A DNA stretch of 64,000 nucleotides from Prevotella sp. (GTDB lineage Bacteria; Bacteroidota; Bacteroidia; Bacteroidales; Bacteroidaceae), in assembly GCA_016291085.1 (NCBI GenBank), contig JAEEVW010000005.1, positions 1 through 64,000 of the forward strand, in the 5' to 3' direction. Made by a program: the position numbers and the translations under genes. Of the stretch, positions 1 through 64,000 are shown piece by piece. The notes beneath the pieces were generated by a model that made no database searches, was not told where the DNA came from, and was given only the letters and a program-made list of their open reading frames with translations. Position 1 is the stretch's first letter. Each line of letters starts with the position of its first letter.

Positions 1-111
1 CTTGTCCAAAATCTTTGCTGAACTACTTCGACCAATACCATAGATATAGGTCAATGCGATTTCGCCACGCTTCTCTTGGGGCAAATCTACTCCAACAATT
101 CTTATTGCCAT
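1..111 (-). CDS. rpsM: 30S ribosomal protein S13 (N-terminal part)
   Basis: The visible 37 residues begin [20 protein letters not shown] and continue into YIYGIGRSS, the conserved start of S13, which sits in the head of the small subunit. The rest of the gene lies beyond the left edge. It follows rpmJ, as in most Bacteroidales alpha operons. A separate promoter-like element lies between rpmJ and this gene, so the genes beyond the edge may be transcribed partly on their own. Confidence 0.95.
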
Positions 112-166
112 TTGTTAAAACTAAAAATAATGATATAAAAAATTCGAATTTCCGCTAAAAAGCATG

Positions 167-174
167 CAAAGGTA
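167..174 (-). promoter_or_regulatory. Candidate internal promoter upstream of rpsM (-7 box)
   Basis: On the minus strand this reads TACCTTTG, matching the Bacteroidales -7 element TAnnTTTG. No TTTG box stands at the usual 19-21 bp further upstream, so only half of the promoter is visible. The distance to the rpsM start would give a leader of about 50 nt. Confidence 0.5.
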
Positions 175-226
175 CGCAGAATTTCTGAGACTCCGCTACC
201 TTTTTATGCTTATTTAACATAAATCT

Positions 227-343
227 TTAACCCTGACGCATCTTGTACTTGGGGTTCTTCTTGTTGATTACGAACAGGCGACCCTTACGACGTACGATCT
301 TGCAGTCGGGGGTACGCTTCTTCAATGATGCTCTTGTCTTCAT
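227..343 (-). CDS. rpmJ: 50S ribosomal protein L36
   Basis: A 38-residue protein starting [20 protein letters not shown] and ending MRQG, the full length of L36. Only one cysteine (Cys14) remains of the usual zinc-ribbon set (Cys, Cys, Cys, His), so this is the zinc-free form. An AAGGAG Shine-Dalgarno-like stretch lies at 353-358, about nine bases before the ATG. It sits between infA and rpsM, the normal place at the spc/alpha junction. Confidence 0.93.
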
Positions 344-361
344 ATTGTTGTTCTCCTTATA

Positions 362-580
362 TTATTTGTATCTGAATACAATTCGTCCTTTTGTCAGGTC
401 GTACGGACTCATCTCTACCTTCACCTTGTCGCCGGGCAGAATCTTGATGTAGTGCATACGCATCTTACCAGAGATGTGCGCAATAATGGGCACACCATTT
501 TCCAACTCCACTCGGAACATTGCATTAGAGAGTGCCTCTACGATGGTTCCGTCTTGCTCTATCGCACCTTGCTTTGCCAT
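362..580 (-). CDS. infA: Translation initiation factor IF-1
   Basis: The 72-residue product ([20 protein letters not shown], then [20 protein letters not shown]) is a single OB-fold S1-like protein of exactly the family length. It binds the A site of the 30S subunit and helps IF-2 and IF-3 during initiation. It lies six bases after map and just before rpmJ, and is almost certainly translated from the same long ribosomal transcript. Confidence 0.96.
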
Positions 581-586
581 ATAAAT

Positions 587-1387
587 TTAATATAGTTTAC
601 CTTCTATGTTCTCAACCTCTTCGAATGAGGATAAAATCTCTGCCTTGCCCTTGCGAACGACCACCGTATGCTCGAAATGAGCAGCGGGCTTGCCGTCTTG
701 CGTGCGGATGGTCCAACGGTCCTGGTCGAGCCAGATGTCGCGCTTGCCCATGGTAATCATCGGTTCGATGGCAATACACATGGAAGCTTTCAACATCACA
801 CCGTTTCCACGACGTCCGTAGTTAGGCACCTGGGGATCTTCATGCATCTCACGACCGATACCATGTCCAGTCAATTCACGGACGATACCATAGTGGTGAG
901 CTTCACAATGGTCCTGCACAGCACTGCTAATGTCACCGAGGTGACGACCTGCAACGGCGTTGTCGACACCCTTGTAAAGGGCCTCCTTCGTGGTGCGGAG
1001 CAACTCTTTGACCTCTTCGCTGACCTCGCCGACACAGAATGTGTAGCAGGAGTCACCGCAAAAGCCGTTCAGCAGCGTGCCACAGTCGATGGAGATGATA
1101 TCACCGTCTTTAAGCACTGTCTCGGCATTGGGGACGCCATGCACGACGACGTCGTTTACCGAGGTGCAGATGCTGGCGGGAAACGGCCCTCCATATGGAT
1201 TGGGGAAACCCTTGAATGTCGGGATAGCACCATGGTCGCGAATGAATTCGTCGGCCAACTGATCCAACTGGAGGGTCGTTATACCAGGCTTGATATGTTT
1301 TGCTAATTCGCCAAGAGTCTTACCAACAAGTTGGTTAGCCTGGCGCATCAGCTCGATTTCATCTTCAGTCTTCAGGAAGATCTTCAT
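587..1387 (-). CDS. map: Methionine aminopeptidase type I
   Basis: Removes the N-terminal methionine from new proteins in the cytoplasm. The 266-residue protein has the five expected metal ligands: two aspartates in SIDCGTLLNGFCGDS, the histidine in TGHGIGREMHEDP, and glutamates in CIAIEPMI and HFEHTVVV. The substrate-side histidine appears in VVHGVPN. There is no N-terminal zinc-finger extension, so it is the short bacterial class. It sits six bases downstream of secY, the usual Bacteroidales order secY-map-infA-rpmJ. Confidence 0.96.
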   Translation of the reverse strand: MKIFLKTEDEIELMRQANQLVGKTLGELAKHIKPGITTLQLDQLADEFIRDHGAIPTFKGFPNPYGGPFPASICTSVNDVVVHGVPNAETVLKDGDIISIDCGTLLNGFCGDSCYTFCVGEVSEEVKELLRTTKEALYKGVDNAVAGRHLGDISSAVQDHCEAHHYGIVRELTGHGIGREMHEDPQVPNYGRRGNGVMLKASMCIAIEPMITMGKRDIWLDQDRWTIRTQDGKPAAHFEHTVVVRKGKAEILSSFEEVENIEGKLY

Positions 1388-1393
1388 ACTGGC

Positions 1394-2734
1394 TTAGTAC
1401 GCACTCATTCCACGTCCATGGATGCGGCCTGAGTTGAGCAGACCGTCGTAGTGGCGCATGAGCAGATGGCTCTCGATCTGCTGCAGTGTGTCGAGAACGA
1501 CACCCACGAGAATCAGCAGTGAGGTACCACCGAAGAACTGAGAGAAGGCATCCTGCACATCGAGCAGTCCTGCGAGAGCGGGCATGATGGCAATGAAGGC
1601 AATGAACAGCGAACCAGGCAGGGTGATGCGAGACATCACCTCGTCGATAAAGTCTGCTGTCGGCTTACCGGGCTTGATGCCAGGGATAAAGCCGTTGTTG
1701 CGCTTCATGTCCTCAGCCATCTGCGTGGGATTGAGCGTGATGGCAGTGTAGAAGTAGGTGAATGCGATAATCAGGAATGCAAAGATGATGTTGTAGGTCC
1801 AGCTGTGATGATCGAGCATGGAACGAACAAACCAGTTGGCATTTTCAGGAGCAGCATACTGTACGAAAGCCAACGGAATGAACATCAATGCCTGAGCAAA
1901 GATGATAGGCATCACGTTAGCAGCGAACAACTTCAGGGGGATGTACTGACGTGCACCACCGACCTGCTGGCCACCGACAATGCGTTTTGCATACTGTACG
2001 GGCACCTTGCGAACACCCTGTACGAGAACGATTGCTGCACATACTACTGCATAGAGAATGATAATCTCGACGAGGAACATCACGAGACCACCACCGCTGA
2101 TGGCGGTGAAACGTGATGACACCTCCTGGATGAATGCCTGCGGGAGACGGGCAATAATACCAATCATAATGATCAGCGAGATACCATTTCCAATACCCTT
2201 ATCGGTAATGCGCTCACCCAGCCAGAGGATGAACATACTGCCGGCAGCCAGGATGATTGTTGCTGGGAATACGAATACTGACCAGCTAATACCTGATGCC
2301 AAAGCAGCACCGGCCTGCATCTTCAGATTGATGAGGTAACTCGGAGCCTGGAACAGCAGAATAGCCACTGTCAGGTAGCGAGTATAGGTCATAATCTTCT
2401 TGCGGCCGCTCTCACCCTCGCGCTGCATCTTCTGGAAGTAAGGCACAGCGACAGCGAGGAGCTGCATAACGATGGAAGCAGAGATGTAAGGCATGATTCC
2501 TAACGCAAAGATTGATGCGTTGGAGAATGCACCACCAGAGAACATATCCAGCAGTGACATCAGACCACCAGCGGTCTGTGACTGCAGCTTGTCCAGCAAA
2601 GCAGGATTGATGCCAGGCAGTACAACAAACGAACCGAAACGGTAGATGGCTACAAACAGCATCGTGATGAGGATGCGCTGACGCAGATCCTCAATCTTCC
2701 ATATGTTCTTCAGTGTCTCTATTAACTTCTTCAT
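1394..2734 (-). CDS. secY: Protein translocase subunit SecY
   Basis: The central channel protein of the Sec translocon in the inner membrane. The 446-residue sequence has about ten hydrophobic segments and the family blocks ITDKGIGNGISLIIM, VVLPGINPALLDKL (plug side) and NPTQMAEDMKRNNGFIPGI. Length is normal. It lies directly after rplO and before map. The ATG context AAGAAG is the only sensible start because the sequence begins MKKLIETLKNIWKIEDLRQR, the family N-terminus. Confidence 0.97.
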   Translation of the reverse strand: MKKLIETLKNIWKIEDLRQRILITMLFVAIYRFGSFVVLPGINPALLDKLQSQTAGGLMSLLDMFSGGAFSNASIFALGIMPYISASIVMQLLAVAVPYFQKMQREGESGRKKIMTYTRYLTVAILLFQAPSYLINLKMQAGAALASGISWSVFVFPATIILAAGSMFILWLGERITDKGIGNGISLIIMIGIIARLPQAFIQEVSSRFTAISGGGLVMFLVEIIILYAVVCAAIVLVQGVRKVPVQYAKRIVGGQQVGGARQYIPLKLFAANVMPIIFAQALMFIPLAFVQYAAPENANWFVRSMLDHHSWTYNIIFAFLIIAFTYFYTAITLNPTQMAEDMKRNNGFIPGIKPGKPTADFIDEVMSRITLPGSLFIAFIAIMPALAGLLDVQDAFSQFFGGTSLLILVGVVLDTLQQIESHLLMRHYDGLLNSGRIHGRGMSAY

Positions 2735-2742
2735 CTTGACTA

Positions 2743-3189
2743 TTAGATAATTGTTGCGTTACCACCAACTGCCTTGATAGCTTCCTCGGCAGTCTTTGAG
2801 AATGCGTTGGCCTCTACGTCAACCTTAGCCTTCAGCTCACCGTTACCAAGGATCTTAACGAGCTCCTTGCCATTGGTCAGACCTGCAGCCACCAGCTCGG
2901 CAATACCGATCTTGGTGTAGCCTTTCTCCTCTGCCAGTTTCTGCAGAGTAGAGAGGTTCACTGCAAAGTACTCCTTGTGGTTGATGTTCTTGAAGCCGAA
3001 CTTCGGCAGACGACGCTGCAGAGGCATCTGACCACCTTCGAAACCAACCTTTTTCTTGTAACCAGAACGAGCCTTGGCACCCTTATGACCACGGGTAGAA
3101 GTGCCACCGAGACCTGAGCCAGGTCCGCGACCGATTCTACGACGTGAATGGGTTGAACCCTCAGCCGGTTTTAAAGTATGTAGTTTCAT
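2743..3189 (-). CDS. rplO: 50S ribosomal protein L15
   Basis: A 148-residue protein beginning MKLHTLKPAEGSTHSRRRIG, with the glycine- and arginine-rich GRGPGSGLGGTSTRGHKGAK segment typical of L15, a large-subunit assembly protein. The C-terminal part is the globular domain. It lies between rpmD and secY as in other spc operons. Nothing unusual. Confidence 0.97.
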   Translation of the reverse strand: MKLHTLKPAEGSTHSRRRIGRGPGSGLGGTSTRGHKGAKARSGYKKKVGFEGGQMPLQRRLPKFGFKNINHKEYFAVNLSTLQKLAEEKGYTKIGIAELVAAGLTNGKELVKILGNGELKAKVDVEANAFSKTAEEAIKAVGGNATII

Positions 3190-3221
3190 AATCGTAATAC
3201 GTTTTAATTGTTGTGATGAAA

Positions 3222-3398
3222 TTAATCGATAACAGTCACCAGATGGTGAACCTTACGGATCATACCGCGGATGACAGGAGTATCTTCCTTCTCTACGACC
3301 TGGGAAATCTTGTGAAGACCGAGTGCCTCAAGAGTGCGCTTCTGGTCAACGGGATAACCGATCTTGCTCTTAATCTGCTTAATCTTAATTGTTGCCAT
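3222..3398 (-). CDS. rpmD: 50S ribosomal protein L30
   Basis: A short gene encoding 58 residues: [20 protein letters not shown], then [10 protein letters not shown] and ending HHLVTVID. This matches the full short bacterial L30. An AAGGAG sequence at 3407-3412 lies eight bases before the ATG, a clear Shine-Dalgarno site that supports the start. It sits between rpsE and rplO, the normal position. Confidence 0.95.
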
Positions 3399-3413
3399 AG
3401 TTCTTTCTCCTTA

Positions 3414-3926
3414 TTATCCTCTAAATACTTTTTCCATACTGATACCACGTGTACCTGCAACAGTGTAGGCATCACGCATCTGACTCAGCGCCTCGATAGT
3501 TGCCTTTACCAGGTTGTGGGGGTTAGAAGAGCCCTTCGACTTAGCGAGGACGTCCTTCACACCAACACTCTCCAGTACGGCACGCATAGCACCACCTGCT
3601 ACCAGACCGGTACCGGCTGCAGCGGGACGGAGGAATACGTGAGCACCACCAAAACGAGCTTCCATCTCATGAGGGATAGTACCCTTGAGCACGGGAACTT
3701 TCACCAGATTCTTCTTGGCTGCCTCTGTACCCTTGGCGATGGCTGCGGTAACTTCACCAGCCTTGCCAAGACCCCAGCCAATGATACCGTTGCCGTCGCC
3801 GACAACAACAATGGCTGCGAATGTAAAGGTGCGACCACCCTTCGTTACCTTGGTAACACGGTTGATGGCAACCAGTCTGTCTTTCAACTCTACGTCGCTA
3901 TTTATCTTAACTTTGTTCATTGCCAT
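3414..3926 (-). CDS. rpsE: 30S ribosomal protein S5
   Basis: The 170-residue protein has the S5 double-stranded RNA-binding fold followed by the C-terminal domain: [37 protein letters not shown], and [16 protein letters not shown]5 lines the mRNA entry channel and affects decoding accuracy. It lies between rplR and rpmD. Length and motifs are ordinary. Confidence 0.97.
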
Positions 3927-3932
3927 AATCGT

Positions 3933-4277
3933 TTAAAATTTAAGTCCACCTTTACGTGCTGCATCAGCCAGGGACTTTACGCGGCCATGATACAGATAAC
4001 CGTTACGGTCGAAGACCACGGCGCTAACGCCAGCCTCCTGAGCCTTTGCGGCAATCAGCTCACCAACCTTCTCAGCCTGCTGGATCTTAGGCATAGCCTC
4101 CAGACCGATAGAAGATGCTGCAGCAAGAGTTTTACCTTCCAAATCGTTAATCACCTGAACGTAGATCTGCTTGTTCGAGCGGAACACGCTCATACGAGGA
4201 CGCTCGGCAGTACCGAAAACGTTCTTACGAATTCTATATTTAATCTTAATTCGTCTTTCTACTTTCTTTGTTGTCAT
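3933..4277 (-). CDS. rplR: 50S ribosomal protein L18
   Basis: A 5S rRNA-binding protein. The ATG giving [20 protein letters not shown] was chosen over an in-frame TTG nine bases upstream, because it restores the family N-terminus and normal length (114 residues). Typical blocks are [25 protein letters not shown] and the C-terminal [20 protein letters not shown]. The order rplF-rplR-rpsE is standard. Confidence 0.96.
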
Positions 4278-4296
4278 AATCGTCAATCAATTAAAA

Positions 4297-4866
4297 TTAC
4301 TTAGCTGAGGCTGACTTACCCGACTTACGACGGATAACCTCGCCCTTGAACAAAATACCCTTACCCTTGTAAGGCTCCGGCATACGGAAAGAACGAATTT
4401 TTGCACAAATCAGTCCGAGCAATGCCTTGTCGCATGACTCCAGAATAATCTGGGGGTTCTGGTTACGCTCCATCTTGGTCTCAACCTTCACCTCCTTAGG
4501 AAGCTGGATGAAGATGGGGTGTGTATAACCCAGCGAGAACTCTATGATGTTTCCCTGGTTTGACACACGGTAACCAACACCGATCAGCTCCATTTCCTTC
4601 TTGTAACCCTCGCTGACACCAACAACCATGTTGTTGACCAGAGCGCGGTAGAGGCCATGGAAAGCCTGCTTCTGCTTGATATTTACGGGGCTATTCTCGT
4701 CAATCTCGAAAGTGATCTGACCGTCAGCGATGTTCATCTTGATGCTGGCGTCAACCTTCTGAGAGAGCTCGCCCTTCGGACCCTTTACTGTAACAACACC
4801 GTCCTGACCCTGAGCGACTGTAACGCCTGCAGGGATACTAATTGGCAATTTTCCTATTCTTGACAT
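4297..4866 (-). CDS. rplF: 50S ribosomal protein L6
   Basis: The 189-residue protein starts MSRIGKLPISIPAGV and has the L6 C-terminal signature MPEPYKGKGI. L6 contacts the sarcin-ricin loop region near the factor-binding site. A GGAGG motif at 4875-4879, eight bases before the ATG, fixes the start and excludes an in-frame TTG inside the same region. Shine-Dalgarno sites are uncommon in Bacteroidota, so this one stands out. Confidence 0.96.
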   Translation of the reverse strand: MSRIGKLPISIPAGVTVAQGQDGVVTVKGPKGELSQKVDASIKMNIADGQITFEIDENSPVNIKQKQAFHGLYRALVNNMVVGVSEGYKKEMELIGVGYRVSNQGNIIEFSLGYTHPIFIQLPKEVKVETKMERNQNPQIILESCDKALLGLICAKIRSFRMPEPYKGKGILFKGEVIRRKSGKSASAK

Positions 4867-4881
4867 ATTCAGGTCCTCCAA

Positions 4882-5277
4882 TTAATAAACGTAGCAAAGC
4901 ACCTCACCGCCGATCTTCAGCTGTGAAGCCTCTTTGTCTGTCATTACACCTTGGGATGTAGATAAGATGGCTATACCTAATCCGTTAATTACTCTCGGCA
5001 TGTTTTTGTAACCAGTGTACTTACGAAGACCTGGTGTAGACACGCGCTTCAGGCACTTGATGGCGTTAGCCTTGGTGGCAGGGTCATACTTCAAAGCCAC
5101 CTTGATAGTACCCTGAGGTCCATCCTCAACGAACTTGTAGTTCAGGATGTAACCCTTCTCGAAGAGGATCTTTGTGATTTCCTTCTTCAAGTTAGACGCA
5201 GGAACCTCAACCACGCGGTGGTTGGCCATAATGGCGTTTCTGAGTCTGGTCAGATAATCTGCTATTGGATCTGTCAT
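4882..5277 (-). CDS. rpsH: 30S ribosomal protein S8
   Basis: A primary 16S rRNA-binding protein of 131 residues. It begins MTDPIADYLTRLRNAIMANH and ends with the S8 signature STSQGVMTDKEA followed by GGEVLCYVY. A 75-base gap separates it from rpsN, and that gap holds a small dyad (TCGGG, five bases, CCCGA). Otherwise ordinary. Confidence 0.97.
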   Translation of the reverse strand: MTDPIADYLTRLRNAIMANHRVVEVPASNLKKEITKILFEKGYILNYKFVEDGPQGTIKVALKYDPATKANAIKCLKRVSTPGLRKYTGYKNMPRVINGLGIAILSTSQGVMTDKEASQLKIGGEVLCYVY

Positions 5278-5352
5278 AAAATAAATTGTTTAATTAATCG
5301 GGACTACCCCGACAATATTAAATAAATAGATTTCTCTCTCTTCTCGGAAGGA

Positions 5353-5655
5353 TTACCAGCTTGCCTTCTTGACGCCGGGAATCAGACCGCTTGATGCCAT
5401 CTCACGGAACTGAATACGGCTGAGACCGAACTGGCGCATATATCCCTTGGGACGACCCGTAATCTTGCAACGATTGTGCAGACGGATGGGGTTAGCGTTC
5501 TTGGGAATGCTCTGCAGCTTGCGAGCAGCCTCATAAGCCTCTGCAGGATCCTCGGACGTTGCGATAATCTTCTTCAAGGCTGCACGCTTATCAGCATAAC
5601 GGGCAACGAGCTTAGCACGCTTCACCTCACGAGCCTTCATTGATTCTTTTGCCAT
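5353..5655 (-). CDS. rpsN: 30S ribosomal protein S14
   Basis: The 100-residue product [20 protein letters not shown], with C-terminal [20 protein letters not shown], is the long zinc-independent S14 type with no CxxC pairs. It helps assemble the head of the small subunit. It lies between rplE and rpsH as expected. Confidence 0.96.
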
Positions 5656-5660
5656 ATCTC

Positions 5661-6218
5661 TTAATCTTTTTTAGCGTTCTTAAACGGCAGACCGAAAGCC
5701 TTCAGCAGTGCATAACCCTCCTCGTCAGTCTTAGCGCTGGTGACGAAGGTGATGTTCATACCCTGAATGCGGTCTACAGTGTCGATGTTAATCTCAGGGA
5801 AGATGATCTGCTCCTGAATACCGAGGGTGTAGTTTCCACGACCATCGAACTTGCTCTCGATACCCTTGAAGTCACGGATACGGGGCAGAGCCACGCGAAC
5901 CAGCTTCTCCAGGAACTCATACATGCGCTCACGACGCAGTGTCACCATCACGCCGATAGGCATCTTCTTACGGAGCTTGAAGTTAGCGATATCCTTCTTA
6001 GAATAAGTAGCCACAGCCTTCTGACCGCAGATTGTGGTAATCTCGTTGATTGCCACGTCGATGATTTTCTTGTCCTGTGTGGCATCACCCAGACCCTGGT
6101 TGATGACAATCTTCTTCAGGACGGGAACCTGCATCTTAGAGGTGTAGTTGAACTGCTTCTCCAATGCCGGAGCAATCTGCTCGACATAAACCTTCTTCAA
6201 TTGTGCTGTATTTGCCAT
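5661..6218 (-). CDS. rplE: 50S ribosomal protein L5
   Basis: A 5S rRNA-binding protein, 185 residues, with family blocks [35 protein letters not shown] and [20 protein letters not shown]. Its ATG shares one base with the rplX stop (TAATG), so the two are probably translationally coupled. A GGAGGAG stretch at 6227-6233, inside the end of rplX, lies eight bases before the ATG. Confidence 0.97.
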
Positions 6219-6535
6219 TACTTAATCTCCTCCCCTGACTTTTTAGCGATACGGATGACGTTCTTGCCCTCGTGCTTGATAGCCACACGGGTAGCCTTGC
6301 CGCTCTTCGGATCGATGAGACTTAAATTTGAGATATGTATCGGAGCCTCCTGCTTCACGATACCACCCTGCGGGTTCTTGGCACTCGGCTTCGTGCTCTT
6401 CGAGACGATGTTCACGCCCTCTACGATGGCGCGCTGCTTCTCGACCAGCACCTTGAGCACCTTACCAGTCTTGCCCTTGTCCTCACCGGCCAGGACCATG
6501 ACTGTATCGTTTTTTCTAATATGTAACTTAGCCAT
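6218..6535 (-). CDS. rplX: 50S ribosomal protein L24
   Basis: An early assembly protein with an N-terminal KOW motif: [20 protein letters not shown], followed by [20 protein letters not shown]. Length of 105 residues is normal. Its last codons contain the Shine-Dalgarno-like site of rplE and its stop overlaps the rplE start by one base. Confidence 0.97.
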
Positions 6536-6557
6536 TACTTTTTATACTTTAATATTG

Positions 6558-6923
6558 TTAAAGAACCTCAGGTGCGAGTGAAACAACCTTCATGTTGACG
6601 GCGCGCAGCTCACGAGCCACGGGGCCGAAGATACGGCTGCCGCGAAGTTCACCGGCGTTGTTCAACAGTACACAGGCATTGTCGTCGAAACGGATGTAAG
6701 AACCGTCAGCGCGACGGATCTCCTTCTTCGTACGAACTACCAGAGCCTTCGATACTGCACCCTTTTTAACGTCACTTGTGGGGATTGCGTTCTTAATTGC
6801 AACAACAATCACATCACCTACGCTGGCGTAGCGGCGACGGGTACCACCCAGCACACGGATGCACAGAGCCTCGCGAGCACCGCTGTTATCAGCTACGGTA
6901 AGTCTTGTTTCTGTCTGAATCAT
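6558..6923 (-). CDS. rplN: 50S ribosomal protein L14
   Basis: A 121-residue protein starting [20 protein letters not shown], with the L14 signature around [13 protein letters not shown] and the C-terminal GPVARELR. L14 lies at the subunit interface. It follows rpsQ by two bases, as in the usual S10-spc order. Confidence 0.97.
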
Positions 6924-6925
6924 AA

Positions 6926-7192
6926 TTACTTAGCCTTTTCTACGATTTGTACTAAACGCCATCTCTTTGTCTTTGAGAGGGGGCGGGTCTCCATAATCAG
7001 AACGGTGTCACCAATCTGGCACTCATTCTTCTCATCGTGAGCATGGTACTTCTTTGTCTTCTGGACAAACTTACCATAAATCGGGTGCTTCTCCTTGAAC
7101 TTAGCTGCAATAACAATGGTTTTATCCATTTTGTTGCTGATAACGACACCCTGTCTTGTCTTTCTTAAATTTCTTGTTTCCATCTGGACCAT
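6926..7192 (-). CDS. rpsQ: 30S ribosomal protein S17
   Basis: An OB-fold 16S rRNA-binding protein with blocks [39 protein letters not shown] and [19 protein letters not shown]. Two in-frame ATGs exist three codons apart ([11 protein letters not shown]). The second (position 7183) matches the usual family start better. The first leaves only two bases after the rpmC stop. The difference is three residues. Confidence 0.95.
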
Positions 7193-7194
7193 TA

Positions 7195-7389
7195 TTATTT
7201 GTTAAGTTCTCTCTGACGGAGTTCTGTCTTCATACGTGCGATGTCACGACGTGCGGCCTTAATCAGCGATGGATTCTCCAGCGGAGTAACAGCGTGGTTC
7301 AACTTCATCTGGTTGTAGTTAGCAACCTCAGTCTCCAGCTTCTCGGCCAGTTCCTTGGTCTCCAGACCTTTAATTTCATTCATCTTCAT
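7195..7389 (-). CDS. rpmC: 50S ribosomal protein L29
   Basis: A small helical protein near the exit tunnel (64 residues): [18 protein letters not shown], ending [17 protein letters not shown], the L29 signature. A second ATG two codons in (MNEIKGL) is an equally plausible start. It lies between rplP and rpsQ, with only three bases to rplP. Confidence 0.95.
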
Positions 7390-7392
7390 AGC

Positions 7393-7821
7393 TTAAGCGT
7401 TTTTATCGTAATCGCGTCTAACAATAAACTTAGTCTTCACGGGGAGCTTCTGAGCACCAAGGCGCAGAGCCTCCTTGGCGATCTCAAAAGGAACACCCTC
7501 TACCTCAAACAGGATACGTCCCGGGGTTACAGGTGCCACCCATCCTGCGGGGTCACCCTTACCCTTACCCATACGTACGTCAGCAGGCTTACGAGTAATG
7601 GGTTTGTCGGGGAAGATGCGAATCCAAACCTGACCTTCACGGTTCATGTAACGGTTGATGGCAACACGGGCTGCCTCAATCTGGCGGCTGTCAATCCACT
7701 TGGCGTCAAGCGTCTTGATGCCGAAGCTTCCGAAAGCCAGCTGCGTTCCGCGGTGGGCGTTGCCTTTGTTGCCACGTCCGTCCTGCGGCCTTCTATATCT
7801 TACTCTTTTGGGTTGTAACAT
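7393..7821 (-). CDS. rplP: 50S ribosomal protein L16
   Basis: A 142-residue protein starting [20 protein letters not shown], with the L16 signatures [19 protein letters not shown] and [20 protein letters not shown]16 helps position tRNA in the peptidyl transferase region. Normal length and location between rpsC and rpmC. Confidence 0.97.
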
Positions 7822-7848
7822 GATAGCTTCTTACTTTACACTTGTTAA

Positions 7849-8574
7849 TTACTTCTTCTTGTTGCGGAAACGTCTGCCACCATTGTCACGACCACCGTTC
7901 GAGCGGGCTGCGCCCTTCTCCTGTGTGAAGTTAGGAGCCAAGTCAACCTTTCCATAAACCTCACCACGGCAGATCCAGACCTTCAGACCCAGCAGGCCAA
8001 CCTTTGTGAGAGCCTCTGCCTGGCAGTAATCAATGTCAGCACGGAAGGTGTGCAGCGGAGTGCGGCCTTCCTTAATCATTTCGCTACGTGCGATTTCAGC
8101 GCCGTTCAGACGACCCGAGATCTGCACCTTGATGCCTTCTGCTCCAGCGCGCATGGTGTTAGCCACAGCCATCTTGATAGCACGGCGGTAAGCAATCTTA
8201 CCCTCTATCTGGCGAGCGAGGTTGTTGGCTACGATGTTTGCATCGAGTTCAGGCTTCTTTACCTCGAAGATATTAATCTGTATCTCCTTGTCATAGAGTT
8301 TCTTCAGCTCTTCCTTGAGCTTGTCGACATCCTGACCACCCTTACCAATGACCAGACCCGGACGGGCTGTGCAGATGGTGATGGTAACCAGCTTCAGTGT
8401 ACGCTCGATGACAATCTTCGAGATACTGGCCTTAGCCAGACGCTCGTTCAGATACTTACGGATTTTCTGGTCCTCGACCAGGTTGTCGCCGAAGTTCTTG
8501 CCTCCGAACCAATTTGAATCCCAACCCTTGACGATGCCAAGACGGTTGCTAATAGGATTTACTTTCTGTCCCAT
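7849..8574 (-). CDS. rpsC: 30S ribosomal protein S3
   Basis: The 241-residue protein begins [20 protein letters not shown] and has a KH domain ([18 protein letters not shown]) and the S3 signature [18 protein letters not shown]3 forms the mRNA entry region. The C-terminal tail is arginine-, glycine- and asparagine-rich ([18 protein letters not shown]), as in many relatives. Confidence 0.97.
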
Positions 8575-8584
8575 ACCTTATTGC

Positions 8585-8983
8585 TTAATCATTAGTTTTA
8601 GCGTCGACAAACAGAGTGACGTGGTTGCTGCGCTTGCGGATGCGGTAGCCACGGCCCTGAGGTGCCGGTCTCATACGTTTCATTGTCACACCTTCGTCGA
8701 CGAAGACACGGCTTACATACAGTTCACCGTCTTCTGCCTTGCGGTCATTCTTGGCCTCCCAGTTGGCGATAGCCGAGCGGAGAAGCTTTTCTACATTCTC
8801 TGAGGCAGCCTTCTTCGAGAAGTGCAGCACACCAAGTGCGCGATTCACCTCCATACCGCGGATCATGTCAACGACATAACGCATCTTGCGGGGTGAAGAG
8901 GGACAGCCTTTCAGCTTTGCAAAGTACTGTGTCTTATTGGCTGCTTTTCTCTGTTCAGCCGCTAATCTTTTTCTTGCTCCCAT
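8585..8983 (-). CDS. rplV: 50S ribosomal protein L22
   Basis: The protein of 132 residues contains the beta-hairpin that reaches the exit tunnel wall ([20 protein letters not shown]) and the start [20 protein letters not shown]. Between rpsS and rpsC as expected. Confidence 0.96.
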
Positions 8984-9026
8984 TATTTTAATTTCTTAAT
9001 TTCTTGATTTTAAATTTCCCTGGAGC

Positions 9027-9293
9027 TTACTTCTTGTTACCAGCATGGCCACCGAAACGACGTGTGGGAGAGAACTCACCCAACTTGTGTCCAACCATGT
9101 TCTCGGTAATGTAAACAGGGATGAATTTGTTACCGTTATGAACTGCAACTGTATGTCCCACGAAATCGGGGGAAATCATTGAAGCTCTGGCCCATGTCTT
9201 TACGACATTCTTCTTACCGCTCTCATTCATAGCGAGAATCTTCTTCTCGAGCGATACGTTGATGTACGGGCCTTTTTTTAATGAACGACTCAT
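9027..9293 (-). CDS. rpsS: 30S ribosomal protein S19
   Basis: An 88-residue protein starting [20 protein letters not shown], with the signature [21 protein letters not shown]19 works with S13 in the head of the small subunit. Ordinary. Confidence 0.97.
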
Positions 9294-9318
9294 AATTTAC
9301 TCTTTCTTAACTTCGTGA

Positions 9319-10146
9319 TTACTTCTTGTTAGCTCTTTCGATGATGTACTTGTTCGACTGCTTCTTCGGAGCGCGAGTCTTGAGACCCTTAGCGTACAAG
9401 CCCTTACGTGAACGTGGATGTCCACCAGACTGACGGCCTTCACCACCACCCATTGGGTGATCGTGCGGGTTCATAACAACACCACGGTTGTGGGGGCGAC
9501 GTCCCAACCAGCGTGAGCGACCAGCCTTACCAGACTGCTCCAGAGCGTGGTCAGAGTTACCGACACTACCAATAGTAGCCTTGCAGGCAGAGAGCACCTG
9601 ACGCGTCTCACCTGAAGGAAGCTTAATCACACAGTAGCTACCCTCACGAGAAGTCAACTGAGCAAAATTACCAGCCGAACGAACCAGCAGGGCACCCTGT
9701 CCGGGACGCAACTCAATGTTGTGAATCACGGTACCCACAGGGATGTTGGCCAGGGGAAGAGCATTACCCACCTCGGGCACTGCCTCTGCGCCAGACATCA
9801 GGGTTGCACCAACCTCCAGTCCGTTAGGAGCAATGATATAACGTTTTTCACCATCAGCGTAGTAAAGCAGTGCAATGCGAGCTGAACGGTTAGGATCATA
9901 CTCGATTGTCTTCACTACAGCTGGAACACCATCCTTCTCTCGCTTGAAGTCGATCAGACGATACTTCTTCTTGTGACCACCGCCCATATAGCGGACAGTC
10001 ATCTTACCGGTGTTGTTTCGACCGCCGGTAGAACGCTTACCGTAAACGAGAGACTTCTCTGGCACGGATGCAGTAATATCCTCGAACGTGCCAATAACCT
10101 TGTGTCTTTGACCCGGAGTAACGGGCTTTAATTTACGTACTGCCAT
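9319..10146 (-). CDS. rplB: 50S ribosomal protein L2
   Basis: The 275-residue protein has the L2 blocks [20 protein letters not shown] and the strongly conserved [20 protein letters not shown] near residues 222-241. L2 is needed for peptidyl transfer and subunit association. Between rplW and rpsS as usual. Confidence 0.98.
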
Positions 10147-10152
10147 TTCTTA

Positions 10153-10515
10153 TTATTGAATATTGCTATAAAAATCAATGCTGTCGCCCTCCTTAAGAGT
10201 AACGATTGCCTTCTTGAACGCATTCTTCTGACCTCTCACGAGACCTGCCTTGGTATAGCGGCTTGAACGCTTACCGGCATAGCGAATGGTGTTCACACTC
10301 TCTACTGTAACGTTGTACAGGCCCTCAATCTCCTTGGCGATCTCCACCTTGTTAGCCTGGGGCTTCACGATGAAGCCGTACTTGGCGTGGGCCTTCTTCG
10401 TTACCATCTCACCACGGTTCTTACCGGTCTTGGCCTTGAAAGTCCTTTCGGTAGAAGACTTCTCCGTGATGTTGGTCATTTTCTCTGTAATCAGAGGCTT
10501 TATAATAAAACTCAT
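10153..10515 (-). CDS. rplW: 50S ribosomal protein L23 with internal insertion
   Basis: A 23S rRNA-binding protein at the tunnel exit, docking site for trigger factor and SRP. Start MSFIIKPLITEKMTNITEK and end AIVTLKEGDSIDFYSNIQ fit the family. At 120 residues it is about 24 longer than relatives I recall. The extra part is a lysine-rich stretch near residues 20-44 (STERTFKAKTGKNRGEMVTK), after the first helix. The reading frame is intact, so it is probably a lineage extension. Confidence 0.94.
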   Translation of the reverse strand: MSFIIKPLITEKMTNITEKSSTERTFKAKTGKNRGEMVTKKAHAKYGFIVKPQANKVEIAKEIEGLYNVTVESVNTIRYAGKRSSRYTKAGLVRGQKNAFKKAIVTLKEGDSIDFYSNIQ

Positions 10516-10520
10516 CGTAA

Positions 10521-10550
10521 TTTACTATTTGACTATTTACTATTTACTAT
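10521..10550. repeat. ACTATTT spacer array between rplW and rplD
   Basis: Nearly the whole gap between the two genes is made of ACTATTT units repeated about four times at 7-8 bp. No hairpin forms. It is one of several short-period arrays that fill intergenic gaps in this window. Confidence 0.75.
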
Positions 10551-11177
10551 TTAACCCAACACACCATCAATGGCCTTCAGAGAATTCTCGGTAATAACCA
10601 TCACGTCAGCATTCAGCACCTTATAGGTATTGACATTGGCTGCGATGATGCACTCTGCCTTCTGCAGGTTGCGAGCCGACAGATACACATTCTTATTAGA
10701 CTCGGGCAGCACCACCAGCACCTTCTTGCCGTCAACCTTCAGGTTCTGGGCCAGGCTGATGAACTCCTTCGTCTTGGGAGCCTCGAACTGGAAGTCCTCA
10801 ACAACGATGATGGCGTTCTCCTGAGCCTTGTACGACAGAGCCGAACGGCGAGCCAGCTGCTTCACCTTCTTGTTCAGCTTGAAACCGTAGTCGCGTGGTG
10901 TAGGACCGAACACGCGGCCACCACCCTTCAGCAGAGGTGAGTTGATATCACCATGACGAGCACCGCCGCCGCCCTTCTGGCGACCCAGCTTGCGGGTAGA
11001 ACCGGCATGCTCAGAGCGCTCCTTAGCCTTTGCGGTACCCTGGCGCTGGTTAGCGAGATACTGCTTTACATCCAGATAAATCACATGGTCGTTAGGCTCA
11101 ATGCCGAAGATAGCATCGTTCAACGTAACCTTACGTCCGGTCTCCTGACCTTTGATATTCAATACGTTAATTTCCAT
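10551..11177 (-). CDS. rplD: 50S ribosomal protein L4
   Basis: The 208-residue protein begins [20 protein letters not shown] and has the tunnel-loop segment [20 protein letters not shown] and [20 protein letters not shown]. In many bacteria L4 also represses its own operon. Whether it does so here cannot be read from the sequence, although the leader upstream of rplC does hold a strong hairpin. Confidence 0.97.
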
Positions 11178-11180
11178 AGC

Positions 11181-11795
11181 TTACTTCTTAATTAAAACAG
11201 TTGAACCATTACAACCAGCGCAGCTACCCTTCACAAGAATGAGGTTGTGCTCTGGAATCACCTTTAACACACGTAAGTTCTGCGTTGTCACGCGGTCGCC
11301 ACCCATCTGGCCACCCATGCGCATACCTTTGAACACCTTGGCGGGATAAGAACAAGCACCGATAGAACCGGGCTTACGCAGACGGTCGTCCTGACCGTGG
11401 GTGCTCTGACCGACACCACCGAAACCGTGGCGCTTTACTACACCCTGGAAACCCTTACCCTTCGAGGTACCAACAACGTCGACAAACTCTGCATCACTGA
11501 AGAGGTCGACAGTAATTGTGTCACCGAGGTTATGCTCCTCGTCAAACTTGAACTCGGCCAAGTGGGCCTTTGGTGTTGTACCTGCCTTCTTGAAGATACC
11601 CATCATTGGCTTGGTGGTGTTCTTTTCTTTCTTCTCACCAAAGGCCAACTGAAGGGCGGTGTAACCGTCCTTCTCGACGGTCTTCACCTGTGTAACAACA
11701 CAAGGACCAGCTTCGATAACAGTGCACGGCACATTCTTACCGTCGGCACTGAAAACGGATGTCATTCCGATTTTTCTTCCAATTAATCCTGGCAT
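11181..11795 (-). CDS. rplC: 50S ribosomal protein L3
   Basis: A 204-residue protein starting [20 protein letters not shown], with [19 protein letters not shown] and [20 protein letters not shown], the L3 signatures near the peptidyl transferase centre. It is the first gene of the run: rpsJ, which normally precedes it, is not present in the 262 bases upstream. Confidence 0.97.
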
Positions 11796-11842
11796 TTCAG
11801 TTTAAAATTTAAATAAAATAATGTTGTTTTGAATATATTCTC

Positions 11843-11895
11843 TCTTTTTAAGTGCTCTTCCGCTCCTCCTTTGCCCACAAACGCACTTAAAAAGA
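11843..11895 (-). promoter_or_regulatory. Leader hairpin upstream of rplC
   Basis: A perfect 13-bp stem (11843-11855 with 11883-11895, read on the minus strand as TCTTTTTAAGTGC and complement) closes a 27-base purine-rich loop that contains GGAGGAG. It lies about 50 bases before the rplC start and inside the presumed transcript. It is not followed by a T-run beyond the stem, so a simple terminator is unlikely. A ribosomal protein-binding control site is my inference. Confidence 0.6.
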
Positions 11896-11989
11896 AACGC
11901 ACTCACTTCTTCTCAAACAGAAGGTTAAGTCGCTCTGTTTCAGTGTATTGTTAGCTCACGAGCCAGCGCAATACGCACTTTAGCGGCTG

Positions 11990-11997
11990 CAAAGATA
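11990..11997 (-). promoter_or_regulatory. Promoter (-7 box) of the ribosomal protein run
   Basis: On the minus strand this reads TATCTTTG, a full match to TAnnTTTG. A good TTTG at -33 is not visible, only an AT-rich stretch. The transcript would have a leader of about 185 bases carrying the hairpin at 11843-11895. Confidence 0.65.
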
Positions 11998-12057
11998 CAC
12001 ATTATTTATAAACTACACAATACGAATAGTCTATAAATTAATATTTTTTAAGATGAT

Positions 12058-13896
12058 TTAAGACTCTAAAATCGTATTGGCTATCTTATCGACGTTCATG
12101 CTGCGGGCACTGGCGTCGAAGATGTCCTTATAGAGTCCACCCTGCCTGTAGACCTCCTGCGGCGTTCCCGCCTGCACCACCCGACCCTGTTGCAACACGT
12201 AGATGCGGTCGGCGTCAATGATCTGTCCGATATTGTGCGAGATGATAATCACCGTCCTGCCCTGCTTGATGGCGTCGATACTCGCCTTGATTTGTTCGGT
12301 GGCGATAGCATCAAGGCTGGCCGTAGGCTCATCTAAAAATATAATAGGTGGATTCTTGATAAACATGCGCGCTATGGCGATGCGTTGCTGCTGCCCGCCA
12401 CTCAGCTGCAGGGCCATCGTGTCGAAGCCATGCGGCAACTGCACGATCTGGTCGTAGATGTATGCCTGCTGCGCTGCCCTGACCACATCCTCGTGGGTGG
12501 CCTGCGGACAACCGTATTTGATATTCTCCTCGATGGTGCCGTCGAAGATATGGTTCTTCTGCAACACCAGTCCGACATTCTCGCGCAGCCATTCCGTGTT
12601 CCACTCCTTCAGCGACACACCGTCCAGCTCGATGCTACCCTCCTGCGGCTCGTAGAACTTGTCCAGCAGGTTCACAATGGTACTCTTACCCGCGCCGCTC
12701 AGACCCACTAGGGCCGTAATCTTGCCGCTCTCGATGTGCATCGACACATCCCACAGTGCCTGCGTGCCGTTCGAGTAGGTGAAGTCTACACCCTTCAGTT
12801 CGAAGTCACCCCTTACCGTCTCCGGCTTGTGCGTACCCGTGGTTTCCACCTCGTCGTCGGCGTGCAGGATGCCAAAGAATCCCTCGGCATAGATCAGCGC
12901 GTCGTTCATGTCGTCGTAGATGCGGTGCAACTGTCGGATGGGTGCGCTGACATTGGCAAACAACATCACGTGGTACATAATCTTACCGATCGACATGCCC
13001 GGGTACTCAATCAGCACCAGGTACGCCGTTAATATAATAATAAGTACGGTACCAATCTGTTCCAGGAAGCTCTTCAGTCCGTTGAACATATAACTCTGCT
13101 TGCGCGTATTCAGCTGCAGACCCGTCATCTGGCGCTGGATGGCAGCCTGACGGTCGGCCTCAATCTGTTCGCGGTTGAACGACTTGATGACACTGATGCT
13201 CTCCAGGATATTCAGGATGCCCTGACTCACCGCCTGGTGTGAACCGAAGATGCCACGCCGTCCGCCTTTCATGCGCGACGCCTGCACGTAGGTCACCCAG
13301 AAGTACAGCGGCACGATGCACAGTGCCACGAGTCCCACAAACACGTTAGCCATAAACATCAGTGCCAATGCCAGCACGGCACTCGTAAACAGCGGCAGGA
13401 TTTCAATGAAGAAGTTGTTCACCGTGTTCGACAGACTCATGATACCGCGGTCGATGCGCGACTGCAGCTTACCCGTCTCGTTGCCCTCGCTGGTGAAGAA
13501 CGCCATACGGAACGACAGAATCCGATCCACCACGCGCAACGACAGGTCGCGACTCACCAGAATCCTCATCCGCTCGCCGTAGTAGCGCTGGAAAAAGGTC
13601 ACCACAGCACCCACCACCTCCTTGCCCAGTAGCACGATGGTGATAATGGTCAGAATCTTCACCGCCTCGCCCCAGGCAAAGCCACCCTCGCGCTGTATCA
13701 GGGCATTGATGGCATCCACCGCACGGTCCAACACCACAGCATTCACCTGTGCCATCAGCGATCCCACAAGCGTCAATACCAGTGTCAGCGTGATGAGCCA
13801 CCGGTAGGGCAGCACAAACGGCAGGATATTCTTCAACAGCGACCAGATGGTCATCCGCCCTTTATTATCATCCATCTTACCTCTTACTTCTTCCAT
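12058..13896 (-). CDS. ABC transporter, fused permease and ATPase (exporter type)
   Basis: A half-transporter that should work as a dimer. After a short polar N-terminus, residues about 25-330 form a six-helix membrane domain. The C-terminal ATPase domain has Walker A GLSGAGKSTIV, signature LSGGQQQRIAIARM, Walker B IIFLDEPTASLD and H-loop IIISHN. The start at 13896 (MEEVRGKMDD) was preferred over a TTG at 13920, because that TTG lies in the promoter. MDDNKGRM at 13875 is also possible. Substrate is unknown: lipid, peptide or drug are all possible. It is transcribed alone, divergent from the hydrolase. Confidence 0.88.
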   Translation of the reverse strand: MEEVRGKMDDNKGRMTIWSLLKNILPFVLPYRWLITLTLVLTLVGSLMAQVNAVVLDRAVDAINALIQREGGFAWGEAVKILTIITIVLLGKEVVGAVVTFFQRYYGERMRILVSRDLSLRVVDRILSFRMAFFTSEGNETGKLQSRIDRGIMSLSNTVNNFFIEILPLFTSAVLALALMFMANVFVGLVALCIVPLYFWVTYVQASRMKGGRRGIFGSHQAVSQGILNILESISVIKSFNREQIEADRQAAIQRQMTGLQLNTRKQSYMFNGLKSFLEQIGTVLIIILTAYLVLIEYPGMSIGKIMYHVMLFANVSAPIRQLHRIYDDMNDALIYAEGFFGILHADDEVETTGTHKPETVRGDFELKGVDFTYSNGTQALWDVSMHIESGKITALVGLSGAGKSTIVNLLDKFYEPQEGSIELDGVSLKEWNTEWLRENVGLVLQKNHIFDGTIEENIKYGCPQATHEDVVRAAQQAYIYDQIVQLPHGFDTMALQLSGGQQQRIAIARMFIKNPPIIFLDEPTASLDAIATEQIKASIDAIKQGRTVIIISHNIGQIIDADRIYVLQQGRVVQAGTPQEVYRQGGLYKDIFDASARSMNVDKIANTILES

Positions 13897-13917
13897 CTTA
13901 CATCTCTTTATCGTCTG

Positions 13918-13925
13918 CAAAAATA
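13918..13925 (-). promoter_or_regulatory. Promoter (-7 box) of the ABC transporter
   Basis: Minus strand TATTTTTG, a match to TAnnTTTG, about 20 bases before the chosen ATG. The short leader that follows holds two copies of TCCATCTTAC. Confidence 0.6.
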
Positions 13926-13954
13926 CACATATTTTCGGAATTCACCAAAATAAA

Positions 13955-13986
13955 TTTGATTTTATCGGAATAATACACTACCTTTG
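13955..13986 (+). promoter_or_regulatory. Promoter of the alpha/beta hydrolase
   Basis: TTTG at 13955-13958, 20 bases, then TACCTTTG at 13979-13986: the full Bacteroidales consensus. The leader would be about 26 bases. Confidence 0.8.
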
Positions 13987-14017
13987 CACCATATTATATA
14001 TATAACGACAGATAACA

Positions 14018-14956
14018 ATGAAGAAGGCGATTTGGACGATAGTCATTATTCTGGTCATAGTGGTTGCGGCTGTTTTCGGGAGCAGCATCTTCATGCTCCA
14101 CTATTCCCTGGATCCCGACCCCAGCCGCGCCGACACGGCACTCTGCTACCAGCGGCTGTTCAACACCTATCCCGAGACGCGCCCGTGGATCGACAGTCTC
14201 AGACGGGCCAATGCCCTGCGCGACACCTTTGTGACGACGCCTACCGGCGAGCGCCACCACGCGCTATACGTCAACCGGGGGAGCCAGAAGACCGCTCTAA
14301 TCATTCATGGCTGGCGCGACTGTTCCATCGACTTCCTCTTTCTGGCACGCCTCTACGAACACGAGTTGGGTTACAACATCGTCATGCCCGACCTCCACGC
14401 CCACGGCCTCAGCGAGGGCGATATGATCCAGATGGGGTGTCTCGACCGCAAGGATGCCGTCCACTGGCTCACCGTGTTCCAGACCGACACGATGGTCGTT
14501 CATGGGGTCTCGATGGGTGGAGCCACCACCATGATGACGTCTGCCGAGCCACTGCCCCCTGGCATCCGCGACATCCATTTCGTCGACGACTGCGGCTACA
14601 CCAGCGTCTGGGACGAGTTCTCGGGCGAGATACAAAACCAGTTCGGTTTGCCGCCCTTCCCCCTGATGTACACTACCAACCTGCTGTGCAAGTTGTGGCT
14701 GGACTGGAGCTTCAACGAGGCCTCAGCCCTTGATGCCGTCCGCCGCTCGCCCCACCCCATGCTGTTCATTCACGGCAGCGCCGACACCTTCGTCCCCACC
14801 GCGATGGTCCACCGCCTCTATGCCGCCAAACCATCGAAGAAAACCCTCTGGATTGCCCCCGACGCCAGACACGCCGAGTCCTACCTGATGCACAAAGACG
14901 AATACCTCCATCGCCTCCGCGACTTCCTAAGCAACAAAGAGCCCCGAACGAAATAA
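14018..14956 (+). CDS. Membrane-anchored alpha/beta hydrolase
   Basis: A 312-residue serine hydrolase. Residues 4-24 form one hydrophobic segment (AIWTIVIILVIVVAAVFG), a signal anchor, so the catalytic part probably faces the periplasm. The catalytic triad is clear: Ser165 in HGVSMGG, Asp256 in HGSADTFVPT and His285 in DARHAES. An oxyanion-type HGWRD motif is near residue 92. It resembles the BAAT/serine aminopeptidase group, but the substrate cannot be told. The stop codon falls inside the first of three 21-bp repeats. It stands alone under its own promoter. Confidence 0.87.
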   Translation: MKKAIWTIVIILVIVVAAVFGSSIFMLHYSLDPDPSRADTALCYQRLFNTYPETRPWIDSLRRANALRDTFVTTPTGERHHALYVNRGSQKTALIIHGWRDCSIDFLFLARLYEHELGYNIVMPDLHAHGLSEGDMIQMGCLDRKDAVHWLTVFQTDTMVVHGVSMGGATTMMTSAEPLPPGIRDIHFVDDCGYTSVWDEFSGEIQNQFGLPPFPLMYTTNLLCKLWLDWSFNEASALDAVRRSPHPMLFIHGSADTFVPTAMVHRLYAAKPSKKTLWIAPDARHAESYLMHKDEYLHRLRDFLSNKEPRTK

Positions 14957-15007
14957 TTTTTTCGCCGAACGGAATTAATTTTTCGCCGAACGGAATAAAA
15001 TTTTCTC
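14945..15007. repeat. Three 21-bp direct repeats after the hydrolase gene
   Basis: CGAACG recurs at 14945, 14966 and 14987, exactly 21 bases apart, each followed by GAAT/AAAT and an A/T run. The first unit overlaps the hydrolase stop. The unit has no clear hairpin. Confidence 0.8.
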
Positions 15008-15032
15008 TGGCAGAAAAAAAATAATTTTTGTC

Positions 15033-15123
15033 TTTTGCTACCATGCTACCATGAATCTTTGGGAGTGTCTTTATTTAGAGACGATTCCAATATGGCAGCA
15101 AGTGTGGTAGCATGGCAGCAAAA
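15033..15123. repeat. Inverted repeat on the left of the VapE-like gene
   Basis: Left arm TTTTGCTACCATGCTACCA (15033-15051) and right arm 15105-15123 are inverted copies with one mismatch over 19 bp, around a 53-base centre. Each arm itself holds a short direct repeat GCTACCAT. The same arm sequence returns at 17190-17276 on the other side of the gene. Confidence 0.85.
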
Positions 15124-15187
15124 GGCGAAAAACACCCAAAAAAACAACCCAAAACCGACCGAAAGCAAGAAAAAACATGCCAAAACG

Positions 15188-15219
15188 TTTGGAAATCGTT
15201 CATTTTTTTTGTATCTTTG
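15188..15219 (+). promoter_or_regulatory. Promoter of the VapE-like gene
   Basis: TTTG at 15188-15191, 20 bases, TATCTTTG at 15212-15219. A leader of about 20 bases reaches the ATG. The gene thus looks expressed under a host-type promoter. Confidence 0.8.
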
Positions 15220-15246
15220 CATCGATAATAATAACTAACATAAATA

Positions 15247-17181
15247 ATGAAAAACATGAAACTGACATTTGTACTCAGAGACAAGAAAAATGCACTGAAG
15301 CTCTCGACAAAGACTATGGAGCGCTTCATCGAACGTATCAAGACCGACACCAAGGACGGCATCGTCGCCCGCCGGCGCAGACAGCTAAGCTATGGACCCG
15401 ATGTTGACGGATTCGACAGCCAGTATCCCTCACACTTGGTCTATCCTTCCGCAGTATTCGAAAAGGACGACAACGACAACCTCCGCATGAAAACCTTCAA
15501 CGGCGTGGTAGCGCTGACGGTGGACGGCCTTGAGAATGAAGAGGACATAGAATCCGTCAAGCGTGCGGCGCGGATTCTGCACTATACCCTGGCCGCCTTC
15601 ACCGGACCGTCAGCACATGAGGTCATCATCCTGGTAAGAATCGAAACGTCAGAGACGTCCACAATAACCCAGCCTTATTCAGAAATAACCCAGCCTTATT
15701 CAGAAATAAGTGGCACTTATTCAAAAATAAGCGGTCCTTATTCGGAAATAAGTGGCTCTTATCTGACGGAGGAAGAAGCCAATGCGCTTTGTCAGGAAGG
15801 GCACCACCTGGCCGCCACACTCTACCAGTCCATCATGCCGAAAGCCATCCGAAGGGAATCGGCATCAGTGAGGAGTTGCTTCCGCATGCCGTTAGACGCG
15901 TCGCCCTATTACAACCCCAAGGCAGTGGCGCTGCCCGTCAGCGCGAAACCCGTAATGGCGGAGCCGGCGTCTGTCACCGCCATCTTACCCACCGCCGACT
16001 CTACAGACGAGGAATCGCAGGAGGTGAGCCGCAAGACACGGCAACTGATGGATTTCCTGAATGCGCACTACCAGTTCCGCTACAACACCATCATGGGCTA
16101 TACGGAATACAAGGACAACAGGTATCCCTACCTGGAATGGCGTCCTTTGGACAGCCGGGCCATGAAGGGCATGACCATGATGGTGCGCCTCGGCGGCATC
16201 GATGCCCGCGACAACGACGTGCGCCGATATGTGCAGTCGGACATGATCCACGTCTACGACCCCGTCAGCGACTACCTGTGGGAGCAGTACTACAAGTGGG
16301 ACGGCAAGGACCACATCCGGCGTCTGGCCCGCACCGTGCCCACGAAAAATCCACACTGGGAGGAATGGTTCTACACCTGGTTCCTCGGTATGGTACACCA
16401 GTGGCAGGTAGGCAGCATGGCCAAGTACGGCAACCAAGCCGTACCATTGCTCATTTCCTCGCAGGGCTGGAACAAGACCACTTTCTGCGAACAGTTGCTG
16501 CCCCCTGAACTACGTTTCGGCTATACAGGCAATCTGCAAATAGACGACAAGAAACAGGTCTTGCAGCAGATGGCGCAGATGCTGCTCATCAACCTCGACG
16601 AGTTCAACCAGATTTCACCCCGCACACAGCAGGGATTCCTGAAGAACATCATCACCCTCTCGTCCATCAAAATCAAGCGTCCCTACGGCCGGCATGTCGA
16701 GGACTTCCCGCGACGCGCCTCGTTCATCGCCACCACCAATCAGGCAGATGTGCTGGCCGACCCGTCTGGCAGCCGCCGGTTCCTCAGCGTGGAACTCACC
16801 GCCCCCATCGACGTCAGCACGCCGCCCAACTACGAACAGCTCTACGCCCAGGCCATGCACGCCCTTCACAAAGCCCACGAACGCTACTACTTCGGCCCGG
16901 AAGAGACGCAGCAGATTGTAGAATGGAACAAGAGATTCAGCATAAAGACCGCCGCCGAGCAGTTCTTCCTCGACTATTTCGAACCCGCCGACGACGAGAC
17001 GGAAGGCGAATGGATCAGCGCCTCGGCCATCTTCAGCTTCCTGAAGGAGAAAGTCGGTGTCAGCCTCCTGAAACCTGCCAACGTCGCATCCTTCGGACGC
17101 AGGCTCGCCAACATCCCCGGGCTGAAAAAACGCGTAACATGCAGTAATTCGCTCTATCTGCTGAAGCGAAAACAGCCATAA
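15247..17181 (+). CDS. VapE/VirE-family helicase with BT4734-like N-terminal domain
   Basis: A 644-residue protein. Residues about 55-135 (GVVALTVDGLENEEDIESVK, SAHEVIILVRI) look like the BT4734-like N-terminal domain, related to primase-polymerase folds, but with a weak active-site motif (LTVDG). Residues 140-174 are five heptapeptide repeats (ITQPYSE type). Residues about 300-530 are a VirE/VapE P-loop ATPase: SSQGWNKTTF, MLLINLDEFN and ATTNQADVLADPSGSRRF. The last 60 residues (GEWISASAIFSFL) resemble the DUF3874/winged-helix end. The P-loop has Asn in place of the usual Gly before Lys. Such genes occur in phages and integrated elements. Here it is alone, framed by inverted repeats. No integrase is nearby. 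Confidence 0.8.
   Translation: MKNMKLTFVLRDKKNALKLSTKTMERFIERIKTDTKDGIVARRRRQLSYGPDVDGFDSQYPSHLVYPSAVFEKDDNDNLRMKTFNGVVALTVDGLENEEDIESVKRAARILHYTLAAFTGPSAHEVIILVRIETSETSTITQPYSEITQPYSEISGTYSKISGPYSEISGSYLTEEEANALCQEGHHLAATLYQSIMPKAIRRESASVRSCFRMPLDASPYYNPKAVALPVSAKPVMAEPASVTAILPTADSTDEESQEVSRKTRQLMDFLNAHYQFRYNTIMGYTEYKDNRYPYLEWRPLDSRAMKGMTMMVRLGGIDARDNDVRRYVQSDMIHVYDPVSDYLWEQYYKWDGKDHIRRLARTVPTKNPHWEEWFYTWFLGMVHQWQVGSMAKYGNQAVPLLISSQGWNKTTFCEQLLPPELRFGYTGNLQIDDKKQVLQQMAQMLLINLDEFNQISPRTQQGFLKNIITLSSIKIKRPYGRHVEDFPRRASFIATTNQADVLADPSGSRRFLSVELTAPIDVSTPPNYEQLYAQAMHALHKAHERYYFGPEETQQIVEWNKRFSIKTAAEQFFLDYFEPADDETEGEWISASAIFSFLKEKVGVSLLKPANVASFGRRLANIPGLKKRVTCSNSLYLLKRKQP
15664..15768 (+). repeat. 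Five in-frame 21-bp repeats inside the VapE-like gene
   Basis: TTATTC (last copy TTATCT) recurs at 15675, 15696, 15717, 15738 and 15759, exactly 21 bases apart. The units encode ITQPYSE, ITQPYSE, ISGTYSK, ISGPYSE and ISGSYLT. Adjacent units form CTTATTC-n-GAAATAAG dyads. The unit is a multiple of three, so copy number can change without a frameshift. Confidence 0.9.
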
Positions 17182-17189
17182 CAGCCATC

Positions 17190-17276
17190 TTGCTACCATG
17201 CTACCATAACTGCTACCATATCGGAACAACCTTTAAACAAAGAACTTCCGAAAGATTTATGGTAGCATGGTAGCAA
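17190..17276. repeat. Inverted repeat on the right of the VapE-like gene
   Basis: Perfect 17-bp arms: TTGCTACCATGCTACCA at 17190-17206 and its complement at 17260-17276, with a third partial copy (TGCTACCAT) between. The arms match those at 15033-15123. Confidence 0.85.
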
Positions 17277-17301
17277 AATCGCACAAAAAATTTTTCCGAC
17301 A

Positions 17302-17389
17302 ACTATTAATCTCCGCAACTGCTACTATTAATTCCCACAATTGCTACTATTAATGCTAGCAATTACCACTATTAAATGACAAAAAACGG
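17302..17389. repeat. Four 22-bp iteron-like repeats
   Basis: ACTATTAAT recurs at 17302, 17324 and 17346, with ACTATTAAA at 17368: exact 22-bp period. The first three units share a further core (CCGCAACTGCT-like). This layout and size are like plasmid iterons. It lies between the VapE-like gene and the thiamine operon promoter. Confidence 0.8.
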
Positions 17390-17396
17390 ACTAGAA

Positions 17397-17428
17397 TTTG
17401 GTCAGTTCGATTTTTTTTCGTACCTTCG
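17397..17428 (+). promoter_or_regulatory. Promoter of the thiamine uptake operon
   Basis: TTTG at 17397-17400, 20 bases, then TACCTTCG at 17421-17428, one base off the -7 consensus. Transcription would begin just before the riboswitch. Confidence 0.75.
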
Positions 17429-17439
17429 CGGCCGAATTC

Positions 17440-17512
17440 AAGGGGTGCTCACGGTTGTGGGCTGAGATGATACCCTTCAGAACCTGATTCGGATAATGCC
17501 GACGTAGGGATG
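17440..17512 (+). promoter_or_regulatory. TPP riboswitch (THI element)
   Basis: Contains the classical conserved parts: AGGGGTGC, GGCTGAGATGATACCCTT, GAACCTGATTCGGATAATGC and CGACGTAGGGA. It senses thiamine pyrophosphate and normally shuts expression when the cofactor is abundant. The following 55 bases before the receptor ATG show no clear terminator, so control of translation start is the likelier mode. Confidence 0.95.
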
Positions 17513-17567
17513 AATAGAGTAGCTCTTCCCCCTTATTTTAAAGTATTAATAAATAAGGTAAAAAGAA

Positions 17568-19967
17568 ATGAGAAAGATTTTAGTTTTGGCTGCCGTTGTT
17601 GCGTTAACGGCTCGAGCTAACACGGTGAACGAAAACGTGGTTTACGACTCCACCAAGGTGGAGCAGTTGCAGGAGGTGGTGGTGCAAGGCGTGCGTGCAC
17701 AAAAGAATGCGCCGTTTGCCACCAGTAACATCAAGAAGAAAGACCTGGGCGATTTTTCGAGGACAGGTAAGGAACTGCCTTTCCTTTTCTCACAGACGCC
17801 AGGTGTGTTGGCGTGGAGCGAGAACGGATTGGGCACGGGAACGACCTATATGCGTATTCGCGGTGCCGGTGACTCCCGTATCAACGTAACGTTGGACGGT
17901 GTGCCCCTGAACTCACCGGAGGACCAGTGTGTGTTTTGGGCGAACATGAACTCGTACGGTTCGCTGCTGGGTTCGGTACAGATACAGCGCGGCGTGGGAA
18001 CGTCGACCAACGGCGACGGTGCCTTTGGCGGTACGGTGGCTATGTCGTCGGCAACGCCCTTGCAGACCATGGGCGGCGAGGTGAATTTCTCGTACGGCTC
18101 ATACAACACCTACAACTTCGGCGGTAAGTTCTCGACGGGCCTTCTTTGGAACCACTGGATACTGGACGGTGCCTACCACGAGACGCATACCGACGGTTTC
18201 CTAAATGGCACCAGCGGCAGAAGTGGTTCATATTATGGCGGCCTAAGCTATGTGTCTGACGATTTCGTCGTCAGATATAAAAACATCGGCAATTTCGAGC
18301 GTACCGGCCAGGCATGGAACGGCGTTACAGCCGGTAACAACGACTATTCGCTGATGGACGGCTGCTACGACGACGGCTCGTGGACCTACACAAGCAAAAC
18401 GGGCATCAAGGACTACGAGGACATGTGGAACGCAGGGCTGGGCAAGTTCAACTCGCTCTATGAATATCTGGTAACGGGCGATGACGGTCTGTTTGTGAAG
18501 GATGCCAACGGTAACTACCAGACGGCACGCTATCAGATGGCCGACGGCAGTTTCTGGGACAAGACGACGGACAATTTCTGGCAGAACCATAATATATTGT
18601 CGGCAGCATGGAACATTAACGACCATTGGTCGACGACGGCCTCGTTGCACTACACCTACGGATACGGCTATTACGAGGAGTTCCGCCAGAACAACAAGTT
18701 GGCGAAGTATGGTCTGACCTTCAAGGACAGCGAGGGCAACAAGGTGAAGAAGACCGATTTTGTGCGTAAGAAGGGACTGGAGCAGCACACCTACGGACTG
18801 GTGTGGAATGCCAACTATAAAGATGATGCGTGGGACGTTATCGGCGGGGTGTCGCTACAGAACTACGATGGTTATCACTTCGGATACCTGACCTATGCGA
18901 AGCATGCCGAGTTGAGTAAAACGCTGCTGGCCAACGGCAACTATCGCTACTACGACTCGCCTGCCCACAAGCTGGACGGCAACGTATTCCTGAAAGCCGT
19001 CTACCACATCAACGAGCAGTGGGACGTATTTGCCGACATACAGTATCGCCACGTGGGATTCAAGACCGACGGATACAATGACAAATACTATACCGATGCC
19101 AATGGTGACCTCCAGAAGCACTATCTGGATGTCGACAAGAAGTATGACTTTCTGAATCCGAAGGCCGGTTTCTCGTGGTCGCTAGGCGGTCACCGCGTGT
19201 ATGGTTCGCTGGCTATGAGTCATCGTGAGCCAGAGCGTAACAACTTCACCGACAATGGCCACTACCCTGCCCCAAAAGCTGAGCAGTTACTTGACTATGA
19301 ACTGGGCTACACTTACAACGGCGATTGCTGGCGTGTAGGCGTGAACGGCTATTATATGGACTACAAAGACCAGTTTGTACAGACGGGTGAGGTCAGCGAC
19401 ATCGGCGAGAATCTGACAACGAACATCAAGAATTCTTATCGTATGGGCGTGGAGCTACAGGCCGGCGTAGACCCCGCCTCGTGGCTCACCATTGAGGGTA
19501 ATGCCGCCCTGAGCAAGAACAAGATCAAGGACTTCGATGAGCAGGTTCAGGTCGATTGGGGCGACTATACCACCATTCACTACGACCATTCGACGCTGGC
19601 CTTCAGTCCATCGACGATTCTGAACGGTTTCATCAACTTCCACTACAAGGGCATTCAGGCCGTGTGGCACACCAATTTCGTGTCGCGCCAGTATCTGGAC
19701 AACACAGAGTGCAAGGACCGCTCGCTGCCGTCGTATAGCGTATCGAACGCCTCCGTCAGCTATACGATAAAGCCTAAGAAGGTGATAAAGGAGGTGATTA
19801 TCGGCCTGAACGCCAATAATATCTTCAACCGCCACTATGCCGCCAGTGGATGGGTATATTCAGCTATTCTCAGCGACAGCCATCCCAACGAGAACCGCTA
19901 CTATCAGATTGGTTTCATCCCCATGTCGGGATTCACGATGATGGGAAACGTGACGGTGAGATTTTAG
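17568..19967 (+). CDS. TonB-dependent outer membrane receptor, thiamine-regulated
   Basis: A 799-residue receptor, probably for thiamine or its precursors because it sits directly under the TPP riboswitch. Residues 1-17 form a signal peptide. The plug domain follows (VEQLQEVVVQGVRAQ, PGVLAWSENG, YMRIRGAGDSRINVTLDGVP). The rest is a beta-barrel ending MMGNVTVRF. There is no N-terminal carboxypeptidase-like domain, so it is not a SusC type. It forms an operon with pnuT, 34 bases downstream. Confidence 0.92.
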   Translation: MRKILVLAAVVALTARANTVNENVVYDSTKVEQLQEVVVQGVRAQKNAPFATSNIKKKDLGDFSRTGKELPFLFSQTPGVLAWSENGLGTGTTYMRIRGAGDSRINVTLDGVPLNSPEDQCVFWANMNSYGSLLGSVQIQRGVGTSTNGDGAFGGTVAMSSATPLQTMGGEVNFSYGSYNTYNFGGKFSTGLLWNHWILDGAYHETHTDGFLNGTSGRSGSYYGGLSYVSDDFVVRYKNIGNFERTGQAWNGVTAGNNDYSLMDGCYDDGSWTYTSKTGIKDYEDMWNAGLGKFNSLYEYLVTGDDGLFVKDANGNYQTARYQMADGSFWDKTTDNFWQNHNILSAAWNINDHWSTTASLHYTYGYGYYEEFRQNNKLAKYGLTFKDSEGNKVKKTDFVRKKGLEQHTYGLVWNANYKDDAWDVIGGVSLQNYDGYHFGYLTYAKHAELSKTLLANGNYRYYDSPAHKLDGNVFLKAVYHINEQWDVFADIQYRHVGFKTDGYNDKYYTDANGDLQKHYLDVDKKYDFLNPKAGFSWSLGGHRVYGSLAMSHREPERNNFTDNGHYPAPKAEQLLDYELGYTYNGDCWRVGVNGYYMDYKDQFVQTGEVSDIGENLTTNIKNSYRMGVELQAGVDPASWLTIEGNAALSKNKIKDFDEQVQVDWGDYTTIHYDHSTLAFSPSTILNGFINFHYKGIQAVWHTNFVSRQYLDNTECKDRSLPSYSVSNASVSYTIKPKKVIKEVIIGLNANNIFNRHYAASGWVYSAILSDSHPNENRYYQIGFIPMSGFTMMGNVTVRF

Positions 19968-20000
19968 TTGACAGTTGATAGTTGATAGTTGACAGTTAAA
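19968..20000. repeat. AGTTGACAGTTGATAG spacer array
   Basis: The gap between the receptor and pnuT is made of tandem AGTTGA(C/T)A units at 7-8 bp. Its last unit lies right before the pnuT ATG, so there is no separate ribosome-binding site. Confidence 0.75.
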
Positions 20001-20001
20001 A

Positions 20002-20589
20002 ATGGCGCTCGACTGGCTTGACATATTCACCACGATACTCGGCCTGATTTATATCTGGCTGGAGTATCGTGCGCATATTGCCCTTTGGGTGGTAGGCATC
20101 ATCATGCCAGCACTCGACATCTACCTGTACTGGAGTCATGGGTTGTATGGGGACGCAGGTATGGCCTGCTATTATACCCTTGCTGCCTTCTACGGATTCT
20201 ATATCTGGAAATTCAAGAAGACCAGGAAGAAAAAAGAGTCGTTGCCAATTATCTTTATGCCTCGCAACCAGTATCTGCCTGCTATGCTGTTTTTCCTGAT
20301 TTCATGGGGAGTTATCTACTACATTCTCGTGACATGGACCAACTCCACAGTGCCCCTACTCGACTCGTTTACCAACGCCGTATCATTTGTGGCACTATGG
20401 GCATTGGCACGCAAATATGTGGAGCAGTGGATATTCTGGATTGTCGTCGATGCTGTCTGTACATTTCTCTATATACAAAAGGGTATTCCCTTCAAGGCCC
20501 TGCTCTATGGTCTCTATGTTGCCATTGCCATAGCCGGCTATCGGAAATGGAAGAGCGTAGCAAAAACGGTAAAAAGAGACCAGAAATGA
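20002..20589 (+). CDS. pnuT: PnuC-family transporter, probably thiamine transporter PnuT
   Basis: A 195-residue inner membrane protein with about seven hydrophobic segments and the PnuC-family block ARKYVEQWIFWIVVDAV. Family members carry vitamins by facilitated diffusion followed by phosphorylation. The riboswitch and the receptor upstream point to thiamine rather than nicotinamide riboside. In Bacteroides relatives a thiamine pyrophosphokinase often follows. Here the next gene is panE on the other strand, so the trapping kinase must be elsewhere. Confidence 0.88.
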   Translation: MALDWLDIFTTILGLIYIWLEYRAHIALWVVGIIMPALDIYLYWSHGLYGDAGMACYYTLAAFYGFYIWKFKKTRKKKESLPIIFMPRNQYLPAMLFFLISWGVIYYILVTWTNSTVPLLDSFTNAVSFVALWALARKYVEQWIFWIVVDAVCTFLYIQKGIPFKALLYGLYVAIAIAGYRKWKSVAKTVKRDQK

Positions 20590-20590
20590 G

Positions 20591-21496
20591 TTAGCCTACA
20601 TCCAAGAATTTGAGTTCTGCTTCGAGCATGGCCAGTTTGGGCATGTCGTAGCCGGCCTCACGGGCAATTTCGATAGGTCGTGTATAGAGATAGTAAATCT
20701 CCATGCGGCGATGGAAGTCGTAGTCCAGCCGCATGGATGGTGAATAGGGCGTCATGGCATCGGTCATCTCCAGCATTTTCTGGGCAAACGACTCGTCGAT
20801 ATTCTTCACGCCCAAATGTTGGGCGGCACCGATGACCTCCATCATCTGCTCGTAGATGAGCTGACGCGTGGCAGGATGCTGGAGCAACAGATTGGTCTGT
20901 GTCTTCAGCGCCACTGTCATACCGTTAAACGGCATGTTCCACACGGCTTTTTTCCATCGTGCCTCGTGATATTCCACGAGTCCGGCCTTTACACCGGCCG
21001 CATTGAAGTCATCGACCACCTGCTGTAGCAAAGCCTCATCGCGACAAGAGTAATTGCCCAGATTGATTTGTCCGTAACACTGGTGGTTGACACGTCCCGG
21101 TTCCGTCTTGGCAGAGCAGATAAACGCCAAGCCAGCGGCCAATTGAATGTCAGGAAACATCTGCTGCACGTCTTGTTCGACACCGATACCATTCTGAATG
21201 AGTATGACCAGCGTCTTAGGTCCCAACAATGGGGGCAGCAAATCGCGCAACTTATTATTGTTGATGGACTTCAAGCACACCAGCACGACATCGCACTGGG
21301 GCATATCCTCGGTTTGGTTGTACACGTGCGGATTGTCCAAATGGAACGAGCCGTCGCACGAATCAATCTGCAGACCGTGTTGTCGGACATATTCATAATC
21401 ACTACGCAGCAGGAAATGCAATTCCTGTCCACTCTGAGCCAATCGTGCGCCGTAGTATCCGCCAATGGCTCCAGAACCTATTACTCCGTATTTCAT
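20591..21496 (-). CDS. panE: 2-dehydropantoate 2-reductase (ketopantoate reductase)
   Basis: A 301-residue NADPH-dependent enzyme of pantothenate and CoA synthesis. The dinucleotide-binding motif GSGAIGGYYGARLAQSG is at the start, followed by LVCLKSINN, and the catalytic lysine lies in EARWKKAVWNMPFNGM. The C-terminal helical domain is complete. PanE-family paralogues act on other 2-oxoacids, so the exact substrate is inferred. It ends one base from the pnuT stop (convergent) and is divergent from argS. Confidence 0.85.
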   Translation of the reverse strand: MKYGVIGSGAIGGYYGARLAQSGQELHFLLRSDYEYVRQHGLQIDSCDGSFHLDNPHVYNQTEDMPQCDVVLVCLKSINNNKLRDLLPPLLGPKTLVILIQNGIGVEQDVQQMFPDIQLAAGLAFICSAKTEPGRVNHQCYGQINLGNYSCRDEALLQQVVDDFNAAGVKAGLVEYHEARWKKAVWNMPFNGMTVALKTQTNLLLQHPATRQLIYEQMMEVIGAAQHLGVKNIDESFAQKMLEMTDAMTPYSPSMRLDYDFHRRMEIYYLYTRPIEIAREAGYDMPKLAMLEAELKFLDVG

Positions 21497-21520
21497 TTCG
21501 CAAAATCAGATTTTAGGGTG

Positions 21521-21557
21521 CAAAATTACAAAAATAAAAATAAAATTAGTACCTTTG
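21521..21557. promoter_or_regulatory. Divergent -7 boxes for panE and argS
   Basis: Minus-strand TAATTTTG at 21521-21528 faces panE. Plus-strand TACCTTTG at 21550-21557 faces argS. Neither has a good TTTG at -33. Confidence 0.6.
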
Positions 21558-21576
21558 CACCCAAAATTTGAAAGAA

Positions 21577-23361
21577 ATGAAGATTGAGCAACAAATAATG
21601 GCTGCTGCACAGGCAGCAGTAAAGGCACTCTACGGACAGGACGTGCCCGAAAAGATGGTGCAAATGCAAAAGACCCGCAGCGAGTTTGAAGGTAACCTGA
21701 CGCTGGTGGTATTCCCATTCGTAAAGATGGCCAAGAAGTCGCCTGAGCAGACTGGTCAGGAGTTGGGTGAATATCTGGTAGCCAACTGCGACGCCGTCAG
21801 CAAATTCAATGTCGTGAAGGGCTTTTTGAATCTCAGCATCAGCGACGAGGCTTGGCTTTCGCTGTTAACTGATATCGATAAGGACGAGCACTACGGTGAA
21901 CGTCCCGCCGACGAGAGTTCACCTCTCGTCATGATTGAATACTCATCGCCCAATACCAACAAGCCCCTGCATTTGGGACATGTGCGCAACAACCTGCTGG
22001 GCTGGTCATTAGCTCAGATTATGGAGGCCAACGGCAACAAGGTGGTAAAGACCAATATCGTAAACGACCGTGGTATCCATATCTGTAAATCGATGCTCGC
22101 CTGGCTGAAGTGGGGCAATGGCGAGACTCCCGAGTCTTCAGGCAAGAAAGGCGACCACCTGATTGGCGACTACTATGTAGCCTTCGACAAACACTATCGT
22201 GAGGAGATTAAGGAACTCGTGGCTCAGGGCATGGACGAGGAAAAGGCCAAGCAGGAGGCTCCGCTCATCAAGGAGGCTCACGAAATGCTGGTGAAATGGG
22301 AGCAGAACGACCCCGAGGTGCGCGCTCTGTGGGAGAAGATGAACAACTGGGTGTATGCCGGTTTCGACGAGACCTACAAGAAGATGGGCGTTGCGTTCGA
22401 TAAGATTTACTACGAGAGTCAGACCTACCTGAAGGGTAAGGCCAAGGTAGAAGAGGGACTCGCCAAGGGTCTCTTCGAGCGTCATGAGGACAACTCGGTA
22501 TGGGCCGATCTGACCAATGAGGGACTAGACCAGAAACTGCTGTTGCGTAGCGATGGAACCAGCGTTTATATGACGCAGGACATCGGTACAGCCGAGATGC
22601 GTTTCCAGGACTACCCCATCGACAAGATGATCTACGTAGTGGGCAACGAGCAGAACTACCATTTCCAGGTACTCTCCATCCTGCTCGACCGTCTGGGCTT
22701 CAAGTGGGGCAAGGAGTTGGTCCACTTCTCTTACGGTATGGTGGAGTTGCCTAATGGCAAGATGAAGAGCCGTGAGGGAACGGTGGTAGATGCTGACGAT
22801 TTGATGGCGCTGATGGTAGAAGATGCTTACAAGACCTCAATGGAACTCGGAAAATTCGACGACATGACCGAAGAGGAGCGTCGTGAGATTGCCCGCATTG
22901 TGGGTATGGGTGCCCTGAAGTACTTCATCCTGAAGGTGGATGCTCGCAAAAACATGCTGTTCAATCCCGAGGAAAGTATCGATTTCAACGGCAATACCGG
23001 TCCCTTCATCCAATACACCTATGCGCGTATCCGCAGCATTCTGAGGAAAGCCGCTAATCATAATTCTCAATTCTCAATTCTCAATTCTCAATTAAGTGAG
23101 AAGGAGATCGAGCTCATCCAGAAGATGTCGGAGTATGGTGCTGCTGTGGAGCAGGCCGGCAAGGACTACAGCCCGTCAGGCATTGCCAACTATTGCTACG
23201 AGTTGACGAAGGTGTTCAACCAGTTCTACCACGACTTCTCTATCCTCAACGAACCCGATGAGCAGAAGAAGGCCGTCCGCCTGATGCTGGCCAAGAACGT
23301 GGCGAAGATTCTGAAGAACGGCATGGCCTTGCTGGGCATTGAGGTTCCCGAAAGAATGTAA
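21577..23361 (+). CDS. argS: Arginyl-tRNA synthetase
   Basis: A 594-residue class I synthetase that charges tRNA-Arg. Seen are the ArgS N-terminal domain, the HIGH-type motif NKPLHLGHVRNN near residue 131 and the KMSKS-type NGKMKSREGTVV near 394. The C-terminal helical anticodon-binding domain (DALRM type) follows. The ATG at 21577 was chosen over a TTG three codons upstream. Odd: residues about 495-508 ([12 protein letters not shown]) are encoded by four tandem AATTCTC units, an in-frame low-complexity insert just before the anticodon domain. Confidence 0.96.
   Translation: MKIEQQIMAAAQAAVKALYGQDVPEKMVQMQKTRSEFEGNLTLVVFPFVKMAKKSPEQTGQELGEYLVANCDAVSKFNVVKGFLNLSISDEAWLSLLTDIDKDEHYGERPADESSPLVMIEYSSPNTNKPLHLGHVRNNLLGWSLAQIMEANGNKVVKTNIVNDRGIHICKSMLAWLKWGNGETPESSGKKGDHLIGDYYVAFDKHYREEIKELVAQGMDEEKAKQEAPLIKEAHEMLVKWEQNDPEVRALWEKMNNWVYAGFDETYKKMGVAFDKIYYESQTYLKGKAKVEEGLAKGLFERHEDNSVWADLTNEGLDQKLLLRSDGTSVYMTQDIGTAEMRFQDYPIDKMIYVVGNEQNYHFQVLSILLDRLGFKWGKELVHFSYGMVELPNGKMKSREGTVVDADDLMALMVEDAYKTSMELGKFDDMTEEERREIARIVGMGALKYFILKVDARKNMLFNPEESIDFNGNTGPFIQYTYARIRSILRKAANHNSQFSILNSQLSEKEIELIQKMSEYGAAVEQAGKDYSPSGIANYCYELTKVFNQFYHDFSILNEPDEQKKAVRLMLAKNVAKILKNGMALLGIEVPERM
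23062..23093 (+). repeat. AATTCTC array inside argS
   Basis: Four and a half copies of the 7-base unit AATTCTC in coding sequence. The same motif occurs as spacer before eno (54851-54868). Confidence 0.9.
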
Positions 23362-23366
23362 GGTAT

Positions 23367-23385
23367 GTTGCGACTGAGTCGCAAC
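23367..23385. repeat. 19-bp palindrome after argS
   Basis: GTTGCGACTGAGTCGCAAC is a perfect palindrome (9+1+9) five bases after the argS stop. No T-run follows on the plus strand. An identical copy lies inside ispG at 43706-43724. Confidence 0.9.
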
Positions 23386-23400
23386 AAACAATAAAAAAAG

Positions 23401-23859
23401 ATGCAGAACCCTCCCGACTACAGACACGACACAGTGCTGCCCCTACCCATGGAAGTTAGGGCAGACGCGTGGGCTGTGGATGCGGCCTGTAGCGGGAATC
23501 CAGGACCGATGGAGTATCAGGCGATAGACCTGCAGACGGGCTATCGCGTGTTCCATTTCGGACCTGTGAAGGGTACCAACAATATCGGGGAGTTTCTGGC
23601 CATCGTTCATGCGCTGGCCCTTTGCTGGCAACAAGGGTTGCACAACAAAACCATCTATAGCGATTCGTATAATGCCATTCTCTGGGTGAACAAGCGTAAA
23701 TGCAAGACCAAACTGGAGCGCACCCAAGAGACAGAGCAACTTTTCCAAATTATCGTTCGCGCTGAAAACTGGCTACAAACCCACCAGTGGCGCAATCCCA
23801 TCATTAAATGGGAGACAAAGCAATGGGGCGAAGTTCCTGCTGACTTTGGTAGGAAGTAA
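23401..23859 (+). CDS. Ribonuclease H family protein
   Basis: A 152-residue RNase HI-type protein. The four acidic active-site residues are placed as expected: Asp27 in VDAACSGNPGP, Glu64 in NNIGEFLAIVHAL, Asp88 in TIYSDSYNAI and Asp148 in VPADFGRK. It should cleave RNA in RNA-DNA hybrids, for example in Okazaki primers or R-loops. An N-terminal tail of about 20 residues precedes the fold. It may be co-transcribed with argS through the palindrome-bearing gap. Confidence 0.88.
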   Translation: MQNPPDYRHDTVLPLPMEVRADAWAVDAACSGNPGPMEYQAIDLQTGYRVFHFGPVKGTNNIGEFLAIVHALALCWQQGLHNKTIYSDSYNAILWVNKRKCKTKLERTQETEQLFQIIVRAENWLQTHQWRNPIIKWETKQWGEVPADFGRK

Positions 23860-23864
23860 GGCCT

Positions 23865-24797
23865 TTACCTGCGATAATAGCACAAGGTATTATCGCCACA
23901 TTCCACCTTATTATATATAATAGCCCCTGCAGGCAGTTGGGGTGCCTGTGTGCCACCACTCACCGTAATCGGTGCCGTCTCGACGCGTATCTCATCCCAC
24001 AGACCAGCCTCGATGAACGACTCATGCGTTTGACGTCCTCCTTCGACGATGAGCGACTGAATGCCGTGCTGATAAAGGTCATCCATGAGTTGCGGCAAGG
24101 GACGATGATGCGTCAATACAATGCGTTGGGGATTGGGACCGTGCCAATAACGGACAGTGAGCTGAGGACGTTCACGAATGTCGGTAGTATGCCCCACCAG
24201 TATGGCATCCTCCTCGGCGCGAAGTTGGTGGGAAAACATCTGTGTCTGTTCGTTGGAAATCTGCAACGCCTTGCCATTCTCATCAATAAAACCATTGGCA
24301 GTCTGTGCCCACTTCAGGATGATGTAGGGACGGTGTTCGCGATGAAAGGTAAAGAAACGGCGGTTTAGCCACTGGCACTCTTTTTCGAGTACGCCAACAA
24401 CGACCTCGAGACCCGCATCCTTTAATTTTTTGATGCCTCGACCCTGTACCTCAGCAAAGGGGTCGATGGTGCCAACAACGACACGTCTTACCCCCTTCTT
24501 GATTATCAGATCGGCGCAAGGGGGAGTCTTACCATAATGCGAACAAGGCTCTAACGACACGTAGATGGTGGCATCCTTCAGCAGCGCCTCATCCTCTGGA
24601 TGCACGCTGGCAAAGGCATTGACTTCGGCATGTCCCTCACCACAACGCACATGATAACCCTCGCTGATGATACGCCCATTCACAACTATAACGGCACCTA
24701 CCATCGGGTTTGGACGGGCACCCTGAATACCATTGGCAGCAAGCTGAATGCAACGCTGCATGTATTTTTCGTCAACGATTTTTTGGTCGTTTTCCAT
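23865..24797 (-). CDS. ribD: Bifunctional riboflavin biosynthesis protein RibD
   Basis: A 310-residue enzyme carrying out deamination then reduction in riboflavin synthesis. The N-terminal deaminase has HAEVNAF and the zinc ligands in PCSHYGKTPPC. The C-terminal reductase has ILKWAQTANGFIDENGK and SLIVEGGRQTHESFIEAG. It is convergent with the RNase H gene (five-base gap) and divergent from prmC, whose promoter lies inside the ribD start region. Confidence 0.95.
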   Translation of the reverse strand: MENDQKIVDEKYMQRCIQLAANGIQGARPNPMVGAVIVVNGRIISEGYHVRCGEGHAEVNAFASVHPEDEALLKDATIYVSLEPCSHYGKTPPCADLIIKKGVRRVVVGTIDPFAEVQGRGIKKLKDAGLEVVVGVLEKECQWLNRRFFTFHREHRPYIILKWAQTANGFIDENGKALQISNEQTQMFSHQLRAEEDAILVGHTTDIRERPQLTVRYWHGPNPQRIVLTHHRPLPQLMDDLYQHGIQSLIVEGGRQTHESFIEAGLWDEIRVETAPITVSGGTQAPQLPAGAIIYNKVECGDNTLCYYRR

Positions 24798-24813
24798 AAA
24801 ATGATTATTTTTG
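24782..24813 (+). promoter_or_regulatory. Promoter of prmC, giving a near-leaderless mRNA
   Basis: TTTG at 24782-24785, 20 bases, TATTTTTG at 24806-24813, then CAGT and the ATG. The -33 box lies inside the first codons of ribD. Transcription would begin at or next to the start codon. Confidence 0.75.
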
Positions 24814-24817
24814 CAGT

Positions 24818-25678
24818 ATGAACTACAACGAACTGTGGCATTTGCTGGCGCAAAGATACGACGAGGGTGAGGCGAAAGCCATTGCCCGGATGACGTATGA
24901 AGTGCGCTTTGGACTGACCTTTTCAGACCTTTGCCTCGGCAAAGATACGCAATTATCTGCAGACGACCAAACGGAATTGGAAGAAATCGCCCAGAGACTG
25001 TCGCAAGGCGAGCCCATACAGTATGTTTTAGGACAAACAGGATTCTGCGGAAGGTTTTTCATTGTCAATGAGGCCGTGCTGATTCCACGTCCTGAGACGG
25101 AAGAACTGTGTCGGTGGATAGCTGAAAGTGAAAAACGAAAAGTGATCAGTGATAAGTGTTCAATCCTCGATATTGGTACGGGCTCGGGGTGTATCGCCAT
25201 CACGCTGGCTGCTGAGATGCTTCAGGCACAGGTTACAGCGTGGGACATTTCCGCAGAAGCATTGGAGGTGGCCCGCGAGAACGCCAAACGCACCAATGTT
25301 CACGTGTCTTTCGAACAAGTCGACGCCTTACATCTTACATCAGACATCTTACATCAGACATCGGAAGTCTTCGACCTCATCGTCAGCAATCCCCCCTATA
25401 TATGTAATAAGGAACGCGCGACGATGGAGGCGAATGTGCTGGAGCACGAACCCCATACGGCATTGTTTGTACCCGACGACAACCCGCTACTGTTCTATCG
25501 TGCCATCGCCCAATACGGACAGACGGCACTAAAGGAAGGTGGCTGGTTGTATTTTGAAATCAATCCCCTCTATGCAGATGCCCTCGCTGACATGTTAAAA
25601 ATGATGTCGTACTACGACATCAACATCAAACAAGACCAATTTGGTAAACAACGAATGATGAGAGCACGTAAAAAGTAA
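24818..25678 (+). CDS. prmC: Peptide chain release factor N5-glutamine methyltransferase
   Basis: Methylates the GGQ glutamine of release factors RF1 and RF2. The 286-residue protein has an N-terminal helical domain, QTGFCGRFFIVNEAVLIPRP, the SAM motif LDIGTGSGCIAITLA and the catalytic VSNPPYI. Two short inserts look repeat-derived: about residues 104-114 (SEKRKVISDK) and residues about 170-182 (LHLTSDILHQTSE). The second is encoded by two tandem 14-bp copies of CATCTTACATCAGA at 25331-25358. Both inserts keep the frame. Confidence 0.93.
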   Translation: MNYNELWHLLAQRYDEGEAKAIARMTYEVRFGLTFSDLCLGKDTQLSADDQTELEEIAQRLSQGEPIQYVLGQTGFCGRFFIVNEAVLIPRPETEELCRWIAESEKRKVISDKCSILDIGTGSGCIAITLAAEMLQAQVTAWDISAEALEVARENAKRTNVHVSFEQVDALHLTSDILHQTSEVFDLIVSNPPYICNKERATMEANVLEHEPHTALFVPDDNPLLFYRAIAQYGQTALKEGGWLYFEINPLYADALADMLKMMSYYDINIKQDQFGKQRMMRARKK

Positions 25679-25705
25679 AAGGGTAAAAAAGTAAAAAGGT
25701 AAAAA
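25679..25705. repeat. GGTAAAAA spacer array between prmC and recX
   Basis: The gap is four copies of (G/A)GTAAAAA at about 8-9 bp, ending two bases before the recX ATG. The same unit forms the porU-porV spacer and, reversed, part of the porV signal sequence. Confidence 0.8.
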
Positions 25706-25707
25706 AG

Positions 25708-26193
25708 ATGAAAACCGAAAACGAAGCCTACCTGACGCTGGCAGCACTCTGTGCACAGGCCGAGCACTGCCAATACGAAATGCTGGAGAAGATGCGTCGC
25801 TGGGAACTGTCTGAAGAAGCACAGGCCCGTGTGATGGCTAAGCTTATTAAGGAGCGCTATGTCGACGACGAGCGCTACACCCAAGCTTTTGTCAAGGACA
25901 AGATTCGCTATAACAAGTGGGGCCGTCGCAAGGTAGAGCAGGGTCTGTGGCAGAAGCGTATTGACGAAGACATTCGCAAACGTGTGCTCGACGACGTAGA
26001 CGATGACGAGTATCTGAGTGTGCTACGCCCCCTGCTGAAACAAAAGCGTAAGACTATCAAGGCTAAGAACGACTACGAGCTGAACCAAAAATTGATGCGG
26101 TTTGCACTGGGACGTGGCTTTACGTTCGACATCATCCGGCAGTGTTTGGACGTTGAAGAGCCAGAAGACTTAGAAGAGATGGAAGACGTATGA
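25708..26193 (+). CDS. recX: Regulatory protein RecX
   Basis: A 161-residue all-helical protein of three RecX repeats (YVDDERYTQAFVKDKIRYNK, GRRKVEQGLWQKRI), which normally inhibits RecA filament growth. The C-terminus is acidic (EEPEDLEEMEDV). recA itself is not in the window. The stop overlaps the next ATG (ATGA), so it is coupled to comF. Confidence 0.9.
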   Translation: MKTENEAYLTLAALCAQAEHCQYEMLEKMRRWELSEEAQARVMAKLIKERYVDDERYTQAFVKDKIRYNKWGRRKVEQGLWQKRIDEDIRKRVLDDVDDDEYLSVLRPLLKQKRKTIKAKNDYELNQKLMRFALGRGFTFDIIRQCLDVEEPEDLEEMEDV

Positions 26194-26882
26194 ATTGGTG
26201 GACCAGGATACTTGACTTCATTTCGCCCCGTCTTTGTGTGGTGTGTGGCGAACGGTTGTCGCCTACCGAACGAAGCCTTTGTTCGGTTTGTATGCTGCAT
26301 CTACCGCGTACCACCTACCAGTTTTCGCCTGACGACAATCCCATGGCGCAGCTGTTCTGGCATCTGACACCCATTAAGCGAGCCGCCGCCCTACTCTACT
26401 ACGAGCCGCATTCTGAACTGGCCCGTCTCATCTATGATCTGAAATATCACGACCGTCCGGATATTGGCGAGGACATGGGCAGACTGATGGCCAACGAGAT
26501 GCAGTTGGCACACTATTTTGACGGCATTGACGTCTTGCTGCCCGTTCCTCTGTCTCGCAAACGACTCCGTCAACGCGGCTACAATCAAAGTGAAATGCTA
26601 GCTATTGGCGTCAGTGACATCACCCACCTGCCCATCGTTACCAACGCTTTGCGAAGGAAGCACTTCGTCAAGAGCCAGACCCGCCTCAGCCGGCATGAAC
26701 GCCAGGAAAACGTGGAGGACATGTTTGAACTACGTGACGGCAGTCGGCTGCAAGGCAAACACGTGCTACTCATTGATGACATCTGCACCACCGGAGCCAC
26801 ACTGATAGCCTGCATTGATGCACTCAAAAACATTCCAGGCATACGACTCAGTGTGCTCACCTTAGGCTTCACAAAGACGTAG
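26190..26882 (+). CDS. comF: ComF-family phosphoribosyltransferase-like protein
   Basis: A 230-residue protein with an N-terminal zinc finger (CVVCG and CSVC) and a PRPP-binding loop VLLIDDICTTGATL near residue 195. RLRQRGYNQSEML and SQTRLSRHERQENV are ComF signatures. Family members take part in DNA uptake and are linked to recombination helicases. The role here is inferred only from the family. It overlaps recX by four bases. Confidence 0.9.
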   Translation: MNWWTRILDFISPRLCVVCGERLSPTERSLCSVCMLHLPRTTYQFSPDDNPMAQLFWHLTPIKRAAALLYYEPHSELARLIYDLKYHDRPDIGEDMGRLMANEMQLAHYFDGIDVLLPVPLSRKRLRQRGYNQSEMLAIGVSDITHLPIVTNALRRKHFVKSQTRLSRHERQENVEDMFELRDGSRLQGKHVLLIDDICTTGATLIACIDALKNIPGIRLSVLTLGFTKT

Positions 26883-26886
26883 AATC

Positions 26887-26902
26887 GTGCAAACGGTTGC
26901 AC
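26887..26902. promoter_or_regulatory. LacI-family operator-like palindrome upstream of the amylase
   Basis: GTGCAAACGGTTGCAC contains TGCAAACGGTTGCA, a full match to the general LacI/GalR operator pattern TGnAAnCGnTTnCA. It lies about 54 bases before the amylase -7 box. No LacI-type regulator is encoded in the window. Confidence 0.55.
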
Positions 26903-26955
26903 ATCTCACTTAAAAATATTCGCATTCATAGAACCAATTATTCAAAAATAGTTCT

Positions 26956-26963
26956 TAAATTTG
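26956..26963 (+). promoter_or_regulatory. Promoter (-7 box) of the amylase gene
   Basis: TAAATTTG matches TAnnTTTG. The TTTG at -33 is missing, which would fit a promoter that needs an activator. Confidence 0.6.
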
Positions 26964-26984
26964 CACTCAGAAACTAATAACCCA

Positions 26985-28886
26985 ATGATTATGAAACGTT
27001 TATTTACATCTATCATCACATTATTGGCCACATTACCCATGCTTTCTCAGGGCTGGCCAGAGAACTATCCTGGCGTCATGCTGCAGGGCTTCTATTGGAA
27101 TGGCTATGCTGATTCCCAATGGCTTCTCCTTGATAAACAAGCTGACAACCTATCGAAAGTGTTTGACCTCGTATGGTTTCCACAGAGTGGCAATTGCGGC
27201 GGACAGTCGATGGGCTACGATGATTTCTATTGGTTCCCTGGTGAAGGTCGCTACACCACCTCGTTTGGTACGGAAGAGGAACTCCGCTCACTGATTACCA
27301 CCTTCAAAGCCAAAGGCATTGGTATCATTGCCGATGTTGTCATCAACCACCGCAAAAACGTCAGTAACTGGGTAGACTTCCCGAAGGAGGTCTATAATGG
27401 TGTGGAGTATGAACTGAAGTCGACAGACATCTGCTCTGACGATGACGGAGGTGCTACCAAAAATTGGGCTACAAAAAACGGATACACCCTTGGCAACGCT
27501 GAGCAACCCAGCGAAGTATACAGTGGTTCTTGTGAAGGATGGTCTGGAATGCGCGATTTAGACCATACCAGCCAGAATGTGCAAACCACCGTCAAGGCCT
27601 ATTTGCATATGTTGCTAGAGGATCTAAAATATGACGGTTTCCGTTACGATATGGTGAAAGGCTATCCTGGCAAGTATACTGCTATGTACAATAAGTATGC
27701 AAATCCCACCTTTTCCGTAGGTGAATTCTGGGATGGCTATGCCCCCAACTGTATTAAGTGGCTTGATGCTACAAAGGACGAAAATGGAGTCATTCAAAGT
27801 GCTGTCTTCGACTTTGCCTTCCGCTATACCGTTCGCAACGCTCTCAGAGGCAGCAGTAGTGACAACAACAATAATAACTGGAAGCAGGCGGCCAATATGG
27901 AACTTCTCTCTGCCGGTAGCGTCATGTCAAATGAGAACTACCGTCGCTATGCAGTAACCTTCGTTGAGAATCACGATACAGAACTTCGTGATGCCAACAA
28001 TCAACAGGACCCTATACGCAAAGACACGCTGGCAGCCAACGCCTACCTGCTCGCCATGCCTGGAACTCCCTGTGTGTTTTTCAAGCACTGGCTGGCCTAT
28101 AAGCAGGAGATTGCCAACATGATCGCCGTGCGCAAGGCCATTGGTATTACTAATATGAGCAGTCCGACCACCATTGGATACAAGAAGGACTATTACGCTG
28201 TACAGGTTACCGGCAGTAACAACAAGAAATTGCTTTGTGTCGTCGGCAAGGATGCCGCTACATACACGCCGAATAGCGATGCTTGGAAAAAGGTTATCAG
28301 CGGTTACCATTACGTTTATTATGTCCAGGGTATTGAACCCAGCGCAATCTCCCTGCCCGAGATAACGGATGAGCCGAAGCCAACAGAAGCGCCCTTTGGT
28401 GGTGTGCCCTCATTCTGCACGGTTAACGACGGTGAGATATGTGCCTTCTTTGAGGCACCTGTCACTTGGGGTGCTATCAGCCAGACATGGGCATGGATGA
28501 AAAATCATGACGGTAAAGAATACCTCGGCGTTGAATGGCCTGGCGTTAATGCCACACTATTGGGCAAGGCTGATAACGGCAACAAGGTGTTCAAGTGGGT
28601 CAGCACTAAGACAACAGCCCCCGACTTTATCATCTTCAGCGGTGCCGGTGCACAAACGAAAGACCTCCCATTTGTCAACTGCGGCTACTACACCAAAGAC
28701 GGCAATAAGGCTATCGTCAGCACAGGCATTCATACTATCAATGCTGACAATCAAAGCCCTGTCCGCATCTACTCCATTGATGGTAAACTGATGCACGAAA
28801 TGCCTAAGGGCACCAGCGAAACTGAAGCACTCAACCAGTTAAAACATGGCATTTACATTGTCAATGGTCGAAAGGTTGTGAAATAA
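26985..28886 (+). CDS. Secreted alpha-amylase (GH13) with type IX sorting signal
   Basis: Hydrolyses alpha-1,4-glucans outside the cell. After a signal peptide (MKRLFTSIITLLATLPMLSQ) comes a GH13 barrel: region I IADVVINHR, nucleophile Asp near 222 in GFRYDMVKGY, acid Glu near 247 in SVGEFWDG, and Asp near 331 in VENHDTE. The form is like plant and bacterial liquefying amylases. Residues about 470-560 (AFFEAPVTWGAISQTWAWMK) resemble a starch-binding module of the CBM26 kind. The end HGIYIVNGRKVVK is a type IX C-terminal signal. MIMKRL and MKRL are both possible starts. An upstream TTG lies in the promoter. Confidence 0.92.
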   Translation: MIMKRLFTSIITLLATLPMLSQGWPENYPGVMLQGFYWNGYADSQWLLLDKQADNLSKVFDLVWFPQSGNCGGQSMGYDDFYWFPGEGRYTTSFGTEEELRSLITTFKAKGIGIIADVVINHRKNVSNWVDFPKEVYNGVEYELKSTDICSDDDGGATKNWATKNGYTLGNAEQPSEVYSGSCEGWSGMRDLDHTSQNVQTTVKAYLHMLLEDLKYDGFRYDMVKGYPGKYTAMYNKYANPTFSVGEFWDGYAPNCIKWLDATKDENGVIQSAVFDFAFRYTVRNALRGSSSDNNNNNWKQAANMELLSAGSVMSNENYRRYAVTFVENHDTELRDANNQQDPIRKDTLAANAYLLAMPGTPCVFFKHWLAYKQEIANMIAVRKAIGITNMSSPTTIGYKKDYYAVQVTGSNNKKLLCVVGKDAATYTPNSDAWKKVISGYHYVYYVQGIEPSAISLPEITDEPKPTEAPFGGVPSFCTVNDGEICAFFEAPVTWGAISQTWAWMKNHDGKEYLGVEWPGVNATLLGKADNGNKVFKWVSTKTTAPDFIIFSGAGAQTKDLPFVNCGYYTKDGNKAIVSTGIHTINADNQSPVRIYSIDGKLMHEMPKGTSETEALNQLKHGIYIVNGRKVVK

Positions 28887-29684
28887 TTAACGGCAGAGTT
28901 TTTGTCCGACAGCACGAATCACGAACCAACAGTGCAGCAGGACAGTCTGCACCCAGCCATAGTGATGAGCCATCACGCGGAAACGCTCCCTGAGCGACGC
29001 GTGATGGTTTTTCGTGGTGGCACCCTCCTCCGTATAATTGGCAACGACCATATTGGTATTACACAGGTGGAGACCCATGCGCTCCGTTTCCTTCATCACA
29101 CGGATGCACCAGTCGACATCGGCAGAGAAACGATAACGGGTATCGTATTGTTGATTTTTGGCAATATCCGTACGAGCATAGAAGGCCTGATGACATACCA
29201 GCATGCCCTGCCGAAACGAACGCCACGATAGTTGCTGTGGAGGTTGGTGCTTACGTGGATGCAGGAAATGCCCCTCATCATCCACGATATTCGTATTGCC
29301 ATAAAGCACGCCAGGAAGTTCGTCGGTAGGCAGTTCGCTCAACTGGCAACGCTGCACGATTTTCTCCAGCGTGTCAGCATGAGGAAAGGAATCGCCAGCA
29401 TTCATATAGACGATATAATCGCCCGAAGCCTGTGTCAAGCCTTTATTCATCGCATCGTAGATACCATGATCGGGTTCAGACAGGATAATCACCTTATGGC
29501 CACTGTCTGAGGCATCACTCTTCGCCTTATATTGTTCGGCTAACTGTAGTGTGCCGTCTTTCGAGGCCCCGTCAACTATCAGGTGTTCCACTCCCTCGTA
29601 GGTCTGAGCGAGCACACTGTCGAGCGTCCGCTGCAACACCTTCTCGGCATTATAGGTTATCGTAACGATAGAAAAGCGTATCAT
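28887..29684 (-). CDS. Family 2 glycosyltransferase
   Basis: A 265-residue GT-A fold enzyme: FSIVTITYNAEKVLQRTLDS, HLIVDGASKDGT, SEPDHGIYDAMNKGL and the metal-site region YMNAGDSF. It would transfer a sugar during glycan assembly at the inner membrane. Acceptor and donor are unknown. It is the last gene of the four-gene minus-strand group, 12 bases after the SGNH gene, and its stop codon touches the amylase stop with no terminator between. Confidence 0.88.
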   Translation of the reverse strand: MIRFSIVTITYNAEKVLQRTLDSVLAQTYEGVEHLIVDGASKDGTLQLAEQYKAKSDASDSGHKVIILSEPDHGIYDAMNKGLTQASGDYIVYMNAGDSFPHADTLEKIVQRCQLSELPTDELPGVLYGNTNIVDDEGHFLHPRKHQPPQQLSWRSFRQGMLVCHQAFYARTDIAKNQQYDTRYRFSADVDWCIRVMKETERMGLHLCNTNMVVANYTEEGATTKNHHASLRERFRVMAHHYGWVQTVLLHCWFVIRAVGQKLCR

Positions 29685-29696
29685 ATTCGTCGTTAT

Positions 29697-30719
29697 TTAC
29701 TTTTTTATATATATCTTCTTTCCGTTGACAATATATATACCACTGCTGCTGATGGCCTTAATCTTCTGACCTTGTAACGTATAAATACCTGTCTTTTGTT
29801 CATCGTTGTCGTTGTCTATAGTAGAGATACTAGTGGGAGGTGGCAGTAATCCAAGTTCCAAGAGTTTCTGATAGACAAGCTTTGCCTTAATGGCATACCC
29901 GTAAGCGTTTTCATGATGGTCGTCTAAAAAAAGAGATTGCGGAGGTCTGCCTGATAGGATGTCGTTAAGGTCATTTGGGGTCGGCGTAATTCCAGCATCT
30001 TCAAGTCCATGTTCAACATAATACTGGCTAAGACTGATATATCTGTTTCCAAAAGCCTCCGAGAAAGCGTCCTCTGTAGTAGTTGAAGTGACATAATAAT
30101 GACTTGCCCTTCCAATCACGACATACTCTTTACTATCAGAATAGTCGACCATCTCCTTGTATTGGTTTATCCAGTCACTAACAGACGAAAAACCTCCATT
30201 GTAACCGATGTCCATTATCAGGATGTCGTTGCGATGATGCAGCATGGCATCGGTAATGATTCTTGTTGGCTTGTCGACGACTACGGCGTAGCCATCAGTA
30301 AACCTGCTGAAATAGAACGTTTTCTGACTTGAGTCACTCCAGTCGTGTCGGATGGCCCCTTCAACGCCATTAATCACACATGGATTGCAGCCGGCCTCAG
30401 GAACTCTGAGATGACTATTAATCGCTATTTTAACTTCTGTACCTGATGATTCAGGTATCGTGAAAGGTTGGACAATCAGTTCACGGGCACCTTGGCGTTG
30501 CATGATTTCTGTTGATTTCTCGCCATTTGCGCCAAAGTTATAGACTGTAATGTCATAATGATTCTCTTCAAGGAGGTTTTGTAGCATGGAAGGGTAAGAG
30601 ACTCCTGGTTCCTGATTACCCTGAGTCTTGGAGTCACCCCAGCAACTGATACCTTCAAAAGTCATTTGTGAATAAACCGTGAATGGTAAGAATGACAATA
30701 TGAGAAGGATTTTTCTCAT
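29697..30719 (-). CDS. Secreted SGNH/GDSL-type hydrolase with type IX sorting signal
   Basis: A 340-residue protein starting MRKILLILSFLPFTVYSQ, a signal peptide. The nucleophile block is CWGDSKTQGN, and the Asp-His pair is in DDHHENAYGYAI, the SGNH layout of esterases and acetylhydrolases. The C-terminus (TGIYTLQGQKI, SSGIYIVNGKKIYIKK) is a type IX signal, so it should reach the cell surface. The ATG overlaps the upstream stop (ATGA). A longer TTG start was rejected because it lies in the upstream gene. It may trim acyl groups from the glycan made by its neighbours. Confidence 0.83.
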   Translation of the reverse strand: MRKILLILSFLPFTVYSQMTFEGISCWGDSKTQGNQEPGVSYPSMLQNLLEENHYDITVYNFGANGEKSTEIMQRQGARELIVQPFTIPESSGTEVKIAINSHLRVPEAGCNPCVINGVEGAIRHDWSDSSQKTFYFSRFTDGYAVVVDKPTRIITDAMLHHRNDILIMDIGYNGGFSSVSDWINQYKEMVDYSDSKEYVVIGRASHYYVTSTTTEDAFSEAFGNRYISLSQYYVEHGLEDAGITPTPNDLNDILSGRPPQSLFLDDHHENAYGYAIKAKLVYQKLLELGLLPPPTSISTIDNDNDEQKTGIYTLQGQKIKAISSSGIYIVNGKKIYIKK

Positions 30720-31267
30720 AGCGTTTTTACAATTTTCGCGGGATTTCCTGCCACGACGCAATTGTCGGGCACATCGTGGAACACCACAGAACCTGCGGCA
30801 ATCTTCACATTATTGCCGACGCGAATGCCTCCATAGACAGTAGCTCCCGTGTAGATGGACACATTGTCGCCAATGGTGGGCCGCCCGCCTTTGCCATTAC
30901 CCAGCGTCACCAGTTGCAGGCAGTAGAAATTGCTGCCAATGCTTTCAGCATTCAGATAGGTAGCGTAATTGTGTTCAAAATGGGCACCAGGGCCAATGCA
31001 CGTACACCAGATAGTCAAGGTACGCTCTGGCGGTAACAGCCACTGGATAGGCGCAGACAGATATTCACCTATTCTATAATAGAAGAGGTTACGGAAAGTA
31101 CGTTCACGTGTACATGCTTTGATGAAATTAAGTACGGTTGGCTTGCGGTCCTGCACTTGTTGCAGGTCGGCAGCTATCGCCTTTCTCTTTACGAGAAATA
31201 TAGCGATATGGGGCAACATGCGCAATGTTGATGCTGAGAGCAACAAGGTTTGTGTCAATGGATTCAT
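30716..31267 (-). CDS. Hexapeptide-repeat acetyltransferase (serine acetyltransferase-like)
   Basis: A 183-residue left-handed beta-helix protein: IGDNVSIYTGATVYGGIRVG, NNVKIAAGSVVFHDVPDN and GNPAKIV. Closest in style to CysE-like proteins of polysaccharide loci that O-acetylate sugars, rather than the cysteine pathway enzyme, because it sits between two glycan genes and overlaps both neighbours by four bases (ATGA). Confidence 0.83.
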   Translation of the reverse strand: MNPLTQTLLLSASTLRMLPHIAIFLVKRKAIAADLQQVQDRKPTVLNFIKACTRERTFRNLFYYRIGEYLSAPIQWLLPPERTLTIWCTCIGPGAHFEHNYATYLNAESIGSNFYCLQLVTLGNGKGGRPTIGDNVSIYTGATVYGGIRVGNNVKIAAGSVVFHDVPDNCVVAGNPAKIVKTL

Positions 31268-32526
31268 TGCTTCTGCATTTGAGGGGTGATACGATTCTGA
31301 TATTCTTCTATATAACGATTAGCCACACTCTGTTGAGAATACTTCTGAGCCACATGGTGCAGACACTCTCGACTCAATGTCGCGTAATCAGCATCAGCCA
31401 ACACGTAGTGAATGCCCTCAGCCAAGTCAGCAGCATCACGCTCTTGAGCCACATAACCGTTCACCTGATGATGAATCATCTCCGGTATTCCTCCCACATG
31501 GAATCCCACACAAGGCACGCCACAGGCCATCGCCTCCATGAGGGTGTTGGGCAGGTTGTCTTCCAGCGAGGGCAGTACAAAAACATCCGCAGCATTATAG
31601 ACGTTTACTATTTGTGAAGGATTGCTTACATATCCCAAAGGATAGGAAGGCAATGCCAACAGCGAAGCCACCTCCTCGGCATGTCCGCCAAGAATCGCCA
31701 CCCCCGTATTATCTTTCATCTCGGGATGTTGTCCGACCAAACGACTGACAGCCTCCACAAAATAGCTGATGCCTTTGCGGGGATCGGTAACACGCTGGGA
31801 AACAAAAAGAATGACACGTCGGTCGTTAGGCAGTCCCACTGCTTGACGAGCCTGCTGTTTGTCCTGTGGACGAAACTGCCGAGTATCAATGGCATTGGGA
31901 ATGCTGACAATGCGCTGCCCACTGAGCAGGGCACTCTTCCTGGCCTCTTCCGCCAGCCATTCACTGCAACACACATAGGTGATATGCTGTCCACTGAGCA
32001 TCTGTCGCTTACGATTCCATACCCGACGGGCCAAACTGCCACCTGGCAACAACGGGCACTGGACACATTGCGACAGATATTGTTCACAGCCACGTGTATA
32101 GTGGCAAACAGACGTTGCCGGCCAGATATCGTGCATCGTCCACACTACAGGTTTCCCTGATGTCAGAATCTTACGAATACCTTTCAGCGACAACATTCCT
32201 TGATTGATCCAATGCAGATGTATCACGTCTGCTTCTTGGAATTCAGGCAGCGAGGTTATATCCGTACCGGCATTAGCCATATCCACCTCAAAGAGATGCT
32301 CGCGTCTGAAATGCAGATGCAGCCAAATCACAAAACGTTCCCATAGAAAGTTCCAGTGATGACGCCACGACGATGGTAAACCGGCGACCGTCAATTGGTC
32401 TGTCTCCTTGTCGCGCACCAACATTTTAGCTTTCACGCCATTGTTATTCAAAGCCTCCAACAGACGGTTAGCAGCTACTGCCGCTCCACCCGTCCGTTCA
32501 CTCGTGTTTACTATCAGTACTCGCAT
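31264..32526 (-). CDS. Family 4 glycosyltransferase
   Basis: A 420-residue GT-B enzyme. N-terminal domain: LIVNTSERTGGAAVAANRLL, VIHLHWINQGMLSLKGIRKI and VWTMHDIWPATSVCHYTRGC. C-terminal domain: VSQRVTDPRKGI, VFVLPSLEDNLPNTLMEAMA and GVPCVGFHVGG. It probably acts early in the synthesis of a surface polysaccharide. First gene of the four-gene operon, behind a full-consensus promoter. Confidence 0.92.
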   Translation of the reverse strand: MRVLIVNTSERTGGAAVAANRLLEALNNNGVKAKMLVRDKETDQLTVAGLPSSWRHHWNFLWERFVIWLHLHFRREHLFEVDMANAGTDITSLPEFQEADVIHLHWINQGMLSLKGIRKILTSGKPVVWTMHDIWPATSVCHYTRGCEQYLSQCVQCPLLPGGSLARRVWNRKRQMLSGQHITYVCCSEWLAEEARKSALLSGQRIVSIPNAIDTRQFRPQDKQQARQAVGLPNDRRVILFVSQRVTDPRKGISYFVEAVSRLVGQHPEMKDNTGVAILGGHAEEVASLLALPSYPLGYVSNPSQIVNVYNAADVFVLPSLEDNLPNTLMEAMACGVPCVGFHVGGIPEMIHHQVNGYVAQERDAADLAEGIHYVLADADYATLSRECLHHVAQKYSQQSVANRYIEEYQNRITPQMQKQ

Positions 32527-32544
32527 ACCTTATTATTATGGGTA

Positions 32545-32576
32545 CAAAGGTAGTGCAAATCGAACGAAAAACCAAA
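32545..32576 (-). promoter_or_regulatory. Promoter of the glycan operon
   Basis: On the minus strand TTTG (32573-32576), 20 bases, TACCTTTG (32545-32552). The leader is about 15 bases. Confidence 0.8.
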
Positions 32577-32700
32577 TTAATTGGAGTTTTTCTGAGATGC
32601 AGCCTACATTCACCTTTGGTGAAAGGTACGAATAAATATTTTAAAGGGCATTCACAAAAGGAAAATATTGTGTTAATTTCTGTTGTTTTCGCGCACAACT

Positions 32701-32716
32701 CTTGATTTAAATCAAG
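32701..32716. promoter_or_regulatory. Perfect 16-bp palindrome upstream of the ncRNA promoter
   Basis: CTTGATTTAAATCAAG lies 37 bases before the -33 box of the ncRNA promoter. A smaller dyad (AGCGT, four T, ACGCT) follows at 32722-32735. The palindrome could be a dimer-binding site. No regulator is known. Confidence 0.45.
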
Positions 32717-32753
32717 AATAAAGCGTTTTTACGCTAAAAAATAGGAAAAAGTA

Positions 32754-32784
32754 TTTGATGATAACGAAAAAGTTCGTAACTTTG
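32754..32784 (+). promoter_or_regulatory. Promoter of the candidate ncRNA
   Basis: TTTG at 32754-32757, 19 bases, TAACTTTG at 32777-32784, a near-perfect Bacteroidales promoter with no coding gene behind it. Confidence 0.8.
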
Positions 32785-32789
32785 CATCG

Positions 32790-33101
32790 TCAAACAAAAA
32801 TTGACGCTTGACTAAGTGAAGTCAAGAATTGGTTAATAGATTGTTTTAGGTTAGTAGTAATATTTATAGTTTTAGGTTTTTAGTTATTGGTAAGAAGAAA
32901 GTTTTAAATGTGTTAGGATAACAGTGGTCGTCGCGAGACGCTCATAACTTTCTTTTCTAAGGTAATAGTTAGTATGTTAAATATGCTGCCGAAAGGCAGA
33001 CCTCCAGTCGAAAGACTGGAATTATCTTGAACAAAGGATTTTTAGTTAAACATAGGCTTTTTGAATACCACTGCTCGTTGATGAGTAGTGGTATTTTTTT
33101 T
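32790..33101 (+). ncRNA. Structured non-coding RNA of about 310 nt, family not recognised
   Basis: Between a consensus promoter and a strong intrinsic terminator there is no convincing reading frame, but five hairpins. They are CGTCAA/TTGACG (32788-32806), CTTGACT/AGTCAAG (32807-32826), CGTC-GCGA-GACG (32929-32940), CTGCC-GAAA-GGCAG (32986-32999) and TCCAGTC-GAAA-GACTGGA (33003-33020). The third sits inside a longer stem AAGAAAGTT/AACTTTCTT (32895-32903 with 32946-32954). Three loops are GNRA tetraloops, typical of folded RNAs. Signature sequences of RNase P RNA, tmRNA and SRP RNA are not seen. The neighbouring ispF gene is on the other strand, so it is not a leader. A 6S-like or other trans-acting role is possible but unproven. 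Confidence 0.7.
33064..33101 (+). terminator. Intrinsic terminator of the ncRNA
   Basis: AATACCACTGCTC, loop GTTGAT, GAGTAGTGGTATT (13 bp with one G-U pair), followed by eight T. It is directional: the opposite strand has no T-run after the stem. Confidence 0.9.
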
Positions 33102-33114
33102 CGCTGAGCCCTAA

Positions 33115-33588
33115 TCACTTTTCTATCAGTGCTACGGCATAGGCAGAAATTCCCTCCTGACGTCCCGTAAAGCCTAACTTTTCGGTAGTTGTCGCCTTGA
33201 TAGAGATTGCATCGGTGTCACAGCCTATCACTTGGGCCATCACTTGCTGCATCTGGGGGATATGCGGATTCATCTTGGGGCGCTCCGCACATATTGTTGC
33301 ATCGATATTCACTAAGTGATAGCCCTTAGTCGATATCAGTTCCATGGTTTTCTTTAGAATGATCTTGCTGTCCATTCCATCTGTTTCTGCTGATGTATCA
33401 GGAAAATGATAGCCAATATCACGCATATTAGCCGCCCCAAGGATGGCGTCACAGATAGCATGTATCAGCACGTCAGCATCACTATGTCCCAGCAAGCCCA
33501 ACTCATGATCAATCTTAATGCCGCCAATCCAGAGGTCCCTGTTAGGAACCAACTGGTGGACGTCATAGCCCATTCCTACTCTAATCAT
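33115..33588 (-). CDS. ispF: 2-C-methyl-D-erythritol 2,4-cyclodiphosphate synthase
   Basis: A 157-residue enzyme of the non-mevalonate isoprenoid pathway. Metal ligands are in MGYDVHQL and the signature LGHSDADVLIHAICDAILGA. The C-terminus ATTTEKLGFTGRQEGISAYA is conserved. It follows porV, the same order I recall for Porphyromonas (porU-porV-ispF). The pathway enzyme ispG is encoded 9 kb away. Confidence 0.96.
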   Translation of the reverse strand: MIRVGMGYDVHQLVPNRDLWIGGIKIDHELGLLGHSDADVLIHAICDAILGAANMRDIGYHFPDTSAETDGMDSKIILKKTMELISTKGYHLVNIDATICAERPKMNPHIPQMQQVMAQVIGCDTDAISIKATTTEKLGFTGRQEGISAYAVALIEK

Positions 33589-33641
33589 CGTTTCTTATCG
33601 TTATGCCGTTATAACGTTATCACGTAATTACGATTGTATTT

Positions 33642-34841
33642 TTATTTAAACAAATCCTTGATTCCATCCATGTCGAAGGCCAAAGTGAAGCGCAGTGTCT
33701 GGTCCAAAGGATTGCTGCGGGCAGTCGAAATAACATAGCCCACATCCAGAGAGAACACATTCATGCGGAAACCGCCACCTACGGTGAAATACTTACGGTT
33801 ACCCTTGTTTTCCGACTCGTGATGATAACCTGCACGCAGGGAGAACTGGTCGTGATAGACATATTCCGCACCAATACTCCACTGAATCTCCTCCAGTTCT
33901 TCCTTGAATCCGCCAGGAGCATCGGTAAAACTCTTAAAGATACCAGAGATGGAACTGACATCACTATACTCGTTGATGACGCGTTGTTCGTAGTCTTCCT
34001 TCGGCTCTCCATCGTTCTGCTTCGGCACAGTAGGCACCAATAGTTTATTGGCATCTGCAGAGATGGAGAAGCGGTTGTATTCGTCAACAGGAATCATCAA
34101 CGATGCACCCAAACGCAGGTTGGCAGGCAGGAAGTTCGAGCGATCATCACCGAAATAGGTAATCTTCGAACCCACATTCTGCACGGTCAATCCCAAGCCT
34201 AGCTGGCACTCACGCTGTCCTATATTAAGGAAATTCTGATAGTAGAACGCCAAGTCAGCGGCAAAGGCCGAGGCAGGCGAGGCATCTTCCGTGTAATCAT
34301 AGCGCAAATCACTATAGAGCCAACGCAGAGCAACACCCATCGAGAATTTTTCGGTGAGCATCAGTGAGGCACCCGCATCCAGAGACATCTCATAGGGTTT
34401 CACCGTCAAGGCGTTCTCTTCGAACGAAGTCATTACCTCACCCAGCGAGAAATAGCGCAGCGAGCCGCTAACCGACAAGTTATCGCCAATGCGATAGTAA
34501 CCTGCCACATACGCCAAATCAATATCATTAACCAACTGACGCAACCAAGGGGTGTAGTTCAGTGCAATACCAGCCCTGCTGATACAGAACGGATACTTAG
34601 CTATGTTCCACGCCTGCGAGTTGACATCCGGATCTGTAGCTACACCCACATCACCCATACCTGCTGAACGGGCATCAGGAGCAATCGTTTGCGAGATGAC
34701 AGCGTGCTCAATGGGATTAAACTGGCTCTTCGTATCCTGAGCAGAAACTGCTAAAGGTAAAAAGGTAAAAAGGTAAAAAGGTAAAACCTTTCTTACCAAA
34801 CCTGCTACCTTATTATTCTTTTCTTTTCTCATATATGTCAT
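33642..34841 (-). CDS. porV: Type IX secretion outer membrane protein PorV (LptO)
   Basis: An outer membrane barrel of about 399 residues that shuttles cargo between the translocon and the PorU sortase. The mature start QFNPIEHAVISQTIAPDARS and GMGDVGVATDPDVNSQAWN is the PorV signature. The rest is a FadL-like barrel ending LRFTLAFDMDGIKDLFK. The signal peptide core (VLPFYLFTFLPLA) is encoded by four 8-bp repeats, so gain or loss of one unit would shift the frame. A second ATG at 34832 (MRKEKNNK) is possible. Follows porU after a repeat-rich gap. Confidence 0.93.
   Translation of the reverse strand: MTYMRKEKNNKVAGLVRKVLPFYLFTFLPLAVSAQDTKSQFNPIEHAVISQTIAPDARSAGMGDVGVATDPDVNSQAWNIAKYPFCISRAGIALNYTPWLRQLVNDIDLAYVAGYYRIGDNLSVSGSLRYFSLGEVMTSFEENALTVKPYEMSLDAGASLMLTEKFSMGVALRWLYSDLRYDYTEDASPASAFAADLAFYYQNFLNIGQRECQLGLGLTVQNVGSKITYFGDDRSNFLPANLRLGASLMIPVDEYNRFSISADANKLLVPTVPKQNDGEPKEDYEQRVINEYSDVSSISGIFKSFTDAPGGFKEELEEIQWSIGAEYVYHDQFSLRAGYHHESENKGNRKYFTVGGGFRMNVFSLDVGYVISTARSNPLDQTLRFTLAFDMDGIKDLFK
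34755..34786 (-). repeat. 8-bp repeat array in the porV signal sequence
   Basis: On the coding strand the unit is CCTTTTTA, four copies; on the plus strand GGT recurs at 34756, 34764, 34772 and 34780. Fifteen bases (34757-34771) are complementary to 34850-34864 in the gap before the gene, so the mRNA can fold around the start codon. Confidence 0.85.
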
Positions 34842-34868
34842 TTTTTACTTTTTTACCTTTTTACTTTT
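34841..34868 (-). repeat. AGTAAAAA spacer array between porU and porV
   Basis: The coding strand reads AAGTAAAAAGGTAAAAAAG followed by TAAAAAATG. Same unit family as the prmC-recX gap, in inverted relation to the array inside porV. Confidence 0.8.
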
Positions 34869-37800
34869 ATTTGTGGGTTAAAATAATCAATTTCTTTGCT
34901 TTCGAGGCATAGCTGCTGCCATCGCTGGCTATACGTATCCGATAGAGATAAACACCCGTCTGCAAGCGTCGTCCACCATCTACCGTCAAGTCCCAGTCAA
35001 TGGTATAACTATTATCTGTCGACACGCCATTCTCTGCATGAGACCACAGATGGCGGCCTGAAATATCAAACACATCAAGTATTACATCCATATTGCTGCC
35101 AATACGATCATGCAGGATGCGGAACGATGTCGTAGTCGTTGCAGGGTTAACCGTCGCTTCCACATCAAAGAACAGCGGTTCCAACCCCTTCACCACATTG
35201 AAAGTCAGTTCTGCCGTCGACGAGTTATTCAGGATGTCCCATGCACGGAACAACAGTTTATGTTCGCCATACGACAATTCCGGAATGCTATAGCCCACCG
35301 AACCGCGGGTATAACTGCCGAAGTCATACTGGAAATAGTCGTTCAGCGAGTATGTCTTCGTCATCTCTCCATCAATAATCAGCTGCAGGTCATGTCCGAT
35401 ACCGCTTCCTGCAGCATTGATACCATCCTCGTCATTCAGCTGTGCCACGAAGTAGGGCGTCGGATTGACGCTGCCTCCATTGACAAACGACGAACTATTG
35501 AGATAACAGTAGATGTTAGGACCTATTCCATCCTGCGGAAGACCTCCAGAGCCGCTCATTATCACCTGATTACAGATGCCACTGGCCTCCATGGTCTTTT
35601 CGTCATTGACTGCATAGAGGTTAATCAATCCATTTGCATCTGAATAGCTAATATCCTTAGGTACAGCAAAAGTAAACGAGAAGCGTCCGCTCTTTACCAA
35701 GTCACTGCCGTTGAACAAGACATTAGGACGATCATAGAACACAAACGGTTCGCTGGCCTCTGACGGATCATTCATCTTACAGACAACACGTTCCAAAGCA
35801 TCACGGACAATAGCAGTCAGCGTACCACTAAACGTGGTAGCCAGCTGTCCGTTTTCTGTAACATGACCAGTAACCGTTGCCGTCGAACCAGCCTTCAGCG
35901 TCTGTGTCTGACCACTCACCAGAGGCTGATTATTGATAGAGTCTATCTGAATACCCAAGGTCGGTGCTGCCAGTCTCATGGCAGGGTCTCCCATCAGGGT
36001 ATACTGCAGTTTATTCTGAGTGCGGTCTGAAGAATAGACAGGATTTCCGTTGGAATAGCCCACAAGCGTACCAGTCTCTACCAGTTCGTTCTTGGCTCGA
36101 CGAACGGCCTCACCAATAGGCAACATTCGACCATTCTCCTGACTTAACACATGACGTGTGAATGACATATTCATCAGTCGGTTATAGGTTTGGAACACAG
36201 TACGCGTTGTTCCAAAGAAGGCTATGGCACCGCCCATTTTATTAAACATCGCCGTTTCACCGATATTCTCTTCTTGCCCGTCAAAAGGCATAATGTCGCA
36301 AGACGCCGTTACCCACAAGGGCAGTCGCGAAGAGGTGTTATTGAAATCGGCCAAGCGGAGCACATATTCATGAGAGACGGCATCAGCACGTCCGTGTCCA
36401 GAGTAGTTCATGATTAATGCTCCTTGTTGCATCTGTTGTTTAATCAGTCGCGTCACGTCAGGATAGCTGTTTCCCGTCGATGAACTGACACGGTTATAGG
36501 CATCCCACATCACTCGCTTAATCTGATAAGTAGGATAGTATAGCTCCACCATTCGGGCTACGCTGTCGGCGTCTTGCATGTGGGCATTCTCGTTACCGTC
36601 ATCACCCATCATGAAGAGCAGATTCTGCCAAGCTCCTGCTTGGTCGTTGTTTACATAGCTGATAACCTTGTCTACCACCACCTCTGCTTCCTCAGCCGTG
36701 CGAGCAGAGATACGTCCCACTGCCACGTCGGCCTTGCCGATTAGCATGTTATCACCCTCACCGTCATCCAACAGACAGAAATAGTCGTCCGTCACATAGC
36801 AATCGGTGGCACTATACGAGTTCTCACTTTCATAGCAAAGCAGGAAATCATCAGGCGAATAGCCTTTCCATTCAGAACATGCCATACGGTTATCCCACGC
36901 TCCGTCGCCCATCAGCAACAAATAGCGAGGCATATCGGTTTCGTTCTCAGCACGGTCGTAGAGCATTCTCAGATAGCGTCGATAGGCATTTGCGTCAGGC
37001 GTACCGCTTGAGAACTCATTAAACAACTCGTCGGCAGGCACTATTCTGACCTTCAGACTATCTCGCGACTCATGAAAAGCTTTCAGTCGTTCTGCTTGGC
37101 CAATCAGTTTCTGCGTGGTAGGAATGATGATGACCATATCCACAAACCCATCAGCATGATGGTCTTGGTTGGTGATACCATAGACATAGTCCGGAACAGG
37201 GAATGTCGCTGTCAGATCCGGCGCCGGTGCTGGTTCTAAAGCATGAATGGAAATATAGTCCAGACGAACATTGCCACCTCCGGCATTCGTCGAAATCGTC
37301 ACCTTGTTAGAAGCCTGCAGATTTCTGATGGAATCAGTTCTCATGGCAGGAAACATCTGTTCGTAACTGCCATGTGCCTGAATGTTCAAAGTCCCGATTG
37401 ACACATCATTGACACTGACGTCGACCTTTGTGACATTATCGCCTGTCACAACAATAGTCATAAGCCCTTTCTGACCGCCACCCTTTGCAGGGACGGTAAA
37501 AGAATGGCTGCCACCTGCAGTAATCAACGTGGCATCATACAGGTTTCGTCCTCCATGATACCAAGCATAATCATCTACTTCATACAATGTATTATAGTCG
37601 TCAGCCAGTGGATAATAATTATTTTTGAATTCCTCCTCACTCATCGTCAAGGGAATACTGTCGTTTTCCGTCAGGAAATAGCAGCCCACATTCGAATAAG
37701 GATTACGAACCCGTTGGTGCTTTTCGTTCCACGTTACAGGTCCAACGGCATAGAACAGACGCTTTCCACCGACCTCACAAATCGGCACTTCCTTCAGGTC

Positions 37801-38424
37801 GTCTGTCTCTGCCAGATAGGTTGCCATCAGTTTCTCGGGTTGCATGCCACCACCATAGCCATACACTTTTACCTTATTGATATCAGAGAATCCGGCCTTC
37901 CGAATGAGTTCGCTCGACAATTGATAGATACCCGTTGACGGAACACTGATCTTTACCCAGCGCCCTGAAGCCAGTACCGAATGAGCCGCATAGATACTCT
38001 CTGAAGAAGCAGGGGAACGACGTGCGGAACGGCGTTTTTCACCCTTCACTTCGAGCATAAAGCTCACCAGCTTCTGATATTGGCCGTCACGATACACCAA
38101 GGGCACAAACGAAACGGTCAGTTCTCCCTGTTTCCTGTCGACGCTGGTGGCTTGCATGATTTCCGGCATAGCAGGCAGAGGGGCTTTTGAGATTCGAAGA
38201 TAACGCTGCACGTCAGCCTCGCTCATCGGGATAAATTCCGGATAGGTAATGGCAACGGAATAAGTAGAGTCTGCATAGTGCTGTCCTAACGCCACATGGT
38301 GTGTGAAGACCGGCAACAGCGAATCAATCCTGACCTGTTCTGCAGTCAAGTTAAAAAAGCGTTGCGCCTGGGTCGTCAGGCTCATCAACAGCAATCCTAC
38401 ACCTATTATTATATATCGTCTCAT
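34867..38424 (-). CDS. porU: Type IX secretion sortase PorU
   Basis: A 1185-residue gingipain-family (C25) protease that cuts the C-terminal signal from type IX cargo and attaches it to the surface. Signal peptide at 1-20 (MRRYIIIGVGLLLMSLTTQA). The catalytic His is in NYSGHGRAD near residue 675 and the Cys in VTASCDIMPFD near 707. The block LLLMGDGAWDNRM is typical. The C-terminal 90 residues (DVFDISGRHLWSH, RLQTGVYLYRIRI) form a CTD-like domain. Its start overlaps the FAH gene stop (ATGA). porV follows. Confidence 0.94.
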   Translation of the reverse strand: MRRYIIIGVGLLLMSLTTQAQRFFNLTAEQVRIDSLLPVFTHHVALGQHYADSTYSVAITYPEFIPMSEADVQRYLRISKAPLPAMPEIMQATSVDRKQGELTVSFVPLVYRDGQYQKLVSFMLEVKGEKRRSARRSPASSESIYAAHSVLASGRWVKISVPSTGIYQLSSELIRKAGFSDINKVKVYGYGGGMQPEKLMATYLAETDDLKEVPICEVGGKRLFYAVGPVTWNEKHQRVRNPYSNVGCYFLTENDSIPLTMSEEEFKNNYYPLADDYNTLYEVDDYAWYHGGRNLYDATLITAGGSHSFTVPAKGGGQKGLMTIVVTGDNVTKVDVSVNDVSIGTLNIQAHGSYEQMFPAMRTDSIRNLQASNKVTISTNAGGGNVRLDYISIHALEPAPAPDLTATFPVPDYVYGITNQDHHADGFVDMVIIIPTTQKLIGQAERLKAFHESRDSLKVRIVPADELFNEFSSGTPDANAYRRYLRMLYDRAENETDMPRYLLLMGDGAWDNRMACSEWKGYSPDDFLLCYESENSYSATDCYVTDDYFCLLDDGEGDNMLIGKADVAVGRISARTAEEAEVVVDKVISYVNNDQAGAWQNLLFMMGDDGNENAHMQDADSVARMVELYYPTYQIKRVMWDAYNRVSSSTGNSYPDVTRLIKQQMQQGALIMNYSGHGRADAVSHEYVLRLADFNNTSSRLPLWVTASCDIMPFDGQEENIGETAMFNKMGGAIAFFGTTRTVFQTYNRLMNMSFTRHVLSQENGRMLPIGEAVRRAKNELVETGTLVGYSNGNPVYSSDRTQNKLQYTLMGDPAMRLAAPTLGIQIDSINNQPLVSGQTQTLKAGSTATVTGHVTENGQLATTFSGTLTAIVRDALERVVCKMNDPSEASEPFVFYDRPNVLFNGSDLVKSGRFSFTFAVPKDISYSDANGLINLYAVNDEKTMEASGICNQVIMSGSGGLPQDGIGPNIYCYLNSSSFVNGGSVNPTPYFVAQLNDEDGINAAGSGIGHDLQLIIDGEMTKTYSLNDYFQYDFGSYTRGSVGYSIPELSYGEHKLLFRAWDILNNSSTAELTFNVVKGLEPLFFDVEATVNPATTTTSFRILHDRIGSNMDVILDVFDISGRHLWSHAENGVSTDNSYTIDWDLTVDGGRRLQTGVYLYRIRIASDGSSYASKAKKLIILTHK

Positions 38425-39038
38425 TTACAATTAAATTCTAACACTTTTCTTTCTTCCAGCCATCCTTCCAGATGGTCATCAATACGGACTGGACCTACCC
38501 CCACAGGAGTTCCTGTATAAAGCAAATCACCCGTTTTTAGCGTAAAGAACTGCGAGATGTAGGCTATCAGCTCATCAATTTTATAGAGCATGTCACTCGC
38601 GCAGCCTTCCTGCACCGTTTTCCCATTGATGTCAAGGTGGAAGTGTAAGGCCTGAACATCCAGGAATTTTTCCTTTGGCACCCAGTCGCCTATCACTGCC
38701 GAACCATCGAAACCCTTGCAGATCTCCCAGGGGTGTCCCTGCTTACGAGCCTCACGCTGCCAATCTCGAGCCGTGAAGTCAATACCCACGGTGACAGCGT
38801 CATAATACCGATGGGCAAAGCGTTCGGGAATGCTCTTACCCAGTCGGCTGATTCGTACCACCAGTTCCGTCTCATAATCTACCTGCTCGCTCCAGTCGGG
38901 GATGAAGAATGGCTTGTGATCCTTCAGCAACGCGGAGTCTGCTTTGGTGAAAATAACGGGACTCTCTGGTTTATATAACGCGCCATCCAGCTCTTTATTG
39001 TGTTGGATGTAATTCATTCCTACTGCAAATATCTTCAT
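38421..39038 (-). CDS. Fumarylacetoacetate hydrolase family protein
   Basis: A 205-residue small FAH-fold enzyme. The metal-binding acidic residues are in VDYETELVVRI, and GIDFTARDWQ and TGDLLYTGTPVGVGP are family blocks. Relatives are acylpyruvate or oxaloacetate-type decarboxylases and hydrolases. The substrate here is not fixed by the sequence. Although it shares an operon with porU, a link to secretion is not implied by the family. Confidence 0.88.
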   Translation of the reverse strand: MKIFAVGMNYIQHNKELDGALYKPESPVIFTKADSALLKDHKPFFIPDWSEQVDYETELVVRISRLGKSIPERFAHRYYDAVTVGIDFTARDWQREARKQGHPWEICKGFDGSAVIGDWVPKEKFLDVQALHFHLDINGKTVQEGCASDMLYKIDELIAYISQFFTLKTGDLLYTGTPVGVGPVRIDDHLEGWLEERKVLEFNCK

Positions 39039-39057
39039 TTTTCTTCAGATTTTGGTG

Positions 39058-39085
39058 CAAAGATACGAAAAAATTCGTACCTTTG
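39058..39085. promoter_or_regulatory. Divergent -7 boxes for the FAH operon and the rpoN operon
   Basis: Minus-strand TATCTTTG at 39058-39065 and plus-strand TACCTTTG at 39078-39085 are only 12 bases apart, so the two promoters overlap. The plus-strand box is seven bases before the ATG of the next gene, which gives a near-leaderless mRNA. Confidence 0.7.
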
Positions 39086-39092
39086 CCCCCAA

Positions 39093-40076
39093 ATGAAGAA
39101 AATATCTTTCATCATCATCCTGCAGATACTGGTATTACAGGTCTGCGCGCAGCCGAAGGGCGACCCTCGGAGCATCTCTCTCATGGGTATACCCATCGAG
39201 GGTCCCATCGACTCGCTGCGCCAGTCGCTGGTGGCTGCACAGTTTGCAGAATGGGGCCAGTCCGATGACGGAGAAGACTATTATTTTCGCGGCAACTTCT
39301 ACGGATTCCGTTCCAAACTGATGGTCAGTGTGGCACCGGAAACCAAGATGGTCACCTCGGCCTATGTTACCATTGGCCCCTATAGCACCCAGAAGATGCT
39401 GGACAAGAACCTGCAGTATTTCTTTTATAAGTTACAAAAGGACCACGGCACGTTCAGTCAGCGCGACGACAGTTGGTTCTACATCGACGACTTTGGCAGT
39501 ATCAAGCTCTCTGTCGTCGACAACGAGAATGGTTCCCGCGACATCCGCGTGCTGTATCTTCCCTCTGTTGCCTATTACAAAGACGCGCTCTCCATGGGAC
39601 TGCGTGGCGACATTCAGGAGGTAGTGACAGAGAATGCCGTTGCTGAAGACCAATTCATGCACTTTCACGGCAATGGTCAGATAGAGGATTTGGATCTCAT
39701 TGACCGGGTTTACGACCGATATGGCTATCTGCTTCGTGCCCGGATGAAGGAAAAGGAAGGTTTTAGCACCATCGAATATATTTACGACGACAACTACCGC
39801 CTTACCAAGCGTACGCTGACTAACGAGGAAGCAGGCATCAGCTACGTCAACAGCTACACCTATAACGACCAGGACGAGGTGCTGACCCAGCATCAGAAGG
39901 TCTTTGACAAGAATGGGGAGTGCATCATGACCATCAATATGAGCAACAACTACATCACTCGCGACGATAATGGCAACTGGACCAGCAACTCACTCAGTCT
40001 TACGTATTGGGAGAAGGGCAGTCCAACCCAAAACACCACCGTTCTTCAACGGCGTACACTTACTTATTGGGAATAG
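39093..40076 (+). CDS. Secreted protein of unknown function
   Basis: A 327-residue protein starting MKKISFIIILQILVLQVCAQ, a signal peptide. No known enzyme motif is seen. The C-terminal half has YD/RHS-like strands (VYDRYGYLLRARMKE, YIYDDNYRLTKRTL, YTYNDQDEVLTQH), suggesting a repeated beta structure. There is no type IX sorting tail. It starts the operon with rpoN five bases later, but the reason for the pairing is unknown. The longer upstream start was rejected because it runs through the promoter. Confidence 0.75.
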   Translation: MKKISFIIILQILVLQVCAQPKGDPRSISLMGIPIEGPIDSLRQSLVAAQFAEWGQSDDGEDYYFRGNFYGFRSKLMVSVAPETKMVTSAYVTIGPYSTQKMLDKNLQYFFYKLQKDHGTFSQRDDSWFYIDDFGSIKLSVVDNENGSRDIRVLYLPSVAYYKDALSMGLRGDIQEVVTENAVAEDQFMHFHGNGQIEDLDLIDRVYDRYGYLLRARMKEKEGFSTIEYIYDDNYRLTKRTLTNEEAGISYVNSYTYNDQDEVLTQHQKVFDKNGECIMTINMSNNYITRDDNGNWTSNSLSLTYWEKGSPTQNTTVLQRRTLTYWE

Positions 40077-40081
40077 ACACG

Positions 40082-41578
40082 ATGGCACAGAGACAGGTAC
40101 AGGAACAGAAGCTCACGCAACAACAGAAGTTGACACAGAGCATTACGCAGCAACAACTGTTGCAGGCGCAACTGACTGAATTGCCTATCACCCAACTGTT
40201 AGAGCGCATCAAGACGGAGATGGACGACAACCCAGCTCTGGAGATATCGGCTGACGAAAACCAGGAGTTCCCAGAATATCCGGATAGTCCAGAAAATCCA
40301 GAGTCCCCCTCTTCCGACGATTACGAACAGGAAGAGCGCCAGTCTGCAATGGATGCCGCCTTGGAGTCTATTGGTCGCGACGACGAAGAGCTGCCCGTCT
40401 ACCAAGGAGGACATTCCGGACAAGAGGACCGCGAAGAGATTGTCTACGGACAGACTGAATCCTTTATGGATCAGCTGATTGAGCAGATGAATATGGCTAA
40501 TATTACGGAACGCCAGCGCGACATCATGGAATACCTCATCGGTTCGCTGGACGACGACGGGCTGCTCCGCAAGTCACTCGACAACATCAGCGACGAATTG
40601 GCCATCTACCATCATATTGATGCCAGCACGAAGGAAATAGAGGAAGTGCTGTTGTTGCTGCAGGAGTTCGACCCTGCCGGCATTGGAGCGCGAACCTTAC
40701 AAGAGTGTCTGCTGCTACAGATTCAGCGACGGGAGCCATCCCGTCTTAAGGACCTGATGGTACTCACTGTCAGTGAATACTTTGACCTCTTCACCAAGAA
40801 ACACTGGCAGCGACTTCAGCAAGTCCTTAAATTGAGCGACCTGCAGGCTGAGACACTCATCGCTGAATTGCGCAAGCTGAATCCGAAGCCGGGAGCATCC
40901 ATCAGCGAGACCATCGGACGTTCTCTGCAGCAAATCACTCCCGACTTCATTGTCGAGACCCACGACGACGGCACTATCACCTTCTCGCTCAACGCTGCCG
41001 AGATGCCGGAGCTATGCGTCTCACCATCATTCACTGAAACACTCAGCGAATATCAGGACAGCAAAGAACAGCTCAGTCGCCAGTTATCAGAAGCGCTGAT
41101 TTATACCCGGAAAAAGGTGGAATCTGCCCAGATGTTCATCGAAGCCATCAATATGCGGCGTCACACGCTGACCGTTACTATGCGGGCCATTATCCAATGG
41201 CAGCACCGTTTCTTTGAGGATGGCGACGAAGCATCCCTGCGCCCCATGATTCTGAAAGACATTGCTGAGCGGACTGGGCTGAATGTCAGCACCATTTCGC
41301 GTGTCAGCAATTCGAAATATGCCCAGACCCGCTGGGGCACCTTCCCCCTGCGCTACTTCTTCAGCGACAGCTATGTCACAGCTGACGGAGAAGAGCTGTC
41401 GACCCGTGAGATCAAAGCCGTTCTTCGGGAAATCATTGAAGCAGAAGACAAGCGCAAGCCTTTGAGCGACGATGCGCTGAAAGGACTGTTGGCTGAGAAG
41501 GGCTATCCCATTGCCCGTCGTACAGTCACAAAATATCGTGAACAAATGGGTATTCCAATTGCCCGCCTCCGTAAGTAA
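40082..41578 (+). CDS. rpoN: RNA polymerase sigma-54 factor
   Basis: A 498-residue sigma-54. Region I is glutamine-rich (QQKLTQSITQQQLLQAQLTE), region II is acidic, and the core-binding domain follows (IIGSLDDDG-type helix and EFDPAGIGARTLQECLLLQI). The HTH domain has TGLNVSTISRVSNSKYAQT and the RpoN box is ARRTVTKYRE near residue 480. It should direct transcription with enhancer-binding activators, none of which are encoded here. The ATG at 40082 gives the standard N-terminus. No -24/-12 promoter was noticed in the window. Confidence 0.96.
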   Translation: MAQRQVQEQKLTQQQKLTQSITQQQLLQAQLTELPITQLLERIKTEMDDNPALEISADENQEFPEYPDSPENPESPSSDDYEQEERQSAMDAALESIGRDDEELPVYQGGHSGQEDREEIVYGQTESFMDQLIEQMNMANITERQRDIMEYLIGSLDDDGLLRKSLDNISDELAIYHHIDASTKEIEEVLLLLQEFDPAGIGARTLQECLLLQIQRREPSRLKDLMVLTVSEYFDLFTKKHWQRLQQVLKLSDLQAETLIAELRKLNPKPGASISETIGRSLQQITPDFIVETHDDGTITFSLNAAEMPELCVSPSFTETLSEYQDSKEQLSRQLSEALIYTRKKVESAQMFIEAINMRRHTLTVTMRAIIQWQHRFFEDGDEASLRPMILKDIAERTGLNVSTISRVSNSKYAQTRWGTFPLRYFFSDSYVTADGEELSTREIKAVLREIIEAEDKRKPLSDDALKGLLAEKGYPIARRTVTKYREQMGIPIARLRK

Positions 41579-41582
41579 TCAT

Positions 41583-41618
41583 AAAGGTCAAAGTTCAATG
41601 TTCAAAGTTCAAAGGTTA
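41583..41618. repeat. GTTCAAAGTTCAA spacer array
   Basis: The gap between rpoN and the next gene consists of AAGTTCAA-type units at 7-8 bp. Confidence 0.7.
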
Positions 41619-41620
41619 AA

Positions 41621-42241
41621 GTGAAACGAGAAAAGCAAATCATCCTGGCTGCTCGCATCATGAGCATGGTGTTCACACCGTTCTATCTGCCCATCATCGG
41701 ACTGATAGTACTCTTTGTGTTCAGCTATCTCAGCATGTTTTCCTGGGAATACAAGATTCAGGTACTGCTTCTGACTTATCTGTTCACCATTCTCCTCCCC
41801 ACCCTGCTGATTCATCTATACCGACGCTATCAGGGTTGGAGCCTCATTGAGCTGGGTCACCGCGAACGACGCATGGTGCCATACGTCATCTCCATTATCT
41901 GCTACTTTACCTGTATCTATGTGATGGAACGTCTCCACATGCCTCATTTCATGGGATCCATTGTGGTGGCTGCCCTGTTGGTACAGATTGTATGTGCGCT
42001 CATCAATGTCTGGTGGAAGATTTCCACCCACACTGCCGCCATTGGAGGTTTGGGAGGAGCATTGTTTGCCTTTGCCTACTATTTAGGATTTAACCCCGTG
42101 TGGTGGCTCTGCCTGATCTTCATCGTGGGTGGCGTAATCGGCACCTGCCGAATGATTCTTCGCCAGCATAGCCTCGCGCAAGTCGTGGTTGGTTTCTGGA
42201 CAGGATTCCTCTGCGCCGCAGTGGCGATATTGTTCTTATAA
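41621..42241 (+). CDS. PAP2-superfamily-like membrane protein
   Basis: A 206-residue protein with six hydrophobic segments. The C-terminal half has KISTHTAAIGGL and RMILRQHSLAQVVVGF, which resemble the PAP2 phosphatase motifs (PSGH and SRxxxxxHxxxD) but lack the second-motif acidic residue, so activity is uncertain. It begins with GTG. Lies between rpoN and purE. Confidence 0.7.
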   Translation: MKREKQIILAARIMSMVFTPFYLPIIGLIVLFVFSYLSMFSWEYKIQVLLLTYLFTILLPTLLIHLYRRYQGWSLIELGHRERRMVPYVISIICYFTCIYVMERLHMPHFMGSIVVAALLVQIVCALINVWWKISTHTAAIGGLGGALFAFAYYLGFNPVWWLCLIFIVGGVIGTCRMILRQHSLAQVVVGFWTGFLCAAVAILFL

Positions 42242-42286
42242 CCCTAACATCCCTAATCACCCTACTCCCCCTAACAACCCTAATAA
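42242..42286. repeat. CCCTAAnnn spacer array upstream of purE
   Basis: CCCTA recurs at 42242, 42251, 42260, 42269 and 42278, exact 9-bp period with varying last three bases. The same 9-bp design occurs in frame inside the RluA-family gene (53687-53720). Confidence 0.85.
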
Positions 42287-42294
42287 AATAAAAT

Positions 42295-42801
42295 ATGACC
42301 CCGTTAGTAAGCATTATCATGGGCAGCACGTCTGACCTGCCCGTTATGGAAAAAGCTTGTAAGCAACTTGACGCCTTACAGATTCCCTTCGAAGTCAACG
42401 CCCTCTCAGCACATCGCACGCCCGAGGCCGTTGAGCAGTTTGCAACCCAGGCCAAAGAGCGTGGATTGAAAGTCATCATTGCTGCTGCTGGTATGGCTGC
42501 CGCCCTGCCTGGTGTGATTGCAGCCTCAACGACGTTGCCCGTCATTGGTGTTCCCATCAAGGGTATGCTCGACGGACTGGACGCCATGCTGAGCATCATT
42601 CAGATGCCTCCAGGCATTCCCGTTGCCACCGTGGGTGTCAATGCGGCCCAGAATGCAGCCATCTTGGCTGTTGAGATGCTGGCACTGACGGACGAGGCCA
42701 TCGCCCAGCGCTTGGCCGACTACAAGAGCGGGCTGAAAGCAAAGATTGAGAAAGCCAACCAAGATTTAGCAGAAATCAAGTATGAGTACAAGACGAATTA
42801 G
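42295..42801 (+). CDS. purE: N5-carboxyaminoimidazole ribonucleotide mutase
   Basis: A 168-residue class I PurE of purine synthesis: MGSTSDLPVMEKACKQL, NALSAHRTPE and AAAGMAAALPGVIAA. The catalytic His is in SAHRTP. The usual GGAAHLPG is AAGMAAALPG here, a known variation. It overlaps the ispG start by 20 bases. Confidence 0.95.
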   Translation: MTPLVSIIMGSTSDLPVMEKACKQLDALQIPFEVNALSAHRTPEAVEQFATQAKERGLKVIIAAAGMAAALPGVIAASTTLPVIGVPIKGMLDGLDAMLSIIQMPPGIPVATVGVNAAQNAAILAVEMLALTDEAIAQRLADYKSGLKAKIEKANQDLAEIKYEYKTN

Positions 42802-44248
42802 CAGTGTGGCCCATGTGGGCAACATTGCCATTGGTGGCGACAACCCCATCCGCATCCAGTCGATGGCCACCACCGACACCAACGATACGGAGGCCAGCGT
42901 AGCCCAAGCCAAGCGCATCATCGATGCTGGTGGAGAACTGGTACGCTTTACGACTCAAGGCACTCGCGAGGCTGAGAACATGAAGAACATCTCAGCCCGT
43001 CTGAAGGCTGATGGCTATCAGACGCCGCTGGTGGCTGATGTGCATTTCACGGCTCATACGGCTGATATTGCAGCCCAATATTGCGAGAAGGTTCGTATCA
43101 ACCCGGGCAACTACGTCGACCCGGGCCGTACCTTCAAACACCTGGAATATACCGACGAGGAGTATGCCGAGGAACTGAAGAAGATTGAAAACAAGCTCGT
43201 ACCTTTTATCAATATCTGCAAGGAGCACCATACGGCTGTGCGTATCGGAGTGAATCACGGCTCGCTCTCCGACCGCATCATGAGCCGCTATGGAGACACC
43301 CCAGAGGGTATCGTCGAGAGTTGTATGGAGTTCCTGCGCATCTTCCGTCGCGAGCAGTTCGACGACGTGGTTATCAGCATCAAAGCTTCGAATACAGTAG
43401 TCATGGTGACCACCGTCCGCCTGCTCGTCAAGACAATGGACGCTGAGGACATGCACTACCCGCTGCACCTGGGCGTCACAGAGGCTGGCGAAGGGGAAGA
43501 CGGACGCATCAAGTCGGCAGTAGGCATTGGTGCCCTGCTCACCGAGGGCATTGGCGACACCATCCGCGTGTCGCTCTCAGAAGAGCCCGAATGCGAGATT
43601 CCTGTAGCCCGCAAGCTGGTAGACCTCATCCCTGAGTGCACCCGCCTGCGCCAAGAAGCTGAGGCCAGCATCAAGGACGACACCATCACGCTGAACATCC
43701 CGTCTGTTGCGACTGAGTCGCAACCAACCGCCCAAAGCATGTCTTGTGCTTCGCGGTTTAGCCGCGAAGACGACTGGGAGACCTTCCAGCTCAAAGCCGC
43801 TATGGCAGTGGGGGCCCTGCTCATCGACCGCAAGGCCACAAAACTAGTAATTACTAGTGATACTAGTACGACTAGTCCAACTAGTCTGACTAGCCTTGCC
43901 GATGCCATTCTGCAGGCTGCCCGCATCAAATTCACCAAGACGGAGTACATCTCCTGCCCGGGTTGTGGCCGCACGCTTTACAACCTGCAGGAAACCATTG
44001 CCCGCATCAAGGCTGCTACCAGCCACTTGGTAGGACTGAAGATAGGCATTATGGGCTGCATTGTCAATGGTCCCGGCGAGATGGCTGATGCAGACTATGG
44101 TTACGTCGGCGCCGGACGCGGAAAGATTTCCCTCTACAAGCAGAAAGTCTGCGTCGAGAAGAATATCCCCGAGGAAGAAGCCGTCGAACGGCTGCTTCAG
44201 CTGATAGAGGAAGACGCCCCCAACCTAGGAAAGCCTAGAAAGACCTAG
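42782..44248 (+). CDS. ispG: 4-hydroxy-3-methylbut-2-enyl diphosphate synthase
   Basis: An iron-sulfur enzyme of the non-mevalonate isoprenoid pathway. N-terminal barrel: IQSMATTDTND, LVADVHFT, VRINPGNYVDPG, HLGVTEAGEGEDGRIKSAVG. The C-terminal cluster domain has Cys391 and Cys394 (SCPGCGRTLYN), Cys426 and Glu433 (GCIVNGPGE). At 488 residues it is longer than the E. coli form but much shorter than the ~600-residue form I recall for Bacteroides. Residues 306-372, where the extra domain should be, are mostly encoded by palindromes and an ACTAGT array. The last residues and stop are made by CCTAGG repeats. The frame stays open. Confidence 0.93.
   Translation: MSTRRISSVAHVGNIAIGGDNPIRIQSMATTDTNDTEASVAQAKRIIDAGGELVRFTTQGTREAENMKNISARLKADGYQTPLVADVHFTAHTADIAAQYCEKVRINPGNYVDPGRTFKHLEYTDEEYAEELKKIENKLVPFINICKEHHTAVRIGVNHGSLSDRIMSRYGDTPEGIVESCMEFLRIFRREQFDDVVISIKASNTVVMVTTVRLLVKTMDAEDMHYPLHLGVTEAGEGEDGRIKSAVGIGALLTEGIGDTIRVSLSEEPECEIPVARKLVDLIPECTRLRQEAEASIKDDTITLNIPSVATESQPTAQSMSCASRFSREDDWETFQLKAAMAVGALLIDRKATKLVITSDTSTTSPTSLTSLADAILQAARIKFTKTEYISCPGCGRTLYNLQETIARIKAATSHLVGLKIGIMGCIVNGPGEMADADYGYVGAGRGKISLYKQKVCVEKNIPEEEAVERLLQLIEEDAPNLGKPRKT
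43706..43769 (+). repeat. Two palindromes inside ispG
   Basis: GTTGCGACTGAGTCGCAAC at 43706-43724 is identical to the copy after argS. A second hairpin follows: CTTCGCGG (43749-43756), five bases, CCGCGAAG (43762-43769). Both are read through in frame. Confidence 0.88.
43843..43894 (+). repeat. ACTAGT array inside ispG
   Basis: Five ACTAGT hexamers plus one ACTAGC at 43843, 43853, 43862, 43871, 43880 and 43889, 9-bp period after the first. They encode a (Thr-Ser-x)n stretch. Confidence 0.88.
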
Positions 44249-44260
44249 GAAAGCCTAGGC
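44224..44260. repeat. CCTAGGAAAG array at the ispG stop
   Basis: CCTAG recurs at 44224, 44234, 44244 and 44254, 10-bp period. The third unit supplies the ispG stop codon TAG. The same hexamer array is inside the RluA-family gene at 54543-54568. Confidence 0.85.
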
Positions 44261-44270
44261 CTAAAACATT

Positions 44271-44303
44271 CTAAGCCTTAGGGTAAAAACCCCTAAGGCT
44301 TAG
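44271..44303. repeat. 13-bp perfect hairpin after ispG
   Basis: CTAAGCCTTAGGG (44271-44283), seven-base loop, then the exact complement (44291-44303). No T-run follows on either side, so it is not a classical terminator, although it may end transcription or protect the mRNA end. Confidence 0.7.
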
Positions 44304-44311
44304 GATAAAGT

Positions 44312-44395
44312 TAAAACTGCGCCAATGGATGATAAAACTGCGTCGATGGACGATAAAACTGCGTCGATGGATGATAAAACTGCGCCAATGATTTA
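44312..44395. repeat. Four 21-bp direct repeats between ispG and the acyltransferase-like gene
   Basis: TAAAACTGC recurs at 44312, 44333, 44354 and 44375, exactly 21 bases apart, followed by GCCAATGGATGA-like sequence. On the plus strand it could encode a 28-residue MDDKTAS repeat peptide (44325-44411), which I do not call a gene. Confidence 0.85.
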
Positions 44396-45535
44396 TAGTT
44401 TCTTCTTATAGCAGCGGTGCTTGCGGTGAATGCGGGCTTCCAAATACTGCCACTGCGACAGCACGCCTTCGTTGCTTTCCATCTGCGGACCCGTTTCTGC
44501 CCATTCGAAGTTATAGCGTTCGAACCACTGTATCAGGTCGTCGAAGATAATCGAGTTGGCCCCCTTGGCACGATATTCAGGCAGCACGCCAATCAGCAGC
44601 AAGTCAACGACATTGGTCTTGTGCCACTTCAGCGTACGCAGCAAAGGCCACCAGCCAAAGGGCAGCAGACGCCCGTCACGGGTCTTGCGAAGCGCTGACG
44701 TAAACGAGGGGAACGTAATGCCGAAGCCCACCAGTTTATGCTCTGGCGTGTTCCAGTCCTCAACGGCAGTAACCAGATTCAAATCGGCAATCTTGATGTA
44801 CTGGTCCACCAATTGGTTAATCTGGCGGTCAGACAACTCCGAATAGCCATACAGGTCTTTATACGTGGCATTGATGATGCGGAAGATTTCGTGACCCTTA
44901 CCGCCTTCCAACAGTTCCTTACGGGTGAACTTCCTCACCTGCAGGTTATAGCGCTTGCCTATCATAGCGGCAATCTTATGGAACTTGTCAGGCACCTGAT
45001 CAGGAACCTTCACCTTGCATTCCATATAGTCATTGTCCTTCTCGAAGCCACCAAGTTGCTCCATGTGCTGCGGATAATAGGAGTAATTGTAGTTGATGTA
45101 CATCGTAGCGTCTTCCTCGAAACCCTCGATAAGCATACCCTCGCGATCCATATCGGTAAAGCCCATCGGACCAATCATCTCCGTCATGCCACGCTCACGA
45201 CCCCACTGAGCAACTGTTTCCAATAGGGCACGCGACACTTCTAAGTCGTCCTCGAAATCCAGCCAGCCAAAGCGCACCTGCTGATGCTGCCAGCGCTCAT
45301 TGGCACGATGGTTGATGATAGCAGCCACACGACCTACGGGACGACCGTCCTTGTAAGCCAGGAAATAGTCCGACTCACAGCACTCGAAAGCAGCATTGCG
45401 GTCGCTACGCAGCGTGTTCATCTCTTCTGAATACAAAAAAGGCACCGCCCACTGACAGTCGCGGTACATATCGTAATGAAACTGTACGAATTTCTTCAGT
45501 CCATTTCTGTCTTCAACCTTCTTTATCTCAATCAT
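44393..45535 (-). CDS. GNAT-like acyltransferase of unknown substrate
   Basis: A 380-residue protein starting MIEIKKVEDRNGLKKFVQFH, with a GNAT-like core near VGRVAAIINHRAN and a second one near VVDLLLIGVLPEYRAKG and IIFDDLIQWFERYNF. MIGPMGFTDMDREGMLIEGF is a conserved block of this hypothetical family, found often in Bacteroidota. No target can be named. The ATG lies four bases after the -7 box, so the mRNA should be leaderless. An upstream in-frame start was rejected for that reason. Confidence 0.75.
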   Translation of the reverse strand: MIEIKKVEDRNGLKKFVQFHYDMYRDCQWAVPFLYSEEMNTLRSDRNAAFECCESDYFLAYKDGRPVGRVAAIINHRANERWQHQQVRFGWLDFEDDLEVSRALLETVAQWGRERGMTEMIGPMGFTDMDREGMLIEGFEEDATMYINYNYSYYPQHMEQLGGFEKDNDYMECKVKVPDQVPDKFHKIAAMIGKRYNLQVRKFTRKELLEGGKGHEIFRIINATYKDLYGYSELSDRQINQLVDQYIKIADLNLVTAVEDWNTPEHKLVGFGITFPSFTSALRKTRDGRLLPFGWWPLLRTLKWHKTNVVDLLLIGVLPEYRAKGANSIIFDDLIQWFERYNFEWAETGPQMESNEGVLSQWQYLEARIHRKHRCYKKKL

Positions 45536-45539
45536 GCTG

Positions 45540-45571
45540 CAAAAATACAAAAAAAGTGGCAACCCTCCAAA
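45540..45571 (-). promoter_or_regulatory. Promoter of the acyltransferase-like gene, nested in a terminator
   Basis: Minus strand TTTG (45568-45571), exactly 20 bases, TATTTTTG (45540-45547), CAGC, ATG. The -33 box is in the loop of the terminator and the T-run forms the spacer. Confidence 0.75.
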
Positions 45572-45588
45572 GAGTTGCCACTTTTTTT
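45549..45588. terminator. Bidirectional terminator after the large surface-protein gene
   Basis: Perfect 15-bp stem AAAAAAAGTGGCAAC (45549-45563) with its complement (45574-45588), ten-base loop, with T-runs on both sides. It ends the gene at 45605 on the minus strand. Confidence 0.9.
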
Positions 45589-45604
45589 ATAACAATATTA
45601 TTAA

Positions 45605-48600
45605 TTACTTCATCACAACCTTCTTGCCATTGTGGATGAAGACACCCTTCGAAGGCTTGTCAACACGAACACCCTGGATGGTGTACCATGCACCGTCTTC
45701 AAACTTCTCAGCACTGATGCTCTCAATACCGGTGTTGTAGTGACCACCATTGATGTACCAGCGTGGGTCACCAGTTCTCTCAACATACTGCATTGAGTTT
45801 GCACTCAGCGTGAAGTCAGCATCAGCAGGCTTTCTGAAGTTAGGATTGGTGGTCAGAGCCGTACCACTCTTGTCGTAGCTAGCCTCGCTTGCAGAGATAT
45901 CAACATCCTCATTGAAGTAGGTGTTCTTGTCGAACGTCAGAGGAGCATTGTCATTGAAGCGGCCACCAGCCAAGCGGCGGATGACATCCTTACTGCTGTT
46001 GTACCAGATGTTCTTCTCGATATCGAACTTAGAGTAAACCTGACCACTGATGCCATTGTAGTTAGCCCACTGGCCATCGCTCTTCAGCAGACCGTAGAAC
46101 GTATTGTTCAGATAGGTCATGGTCTGGAACTCAGTGTCCTTATCGAAGCCATAACGGTCGAGACGGGCAGAGTTGTTGTAGCGGATGAAGTACTTAGCCA
46201 CAGCATTGTTGCCATAAACGGTAGAGTTGACAATCGTGAAGTCCTTAACGCCACCTGCCTGGAATGAAATCAGAGCCTCGTTCTGAACGGCCTCAGTCTC
46301 AAGACCCAGCACACAATTGTCGATAGTCAGGTCGACTACGCAATACTTCGTGTTGTTGTCATAGATAATTGAGTTCTTCAAACCTGTTACGGTCAGGCCC
46401 TTCAGCGTCAGCTGGCTGATACCATAGTAGTCAGTGTTAGAACCGTCAGCCTTCTTCAGGAAGTCAACATCAGGAGTCTTGCTCAACAGGATGAATGCAT
46501 CAGCATGCTTCACGTCAATCTTCACATTCTCACCAGAGAGAACCAGAGCCTTATCGGTTACGATGGTCTGCTTCACCTCGTAGCGAGTGTTGGCCTCCAA
46601 CTCGAACTTCGAGAAGCCGTTCTTCACGGCCTCATTGATAACCTTAGCCAGATCCTTAGAGTCGTCAAAGCTGTCGTCAGTAATCTTTACTGTTGCATCG
46701 AGCCAGCGAGGATCACCAATCTTAGCAGCCTTCTGCTCGCAGATACCCAGCGAGAAGTTACCAGTAGCAGGATCATCAATAAATGCAATCTCACCTTCAA
46801 CATTGGCAGCAATGGGCACATTAGAAGCCTTAGTTGTTGTAGAAGCACAAATGTCCTCAAAGGTCTTGTTGTCAGTAGTCCACTGGAACGAGTTATACTG
46901 TACCAACCAGTTCGGTGTTTTGTTGTTCGAAGCGTTGTTCAGACCAGTAATAAACTCATTCTTCTTACCAGAGTTAACAAAGATATTGTTCAGTACGGTG
47001 AAGTAGAGGAAATCCTTGTTGTTCTCACGAAGCTGGTTAACAGTGCGAGGCTTAGATACATTATAGAATGTGTTGTTTGTCAGTGTGAACGCCTGCTTCT
47101 GAGCACCACACTCAGAAAGCTTAGTACCACTCTGAGCCTTGAAGAAGCCACCATTGCCATTCCATGACGTATCATCATCAGCGCTAATCGTAGAATTATT
47201 CACAACGAGGTCCTCAACAAATCCCTTCTTCTGGAAATCAAATACGATAGCACTTACACCACCAATGAAACGAATAACAGAATTGTCTACCGTAATGCTA
47301 GGAATCAAGTACGGCTGTTCATTGGTTGAGAAGAGAGTCTTCTTCAGACCTGTAATGCTGATGTTCTTGAAGGCCACATTGTAAATAGTGGTGAAGAAGT
47401 CCTTTTCGTTGGGTTGATCACATGGTATCCACTGATCATTAATCTGAACGAACGGCTGAGTTCCCAACTGGCTGGCATCGATGATAGCAGGCTTTTCTTC
47501 GTCACCAATAATCTCGATAGCAGTCATCACCGTCAGAGGCTGAGAGATAACATACTCACCGTCAGGCTCCAGAGTCAGCTTGATATAAGCAGGATTCTCG
47601 CTCTCCTTGAAATAAGACATCAAGAAATAGAACAGGTCAGTGGGACCTTCCTCACCATCCAAGATGCCCAGATTATCGGGAACTGTCACGTCGATAGCGG
47701 CAGTAACACCAGTAGGCAGGTACATAGGCAACCAGCGTGGGTCACCAATGCGGTTCTTACAAGGCTCAGAAGACTCAAAGAGCGTGAAGTCGCCATTGGC
47801 AGCATCAGCAAATCCAGGATCACCACATACAGATTCCTTCACAATGTCCTCACCATCCTTCTGACCAGCCTTTGCAACCTCAGCATCACTCACGCATTCA
47901 CCATTCCAGATGAACTCATTGCCTCTAACATCCCATACAGGAGTAGCACTGGCCTGACCCTTGTTGAAACCAACAACAGTTTGACCATTCTTACCACAAT
48001 CAACAAAGATATTGTCGAAGATAAAATAACCATTCTGAGCAGTACCATTCTGCTTCAGGTCACAGAAGTTCTTACCGTTGGCAATATTCACGATGGTAGA
48101 GTTCTCAACGTCGAACTGCTGGAGCAGATCAGCATTCACATTCTTGGGACGGCTGCCATACTGAGCAAAGAAGCCAGTATTCTTGTCCTTCGCCCAAATG
48201 GTTGACTTAATGACCCTCACATATCCTACATAACCCTTACCGTTGAAGTCGATAAAGTTCTTATTGCCTGCAGGCATCTCGATGACGCAGTTGTCAACAA
48301 CCAGTTCTTCCAACAATGTCTTCTGAGCATCCTTGATGAACGAATTCGTCATACCAGTCAGTGTCAAGCCGCTTACCTTTACAGAAGCAACGTACTTGTG
48401 GTCAGAAGCAGTTCCATCAGCCTTCTCGGCAAATACCTTGGTGCCGTCTAAAACGATGAACGGATCCTGCAATGCTGATGCATCAACTGTAGCACCGCCA
48501 CCATTGACAGCGATTTCTCCACCAGCAGTCAGTGACTTGCTGATGGTGTAGTCAGCACCGCTCTTCAGCGTCAAAGTAAGATTACGGATGGGCAAGCCCT

Positions 48601-49573
48601 CTGCAGCTTCTTCCACAGCAGCAGTAATATCACCGCTTGCCACAGTCACCTGAACGTCCTTCATATAAGAAACAAGGAACTCAACAGCAGCAGCGGGCAT
48701 AGTGAATGTCCACGTATTCTCGCCAGCAGCAGTCAGTTCAACATCCTTATAGAGACCAATGTTCTGAGGAGCCTGAGCTTCTTCCCAATCAACAAAAGCG
48801 TGTGCAACAACATCGTCAACGGCAAAGTTCTTATCAGGAGTAACGATGGCTGTAACAGTCTTTCCGGCCTCAGCCTTCTTCACCTCTTTACCATCTACAG
48901 TAAAGGTCACAGTACCATACTTAGAAATACCTTCCAATGCAAAGCCTGCACCAGAATCAGCAGTGCCAGAGAGGTAGGCACGAATCATCCAACAATAACC
49001 AGGGACACCAGCAGCAGCTACATCCATCCATTCCGTACCATCCAAACTTATCCAGCGGCCATTGGCATCACCACCGTCAACGCTGGCATTAGCAGGATAA
49101 GTACCATTTTCACTCAGCACAATCCAAAGATTTTGGCTTGCGTCAAATGTGACAGGAGCTTCTAACGTGATTTCATGGAAAGCATCACCGCCAACAGGAG
49201 TATACATCATCGAATAGATGGCATCTCCAGCAGGAGCAGTTTCGCCACCAGAGTAAATCAACAAGGTGATAGGATCTGTATTATAATCATTTTCATACAC
49301 AGCAACTTTTTCAAGTGTATTACCTGTCAACGTACTTGCAGGAAGCATAATACCCCAATATATCGTGCCACCACCTACGCCGATAGAAGTAGCTTGCACT
49401 CCATCGTCATAATACATCCAATTGCCATCGACAGTGGGTGCCTTGGCAACCGCCTGTCCGGTTCTCCCTGGAGCCAAGGATTTATTTCCGTTGGCAGCAA
49501 AGAACTGTGCCCACGCGCCCGTCGTCACAATGAGGGCGAGGAGCATCATTAATGATCTTTTAATTGTCTTCAT
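45605..49573 (-). CDS. Large type IX-secreted surface protein with three tandem beta-helix units
   Basis: A 1322-residue protein with signal peptide MKTIKRSLMMLLALIVTTGA. After about 300 residues of an N-terminal beta domain, three homologous units (about 306-614, 625-955 and 960-1270) follow, each ending GDPRW. They share blocks such as LTGLKNSIIYDNN, VDNCVI, VNNSTI, NNTFYN and NNIFVNSGKKN, typical of right-handed beta-helix/DUF5123-like surface proteins. The end WYTIQGVRVDKPSKGVFIHN, GKKVVMK, is a type IX sorting signal. Function unknown: carbohydrate binding or adhesion is possible. The ATG at 49573 was preferred over a TTG upstream. Confidence 0.85.
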   Translation of the reverse strand: MKTIKRSLMMLLALIVTTGAWAQFFAANGNKSLAPGRTGQAVAKAPTVDGNWMYYDDGVQATSIGVGGGTIYWGIMLPASTLTGNTLEKVAVYENDYNTDPITLLIYSGGETAPAGDAIYSMMYTPVGGDAFHEITLEAPVTFDASQNLWIVLSENGTYPANASVDGGDANGRWISLDGTEWMDVAAAGVPGYCWMIRAYLSGTADSGAGFALEGISKYGTVTFTVDGKEVKKAEAGKTVTAIVTPDKNFAVDDVVAHAFVDWEEAQAPQNIGLYKDVELTAAGENTWTFTMPAAAVEFLVSYMKDVQVTVASGDITAAVEEAAEGLPIRNLTLTLKSGADYTISKSLTAGGEIAVNGGGATVDASALQDPFIVLDGTKVFAEKADGTASDHKYVASVKVSGLTLTGMTNSFIKDAQKTLLEELVVDNCVIEMPAGNKNFIDFNGKGYVGYVRVIKSTIWAKDKNTGFFAQYGSRPKNVNADLLQQFDVENSTIVNIANGKNFCDLKQNGTAQNGYFIFDNIFVDCGKNGQTVVGFNKGQASATPVWDVRGNEFIWNGECVSDAEVAKAGQKDGEDIVKESVCGDPGFADAANGDFTLFESSEPCKNRIGDPRWLPMYLPTGVTAAIDVTVPDNLGILDGEEGPTDLFYFLMSYFKESENPAYIKLTLEPDGEYVISQPLTVMTAIEIIGDEEKPAIIDASQLGTQPFVQINDQWIPCDQPNEKDFFTTIYNVAFKNISITGLKKTLFSTNEQPYLIPSITVDNSVIRFIGGVSAIVFDFQKKGFVEDLVVNNSTISADDDTSWNGNGGFFKAQSGTKLSECGAQKQAFTLTNNTFYNVSKPRTVNQLRENNKDFLYFTVLNNIFVNSGKKNEFITGLNNASNNKTPNWLVQYNSFQWTTDNKTFEDICASTTTKASNVPIAANVEGEIAFIDDPATGNFSLGICEQKAAKIGDPRWLDATVKITDDSFDDSKDLAKVINEAVKNGFSKFELEANTRYEVKQTIVTDKALVLSGENVKIDVKHADAFILLSKTPDVDFLKKADGSNTDYYGISQLTLKGLTVTGLKNSIIYDNNTKYCVVDLTIDNCVLGLETEAVQNEALISFQAGGVKDFTIVNSTVYGNNAVAKYFIRYNNSARLDRYGFDKDTEFQTMTYLNNTFYGLLKSDGQWANYNGISGQVYSKFDIEKNIWYNSSKDVIRRLAGGRFNDNAPLTFDKNTYFNEDVDISASEASYDKSGTALTTNPNFRKPADADFTLSANSMQYVERTGDPRWYINGGHYNTGIESISAEKFEDGAWYTIQGVRVDKPSKGVFIHNGKKVVMK

Positions 49574-49650
49574 ATTATTGTCTACTTTATTATTTCTTTT
49601 ATTCAAGCTCGCCCATGCTCTTAACGAGCACGAGCAAGCTTAATACTATC

Positions 49651-52600
49651 TTACTTGATCACGGCCTTCTTACCATTGATGATGTAGACACCCTTCTGAG
49701 TCGGAGCAGCGTTGAGCTTGCGACCATTCAGATCATAGTACTGACCCTCAGTCTCCATCTTAGCATTTACGGTATTGATGCCAGTCGTTCCACCGTCACC
49801 ATAAACAATAGCGAGACTCGGAGCCTTTGGAGCAGCATCCTTTACAAACTCCAGCCAGCACTTGTTAGCACCGATGGTACCAGCACCACGAACCCATGCA
49901 AAGCTTGTGCCATTGCAAGCGTAATACTCATTGGCAGCCATATCAGCTTCTGTGAAGGTCTGTCCAGTCAGTGTACCCTTGAACGCAGGAAGTACAGTAA
50001 CCTCGTCAGCTGCAGGAGCATCGGCTGTTTCCTCGGCAGGAACAATCCACAACTCCTTCTCAGCACCGCTGTTGTAAATCAGCATCGGGGTGTTGGCAGC
50101 TACTACGTTAAGCGGAGTAACAGTAACCTCATTTCCGTTAAGACCAGTCACAGTCATCAACTCACAGTCTGTATCGTAGATCAGGATGTCCTTATCGGTA
50201 TAATAAGTAATGTACGCGCCTGCGGGTATATTAATAGGAGAACCCAGACGAACAAGTTCGTAAGCAACGTTTACACGTCCGCCAGGACCTGGCATGATGA
50301 ACGAAGCAGTGTTACCCTTCTTAGCCAGAGCAACATCCACACCAACAGGAGGAATAGAGCTGGCTGCAGGAACGGTGTAAGATGCAATTACTCCAGAAAG
50401 GCCTGTGGCTGTAGCATACGAAACAATCTCCTTTTCGTTAGCATCGGTGATTACAAAACCGCACTCACTATCATAGCTACCTGGTACCCATACGAAGTTG
50501 TATGTCTGTTCAGGAACAAGTTCAATGGTGCCTTCTGCCGAAGCTCCGCTAAGCGTCAGCTCGTTAACAACTTCACTTGTAGTTGCATTGACAATCTGGA
50601 GGGCAGCGCCATTCCAACCGTCACCATAGCTATCAGTGAGAACGTAATTGATAATCGGATCTGATGCTCCTACAGCATCATACGAAGCCGTTACACTTGC
50701 GAGCTTGTAGCCCTGTGCAGCATTAATCGTTACGGTTAAGCCCTGAGCGATATCAATCAGCTTACCATTAGCATCGACAGCCTTTGTGACGTCAGCATCA
50801 CCAACCAGCACGTTGGCCTGACCACCCTGAATGGTGTATTGACCTTCAGTAGCGAAGATGATTTCACCATCCATTGCACGCAGCTCGTAGTTGATGGTAA
50901 CATCCTCTGTCGGCATTTCGAACGTAGCACTGAAGAGATCCTCAGACAACGTTACCGTAGTACCGGTTGAGCTTGCGCTGACAAATCTGTAGCCCTTAGC
51001 AGCAGTAATAGTCACCGTGTAGGTCTCAGGAACTTCGAGCTTACCCTCAGCGTCAACAGCAGCCTTTTTACCATTCACTGTTACTGTAGCCTTACCATTC
51101 TGGATGCTCAAATCATTAGCAGCTACGAAGGTAACCTGATGTGGATAGGGAACAAACGTATACCAGAAGATTTCTGACTTATGCTCCTCACCGCCACCGC
51201 GATAGATGCTCTGGATACCAATCTTGTTCCAAGTACTGATGTCCATGTTCAGGTACAAACGATAGTTGTAAATATCATAATCATCAGTGAAGGTGTAAGG
51301 AATCTCTGTCATATCAGCATACAAGTACATGTATTCACTTGGTGACAGCGTCAGCGGGCTAACCGTGTGATTCACATCGTAATAATACTGATAAGACAAC
51401 TTACCAACCAGAAGCGGATTACCCTCCGCATCAGTGTCAGGAACATTAATTGTCACATTGGGATAGTTGCCATCAAGTGTAGCAGCAGTAATTGTAGGCT
51501 GAGCAGGTGTTGCAGCTACGTCAGCAATCTCCTGCAGCGTCACATCCGTCAGAATCAGGTTAGGATCGTACAGCAACCATGCTGCGTTAATAAGCAAGTC
51601 GGTGGGTGACTCCATCGTCAGGGTCTTAGCCTCAGGATCGTATGCCATCACGACATCCTCAAGGCCATTCTCTCCATAACCAGCGAAATAATAATCAAAG
51701 ACCCAGAACAAGAAACCAGCCTGTCCAAGGTACTGACCTGTGGGGAAGGTCACCTTGTTGGTCTTGGGATCCAAAGTACCCTTAATCCAAGCATCTGGCA
51801 GGTCTTCTGAGATACCCTGTACAAAGACATCAGTACCAGCAATGCCAACATTTACGTGCAGGTTGTAGTCTGAGAGAACATATTCACCAGTTTCCTGGTC
51901 TTCACTTATGCTCTGAGATTTGAAGAGCCACTCAGTGGTGACAATGTCAGGAGCAGCGAGTGGATCGGGAGCAGTGCCCTTCACCATAGCAGGAATCCAA
52001 TAGAAGAAGCCATACCAGTCGTAATTCAAACTTGCGCACTCATAAATATAAATATTCTCTGGCCAAGTCATTGTGCCAGCCTCTGCGTCATAAGCTACCA
52101 CAACTGCAGAGACCAGAGATCCAGCTTCCCAGTCATAGCCAACAAAGTAATAGTCATTTAAGTCATCGTCATAGCCATAATACTGATCAGAAGCAAACGA
52201 AATGCTCTTACCATCGGCACTTAAGGTTCCCTTAATCCAACCACCCTCAGTGACTGTATTGTAGCTAAATCCATAAACATAGACGTCATTACCGTCGAAA
52301 CCAACCTTGAGGACTTTCTCTTCTGGAATCTCATCTTCACCATTGTAGAAATATCTGCCAACAGTCCAAGTTTCAGTAGTCAATCCTGCGGGAGGAGTAA
52401 CGGTTTCAGGTTTTTCTGGAGCTCCCAAACTGAACACAGGAGCATCCCAATAGCAGTACACCTGAACCTCAGTAGCTGAAGCACTCTCAGCAATAAGGTC
52501 GGCGCACGTCAACGTACCAGCATCAGCATCATAAGTAAATGTGAATGCATCTTTAAATTCACTTGTTTGACTATCAATAGCAATCAAATACTCAGCGCCA

Positions 52601-53175
52601 TACTCGTCCTCTCCCACAAACTGTCCACTGGGGAAGGTAATGGTGTTGTCAGACAAAGAACCTTTAACCCATGCAGTATTAAACCAATAAGCCAGATTCT
52701 GAATATAGACATCATTGCCTACAAAAGCAATATTAACTGTGGGAATCTTAGAAGTATAATCCAGCCACCCACTACTGCTGTTCACATAGAACTTTCCACC
52801 AGTAGTATAATATGGTGTAACCGAAGCGCCATCGGGCAATGTCACCAAACCACTGGTTCTGTTAGTCCTATTAGACTTAGACTTAGCATAAGCTTGCTGT
52901 GCTGCAAACTTTGGGCTAGTCTTTGCAGGAGCCTGCAAAGCAACAGGTAATACTGGTTTGTTAGCCTTAGCCTTCTGCATGTTCTGCGGAAGAGCAGGCT
53001 TCGCAAACTTGAATGCGCTAGCATTTTCCTGGGTCAACCTTCCAGTACGCATCGCCTGAAGAGCTTGCTGCTTCGGCGTGAGCACACGCTGGGTTGCACT
53101 AGGTTTCTGCGCAAACGCAACGACTGACATCAGTAACAATGCCAGTGTCAAGAGAGTAAAATTCTTAATTCTCAT
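49651..53175 (-). CDS. Large type IX-secreted surface protein with three related beta modules
   Basis: An 1174-residue protein. Signal peptide MRIKNFTLLTLALLLMSVVA, then a basic, Ala/Lys/Pro-rich linker to about residue 105. Three related modules follow, each with a GNDVYIQNL / GNDVYVYGF / GTDVFVQGI strand and WVKGSL, WIKGTL, WIKGTL, then PSGQF/SDQYYG/PTGQYLG. Later come Ig-like repeats with VTINAAQGYK and KGYRFVSAS. The C-terminus YYDLNGRKLNAAPTQKGVYI plus INGKKAVIK is a type IX signal. Function unknown. Its ATG is four bases after the -7 box. Confidence 0.84.
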   Translation of the reverse strand: MRIKNFTLLTLALLLMSVVAFAQKPSATQRVLTPKQQALQAMRTGRLTQENASAFKFAKPALPQNMQKAKANKPVLPVALQAPAKTSPKFAAQQAYAKSKSNRTNRTSGLVTLPDGASVTPYYTTGGKFYVNSSSGWLDYTSKIPTVNIAFVGNDVYIQNLAYWFNTAWVKGSLSDNTITFPSGQFVGEDEYGAEYLIAIDSQTSEFKDAFTFTYDADAGTLTCADLIAESASATEVQVYCYWDAPVFSLGAPEKPETVTPPAGLTTETWTVGRYFYNGEDEIPEEKVLKVGFDGNDVYVYGFSYNTVTEGGWIKGTLSADGKSISFASDQYYGYDDDLNDYYFVGYDWEAGSLVSAVVVAYDAEAGTMTWPENIYIYECASLNYDWYGFFYWIPAMVKGTAPDPLAAPDIVTTEWLFKSQSISEDQETGEYVLSDYNLHVNVGIAGTDVFVQGISEDLPDAWIKGTLDPKTNKVTFPTGQYLGQAGFLFWVFDYYFAGYGENGLEDVVMAYDPEAKTLTMESPTDLLINAAWLLYDPNLILTDVTLQEIADVAATPAQPTITAATLDGNYPNVTINVPDTDAEGNPLLVGKLSYQYYYDVNHTVSPLTLSPSEYMYLYADMTEIPYTFTDDYDIYNYRLYLNMDISTWNKIGIQSIYRGGGEEHKSEIFWYTFVPYPHQVTFVAANDLSIQNGKATVTVNGKKAAVDAEGKLEVPETYTVTITAAKGYRFVSASSTGTTVTLSEDLFSATFEMPTEDVTINYELRAMDGEIIFATEGQYTIQGGQANVLVGDADVTKAVDANGKLIDIAQGLTVTINAAQGYKLASVTASYDAVGASDPIINYVLTDSYGDGWNGAALQIVNATTSEVVNELTLSGASAEGTIELVPEQTYNFVWVPGSYDSECGFVITDANEKEIVSYATATGLSGVIASYTVPAASSIPPVGVDVALAKKGNTASFIMPGPGGRVNVAYELVRLGSPINIPAGAYITYYTDKDILIYDTDCELMTVTGLNGNEVTVTPLNVVAANTPMLIYNSGAEKELWIVPAEETADAPAADEVTVLPAFKGTLTGQTFTEADMAANEYYACNGTSFAWVRGAGTIGANKCWLEFVKDAAPKAPSLAIVYGDGGTTGINTVNAKMETEGQYYDLNGRKLNAAPTQKGVYIINGKKAVIK

Positions 53176-53179
53176 GTCG

Positions 53180-53187
53180 CAAAAATA
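53180..53187 (-). promoter_or_regulatory. Promoter (-7 box) giving a leaderless mRNA for the surface protein
   Basis: Minus strand TATTTTTG, then CGAC, then ATG. No TTTG at the -33 position. Confidence 0.6.
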
Positions 53188-53354
53188 ATTAGTTTAACTT
53201 ATAGTTTTTTTTAATAAATTTTGTCCTTTATCGTGCAAAGGTAGGGAAAAACTATGAAACAGCCAAATAAATCGCAAAAAAAAACACATTCCTACACATT
53301 ATTTATAAATAAAGGAATGATGAATGCGTGCAGAAATGAAAGAAAATACGGGAA

Positions 53355-54761
53355 TTATAAAAGAAAGTCGGTAGAAGCAGACAGGTGCATTTCCTGTTGG
53401 GCTACAGGGTGTCGGAACCAGAGTTCAGCAGCATGAAGCATCAGCCGCTGGCCCTTTTGTCGCTTTCCATAGAGTTCATCACCAACGATGGGACGCCCCA
53501 ACCCGTCAGGATGAGCACAATGGATGCGCAACTGATGCGTGCGTCCCGTCTGGGGCCACAGCGCCACCAGGCAATCCGACAGGAATTCGTAGTCGGTAAC
53601 GGCCCGCTTGCCATGTTCCAAATCGACCAGCTGTCGGGGGCGGTTCATGGGGTCAGGCCTCAGGGGCAGCGAGATGCGACCAGAATGGGTAGGGTTGGTA
53701 GGGGTGTTAGGCTTATTAGGTTCTAGGACGGCCAGGTACTTTTTCTTTACCTGATGTTTCACGAACTGCTCCTGCAGGGCGCGATACACCTCCTGTGTCT
53801 TGGCTGCAATGAGCAGTCCGCTGGTTCCCATATCAAGCCGATGGGCCACAAAGCTGCCCGGATAGCGTTCCTGCATGATGGTTTCCACACTATACTGCCC
53901 TATACGGCCTGGCACAGACAGCAGGCCAGAAGGTTTGTTGACCACCACCAGCCAATCGTCCTCATAGACGACGGGCAGCTCCATCTGCTGAAGGCCAAGC
54001 AGTTCCGGATCGGGGTCTACGTCCAGTCCCTGCAGCATCCACGTCAGAATGGGCTTGCACTTGCCACGACAAGCAGGATAGTAATTCAGATGATGACGCA
54101 ACTCGGTCTTTGTGGTAGCTCCCCACCAGAACTCAGCCATACACAGGGGGTTCAGTCCCTGCTGATAGGCATATTGCAGTAGTTTCGGAGCACAGCAGTC
54201 GCCTGTGCCACCAGGGGGCAGCGGATATTTCTGCAATAACTTAGGGCGGTTATAATACTCCTGCCAGATGTCGACGAGGTCCTTCACCTCACCACGGGCA
54301 TTCAGCAGCTGGTACTGATGAAACAGCCACGTCTGCAGCTCCTGCGAGAGCTGCTTGGAATCTCCATAAAGTCCGGAAATTCCGGATTTTCCGGATTCTT
54401 TAGCCATCCTGGAAATCTCGCGCTCGGTAGTCTTAAAGTGTCCATCGGGCTGTTGGGCGTCGTACACGGGCGGCACAAAGTATTCCCAGTCGTTCCTTCC
54501 TGCCAGCAAGCCGCTGTAAGCGGTCAGGAAACCATAGGATTTCCTAGGATTCCTAGGACTTCCTAGGATGTCTTGCTCTACGACCAAGACTCCAAACATC
54601 TTCCCCTGATCGGCATCTTCGCGAATCTCGGGGTGAGCAGCAATATACGCCTGCACTTCCTTGGCTGCCAACTGGCACAAGGGGTGCGGCTCGTAGCAGA
54701 ACGGATAAGTAAACCGTTCTGGAGCCTCTAAATGACTGTCTAACAGATGCAGATGTTCCAT
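53355..54761 (-). CDS. RluA-family pseudouridine synthase with long N-terminal extension
   Basis: Converts uridine to pseudouridine in rRNA or tRNA. The C-terminal ~220 residues are the catalytic domain: VVNKPSGLLSVPG, the Asp motif VAHRLDMGTSGLLIA and QTGRTHQLRIHCAHPDGLG. The N-terminal ~240 residues are an extension with several Cys (DCCAPKLLQYAY, CRGKCKPI), seen in some Bacteroidota members. Three stretches are repeat-encoded in frame: CCTAGGA array (ILGSPRNPRK), TCCGGA array (SGKSGISG) and a 9-bp CCTAn array (PNKPNTPTNPTH). Start MEHLHLL at 54761. Confidence 0.88.
   Translation of the reverse strand: MEHLHLLDSHLEAPERFTYPFCYEPHPLCQLAAKEVQAYIAAHPEIREDADQGKMFGVLVVEQDILGSPRNPRKSYGFLTAYSGLLAGRNDWEYFVPPVYDAQQPDGHFKTTEREISRMAKESGKSGISGLYGDSKQLSQELQTWLFHQYQLLNARGEVKDLVDIWQEYYNRPKLLQKYPLPPGGTGDCCAPKLLQYAYQQGLNPLCMAEFWWGATTKTELRHHLNYYPACRGKCKPILTWMLQGLDVDPDPELLGLQQMELPVVYEDDWLVVVNKPSGLLSVPGRIGQYSVETIMQERYPGSFVAHRLDMGTSGLLIAAKTQEVYRALQEQFVKHQVKKKYLAVLEPNKPNTPTNPTHSGRISLPLRPDPMNRPRQLVDLEHGKRAVTDYEFLSDCLVALWPQTGRTHQLRIHCAHPDGLGRPIVGDELYGKRQKGQRLMLHAAELWFRHPVAQQEMHLSASTDFLL
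53687..53720 (-). repeat. 9-bp CCTAnnnnn array inside the RluA-family gene
   Basis: Coding strand CCTAATAAG, CCTAACACC, CCTACCAAC, CCTACCCAT: four in-frame 9-bp units. Same design as the spacer upstream of purE. Confidence 0.85.
54372..54395 (-). repeat. TCCGGA array inside the RluA-family gene
   Basis: TCCGGA at 54372, 54381 and 54390, exact 9-bp period, giving Ser-Gly-x repeats. Confidence 0.85.
54543..54568 (-). repeat. CCTAGGA array inside the RluA-family gene
   Basis: CCTAGGA at 54543, 54552 and 54562 (9-10 bp). The same unit is at the ispG stop. Confidence 0.85.
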
Positions 54762-54803
54762 TTTCGACTGCGAAGATACACAAAATTTGCAAACTCCATG
54801 TGA

Positions 54804-56237
<1,434 letters not shown>

Positions 56238-56260
56238 TCCACAGATTACTGATTCATAAA

Positions 56261-56297
56261 AGGAGGCTGTTCCGATGGGAACAGCCTCCTGTCTTTT
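56261..56297. terminator. Terminator of eno
   Basis: AGGAGGCTGTTCC, loop GATG, GGAACAGCCTCCT (13 bp), followed by GTCTTTTT. AAAA precedes the stem, so it may act in both directions. Confidence 0.92.
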
Positions 56298-56329
56298 TAT
56301 CCGTTTCACCAACACGGGCTGACGCTCTC

Positions 56330-56395
56330 AGTCCGACGGCTTCGGACTCCCAGTCCGACGGCCTCGGACTCGCAGTCCGAAGGCGTCGGACTACG
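56330..56395. repeat. Three 22-bp hairpin repeats between eno and the M6 protease gene
   Basis: AGTCCGA at 56330, 56352 and 56374, exactly 22 bases apart. Each unit is a small hairpin (AGTCCGA, five bases, TCGGACT). Lies after the eno terminator and before the stop of the convergent gene. Confidence 0.85.
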
Positions 56396-56402
56396 AGCCC
56401 CA

Positions 56403-59400
56403 CTACTTCACTACAATGGTACGTCCTTTGTAAATGTAGAGACCCTTGGCGGGTTTGTCGACGCGGACACCCTGAATGGTGTACCATTTGCCATCTTTAG
56501 ACGTTTCGCCAGTCAGTGTTGAGATGCCTGTATCCTGGGCCACGTAAACATTAAGGAATGTCATACAGCGGTCGTAGTAGTCATCACCACCAAAGAAAGC
56601 AGTAATAGTCACATCACCAGCTTTGTCGCCCAGCGTGACAACGCCTTGCTCATCAACAGTTGCCATCGTCTCGTCGCCAGACCAATAGACAAGAGGCAAC
56701 TGGTTTGGATTGTGCATTTCGGGGATTTGGAACGTCTTGACGCTGAGCATCACCTGTATGTCAGATTCCTTAAACCACAGTTCAGGAACCGCCTTCTCGA
56801 CAATCACCTCATAAGAAGCGACATCAGGAGCATACATCTCATTGCCGTCAAAGACAGCACTGATCATGGCGGAACCCGACTTGCCAATGGTGACAGCACC
56901 TGTTTCGGGGTCTACTGCTGCCACTTCGGGATTACTGCTTTCGTAAACCACTGGCACGTCAAATTGGTTGTTCAGCGTTGGAGACTTGAAAACAGGATCT
57001 TTTGCAACAGCAGAGAAACTGGTCTCTTCAAAACTCAACAACGCCTTGTAGCGTCCGACTTTCAGCGTATAGGAGGCTTTTCCTGCAGCATACTCATCAT
57101 TACCTTTAAAGACAGCCATAATCTCTGTAACGCCCTCGACACCAGTCAACGTGATAACACCTGTCGATTCATCGATGGTGGCAATCTCTGTCTTGCTCGA
57201 CGAATAGACAACGGGCAAATTGTAAGGATTGTTCAATACGGGCAGTTCATAACCCGGGCCAAACAACTCGGGCCGGACCATCGTCGTCGATACGGGGAAT
57301 GACAAATCAGGACTGTGCTTCTCGGGTTTCATCAGCACGATATCGTCCAGACGGGCATTCTGAGATGTTTCATTGGCGAACGTCAGTTGCAGTGTCGACG
57401 TGTTATCGGGAACATTCACTATATAATTATAGGTCTTTCCGGAATGACTGTCAGAAGTGATGCAGACACCCTCTGTCTCAGAAGTAACCGTCAGCGATTT
57501 GTTACTCTTGAACGAAAGCTTGCATTCACCGGAAACCATGCCTATGGCAATATTTGCTGTCAGCGAGTTGACGTTGCGACTCTTATTGGGAACCAACACC
57601 TCAGGAGCCGTTCCACCTGCCAACTTCTCGTTATAGATGACAGCATATTCGCCTCCATCACCCGAATAACATGCATTTTCATTGACGACATCCTCAACAG
57701 GGAAATTTGCTGCAGCACCCGTGAAATCTTCCTTCCAAACATAGTCAACTGAAAGATCGGTAGGTGTCACACTGGCGAAGCGATACTTTGCCTCTCCCAC
57801 CCAACTCTCATCATCTGCTGAGACAGCCATTGCCTTGATGGTCACATTAGTGCCAATAGTCAGTGGTTCGGTATATACCGTGCTGGCTGTGGTAGGATCG
57901 CTGCCGTCCATCGTATAATAGATGGTTGCACCTTCAGTAGCACATGTGATGCTGACAGTCTGAGGTTCGACATACACGCCACCCTTAGGTGAGAATTCTG
58001 GTGTCATGACGGTGCTGGTACCCAAGAAATCGAACGAAATGGTGCCATCCGCATTCTTGACGATGTTCTTGACACCTTTGTGCAACAACTTCATGCCATC
58101 CAAATTCTTATTATAAAGCTCTGCAGCAGGACTGGACGTATCAAAAAAAGTGTCATTGCCATTCATATTAGGATAGATGTCGTTACCAAGCTGAGTGGGA
58201 TAGCGGTTAGCGCCATAACCCGTGAAGTTATAACTGCCGTCAGAAGGTATCCAAGTCATTCGCTGATGGTTGGGATCATCGTTGGGCTGGTTCATCGACC
58301 AAATATAGGCATTATAATCCACATGAATAATGAGCAGGCCACTGCCAGGCAGGCTCTGGTCCCACCCAGACAATGTGCGGTTTTCCAACAAGAAATACTC
58401 ATCGCGATGTCCGTCGTTGTACATCACATAGAATTCGCCGCCATCCTGCAAGCCTTTCATGTTTTCTACTTTCGCCTTGCCTTTGTTCAGTTCTATAGGC
58501 AGCTTCCAGCCTGCCATCCAGCGCTCATAGCTGGTATAACCTGCCGGGCGGAAACCATAGCCGTTATACGAACCACCACTCATCAAGTCCCAGTTATCCA
58601 TTCCCTGACCACCAGAATAGTCGATATCATAAAAGTCGGGATAGCCCAAGCAGTGACTGAATTCATGACACATGGTACCAATACCCTCAATCTGTCCATT
58701 AGCCATCAGCTCACTGCCACAGGCATAGGTGTTGACCTTCAGACCATTGCCGACGGTCACCATTCCCTCTCCACTATCTGACAAAGACCAGGCATGAGGC
58801 CAGATGGTATTGGTAGCGCCACCGTCAGCCTCGCCTTTACCGGCATAGACGAAATATACCTGATCTACATAGCCGTCACCGTCCCAGTCGTACTGGCTCC
58901 AGTTCTCCACCTGGTCTTTCACCAACTCGACAGCCTCATGGGCCATTTCTGCCGGGTGCTTGTCATTACCTTGGAAATCGTTACTACCATAATAAGATTG
59001 CGTTTTAGACACGGTAACTGGTCCCACGATATCGAAGGTCAGCTGAAACTGGCCTTCGCTTTGGGCATTGAAGTAGTCATACATAGACCCCACGAAATTA
59101 CCCTCATTAAAATTCTGCTCATTGGCAATGCGTACGTAAAGGGCACTGTCGTTGCTGGCCTGGAACGAGACATTCGAGAAATTAACCAAGATGACCAGGC
59201 CCTTTTTCTGTCCGAAATAGGAACCTACTTCACCGATGCGACGGCTTTGCAACCGCTGGGCACGGCGCGCATTGGCTGCAGCACGGCGAGTCTTCGCGTG
59301 CTGTTTCACAGCCTCGGCATCCACCTCCGTGAAATAATCATGGCCGTCGATTTGTTGATAAGACTTGCCGTTGTCTGCCATCCAAAAGTGACCATATTCG

Positions 59401-59540
59401 TCACCAACCAGACGGGCATTGACAATGGTTCCGTCACTCAATGTAATCGCTCCTGTCACGTTGCGCTTGGCAGGAACGGCCAGTATTGAGATACTTGTCA
59501 GTATCCACAATAAAACCATATAGTATCTTTTCATCTGCAT
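56403..59540 (-). CDS. M6-family metalloprotease with Ig-like repeats and type IX sorting signal
   Basis: About 1045 residues. Signal peptide (MKRYYMVLLWILTSISILAV), a propeptide-like region, then the zinc protease domain with CHEFSHCLGYPDFYD near residue 292 (HExxHxxGxxD) and WDLMSGGSYNG. After about residue 500 come a chitobiase-C-terminal-like module (VSITCATEGATIYYTMDGSD), a beta-sandwich, and three Big-type repeats (PVVYSSSKTEIATID, PVVYESSNPEVAAVD, PLVYWSGDETMATVD). End WYTIQGVRVDKPAKGLYIYK, GRTIVVK. It should act as a surface or secreted protease, like immune inhibitor A relatives. Starts at 59534 or 59540. Confidence 0.9.
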   Translation of the reverse strand: MQMKRYYMVLLWILTSISILAVPAKRNVTGAITLSDGTIVNARLVGDEYGHFWMADNGKSYQQIDGHDYFTEVDAEAVKQHAKTRRAAANARRAQRLQSRRIGEVGSYFGQKKGLVILVNFSNVSFQASNDSALYVRIANEQNFNEGNFVGSMYDYFNAQSEGQFQLTFDIVGPVTVSKTQSYYGSNDFQGNDKHPAEMAHEAVELVKDQVENWSQYDWDGDGYVDQVYFVYAGKGEADGGATNTIWPHAWSLSDSGEGMVTVGNGLKVNTYACGSELMANGQIEGIGTMCHEFSHCLGYPDFYDIDYSGGQGMDNWDLMSGGSYNGYGFRPAGYTSYERWMAGWKLPIELNKGKAKVENMKGLQDGGEFYVMYNDGHRDEYFLLENRTLSGWDQSLPGSGLLIIHVDYNAYIWSMNQPNDDPNHQRMTWIPSDGSYNFTGYGANRYPTQLGNDIYPNMNGNDTFFDTSSPAAELYNKNLDGMKLLHKGVKNIVKNADGTISFDFLGTSTVMTPEFSPKGGVYVEPQTVSITCATEGATIYYTMDGSDPTTASTVYTEPLTIGTNVTIKAMAVSADDESWVGEAKYRFASVTPTDLSVDYVWKEDFTGAAANFPVEDVVNENACYSGDGGEYAVIYNEKLAGGTAPEVLVPNKSRNVNSLTANIAIGMVSGECKLSFKSNKSLTVTSETEGVCITSDSHSGKTYNYIVNVPDNTSTLQLTFANETSQNARLDDIVLMKPEKHSPDLSFPVSTTMVRPELFGPGYELPVLNNPYNLPVVYSSSKTEIATIDESTGVITLTGVEGVTEIMAVFKGNDEYAAGKASYTLKVGRYKALLSFEETSFSAVAKDPVFKSPTLNNQFDVPVVYESSNPEVAAVDPETGAVTIGKSGSAMISAVFDGNEMYAPDVASYEVIVEKAVPELWFKESDIQVMLSVKTFQIPEMHNPNQLPLVYWSGDETMATVDEQGVVTLGDKAGDVTITAFFGGDDYYDRCMTFLNVYVAQDTGISTLTGETSKDGKWYTIQGVRVDKPAKGLYIYKGRTIVVK

Positions 59541-59571
59541 CACTATTAAGAATATAAGTTTGACGAGCGTG

Positions 59572-59579
59572 CAAAGGTA
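59572..59579 (-). promoter_or_regulatory. Promoter (-7 box) of the M6 protease gene
   Basis: Minus strand TACCTTTG, about 32 bases before the start. Confidence 0.65.
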
Positions 59580-59715
59580 GCTAAAAAAGGGAAATATACC
59601 AAACAATTGTATAAAAAATGCAATAATAGTACACTCTTTACCCGCCAAAAATTATTATTTTTATGTATTTTTGCAATTTTTTAGGAAAAATGTTGCATAA
59701 TTGCAAAATAATTCG

Positions 59716-59723
59716 TAACTTCG
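59716..59723 (+). promoter_or_regulatory. Promoter (-7 box) of the OmpA-family gene
   Basis: TAACTTCG, one base off consensus, as in the thiamine operon. Leader about 45 bases. Confidence 0.55.
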
Positions 59724-59772
59724 CACCCTAAACAGCTAGTATTCAATGTATTCAACTTAATATTAAGTAATT

Positions 59773-60900
59773 ATGAAAATGAAGAAAGTAATTTTAGTAG
59801 CTATTCTTGCCTTAGTAGGTATGAATGCTATGGCACAGCGCCAGGAGAAGGTCGTTGACCGTATCGACCAGCGCACCGTGCAGGAGTTAGATCACGTGGA
59901 TGTAAACACGCTGTTCAAGCCTTACTGGTATCTTGATTTGCAGGGTGGTGCTCAGTGGACCATCGGTGAAGCCAAGTTCAAGGATCTGCTGTCACCCAAC
60001 GTACAGCTGGGTATCGGCTACCAGTTCTCAAAGGTTGTTGGTGCCCGTCTGGCATTCAACGGCTGGCAGTCTAAGGGTGGTTTCGACAACCGTGAGATCA
60101 TGAATTTCAAGTGGAAGTATATTGCTGGTGGTCTCGACCTGACCTTCAACCTGTCTAACCTGGTTGCTGGCTGGAACCCCAAGCGTCTGTTCAACCTGTC
60201 ACTCTTCGTTGGTGGTGGTGCAAACTATGAGTTCGACAACGACGAGGCTAAGGCACTGGCTGCTCAGGGCTATAACATGCAGTATCTGTGGGATGACAAG
60301 GAGATTCGTCCTTATGGCCGCGTAGGTCTGCAGGCTATGTTCCGTCTGAGCGACGCTGTGAACCTGTTGTTCGAGGGTAACGCCAATGGTCTGAGCGACA
60401 AGTACAACTCTAAGTATGGTGACAACATCGACAAGTACGTGAATGCACTTGTTGGTCTGCGCATCAACCTGGGTAAGACCTATCGTGAGGAGTCTCATGA
60501 GGTTTACCGCGACGTGATTGTTTACGATACTATCTACAAGTATGTGACCATCGAGGAGCCCAAACCCGTTAAGATTGAGCCCATCCGCCGCGATGTATTC
60601 TTCATCATCAACAAGTACGACATTCAGGATACCGAGGTTGACAAGATTGCCGACGTTGCTGCATACCTGAAGAAGTATCCCAATGCAAAGGTGAACGTAG
60701 TAGGTTATGCTGACGCTGGTACTGGTAACGACAAGATCAACGACCGTCTGGCTAAGCAGCGTGCTGACATCGTAGTGAAGGAACTTATCGAGAAGTATGA
60801 AATCGCTGCAGAGCGCATCACCTACGACTCTAAGGGTGCACACGAGCAGCCGTTCGAAGAGAACGACAAGAACCGTGTATCTATCATGATTGCTGAATAA
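59773..60900 (+). CDS. OmpA-family outer membrane protein
   Basis: A 375-residue protein: signal peptide MKMKKVILVAILALVGMNAM, an N-terminal beta-barrel (DLQGGAQWTIGE, LFVGGGANYEF) and a C-terminal OmpA domain that binds peptidoglycan (VVGYADAGTGNDKIND, RLAKQRADIVVKELIEKY, DKNRVSIMIAE). It links outer membrane and cell wall. Regular codon use with few rare codons suggests an abundant protein. Own promoter and strong terminator. Confidence 0.93.
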   Translation: MKMKKVILVAILALVGMNAMAQRQEKVVDRIDQRTVQELDHVDVNTLFKPYWYLDLQGGAQWTIGEAKFKDLLSPNVQLGIGYQFSKVVGARLAFNGWQSKGGFDNREIMNFKWKYIAGGLDLTFNLSNLVAGWNPKRLFNLSLFVGGGANYEFDNDEAKALAAQGYNMQYLWDDKEIRPYGRVGLQAMFRLSDAVNLLFEGNANGLSDKYNSKYGDNIDKYVNALVGLRINLGKTYREESHEVYRDVIVYDTIYKYVTIEEPKPVKIEPIRRDVFFIINKYDIQDTEVDKIADVAAYLKKYPNAKVNVVGYADAGTGNDKINDRLAKQRADIVVKELIEKYEIAAERITYDSKGAHEQPFEENDKNRVSIMIAE

Positions 60901-60921
60901 TCATTCACAGTTCATAAAACA

Positions 60922-60960
60922 AACGAGGGGCTGCTCAATCGATGAGCAGCCCCTCGTTAT
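60922..60960. terminator. Bidirectional terminator after the OmpA gene
   Basis: AACGAGGGGCTGCTCA, loop ATCGA, complement: perfect 16-bp stem, followed by TATTTCTT. It lies between convergent genes and may serve both. Confidence 0.88.
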
Positions 60961-60982
60961 TTCTTATTGGAGAAGAGCGAAA

Positions 60983-61411
60983 TTACTCCCTCGTTCCTGT
61001 TAGTTCCACCTCGATGGAACCGCCATTGCTATGAACCATCACAGAGCGGACAAAGTCACCAGAAGGAACCGCACCTATATTCAGAAACACTTTCAGACGT
61101 CCGCCATGTCCTGGACGAATGGGACGCTCAGGATATTCTGCACGGATACAACTGCAGAATGGCTCTATGCTATCGATTACCAAAGGCTCACTACCATCGT
61201 TAATCATCAACACATCGCGCTGTATCATGCCCTCTTCCAGGCTCACCAATCCCAACTCCCATACAGGTTGTGGAATGACCAGATGTGCAGGACCTTCCTT
61301 AGGTTCCACAATACGTCCCTTATCCTTACAGCCAGTCATACCCATAGCCAACAGACATCCAGCCAACAATAACCATGCCCTACGGCAACTTTTCTGTTTC
61401 GTCATGATCAT
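60983..61411 (-). CDS. DUF1573 lipoprotein
   Basis: A 142-residue lipoprotein. The signal RRAWLLLAGCLLAMGMTGCK has a lipobox ending at Cys28. The domain (VLMINDGSEPLVIDSIEPFC, SCIRAEYPERPIRPG) is DUF1573, an Ig-like fold of unknown role common in Bacteroidota, often with a CxC pair as here (FCSC). Either of two ATGs two codons apart may start it. Follows the large secreted gene after a hairpin. Confidence 0.82.
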   Translation of the reverse strand: MIMTKQKSCRRAWLLLAGCLLAMGMTGCKDKGRIVEPKEGPAHLVIPQPVWELGLVSLEEGMIQRDVLMINDGSEPLVIDSIEPFCSCIRAEYPERPIRPGHGGRLKVFLNIGAVPSGDFVRSVMVHSNGGSIEVELTGTRE

Positions 61412-61428
61412 ACCTATTGATATAAATA

Positions 61429-61455
61429 GGTGGCGACACCTTAAGCATCGCCACC
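61429..61455 (-). terminator. Hairpin between the last secreted gene and the DUF1573 gene
   Basis: GGTGGCGA (61429-61436) and TCGCCACC (61448-61455) form an 8-bp stem with an 11-base loop; on the minus strand it is followed by TATTTATATC, a weak T-tract. A second stem, ACCTATT/AATAGGT (61412-61431), overlaps it right before the DUF1573 ATG. The two are mutually exclusive in part, so the pair could also act as a small switch. Confidence 0.5.
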
Positions 61456-61474
61456 CACATAGTTATACTCTTTA

Positions 61475-64000
61475 TTACTTCTTTACCACCTTCTTGCCGT
61501 TGATGATGTATATGCCTTTGTTGGTCATTGCAGCAACACGGCGACCCTGCAAGTCGAAGATCATCTGCTCCTGAGTATCGTTAACAGGAACATTCTTGAT
61601 ATCTGTAGCTGCTTGATTGTCAATCTTGAATGTCATACTGATACGACCATTCACAATACAATCAGACTCTTTCACATCTTCACCAGCCAACCAACGGCCA
61701 TACGTCTCATTACCGAAACTAGCCTCGGGGAAGACTACACGGGCGAGGAATGGCTTATTATCGAATTCACCAGGCTCAATCGCAGGATTCCAACGAATGA
61801 TGTAGGCCTTCAAATTAGGATCGGCTCCACCATATTCCTCAGGCAGGGCAAAGTCCGGATATAATTCCAGTTTACCGTCACGATACATAATATCGTCGTT
61901 CCAACCATCAATAAGCGTGATGGTCTTGCTCGGATCTATACACATATCCTGGTAGACCTGACCCTTACGGATGTATACAAAGATATTATTCAGTACTGTG
62001 TCATAAAGGGGAGTATCACCCGATACTAAAGGCCAACCATAGAATTCAAAATTCTTGGTAAAGCTGGGTGCAGGAACCTCGAACGACAGCGTGACGTCAC
62101 TCTCATTCACATTATCCTGCTCATAGGTAAATGTACCCTTCTCAATGAACAGGGAATAAACACCTGCTTCCAGGCCATCCACATGGATGGTGAACTGAGT
62201 CTGTGTACCCTCAACAGCCTCAATGAGCTTCTCGGAAGTAATCTTGGCAGTGACATCCACATCTCCCTGCTTTACCTTTACCTTCGTCGCATCACTCAGC
62301 TTAGCACTGGCCACTACACCTATAGTCAGTGTCATGGTGTGAGTAGTCATATCCACCGCTGAGAGTTCGAAAGTAGGAGTTACTGGCGGAACAACAGGCT
62401 TAATCTGTGGTTCATCAGTCTCTACAAAGCGGAAAGCATGTGTGAAGTCACTCTCAAAGAGCAGTGTATTCTTAGCCGGATCTGTGGCTACAGCAGGTGT
62501 TTCACCATGTTTCACCAAGGCATAAGTAGGATCTACTGCCGCACCTGTCGCATCAAGATTACCCATCGGGCCCTTGATGGTTATCAGACCAGCAACGACG
62601 CTCTGGTCAGGAGCGGGACCTTCTGCAGGAACAGGTAGTAACATCTTACCCAAGGTGAGGTTAGTCAAATAATTCTTCTTGTTCAAGACATTGGAAGTTG
62701 ACATACCTGTATATAAATTCTCTGCAATAAGAACATGCAGATAATTATAGACATCATTACCCTCTTCATCCTTAGCCACTTTCAGACGCAGCACTGCTAT
62801 GCCCTCGTCAGTAATATCCTCAATTTGGAAAGCAGTGGGGGTACCACCGATAGTCACTCCACCGTCAGCGAAAGACAGAGGAAGCTCAGCCTTATCCTTG
62901 TTCACGCTGGCAATAGTATACCACTTCTCCTTAGCAGGCAGTGTAATGGCTGTACAGTCATAGAACGCTTTGATAGCTGCATTGAGACTGGCAATGTCTG
63001 CATCAAGACCCTCCAACGTAGTTGCGAGTTCCTTGTCTTTTACTGCTGCCAAAGGATTGGTAGCATCATCAGCCTTAGGATAACCCACCTGGCCAATCAA
63101 TGCAAACAGTTCTGCTGCCTTAGCCTGCAAATTGGTTGCCTCGACTCGCTTGTCATACAAAGGATCCACCATCTTCCACTTCAGCGTAATGGCTGGATTC
63201 CAATAGTCGTCAGGATCCAACGAACCATCCTGGAAGGGAACAAAGTTTGTATGAATAAGACTATCGGGAATGACGATGGTCCATTCGCCTAAGTTGGCCA
63301 CACTGTTATCAAGAGCACCATGGTCGTTTGTCAATGACACCACATTCTTATTCAACTTGTCTATGCTCAGTGTGACGTTATACATGGTCTCGCCATTCTT
63401 GTACATCTTCACACGCTTGGCATCGTCAGTAACCACACGGACATCCTTGCCAAAAGTAAGTTTAATCGTTTGAGGCAATGATTTCACCTCACCCTCTTCA
63501 GGATTTACTGCTGTAGGAAGGAAGTTATCACGGATCTTACGAACCTTAAACTGATATACAGGCAATGCCTTGTTCTGCCATTCTTCACCATCCACGTTGC
63601 TCTTTACGCTTCGAGCTGGCACAGTAATGCTATAATCACCATCCTCTACAATTGGAGTCTTGGCAGCAATAGACAGCACCTTCTCTGAACAAGTAGGAAC
63701 GATCTCTACCGCATTGCCCTTGGCATCTTTCATGGTGATTGCTGCCAGGTCCAGCGGAGAAACATCATAGGGGAATGTCAAATCGAGCGACTTAAACGAG
63801 GGTACCTGTAACACCTCAGTGGCAGTTGCAGAATAAGTCTTGGCAGATGCTCCGTTTGCATCGATAATCTCCGCCTTCGAAGGCTCCAGAACCTCTGATG
63901 TAGTGGTATAATATACGGTAACCGACATAATCTGAGGTTCAGCAGTAGAAGGATTAGAGAATAACACGGCAGAAGAACCACTCTCCGACGCGGCTGTCCA
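61475..64000 (-). CDS. Large type IX-secreted protein (N-terminus beyond the window)
   Basis: An open frame of about 840 residues that runs past the right edge, so the true start is not visible. It has several beta-rich modules with Ig-like strands (LTFPYDVSPLDLAAITMKDA, IKLTFGKDVRVVTDDAKRVK, LTIGVVASAKLSDATKVKV). The end MIFDLQGRRVAAMTNKGIYI, INGKKVVKK, is a type IX sorting signal. No catalytic motif is seen. It may be co-transcribed with the DUF1573 gene. Confidence 0.85.
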   Translation of the reverse strand, partial: WTAASESGSSAVLFSNPSTAEPQIMSVTVYYTTTSEVLEPSKAEIIDANGASAKTYSATATEVLQVPSFKSLDLTFPYDVSPLDLAAITMKDAKGNAVEIVPTCSEKVLSIAAKTPIVEDGDYSITVPARSVKSNVDGEEWQNKALPVYQFKVRKIRDNFLPTAVNPEEGEVKSLPQTIKLTFGKDVRVVTDDAKRVKMYKNGETMYNVTLSIDKLNKNVVSLTNDHGALDNSVANLGEWTIVIPDSLIHTNFVPFQDGSLDPDDYWNPAITLKWKMVDPLYDKRVEATNLQAKAAELFALIGQVGYPKADDATNPLAAVKDKELATTLEGLDADIASLNAAIKAFYDCTAITLPAKEKWYTIASVNKDKAELPLSFADGGVTIGGTPTAFQIEDITDEGIAVLRLKVAKDEEGNDVYNYLHVLIAENLYTGMSTSNVLNKKNYLTNLTLGKMLLPVPAEGPAPDQSVVAGLITIKGPMGNLDATGAAVDPTYALVKHGETPAVATDPAKNTLLFESDFTHAFRFVETDEPQIKPVVPPVTPTFELSAVDMTTHTMTLTIGVVASAKLSDATKVKVKQGDVDVTAKITSEKLIEAVEGTQTQFTIHVDGLEAGVYSLFIEKGTFTYEQDNVNESDVTLSFEVPAPSFTKNFEFYGWPLVSGDTPLYDTVLNNIFVYIRKGQVYQDMCIDPSKTITLIDGWNDDIMYRDGKLELYPDFALPEEYGGADPNLKAYIIRWNPAIEPGEFDNKPFLARVVFPEASFGNETYGRWLAGEDVKESDCIVNGRISMTFKIDNQAATDIKNVPVNDTQEQMIFDLQGRRVAAMTNKGIYIINGKKVVKK

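Follow-up and report, generated by a model that had tools for sequence, protein, structure and literature searches.

FopS, a small RNA which represses translation of susC in B. thetaiotaomicron (according to the available portions of PMC11697453), is the closest described counterpart of the RNA gene presented here. GibS of B. thetaiotaomicron is likewise a stand-alone small RNA, whose seeds base-pair where translation begins, but is set apart, by description, through its PM2-type promoter and its conservation within Bacteroides (PMC11697453 and PMC7366714, each in its accessible part). Concerning possible protein partners, Bacteroides reportedly has neither CsrA nor Hfq nor ProQ, and RRM proteins have been reported as RNA binders of this genus (accessible part of PMC12119571). 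For Prevotella, no study of a small-RNA family was found in a literature search that had most subscription papers outside its reach; the nearest hits are two Prevotella-only candidate motifs near uvrC (PMC8040213, available text), and a prior listing of the present RNA as an unnamed motif is possible.

The window, i.e. the complete stretch of 64,000 nucleotides of a Prevotella sp. contig which was analysed, contains a predicted RNA gene resembling FopS (RF04319) in several respects. In genomes of the genus, FopS displays the same dyad-promoter pattern as the window RNA, its 5′ part is C-poor as well and is then followed by an intrinsic terminator, and FopS and a short-type member of the new family exhibit the resembling words UAUUAG(A/G)UUUAAGGU. 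Upon alignment with the FopS seed (R1/R1′), 6 of 500 shuffles scored as well as the short-type member; for the long-type leader of the window this number was 82 of 500, which is not significant. In contrast to FopS, the new family carries a family-wide GNRA hairpin and a 3′ block, and the FopS model comprises 71 nt as against ~310 nt here (short type ~190 nt). RF04319 found no match in the window at gathering threshold or at E ≤ 5, and none in a short-type member at E ≤ 1. Bacteroidales-1 (RF01693), regarded as the 6S RNA of Bacteroidales, is likewise a free-standing RNA and lies at a separate locus of the same genome (G000 C21:20847-21030). Outside the phylum's own RNAs, the sponges CsrB and RsmY consist of arrays of a short repeated motif. 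They have these short-motif arrays as well as a regulator-controlled promoter in common with the window RNA, whereas the leader motif found here differs from the sites of CsrA, which present GGA in a loop.

Promoter, terminator and anatomy

Judged from its sequence features, the segment is a predicted free-standing RNA gene of ~310 nt that is apparently non-coding (Table 1). A sequence-only reading had proposed a consensus promoter and a strong intrinsic terminator bracketing a region with no convincing gene, and each of these elements was retrieved. The −33 and −7 elements, read from the sequence, lie 19 bp apart and form a pair which we assign to the Bacteroidetes-type promoter, and the terminator combines a 13-bp stem including one G-T pair with a 6-nt loop and eight T. 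On the plus strand, the only frame of at least 20 aa in the RNA segment is a 26-aa TTG frame, while the minus strand holds a 49-aa GTG and a 22-aa TTG frame. That the segment is not a leader also holds, as the next gene, ispF, is encoded on the opposite strand. The folding energy of the RNA segment amounts to −84.7 kcal/mol. Its 100 dinucleotide shuffles average −64.4 ± 4.4 kcal/mol, and none of them folds as stably (z = −4.66). Much of this stability is supplied by the terminator alone, and conservation is the stronger evidence.

Table 1 Features of the predicted RNA gene and its immediate surroundings in the window
Feature	Position	Strand	Basis and remarks
Group-1 glycosyltransferase neighbour	31267..32526	-	divergent, outside the unit; PF13692, 5.1e-29
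Upstream operator half A TGTTTTCGCGCACAA, consensus TGTkTnCGCACACAA	32684..32698	+	141 of 178 distinct members have it when ≤4 mismatches are allowed
FNR/CRP-like dyad TTGATTTAAATCAA	32702..32715	+	167 of 178 distinct members carry a dyad-like sequence (≤2 mismatches)
−33 element TTTG	32754..32757	+	Bacteroidetes-type promoter (assigned); sequence
−7 element TAACTTTG	32777..32784	+	172 of 178 distinct members have TAnnTTTGC ahead of their leader
Predicted sRNA transcript	32790..33101	+	bounded by promoter and terminator; 32827-33103 matched by the covariance model with 145.6 bits; start estimated to ±3 nt by the −7 box
Two extra 5′ hairpins	32788-32806, 32807-32826	+	sequence and fold; close relatives only, missing from short-type members
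C-free run of 98 nt, including the conserved leader 32831-32889	32824..32921	+	sequence
Shared leader module AGGATAAC	32915..32922	+	sequence; AGG[AT]TAAC common to operator-defined transcripts
Family-wide hairpin, GNRA loop GCGA	32924..32945	+	compensatory changes in 8 of 8 pairs, 93.5% of cells paired
Hairpin CTGCC-GAAA-GGCAG	32986..32999	+	long subtype only; two relatives (L003, L004) keep pairing with changed letters
Hairpin CCAGTC-GAAA-GACTGG	33004..33019	+	long subtype only; sequence, relatives
Conserved 3′ block AAAGGATTTTTAGTTAAACATAGGC	33033..33057	+	conservation in relatives
Intrinsic terminator, conserved GCTC...GAGT apex, T8	33064..33101	+	compensatory changes in 13 of 13 pairs, 97.5% of cells paired
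ispF neighbour (YgbB family)	33118..33588	-	convergent, outside the unit; PF02542, 6.6e-70

All three GNRA tetraloops of the sequence-only reading (GCGA at 32933-32936, GAAA at 32991-32994 and at 33010-33013) and its five or more hairpins are present in the window, but the family as a whole shares just the GCGA hairpin and the terminator, whereas both GAAA hairpins and both 5′ hairpins were seen in close relatives of the window RNA alone. The most conserved part is the C-free leader, which is absent from that reading, as is the upstream operator (32684-32715). Across 172 members, C makes up 0.1% of the leader, and there are 7.3 TAG per 60 nt, compared with 1.9 in mononucleotide shuffles; since these leaders were gathered via a 21-nt leader word with at most two errors, invariance inside this word is partly a matter of selection, and the family loci, most of them gathered by a leader word, also share descent. 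Of 125 low-C, TAG-rich stretches in 1.38 Mb of collected loci, 108 coincide with core members. The leader begins right after the promoter; in the window, the two extra hairpins intervene. Among 100 aligned members, 81 are of a short type (up to ~200 nt) and 19, like the window RNA, of a long type. Within the leader, RNAalifold predicted no conserved helix (20 members), and single-sequence folding gave a mean pairing probability of 0.55, which counts against the antisense reading considered below. A possible third hairpin, AUUGUU/AACAAU, could form all six pairs in 40 of the 81 short members, this being the best of many offsets.

The remainder of the window offers some minor observations. Directly past ispF, at 33645-38424 (minus strand), lie genes for PorV and for a C25-peptidase protein of 1185 aa, the latter presumably PorU-like and, together with PorV, part of a type IX secretion system. 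A TPP riboswitch at 17431-17527 (plus strand, 69.9 bits) is the sole Rfam gathering-level match in the window, and a TTAGGG-rich stretch with G-runs at 42225-42306 (minus strand) possibly forms quadruplexes.

Distribution and covariation of the family

Used as a DNA query, the 366-bp segment found matches at E ≤ 0.01 in 36 of 60 genomes, its own included, some of them short or promoter-only and three in other families. Long matches form two blocks, the leader after the promoter and the stretch ahead of the terminator. RNAalifold on 20 members yielded two helices with compensatory changes in 15 of 21 pairs. A covariance model (R1) detected the RNA at E ≤ 0.001 in 275 of the 299 genomes sampled from the genus and in 127 of the 131 good ones. 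In a family-level sample (E ≤ 0.01), 40 of 301 genomes had a match. For the 22 belonging to the same genus, best scores per genome were 126-193 bits, and the 18 from other genera gave weak matches (E from 5.6e-6 to 0.0098). Of three of the latter inspected by eye, two (L223 and L224) look like real C-poor relatives, and the match in the other (L222) looks like chance, driven by a repeat.

When 100 members were aligned with R1 as guide, which fits the alignment to this structure and makes it lean that way, double changes occurred at all 21 pairs of the two family-wide helices. Here, 96.0% of the paired cells are indeed paired, compared with 78.6% after shuffling and 37-48% with the partners slid, and 379 cells are doubly changed as opposed to 117 after shuffling. 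Hence, the expected covariation of stems across relatives was obtained for the GCGA hairpin and the terminator, while the other hairpins occur only in close relatives. A check with Rfam covariance models assigned the locus to no known family, and the RNA family is absent from Rfam 15. At 12 loci with members, no Rfam 15 model reached its gathering score on the RNA. In particular, neither RNase P nor tmRNA nor SRP RNA was matched at the locus by Rfam and ARAGORN, in line with the sequence-only reading. Sub-threshold matches were rejected as chance hits caused by hairpins and the terminator (the best being PyrR, 31 versus a required 54 bits; BTnc231, 17.9 versus 80.4 bits).

A pattern scan of named genomes retrieved at least 119 stretches, the 80 titles listed comprising Prevotella, Prevotellaceae, Segatella, Hallella, one 'Bacteroidales bacterium' and one 'uncultured bacterium'; viral contigs contributed three exact pattern matches. 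Several diverged copies of the RNA occur in some genomes, and in the present one a diverged second member is located on contig C48. Beside a diverged member elsewhere, a cobalamin riboswitch was noticed (L220 2076-2260, minus strand). Homologues of the glycosyltransferase and/or of ispF flank 82 of 141 members, and the remaining neighbours are varied. Downstream genes of 130 members are oriented on the opposite strand in 79 cases and on the same strand in 51, with no constant gene among them. A conserved downstream gene on the same strand, as expected for a cis-acting leader or riboswitch, was thus not found in these 130 members, and the varied neighbours together with downstream genes in both directions argue for an autonomous gene.

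The upstream operator and the transcripts behind it

Both operator parts keep a fixed distance to the promoter. Half A sits 92-94 bp upstream of the start of the −7 box in 126 of the 141 members having it, and the dyad TTGATnTAnrTCAA is positioned at −75 or −74 from the same point in 161 of 167. Searching four genomes for the dyad plus RAA gave 16 occurrences (two of them being both strands of one place) and none with a reversed control. Five of the sites belong to the present genome, where they precede the window RNA, another C-poor RNA that ends in a terminator (C7), FopS (C77), an mRNA (C66) and, on C67, a 31-aa hydrophobic frame with a C-poor leader. The complete dyad-spacer-promoter pattern was found at 44 places in six of six genomes, again with no hit for the reversed control, which defines 44 distinct downstream transcripts. 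Thirteen of these belong to the window-RNA family as recognized by the leader word; sorted by eye, the others include eight FopS-like RNAs, seven hydrophobic peptides of 25-32 aa, four secreted proteins of ~120 aa and two lysine/alanine-rich histone-like proteins, besides others. Four of the eight FopS-like transcripts were tested with RF04319, and all four passed (73.7-79.2 bits, cut-off 56).

The transcripts also have leader modules in common. AGG[AT]TAAC is present in 21 of the 44 and still in 16 of the 31 outside the core family, where local shuffles would give 0.3-0.4; AAAGATT[AG]T occurs in 14 and AAGGTA(2-8)GATT in eight of the 44, the last being absent from 916 kb of other sequence with core members masked. 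Upstream of genes in the same masked 916 kb, AGGATAAC is no commoner than its reversed control, and the idea that the modules are a general 5′ UTR feature was dropped, as a single AGGATAAC in 49.8 kb of upstream regions equals this control. Order and number of the modules differ between paralogs.

Several loci behind the operator deserve separate mention. One relative (L310; G274 C1, about 484 kb) contains 5.3 tandem copies, matching at 97%, of a unit of 47 nt. The unit reads GGTATTAGATTAAGGTAAGTAAAGAAGATTGTAAGTTAGGGACAACA, with slight variation, and joins a FopS-like word, AAGATTG and AGGGACAACA. At two loci (L274 on contig C7 of the present genome, G000, and L275 in G141), the dyad precedes a second C-poor RNA, in which GATATTTTTTTGATTTGTTTTAGTAGATTAGTTTTTAAGTAGTTTGTTTT leads into a hairpin and a run of T; no Rfam gathering match was obtained for either locus. 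The hydrophobic 25-32-aa peptides are encoded at L284, L297, L298, L301, L314, L323 and L324, with several of their leaders ending in AAGGTAAAAAGATTATG or alike, and the one peptide tested had no Pfam match. A purine riboswitch (L297 47-143, plus strand) lies 1.4 kb from a small-protein locus.

As to the protein acting at the operator, BT4338/Crp was rejected, its motif TATGTTnTAnAACATA, as given in the accessible part of PMC3878776, being different. The only protein of this genome exceeding the HTH_Crp_2 cut-off (L329 on C8) resembles PDB 1zyb (2.8e-45) and is, on this similarity, a regulator candidate only. Of the viral-contig FopS copies, 25 extend far enough upstream to be assessed, and a −7 box is visible in 15 of them; none of the 25 has the TTGA-N6-TCAA dyad. 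These copies are probably of Bacteroides type, and the notion of the dyad being ancestral to Bacteroides FopS was abandoned on this count of 0 of 25. In eight viral-contig copies (L356, L359, L361, L362, L364, L379, L380, L381), a GTTAAC-rich stretch followed by AAACCATGTTATAA replaces the TTGAT dyad.

Proposed antisense pairing and competing explanations

The sequence-only reading had considered a 6S-like or other trans-acting RNA. Its second option is supported by the RNA's own promoter and terminator, strong covariation, the lack of a constant downstream gene and genus-wide retention, so that the RNA is an orphan and probably acts in trans, while 6S-likeness is unsupported. At a probability of roughly 45%, we tentatively favour a trans-acting predicted sRNA of the FopS regulon, the leader of which likely pairs with the starts of susC-type mRNAs and which would thereby act as an antisense silencer. 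A CRP/FNR-type protein would switch on the transcript set. The C-free leader would stay fairly open because, without C, no G-C pairs can form inside it, and would bind A-rich, G-poor start regions typical of the phylum, with UAG and GUUAG facing CUA and CUAAC. Targets would be susC-type and other nutrient-uptake mRNAs, whose translation might be dampened, while the GNRA hairpin and the terminator may protect the RNA and the repeated modules could let one RNA reach many related messages.

Computed from sequence, the pairing statistics for susC starts are mixed. With the genome's 17 susC start regions as targets, the leader reached an AT-adjusted z of −3.85, a value attained by 2 of 118 dinucleotide shuffles; in the same test, the mean of shuffled leaders was −1.41 and the reversed leader gave +1.11. 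The short-type leader behaved alike (z = −3.58; 4 of 118 shuffles), and for the two leader halves 2 and 0 of 100 shuffles were as low, with five queries tried. Without AT adjustment, 8 of 60 shuffles were as low as the whole leader. The contrast of susC starts versus other AT-rich starts was reached by 3 of 60, and on AT-rich starts generally the shuffles outdo the leader, 54 of 60 being as low. No preference for susC starts was seen for the 3′ block (32 of 100 shuffles), for that end of the short leader which resembles FopS (64 of 100) or, in this genome, for FopS itself as positive control (14 of 100; p = 0.49).

Word-based tests gave a similar picture. CTAAC, one of nine words inspected first, occurs in 6 of 17 susC start regions versus 11 of 321 others (Fisher 5.6e-5); among hold-out susC-like genes it occurs in one of five, a repeat of a training-set gene, and thus gains no support there. 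In a 400-kb sample of another genome, 29 9-mers antisense to the leader were counted at 284 starts versus 15.2 ± 6.6 after shuffling (12 of 300 shuffles), with no enrichment in the 3′ control (5 versus 7.0 expected); antisense words of 7 and 8 nt were not enriched at starts of the same sample (186 and 54 of 300 shuffles). One 16-nt module has 28 matches, eight of which, sorted by eye, fall outside RNAs of this kind. Four of these eight are antisense and within 10 nt of a start codon, namely of genes for a TonB-plug protein, a beta-N-acetylglucosaminidase, a lactate permease and a DHO-dehydrogenase-like protein. With up to three mismatches, one of 11 matches of this module lies at a start, and shuffled 16-mers give 11%.

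Antisense action leaves unexplained that the modules also occur same-sense in mRNA leaders of the regulon. This is accounted for if the RNA is a decoy in the manner of CsrB, with the leader as an array of short sites for an RNA-binding protein or translation factor which the RNA would titrate off mRNA leaders bearing the same modules, e.g. AGGAUAAC and AGAUUGUU. Such a sponge is possible, if somewhat unlikely. The recurrence of modules across one regulon, in mRNAs as well as non-coding RNAs, the chance-level frequency of AGGATAAC in ordinary upstream regions, the variable module order and number in paralogs and the tandem array in G274 all fit it, but shared modules could also be targets of a common antisense RNA or reflect common descent. 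Moreover, of 60 genomes of the genus no more than 4 encode RRM_1 proteins, and an RRM protein was dropped as general partner; an association of the RbpB type found no counterpart either, with no RRM_1 in the present genome and a positive Bacteroides control. The RbpB motif GUAGGAUA (cited in PMC12119571, accessible part) is matched exactly in three long-type members (L005-L007). A broader version, in which one CRP/FNR-type operator drives FopS, the C-free RNAs and the mRNAs of tiny membrane proteins, one factor reads the shared modules and the window RNA is a near-universal sponge, appears rather unlikely; if true, this regulon would amount to a Csr-like system in bacteria mostly without RRM proteins and reportedly without Hfq, ProQ and CsrA. 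Antisense and decoy readings alike would make the RNA a trans-acting regulator.

Rho prefers C, and a C-free leader without a predicted conserved helix could mainly serve to keep the RNA unpaired and free of Rho, allowing completion of a scaffold or structural RNA that is not translated. Although the near-total lack of C in 172 leaders is in accordance with this, the conserved exact leader sequence and the modules common to FopS and small-protein mRNAs are left unexplained, which renders a scaffold improbable. A 6S RNA or other housekeeping RNA missed by Rfam would be near-universal in the genus and free-standing as well, but is highly improbable given Bacteroidales-1 at its separate locus, several diverged copies in some genomes, and conservation of a short GNRA hairpin and terminator instead of a long hairpin with a central bubble; RF00013 (6S) found nothing in this genome, and missed a Bacteroides control genome, too.

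Prevotella and the genera split off from it count among the principal inhabitants of the gut, the rumen and the mouth. As an antisense RNA or a decoy, an RNA encoded in nearly every good genome of the genus and tied to FopS by its operator would be a regulatory RNA hub, and it would give a handle on which protein serves small RNAs in Bacteroidota without RRM proteins.
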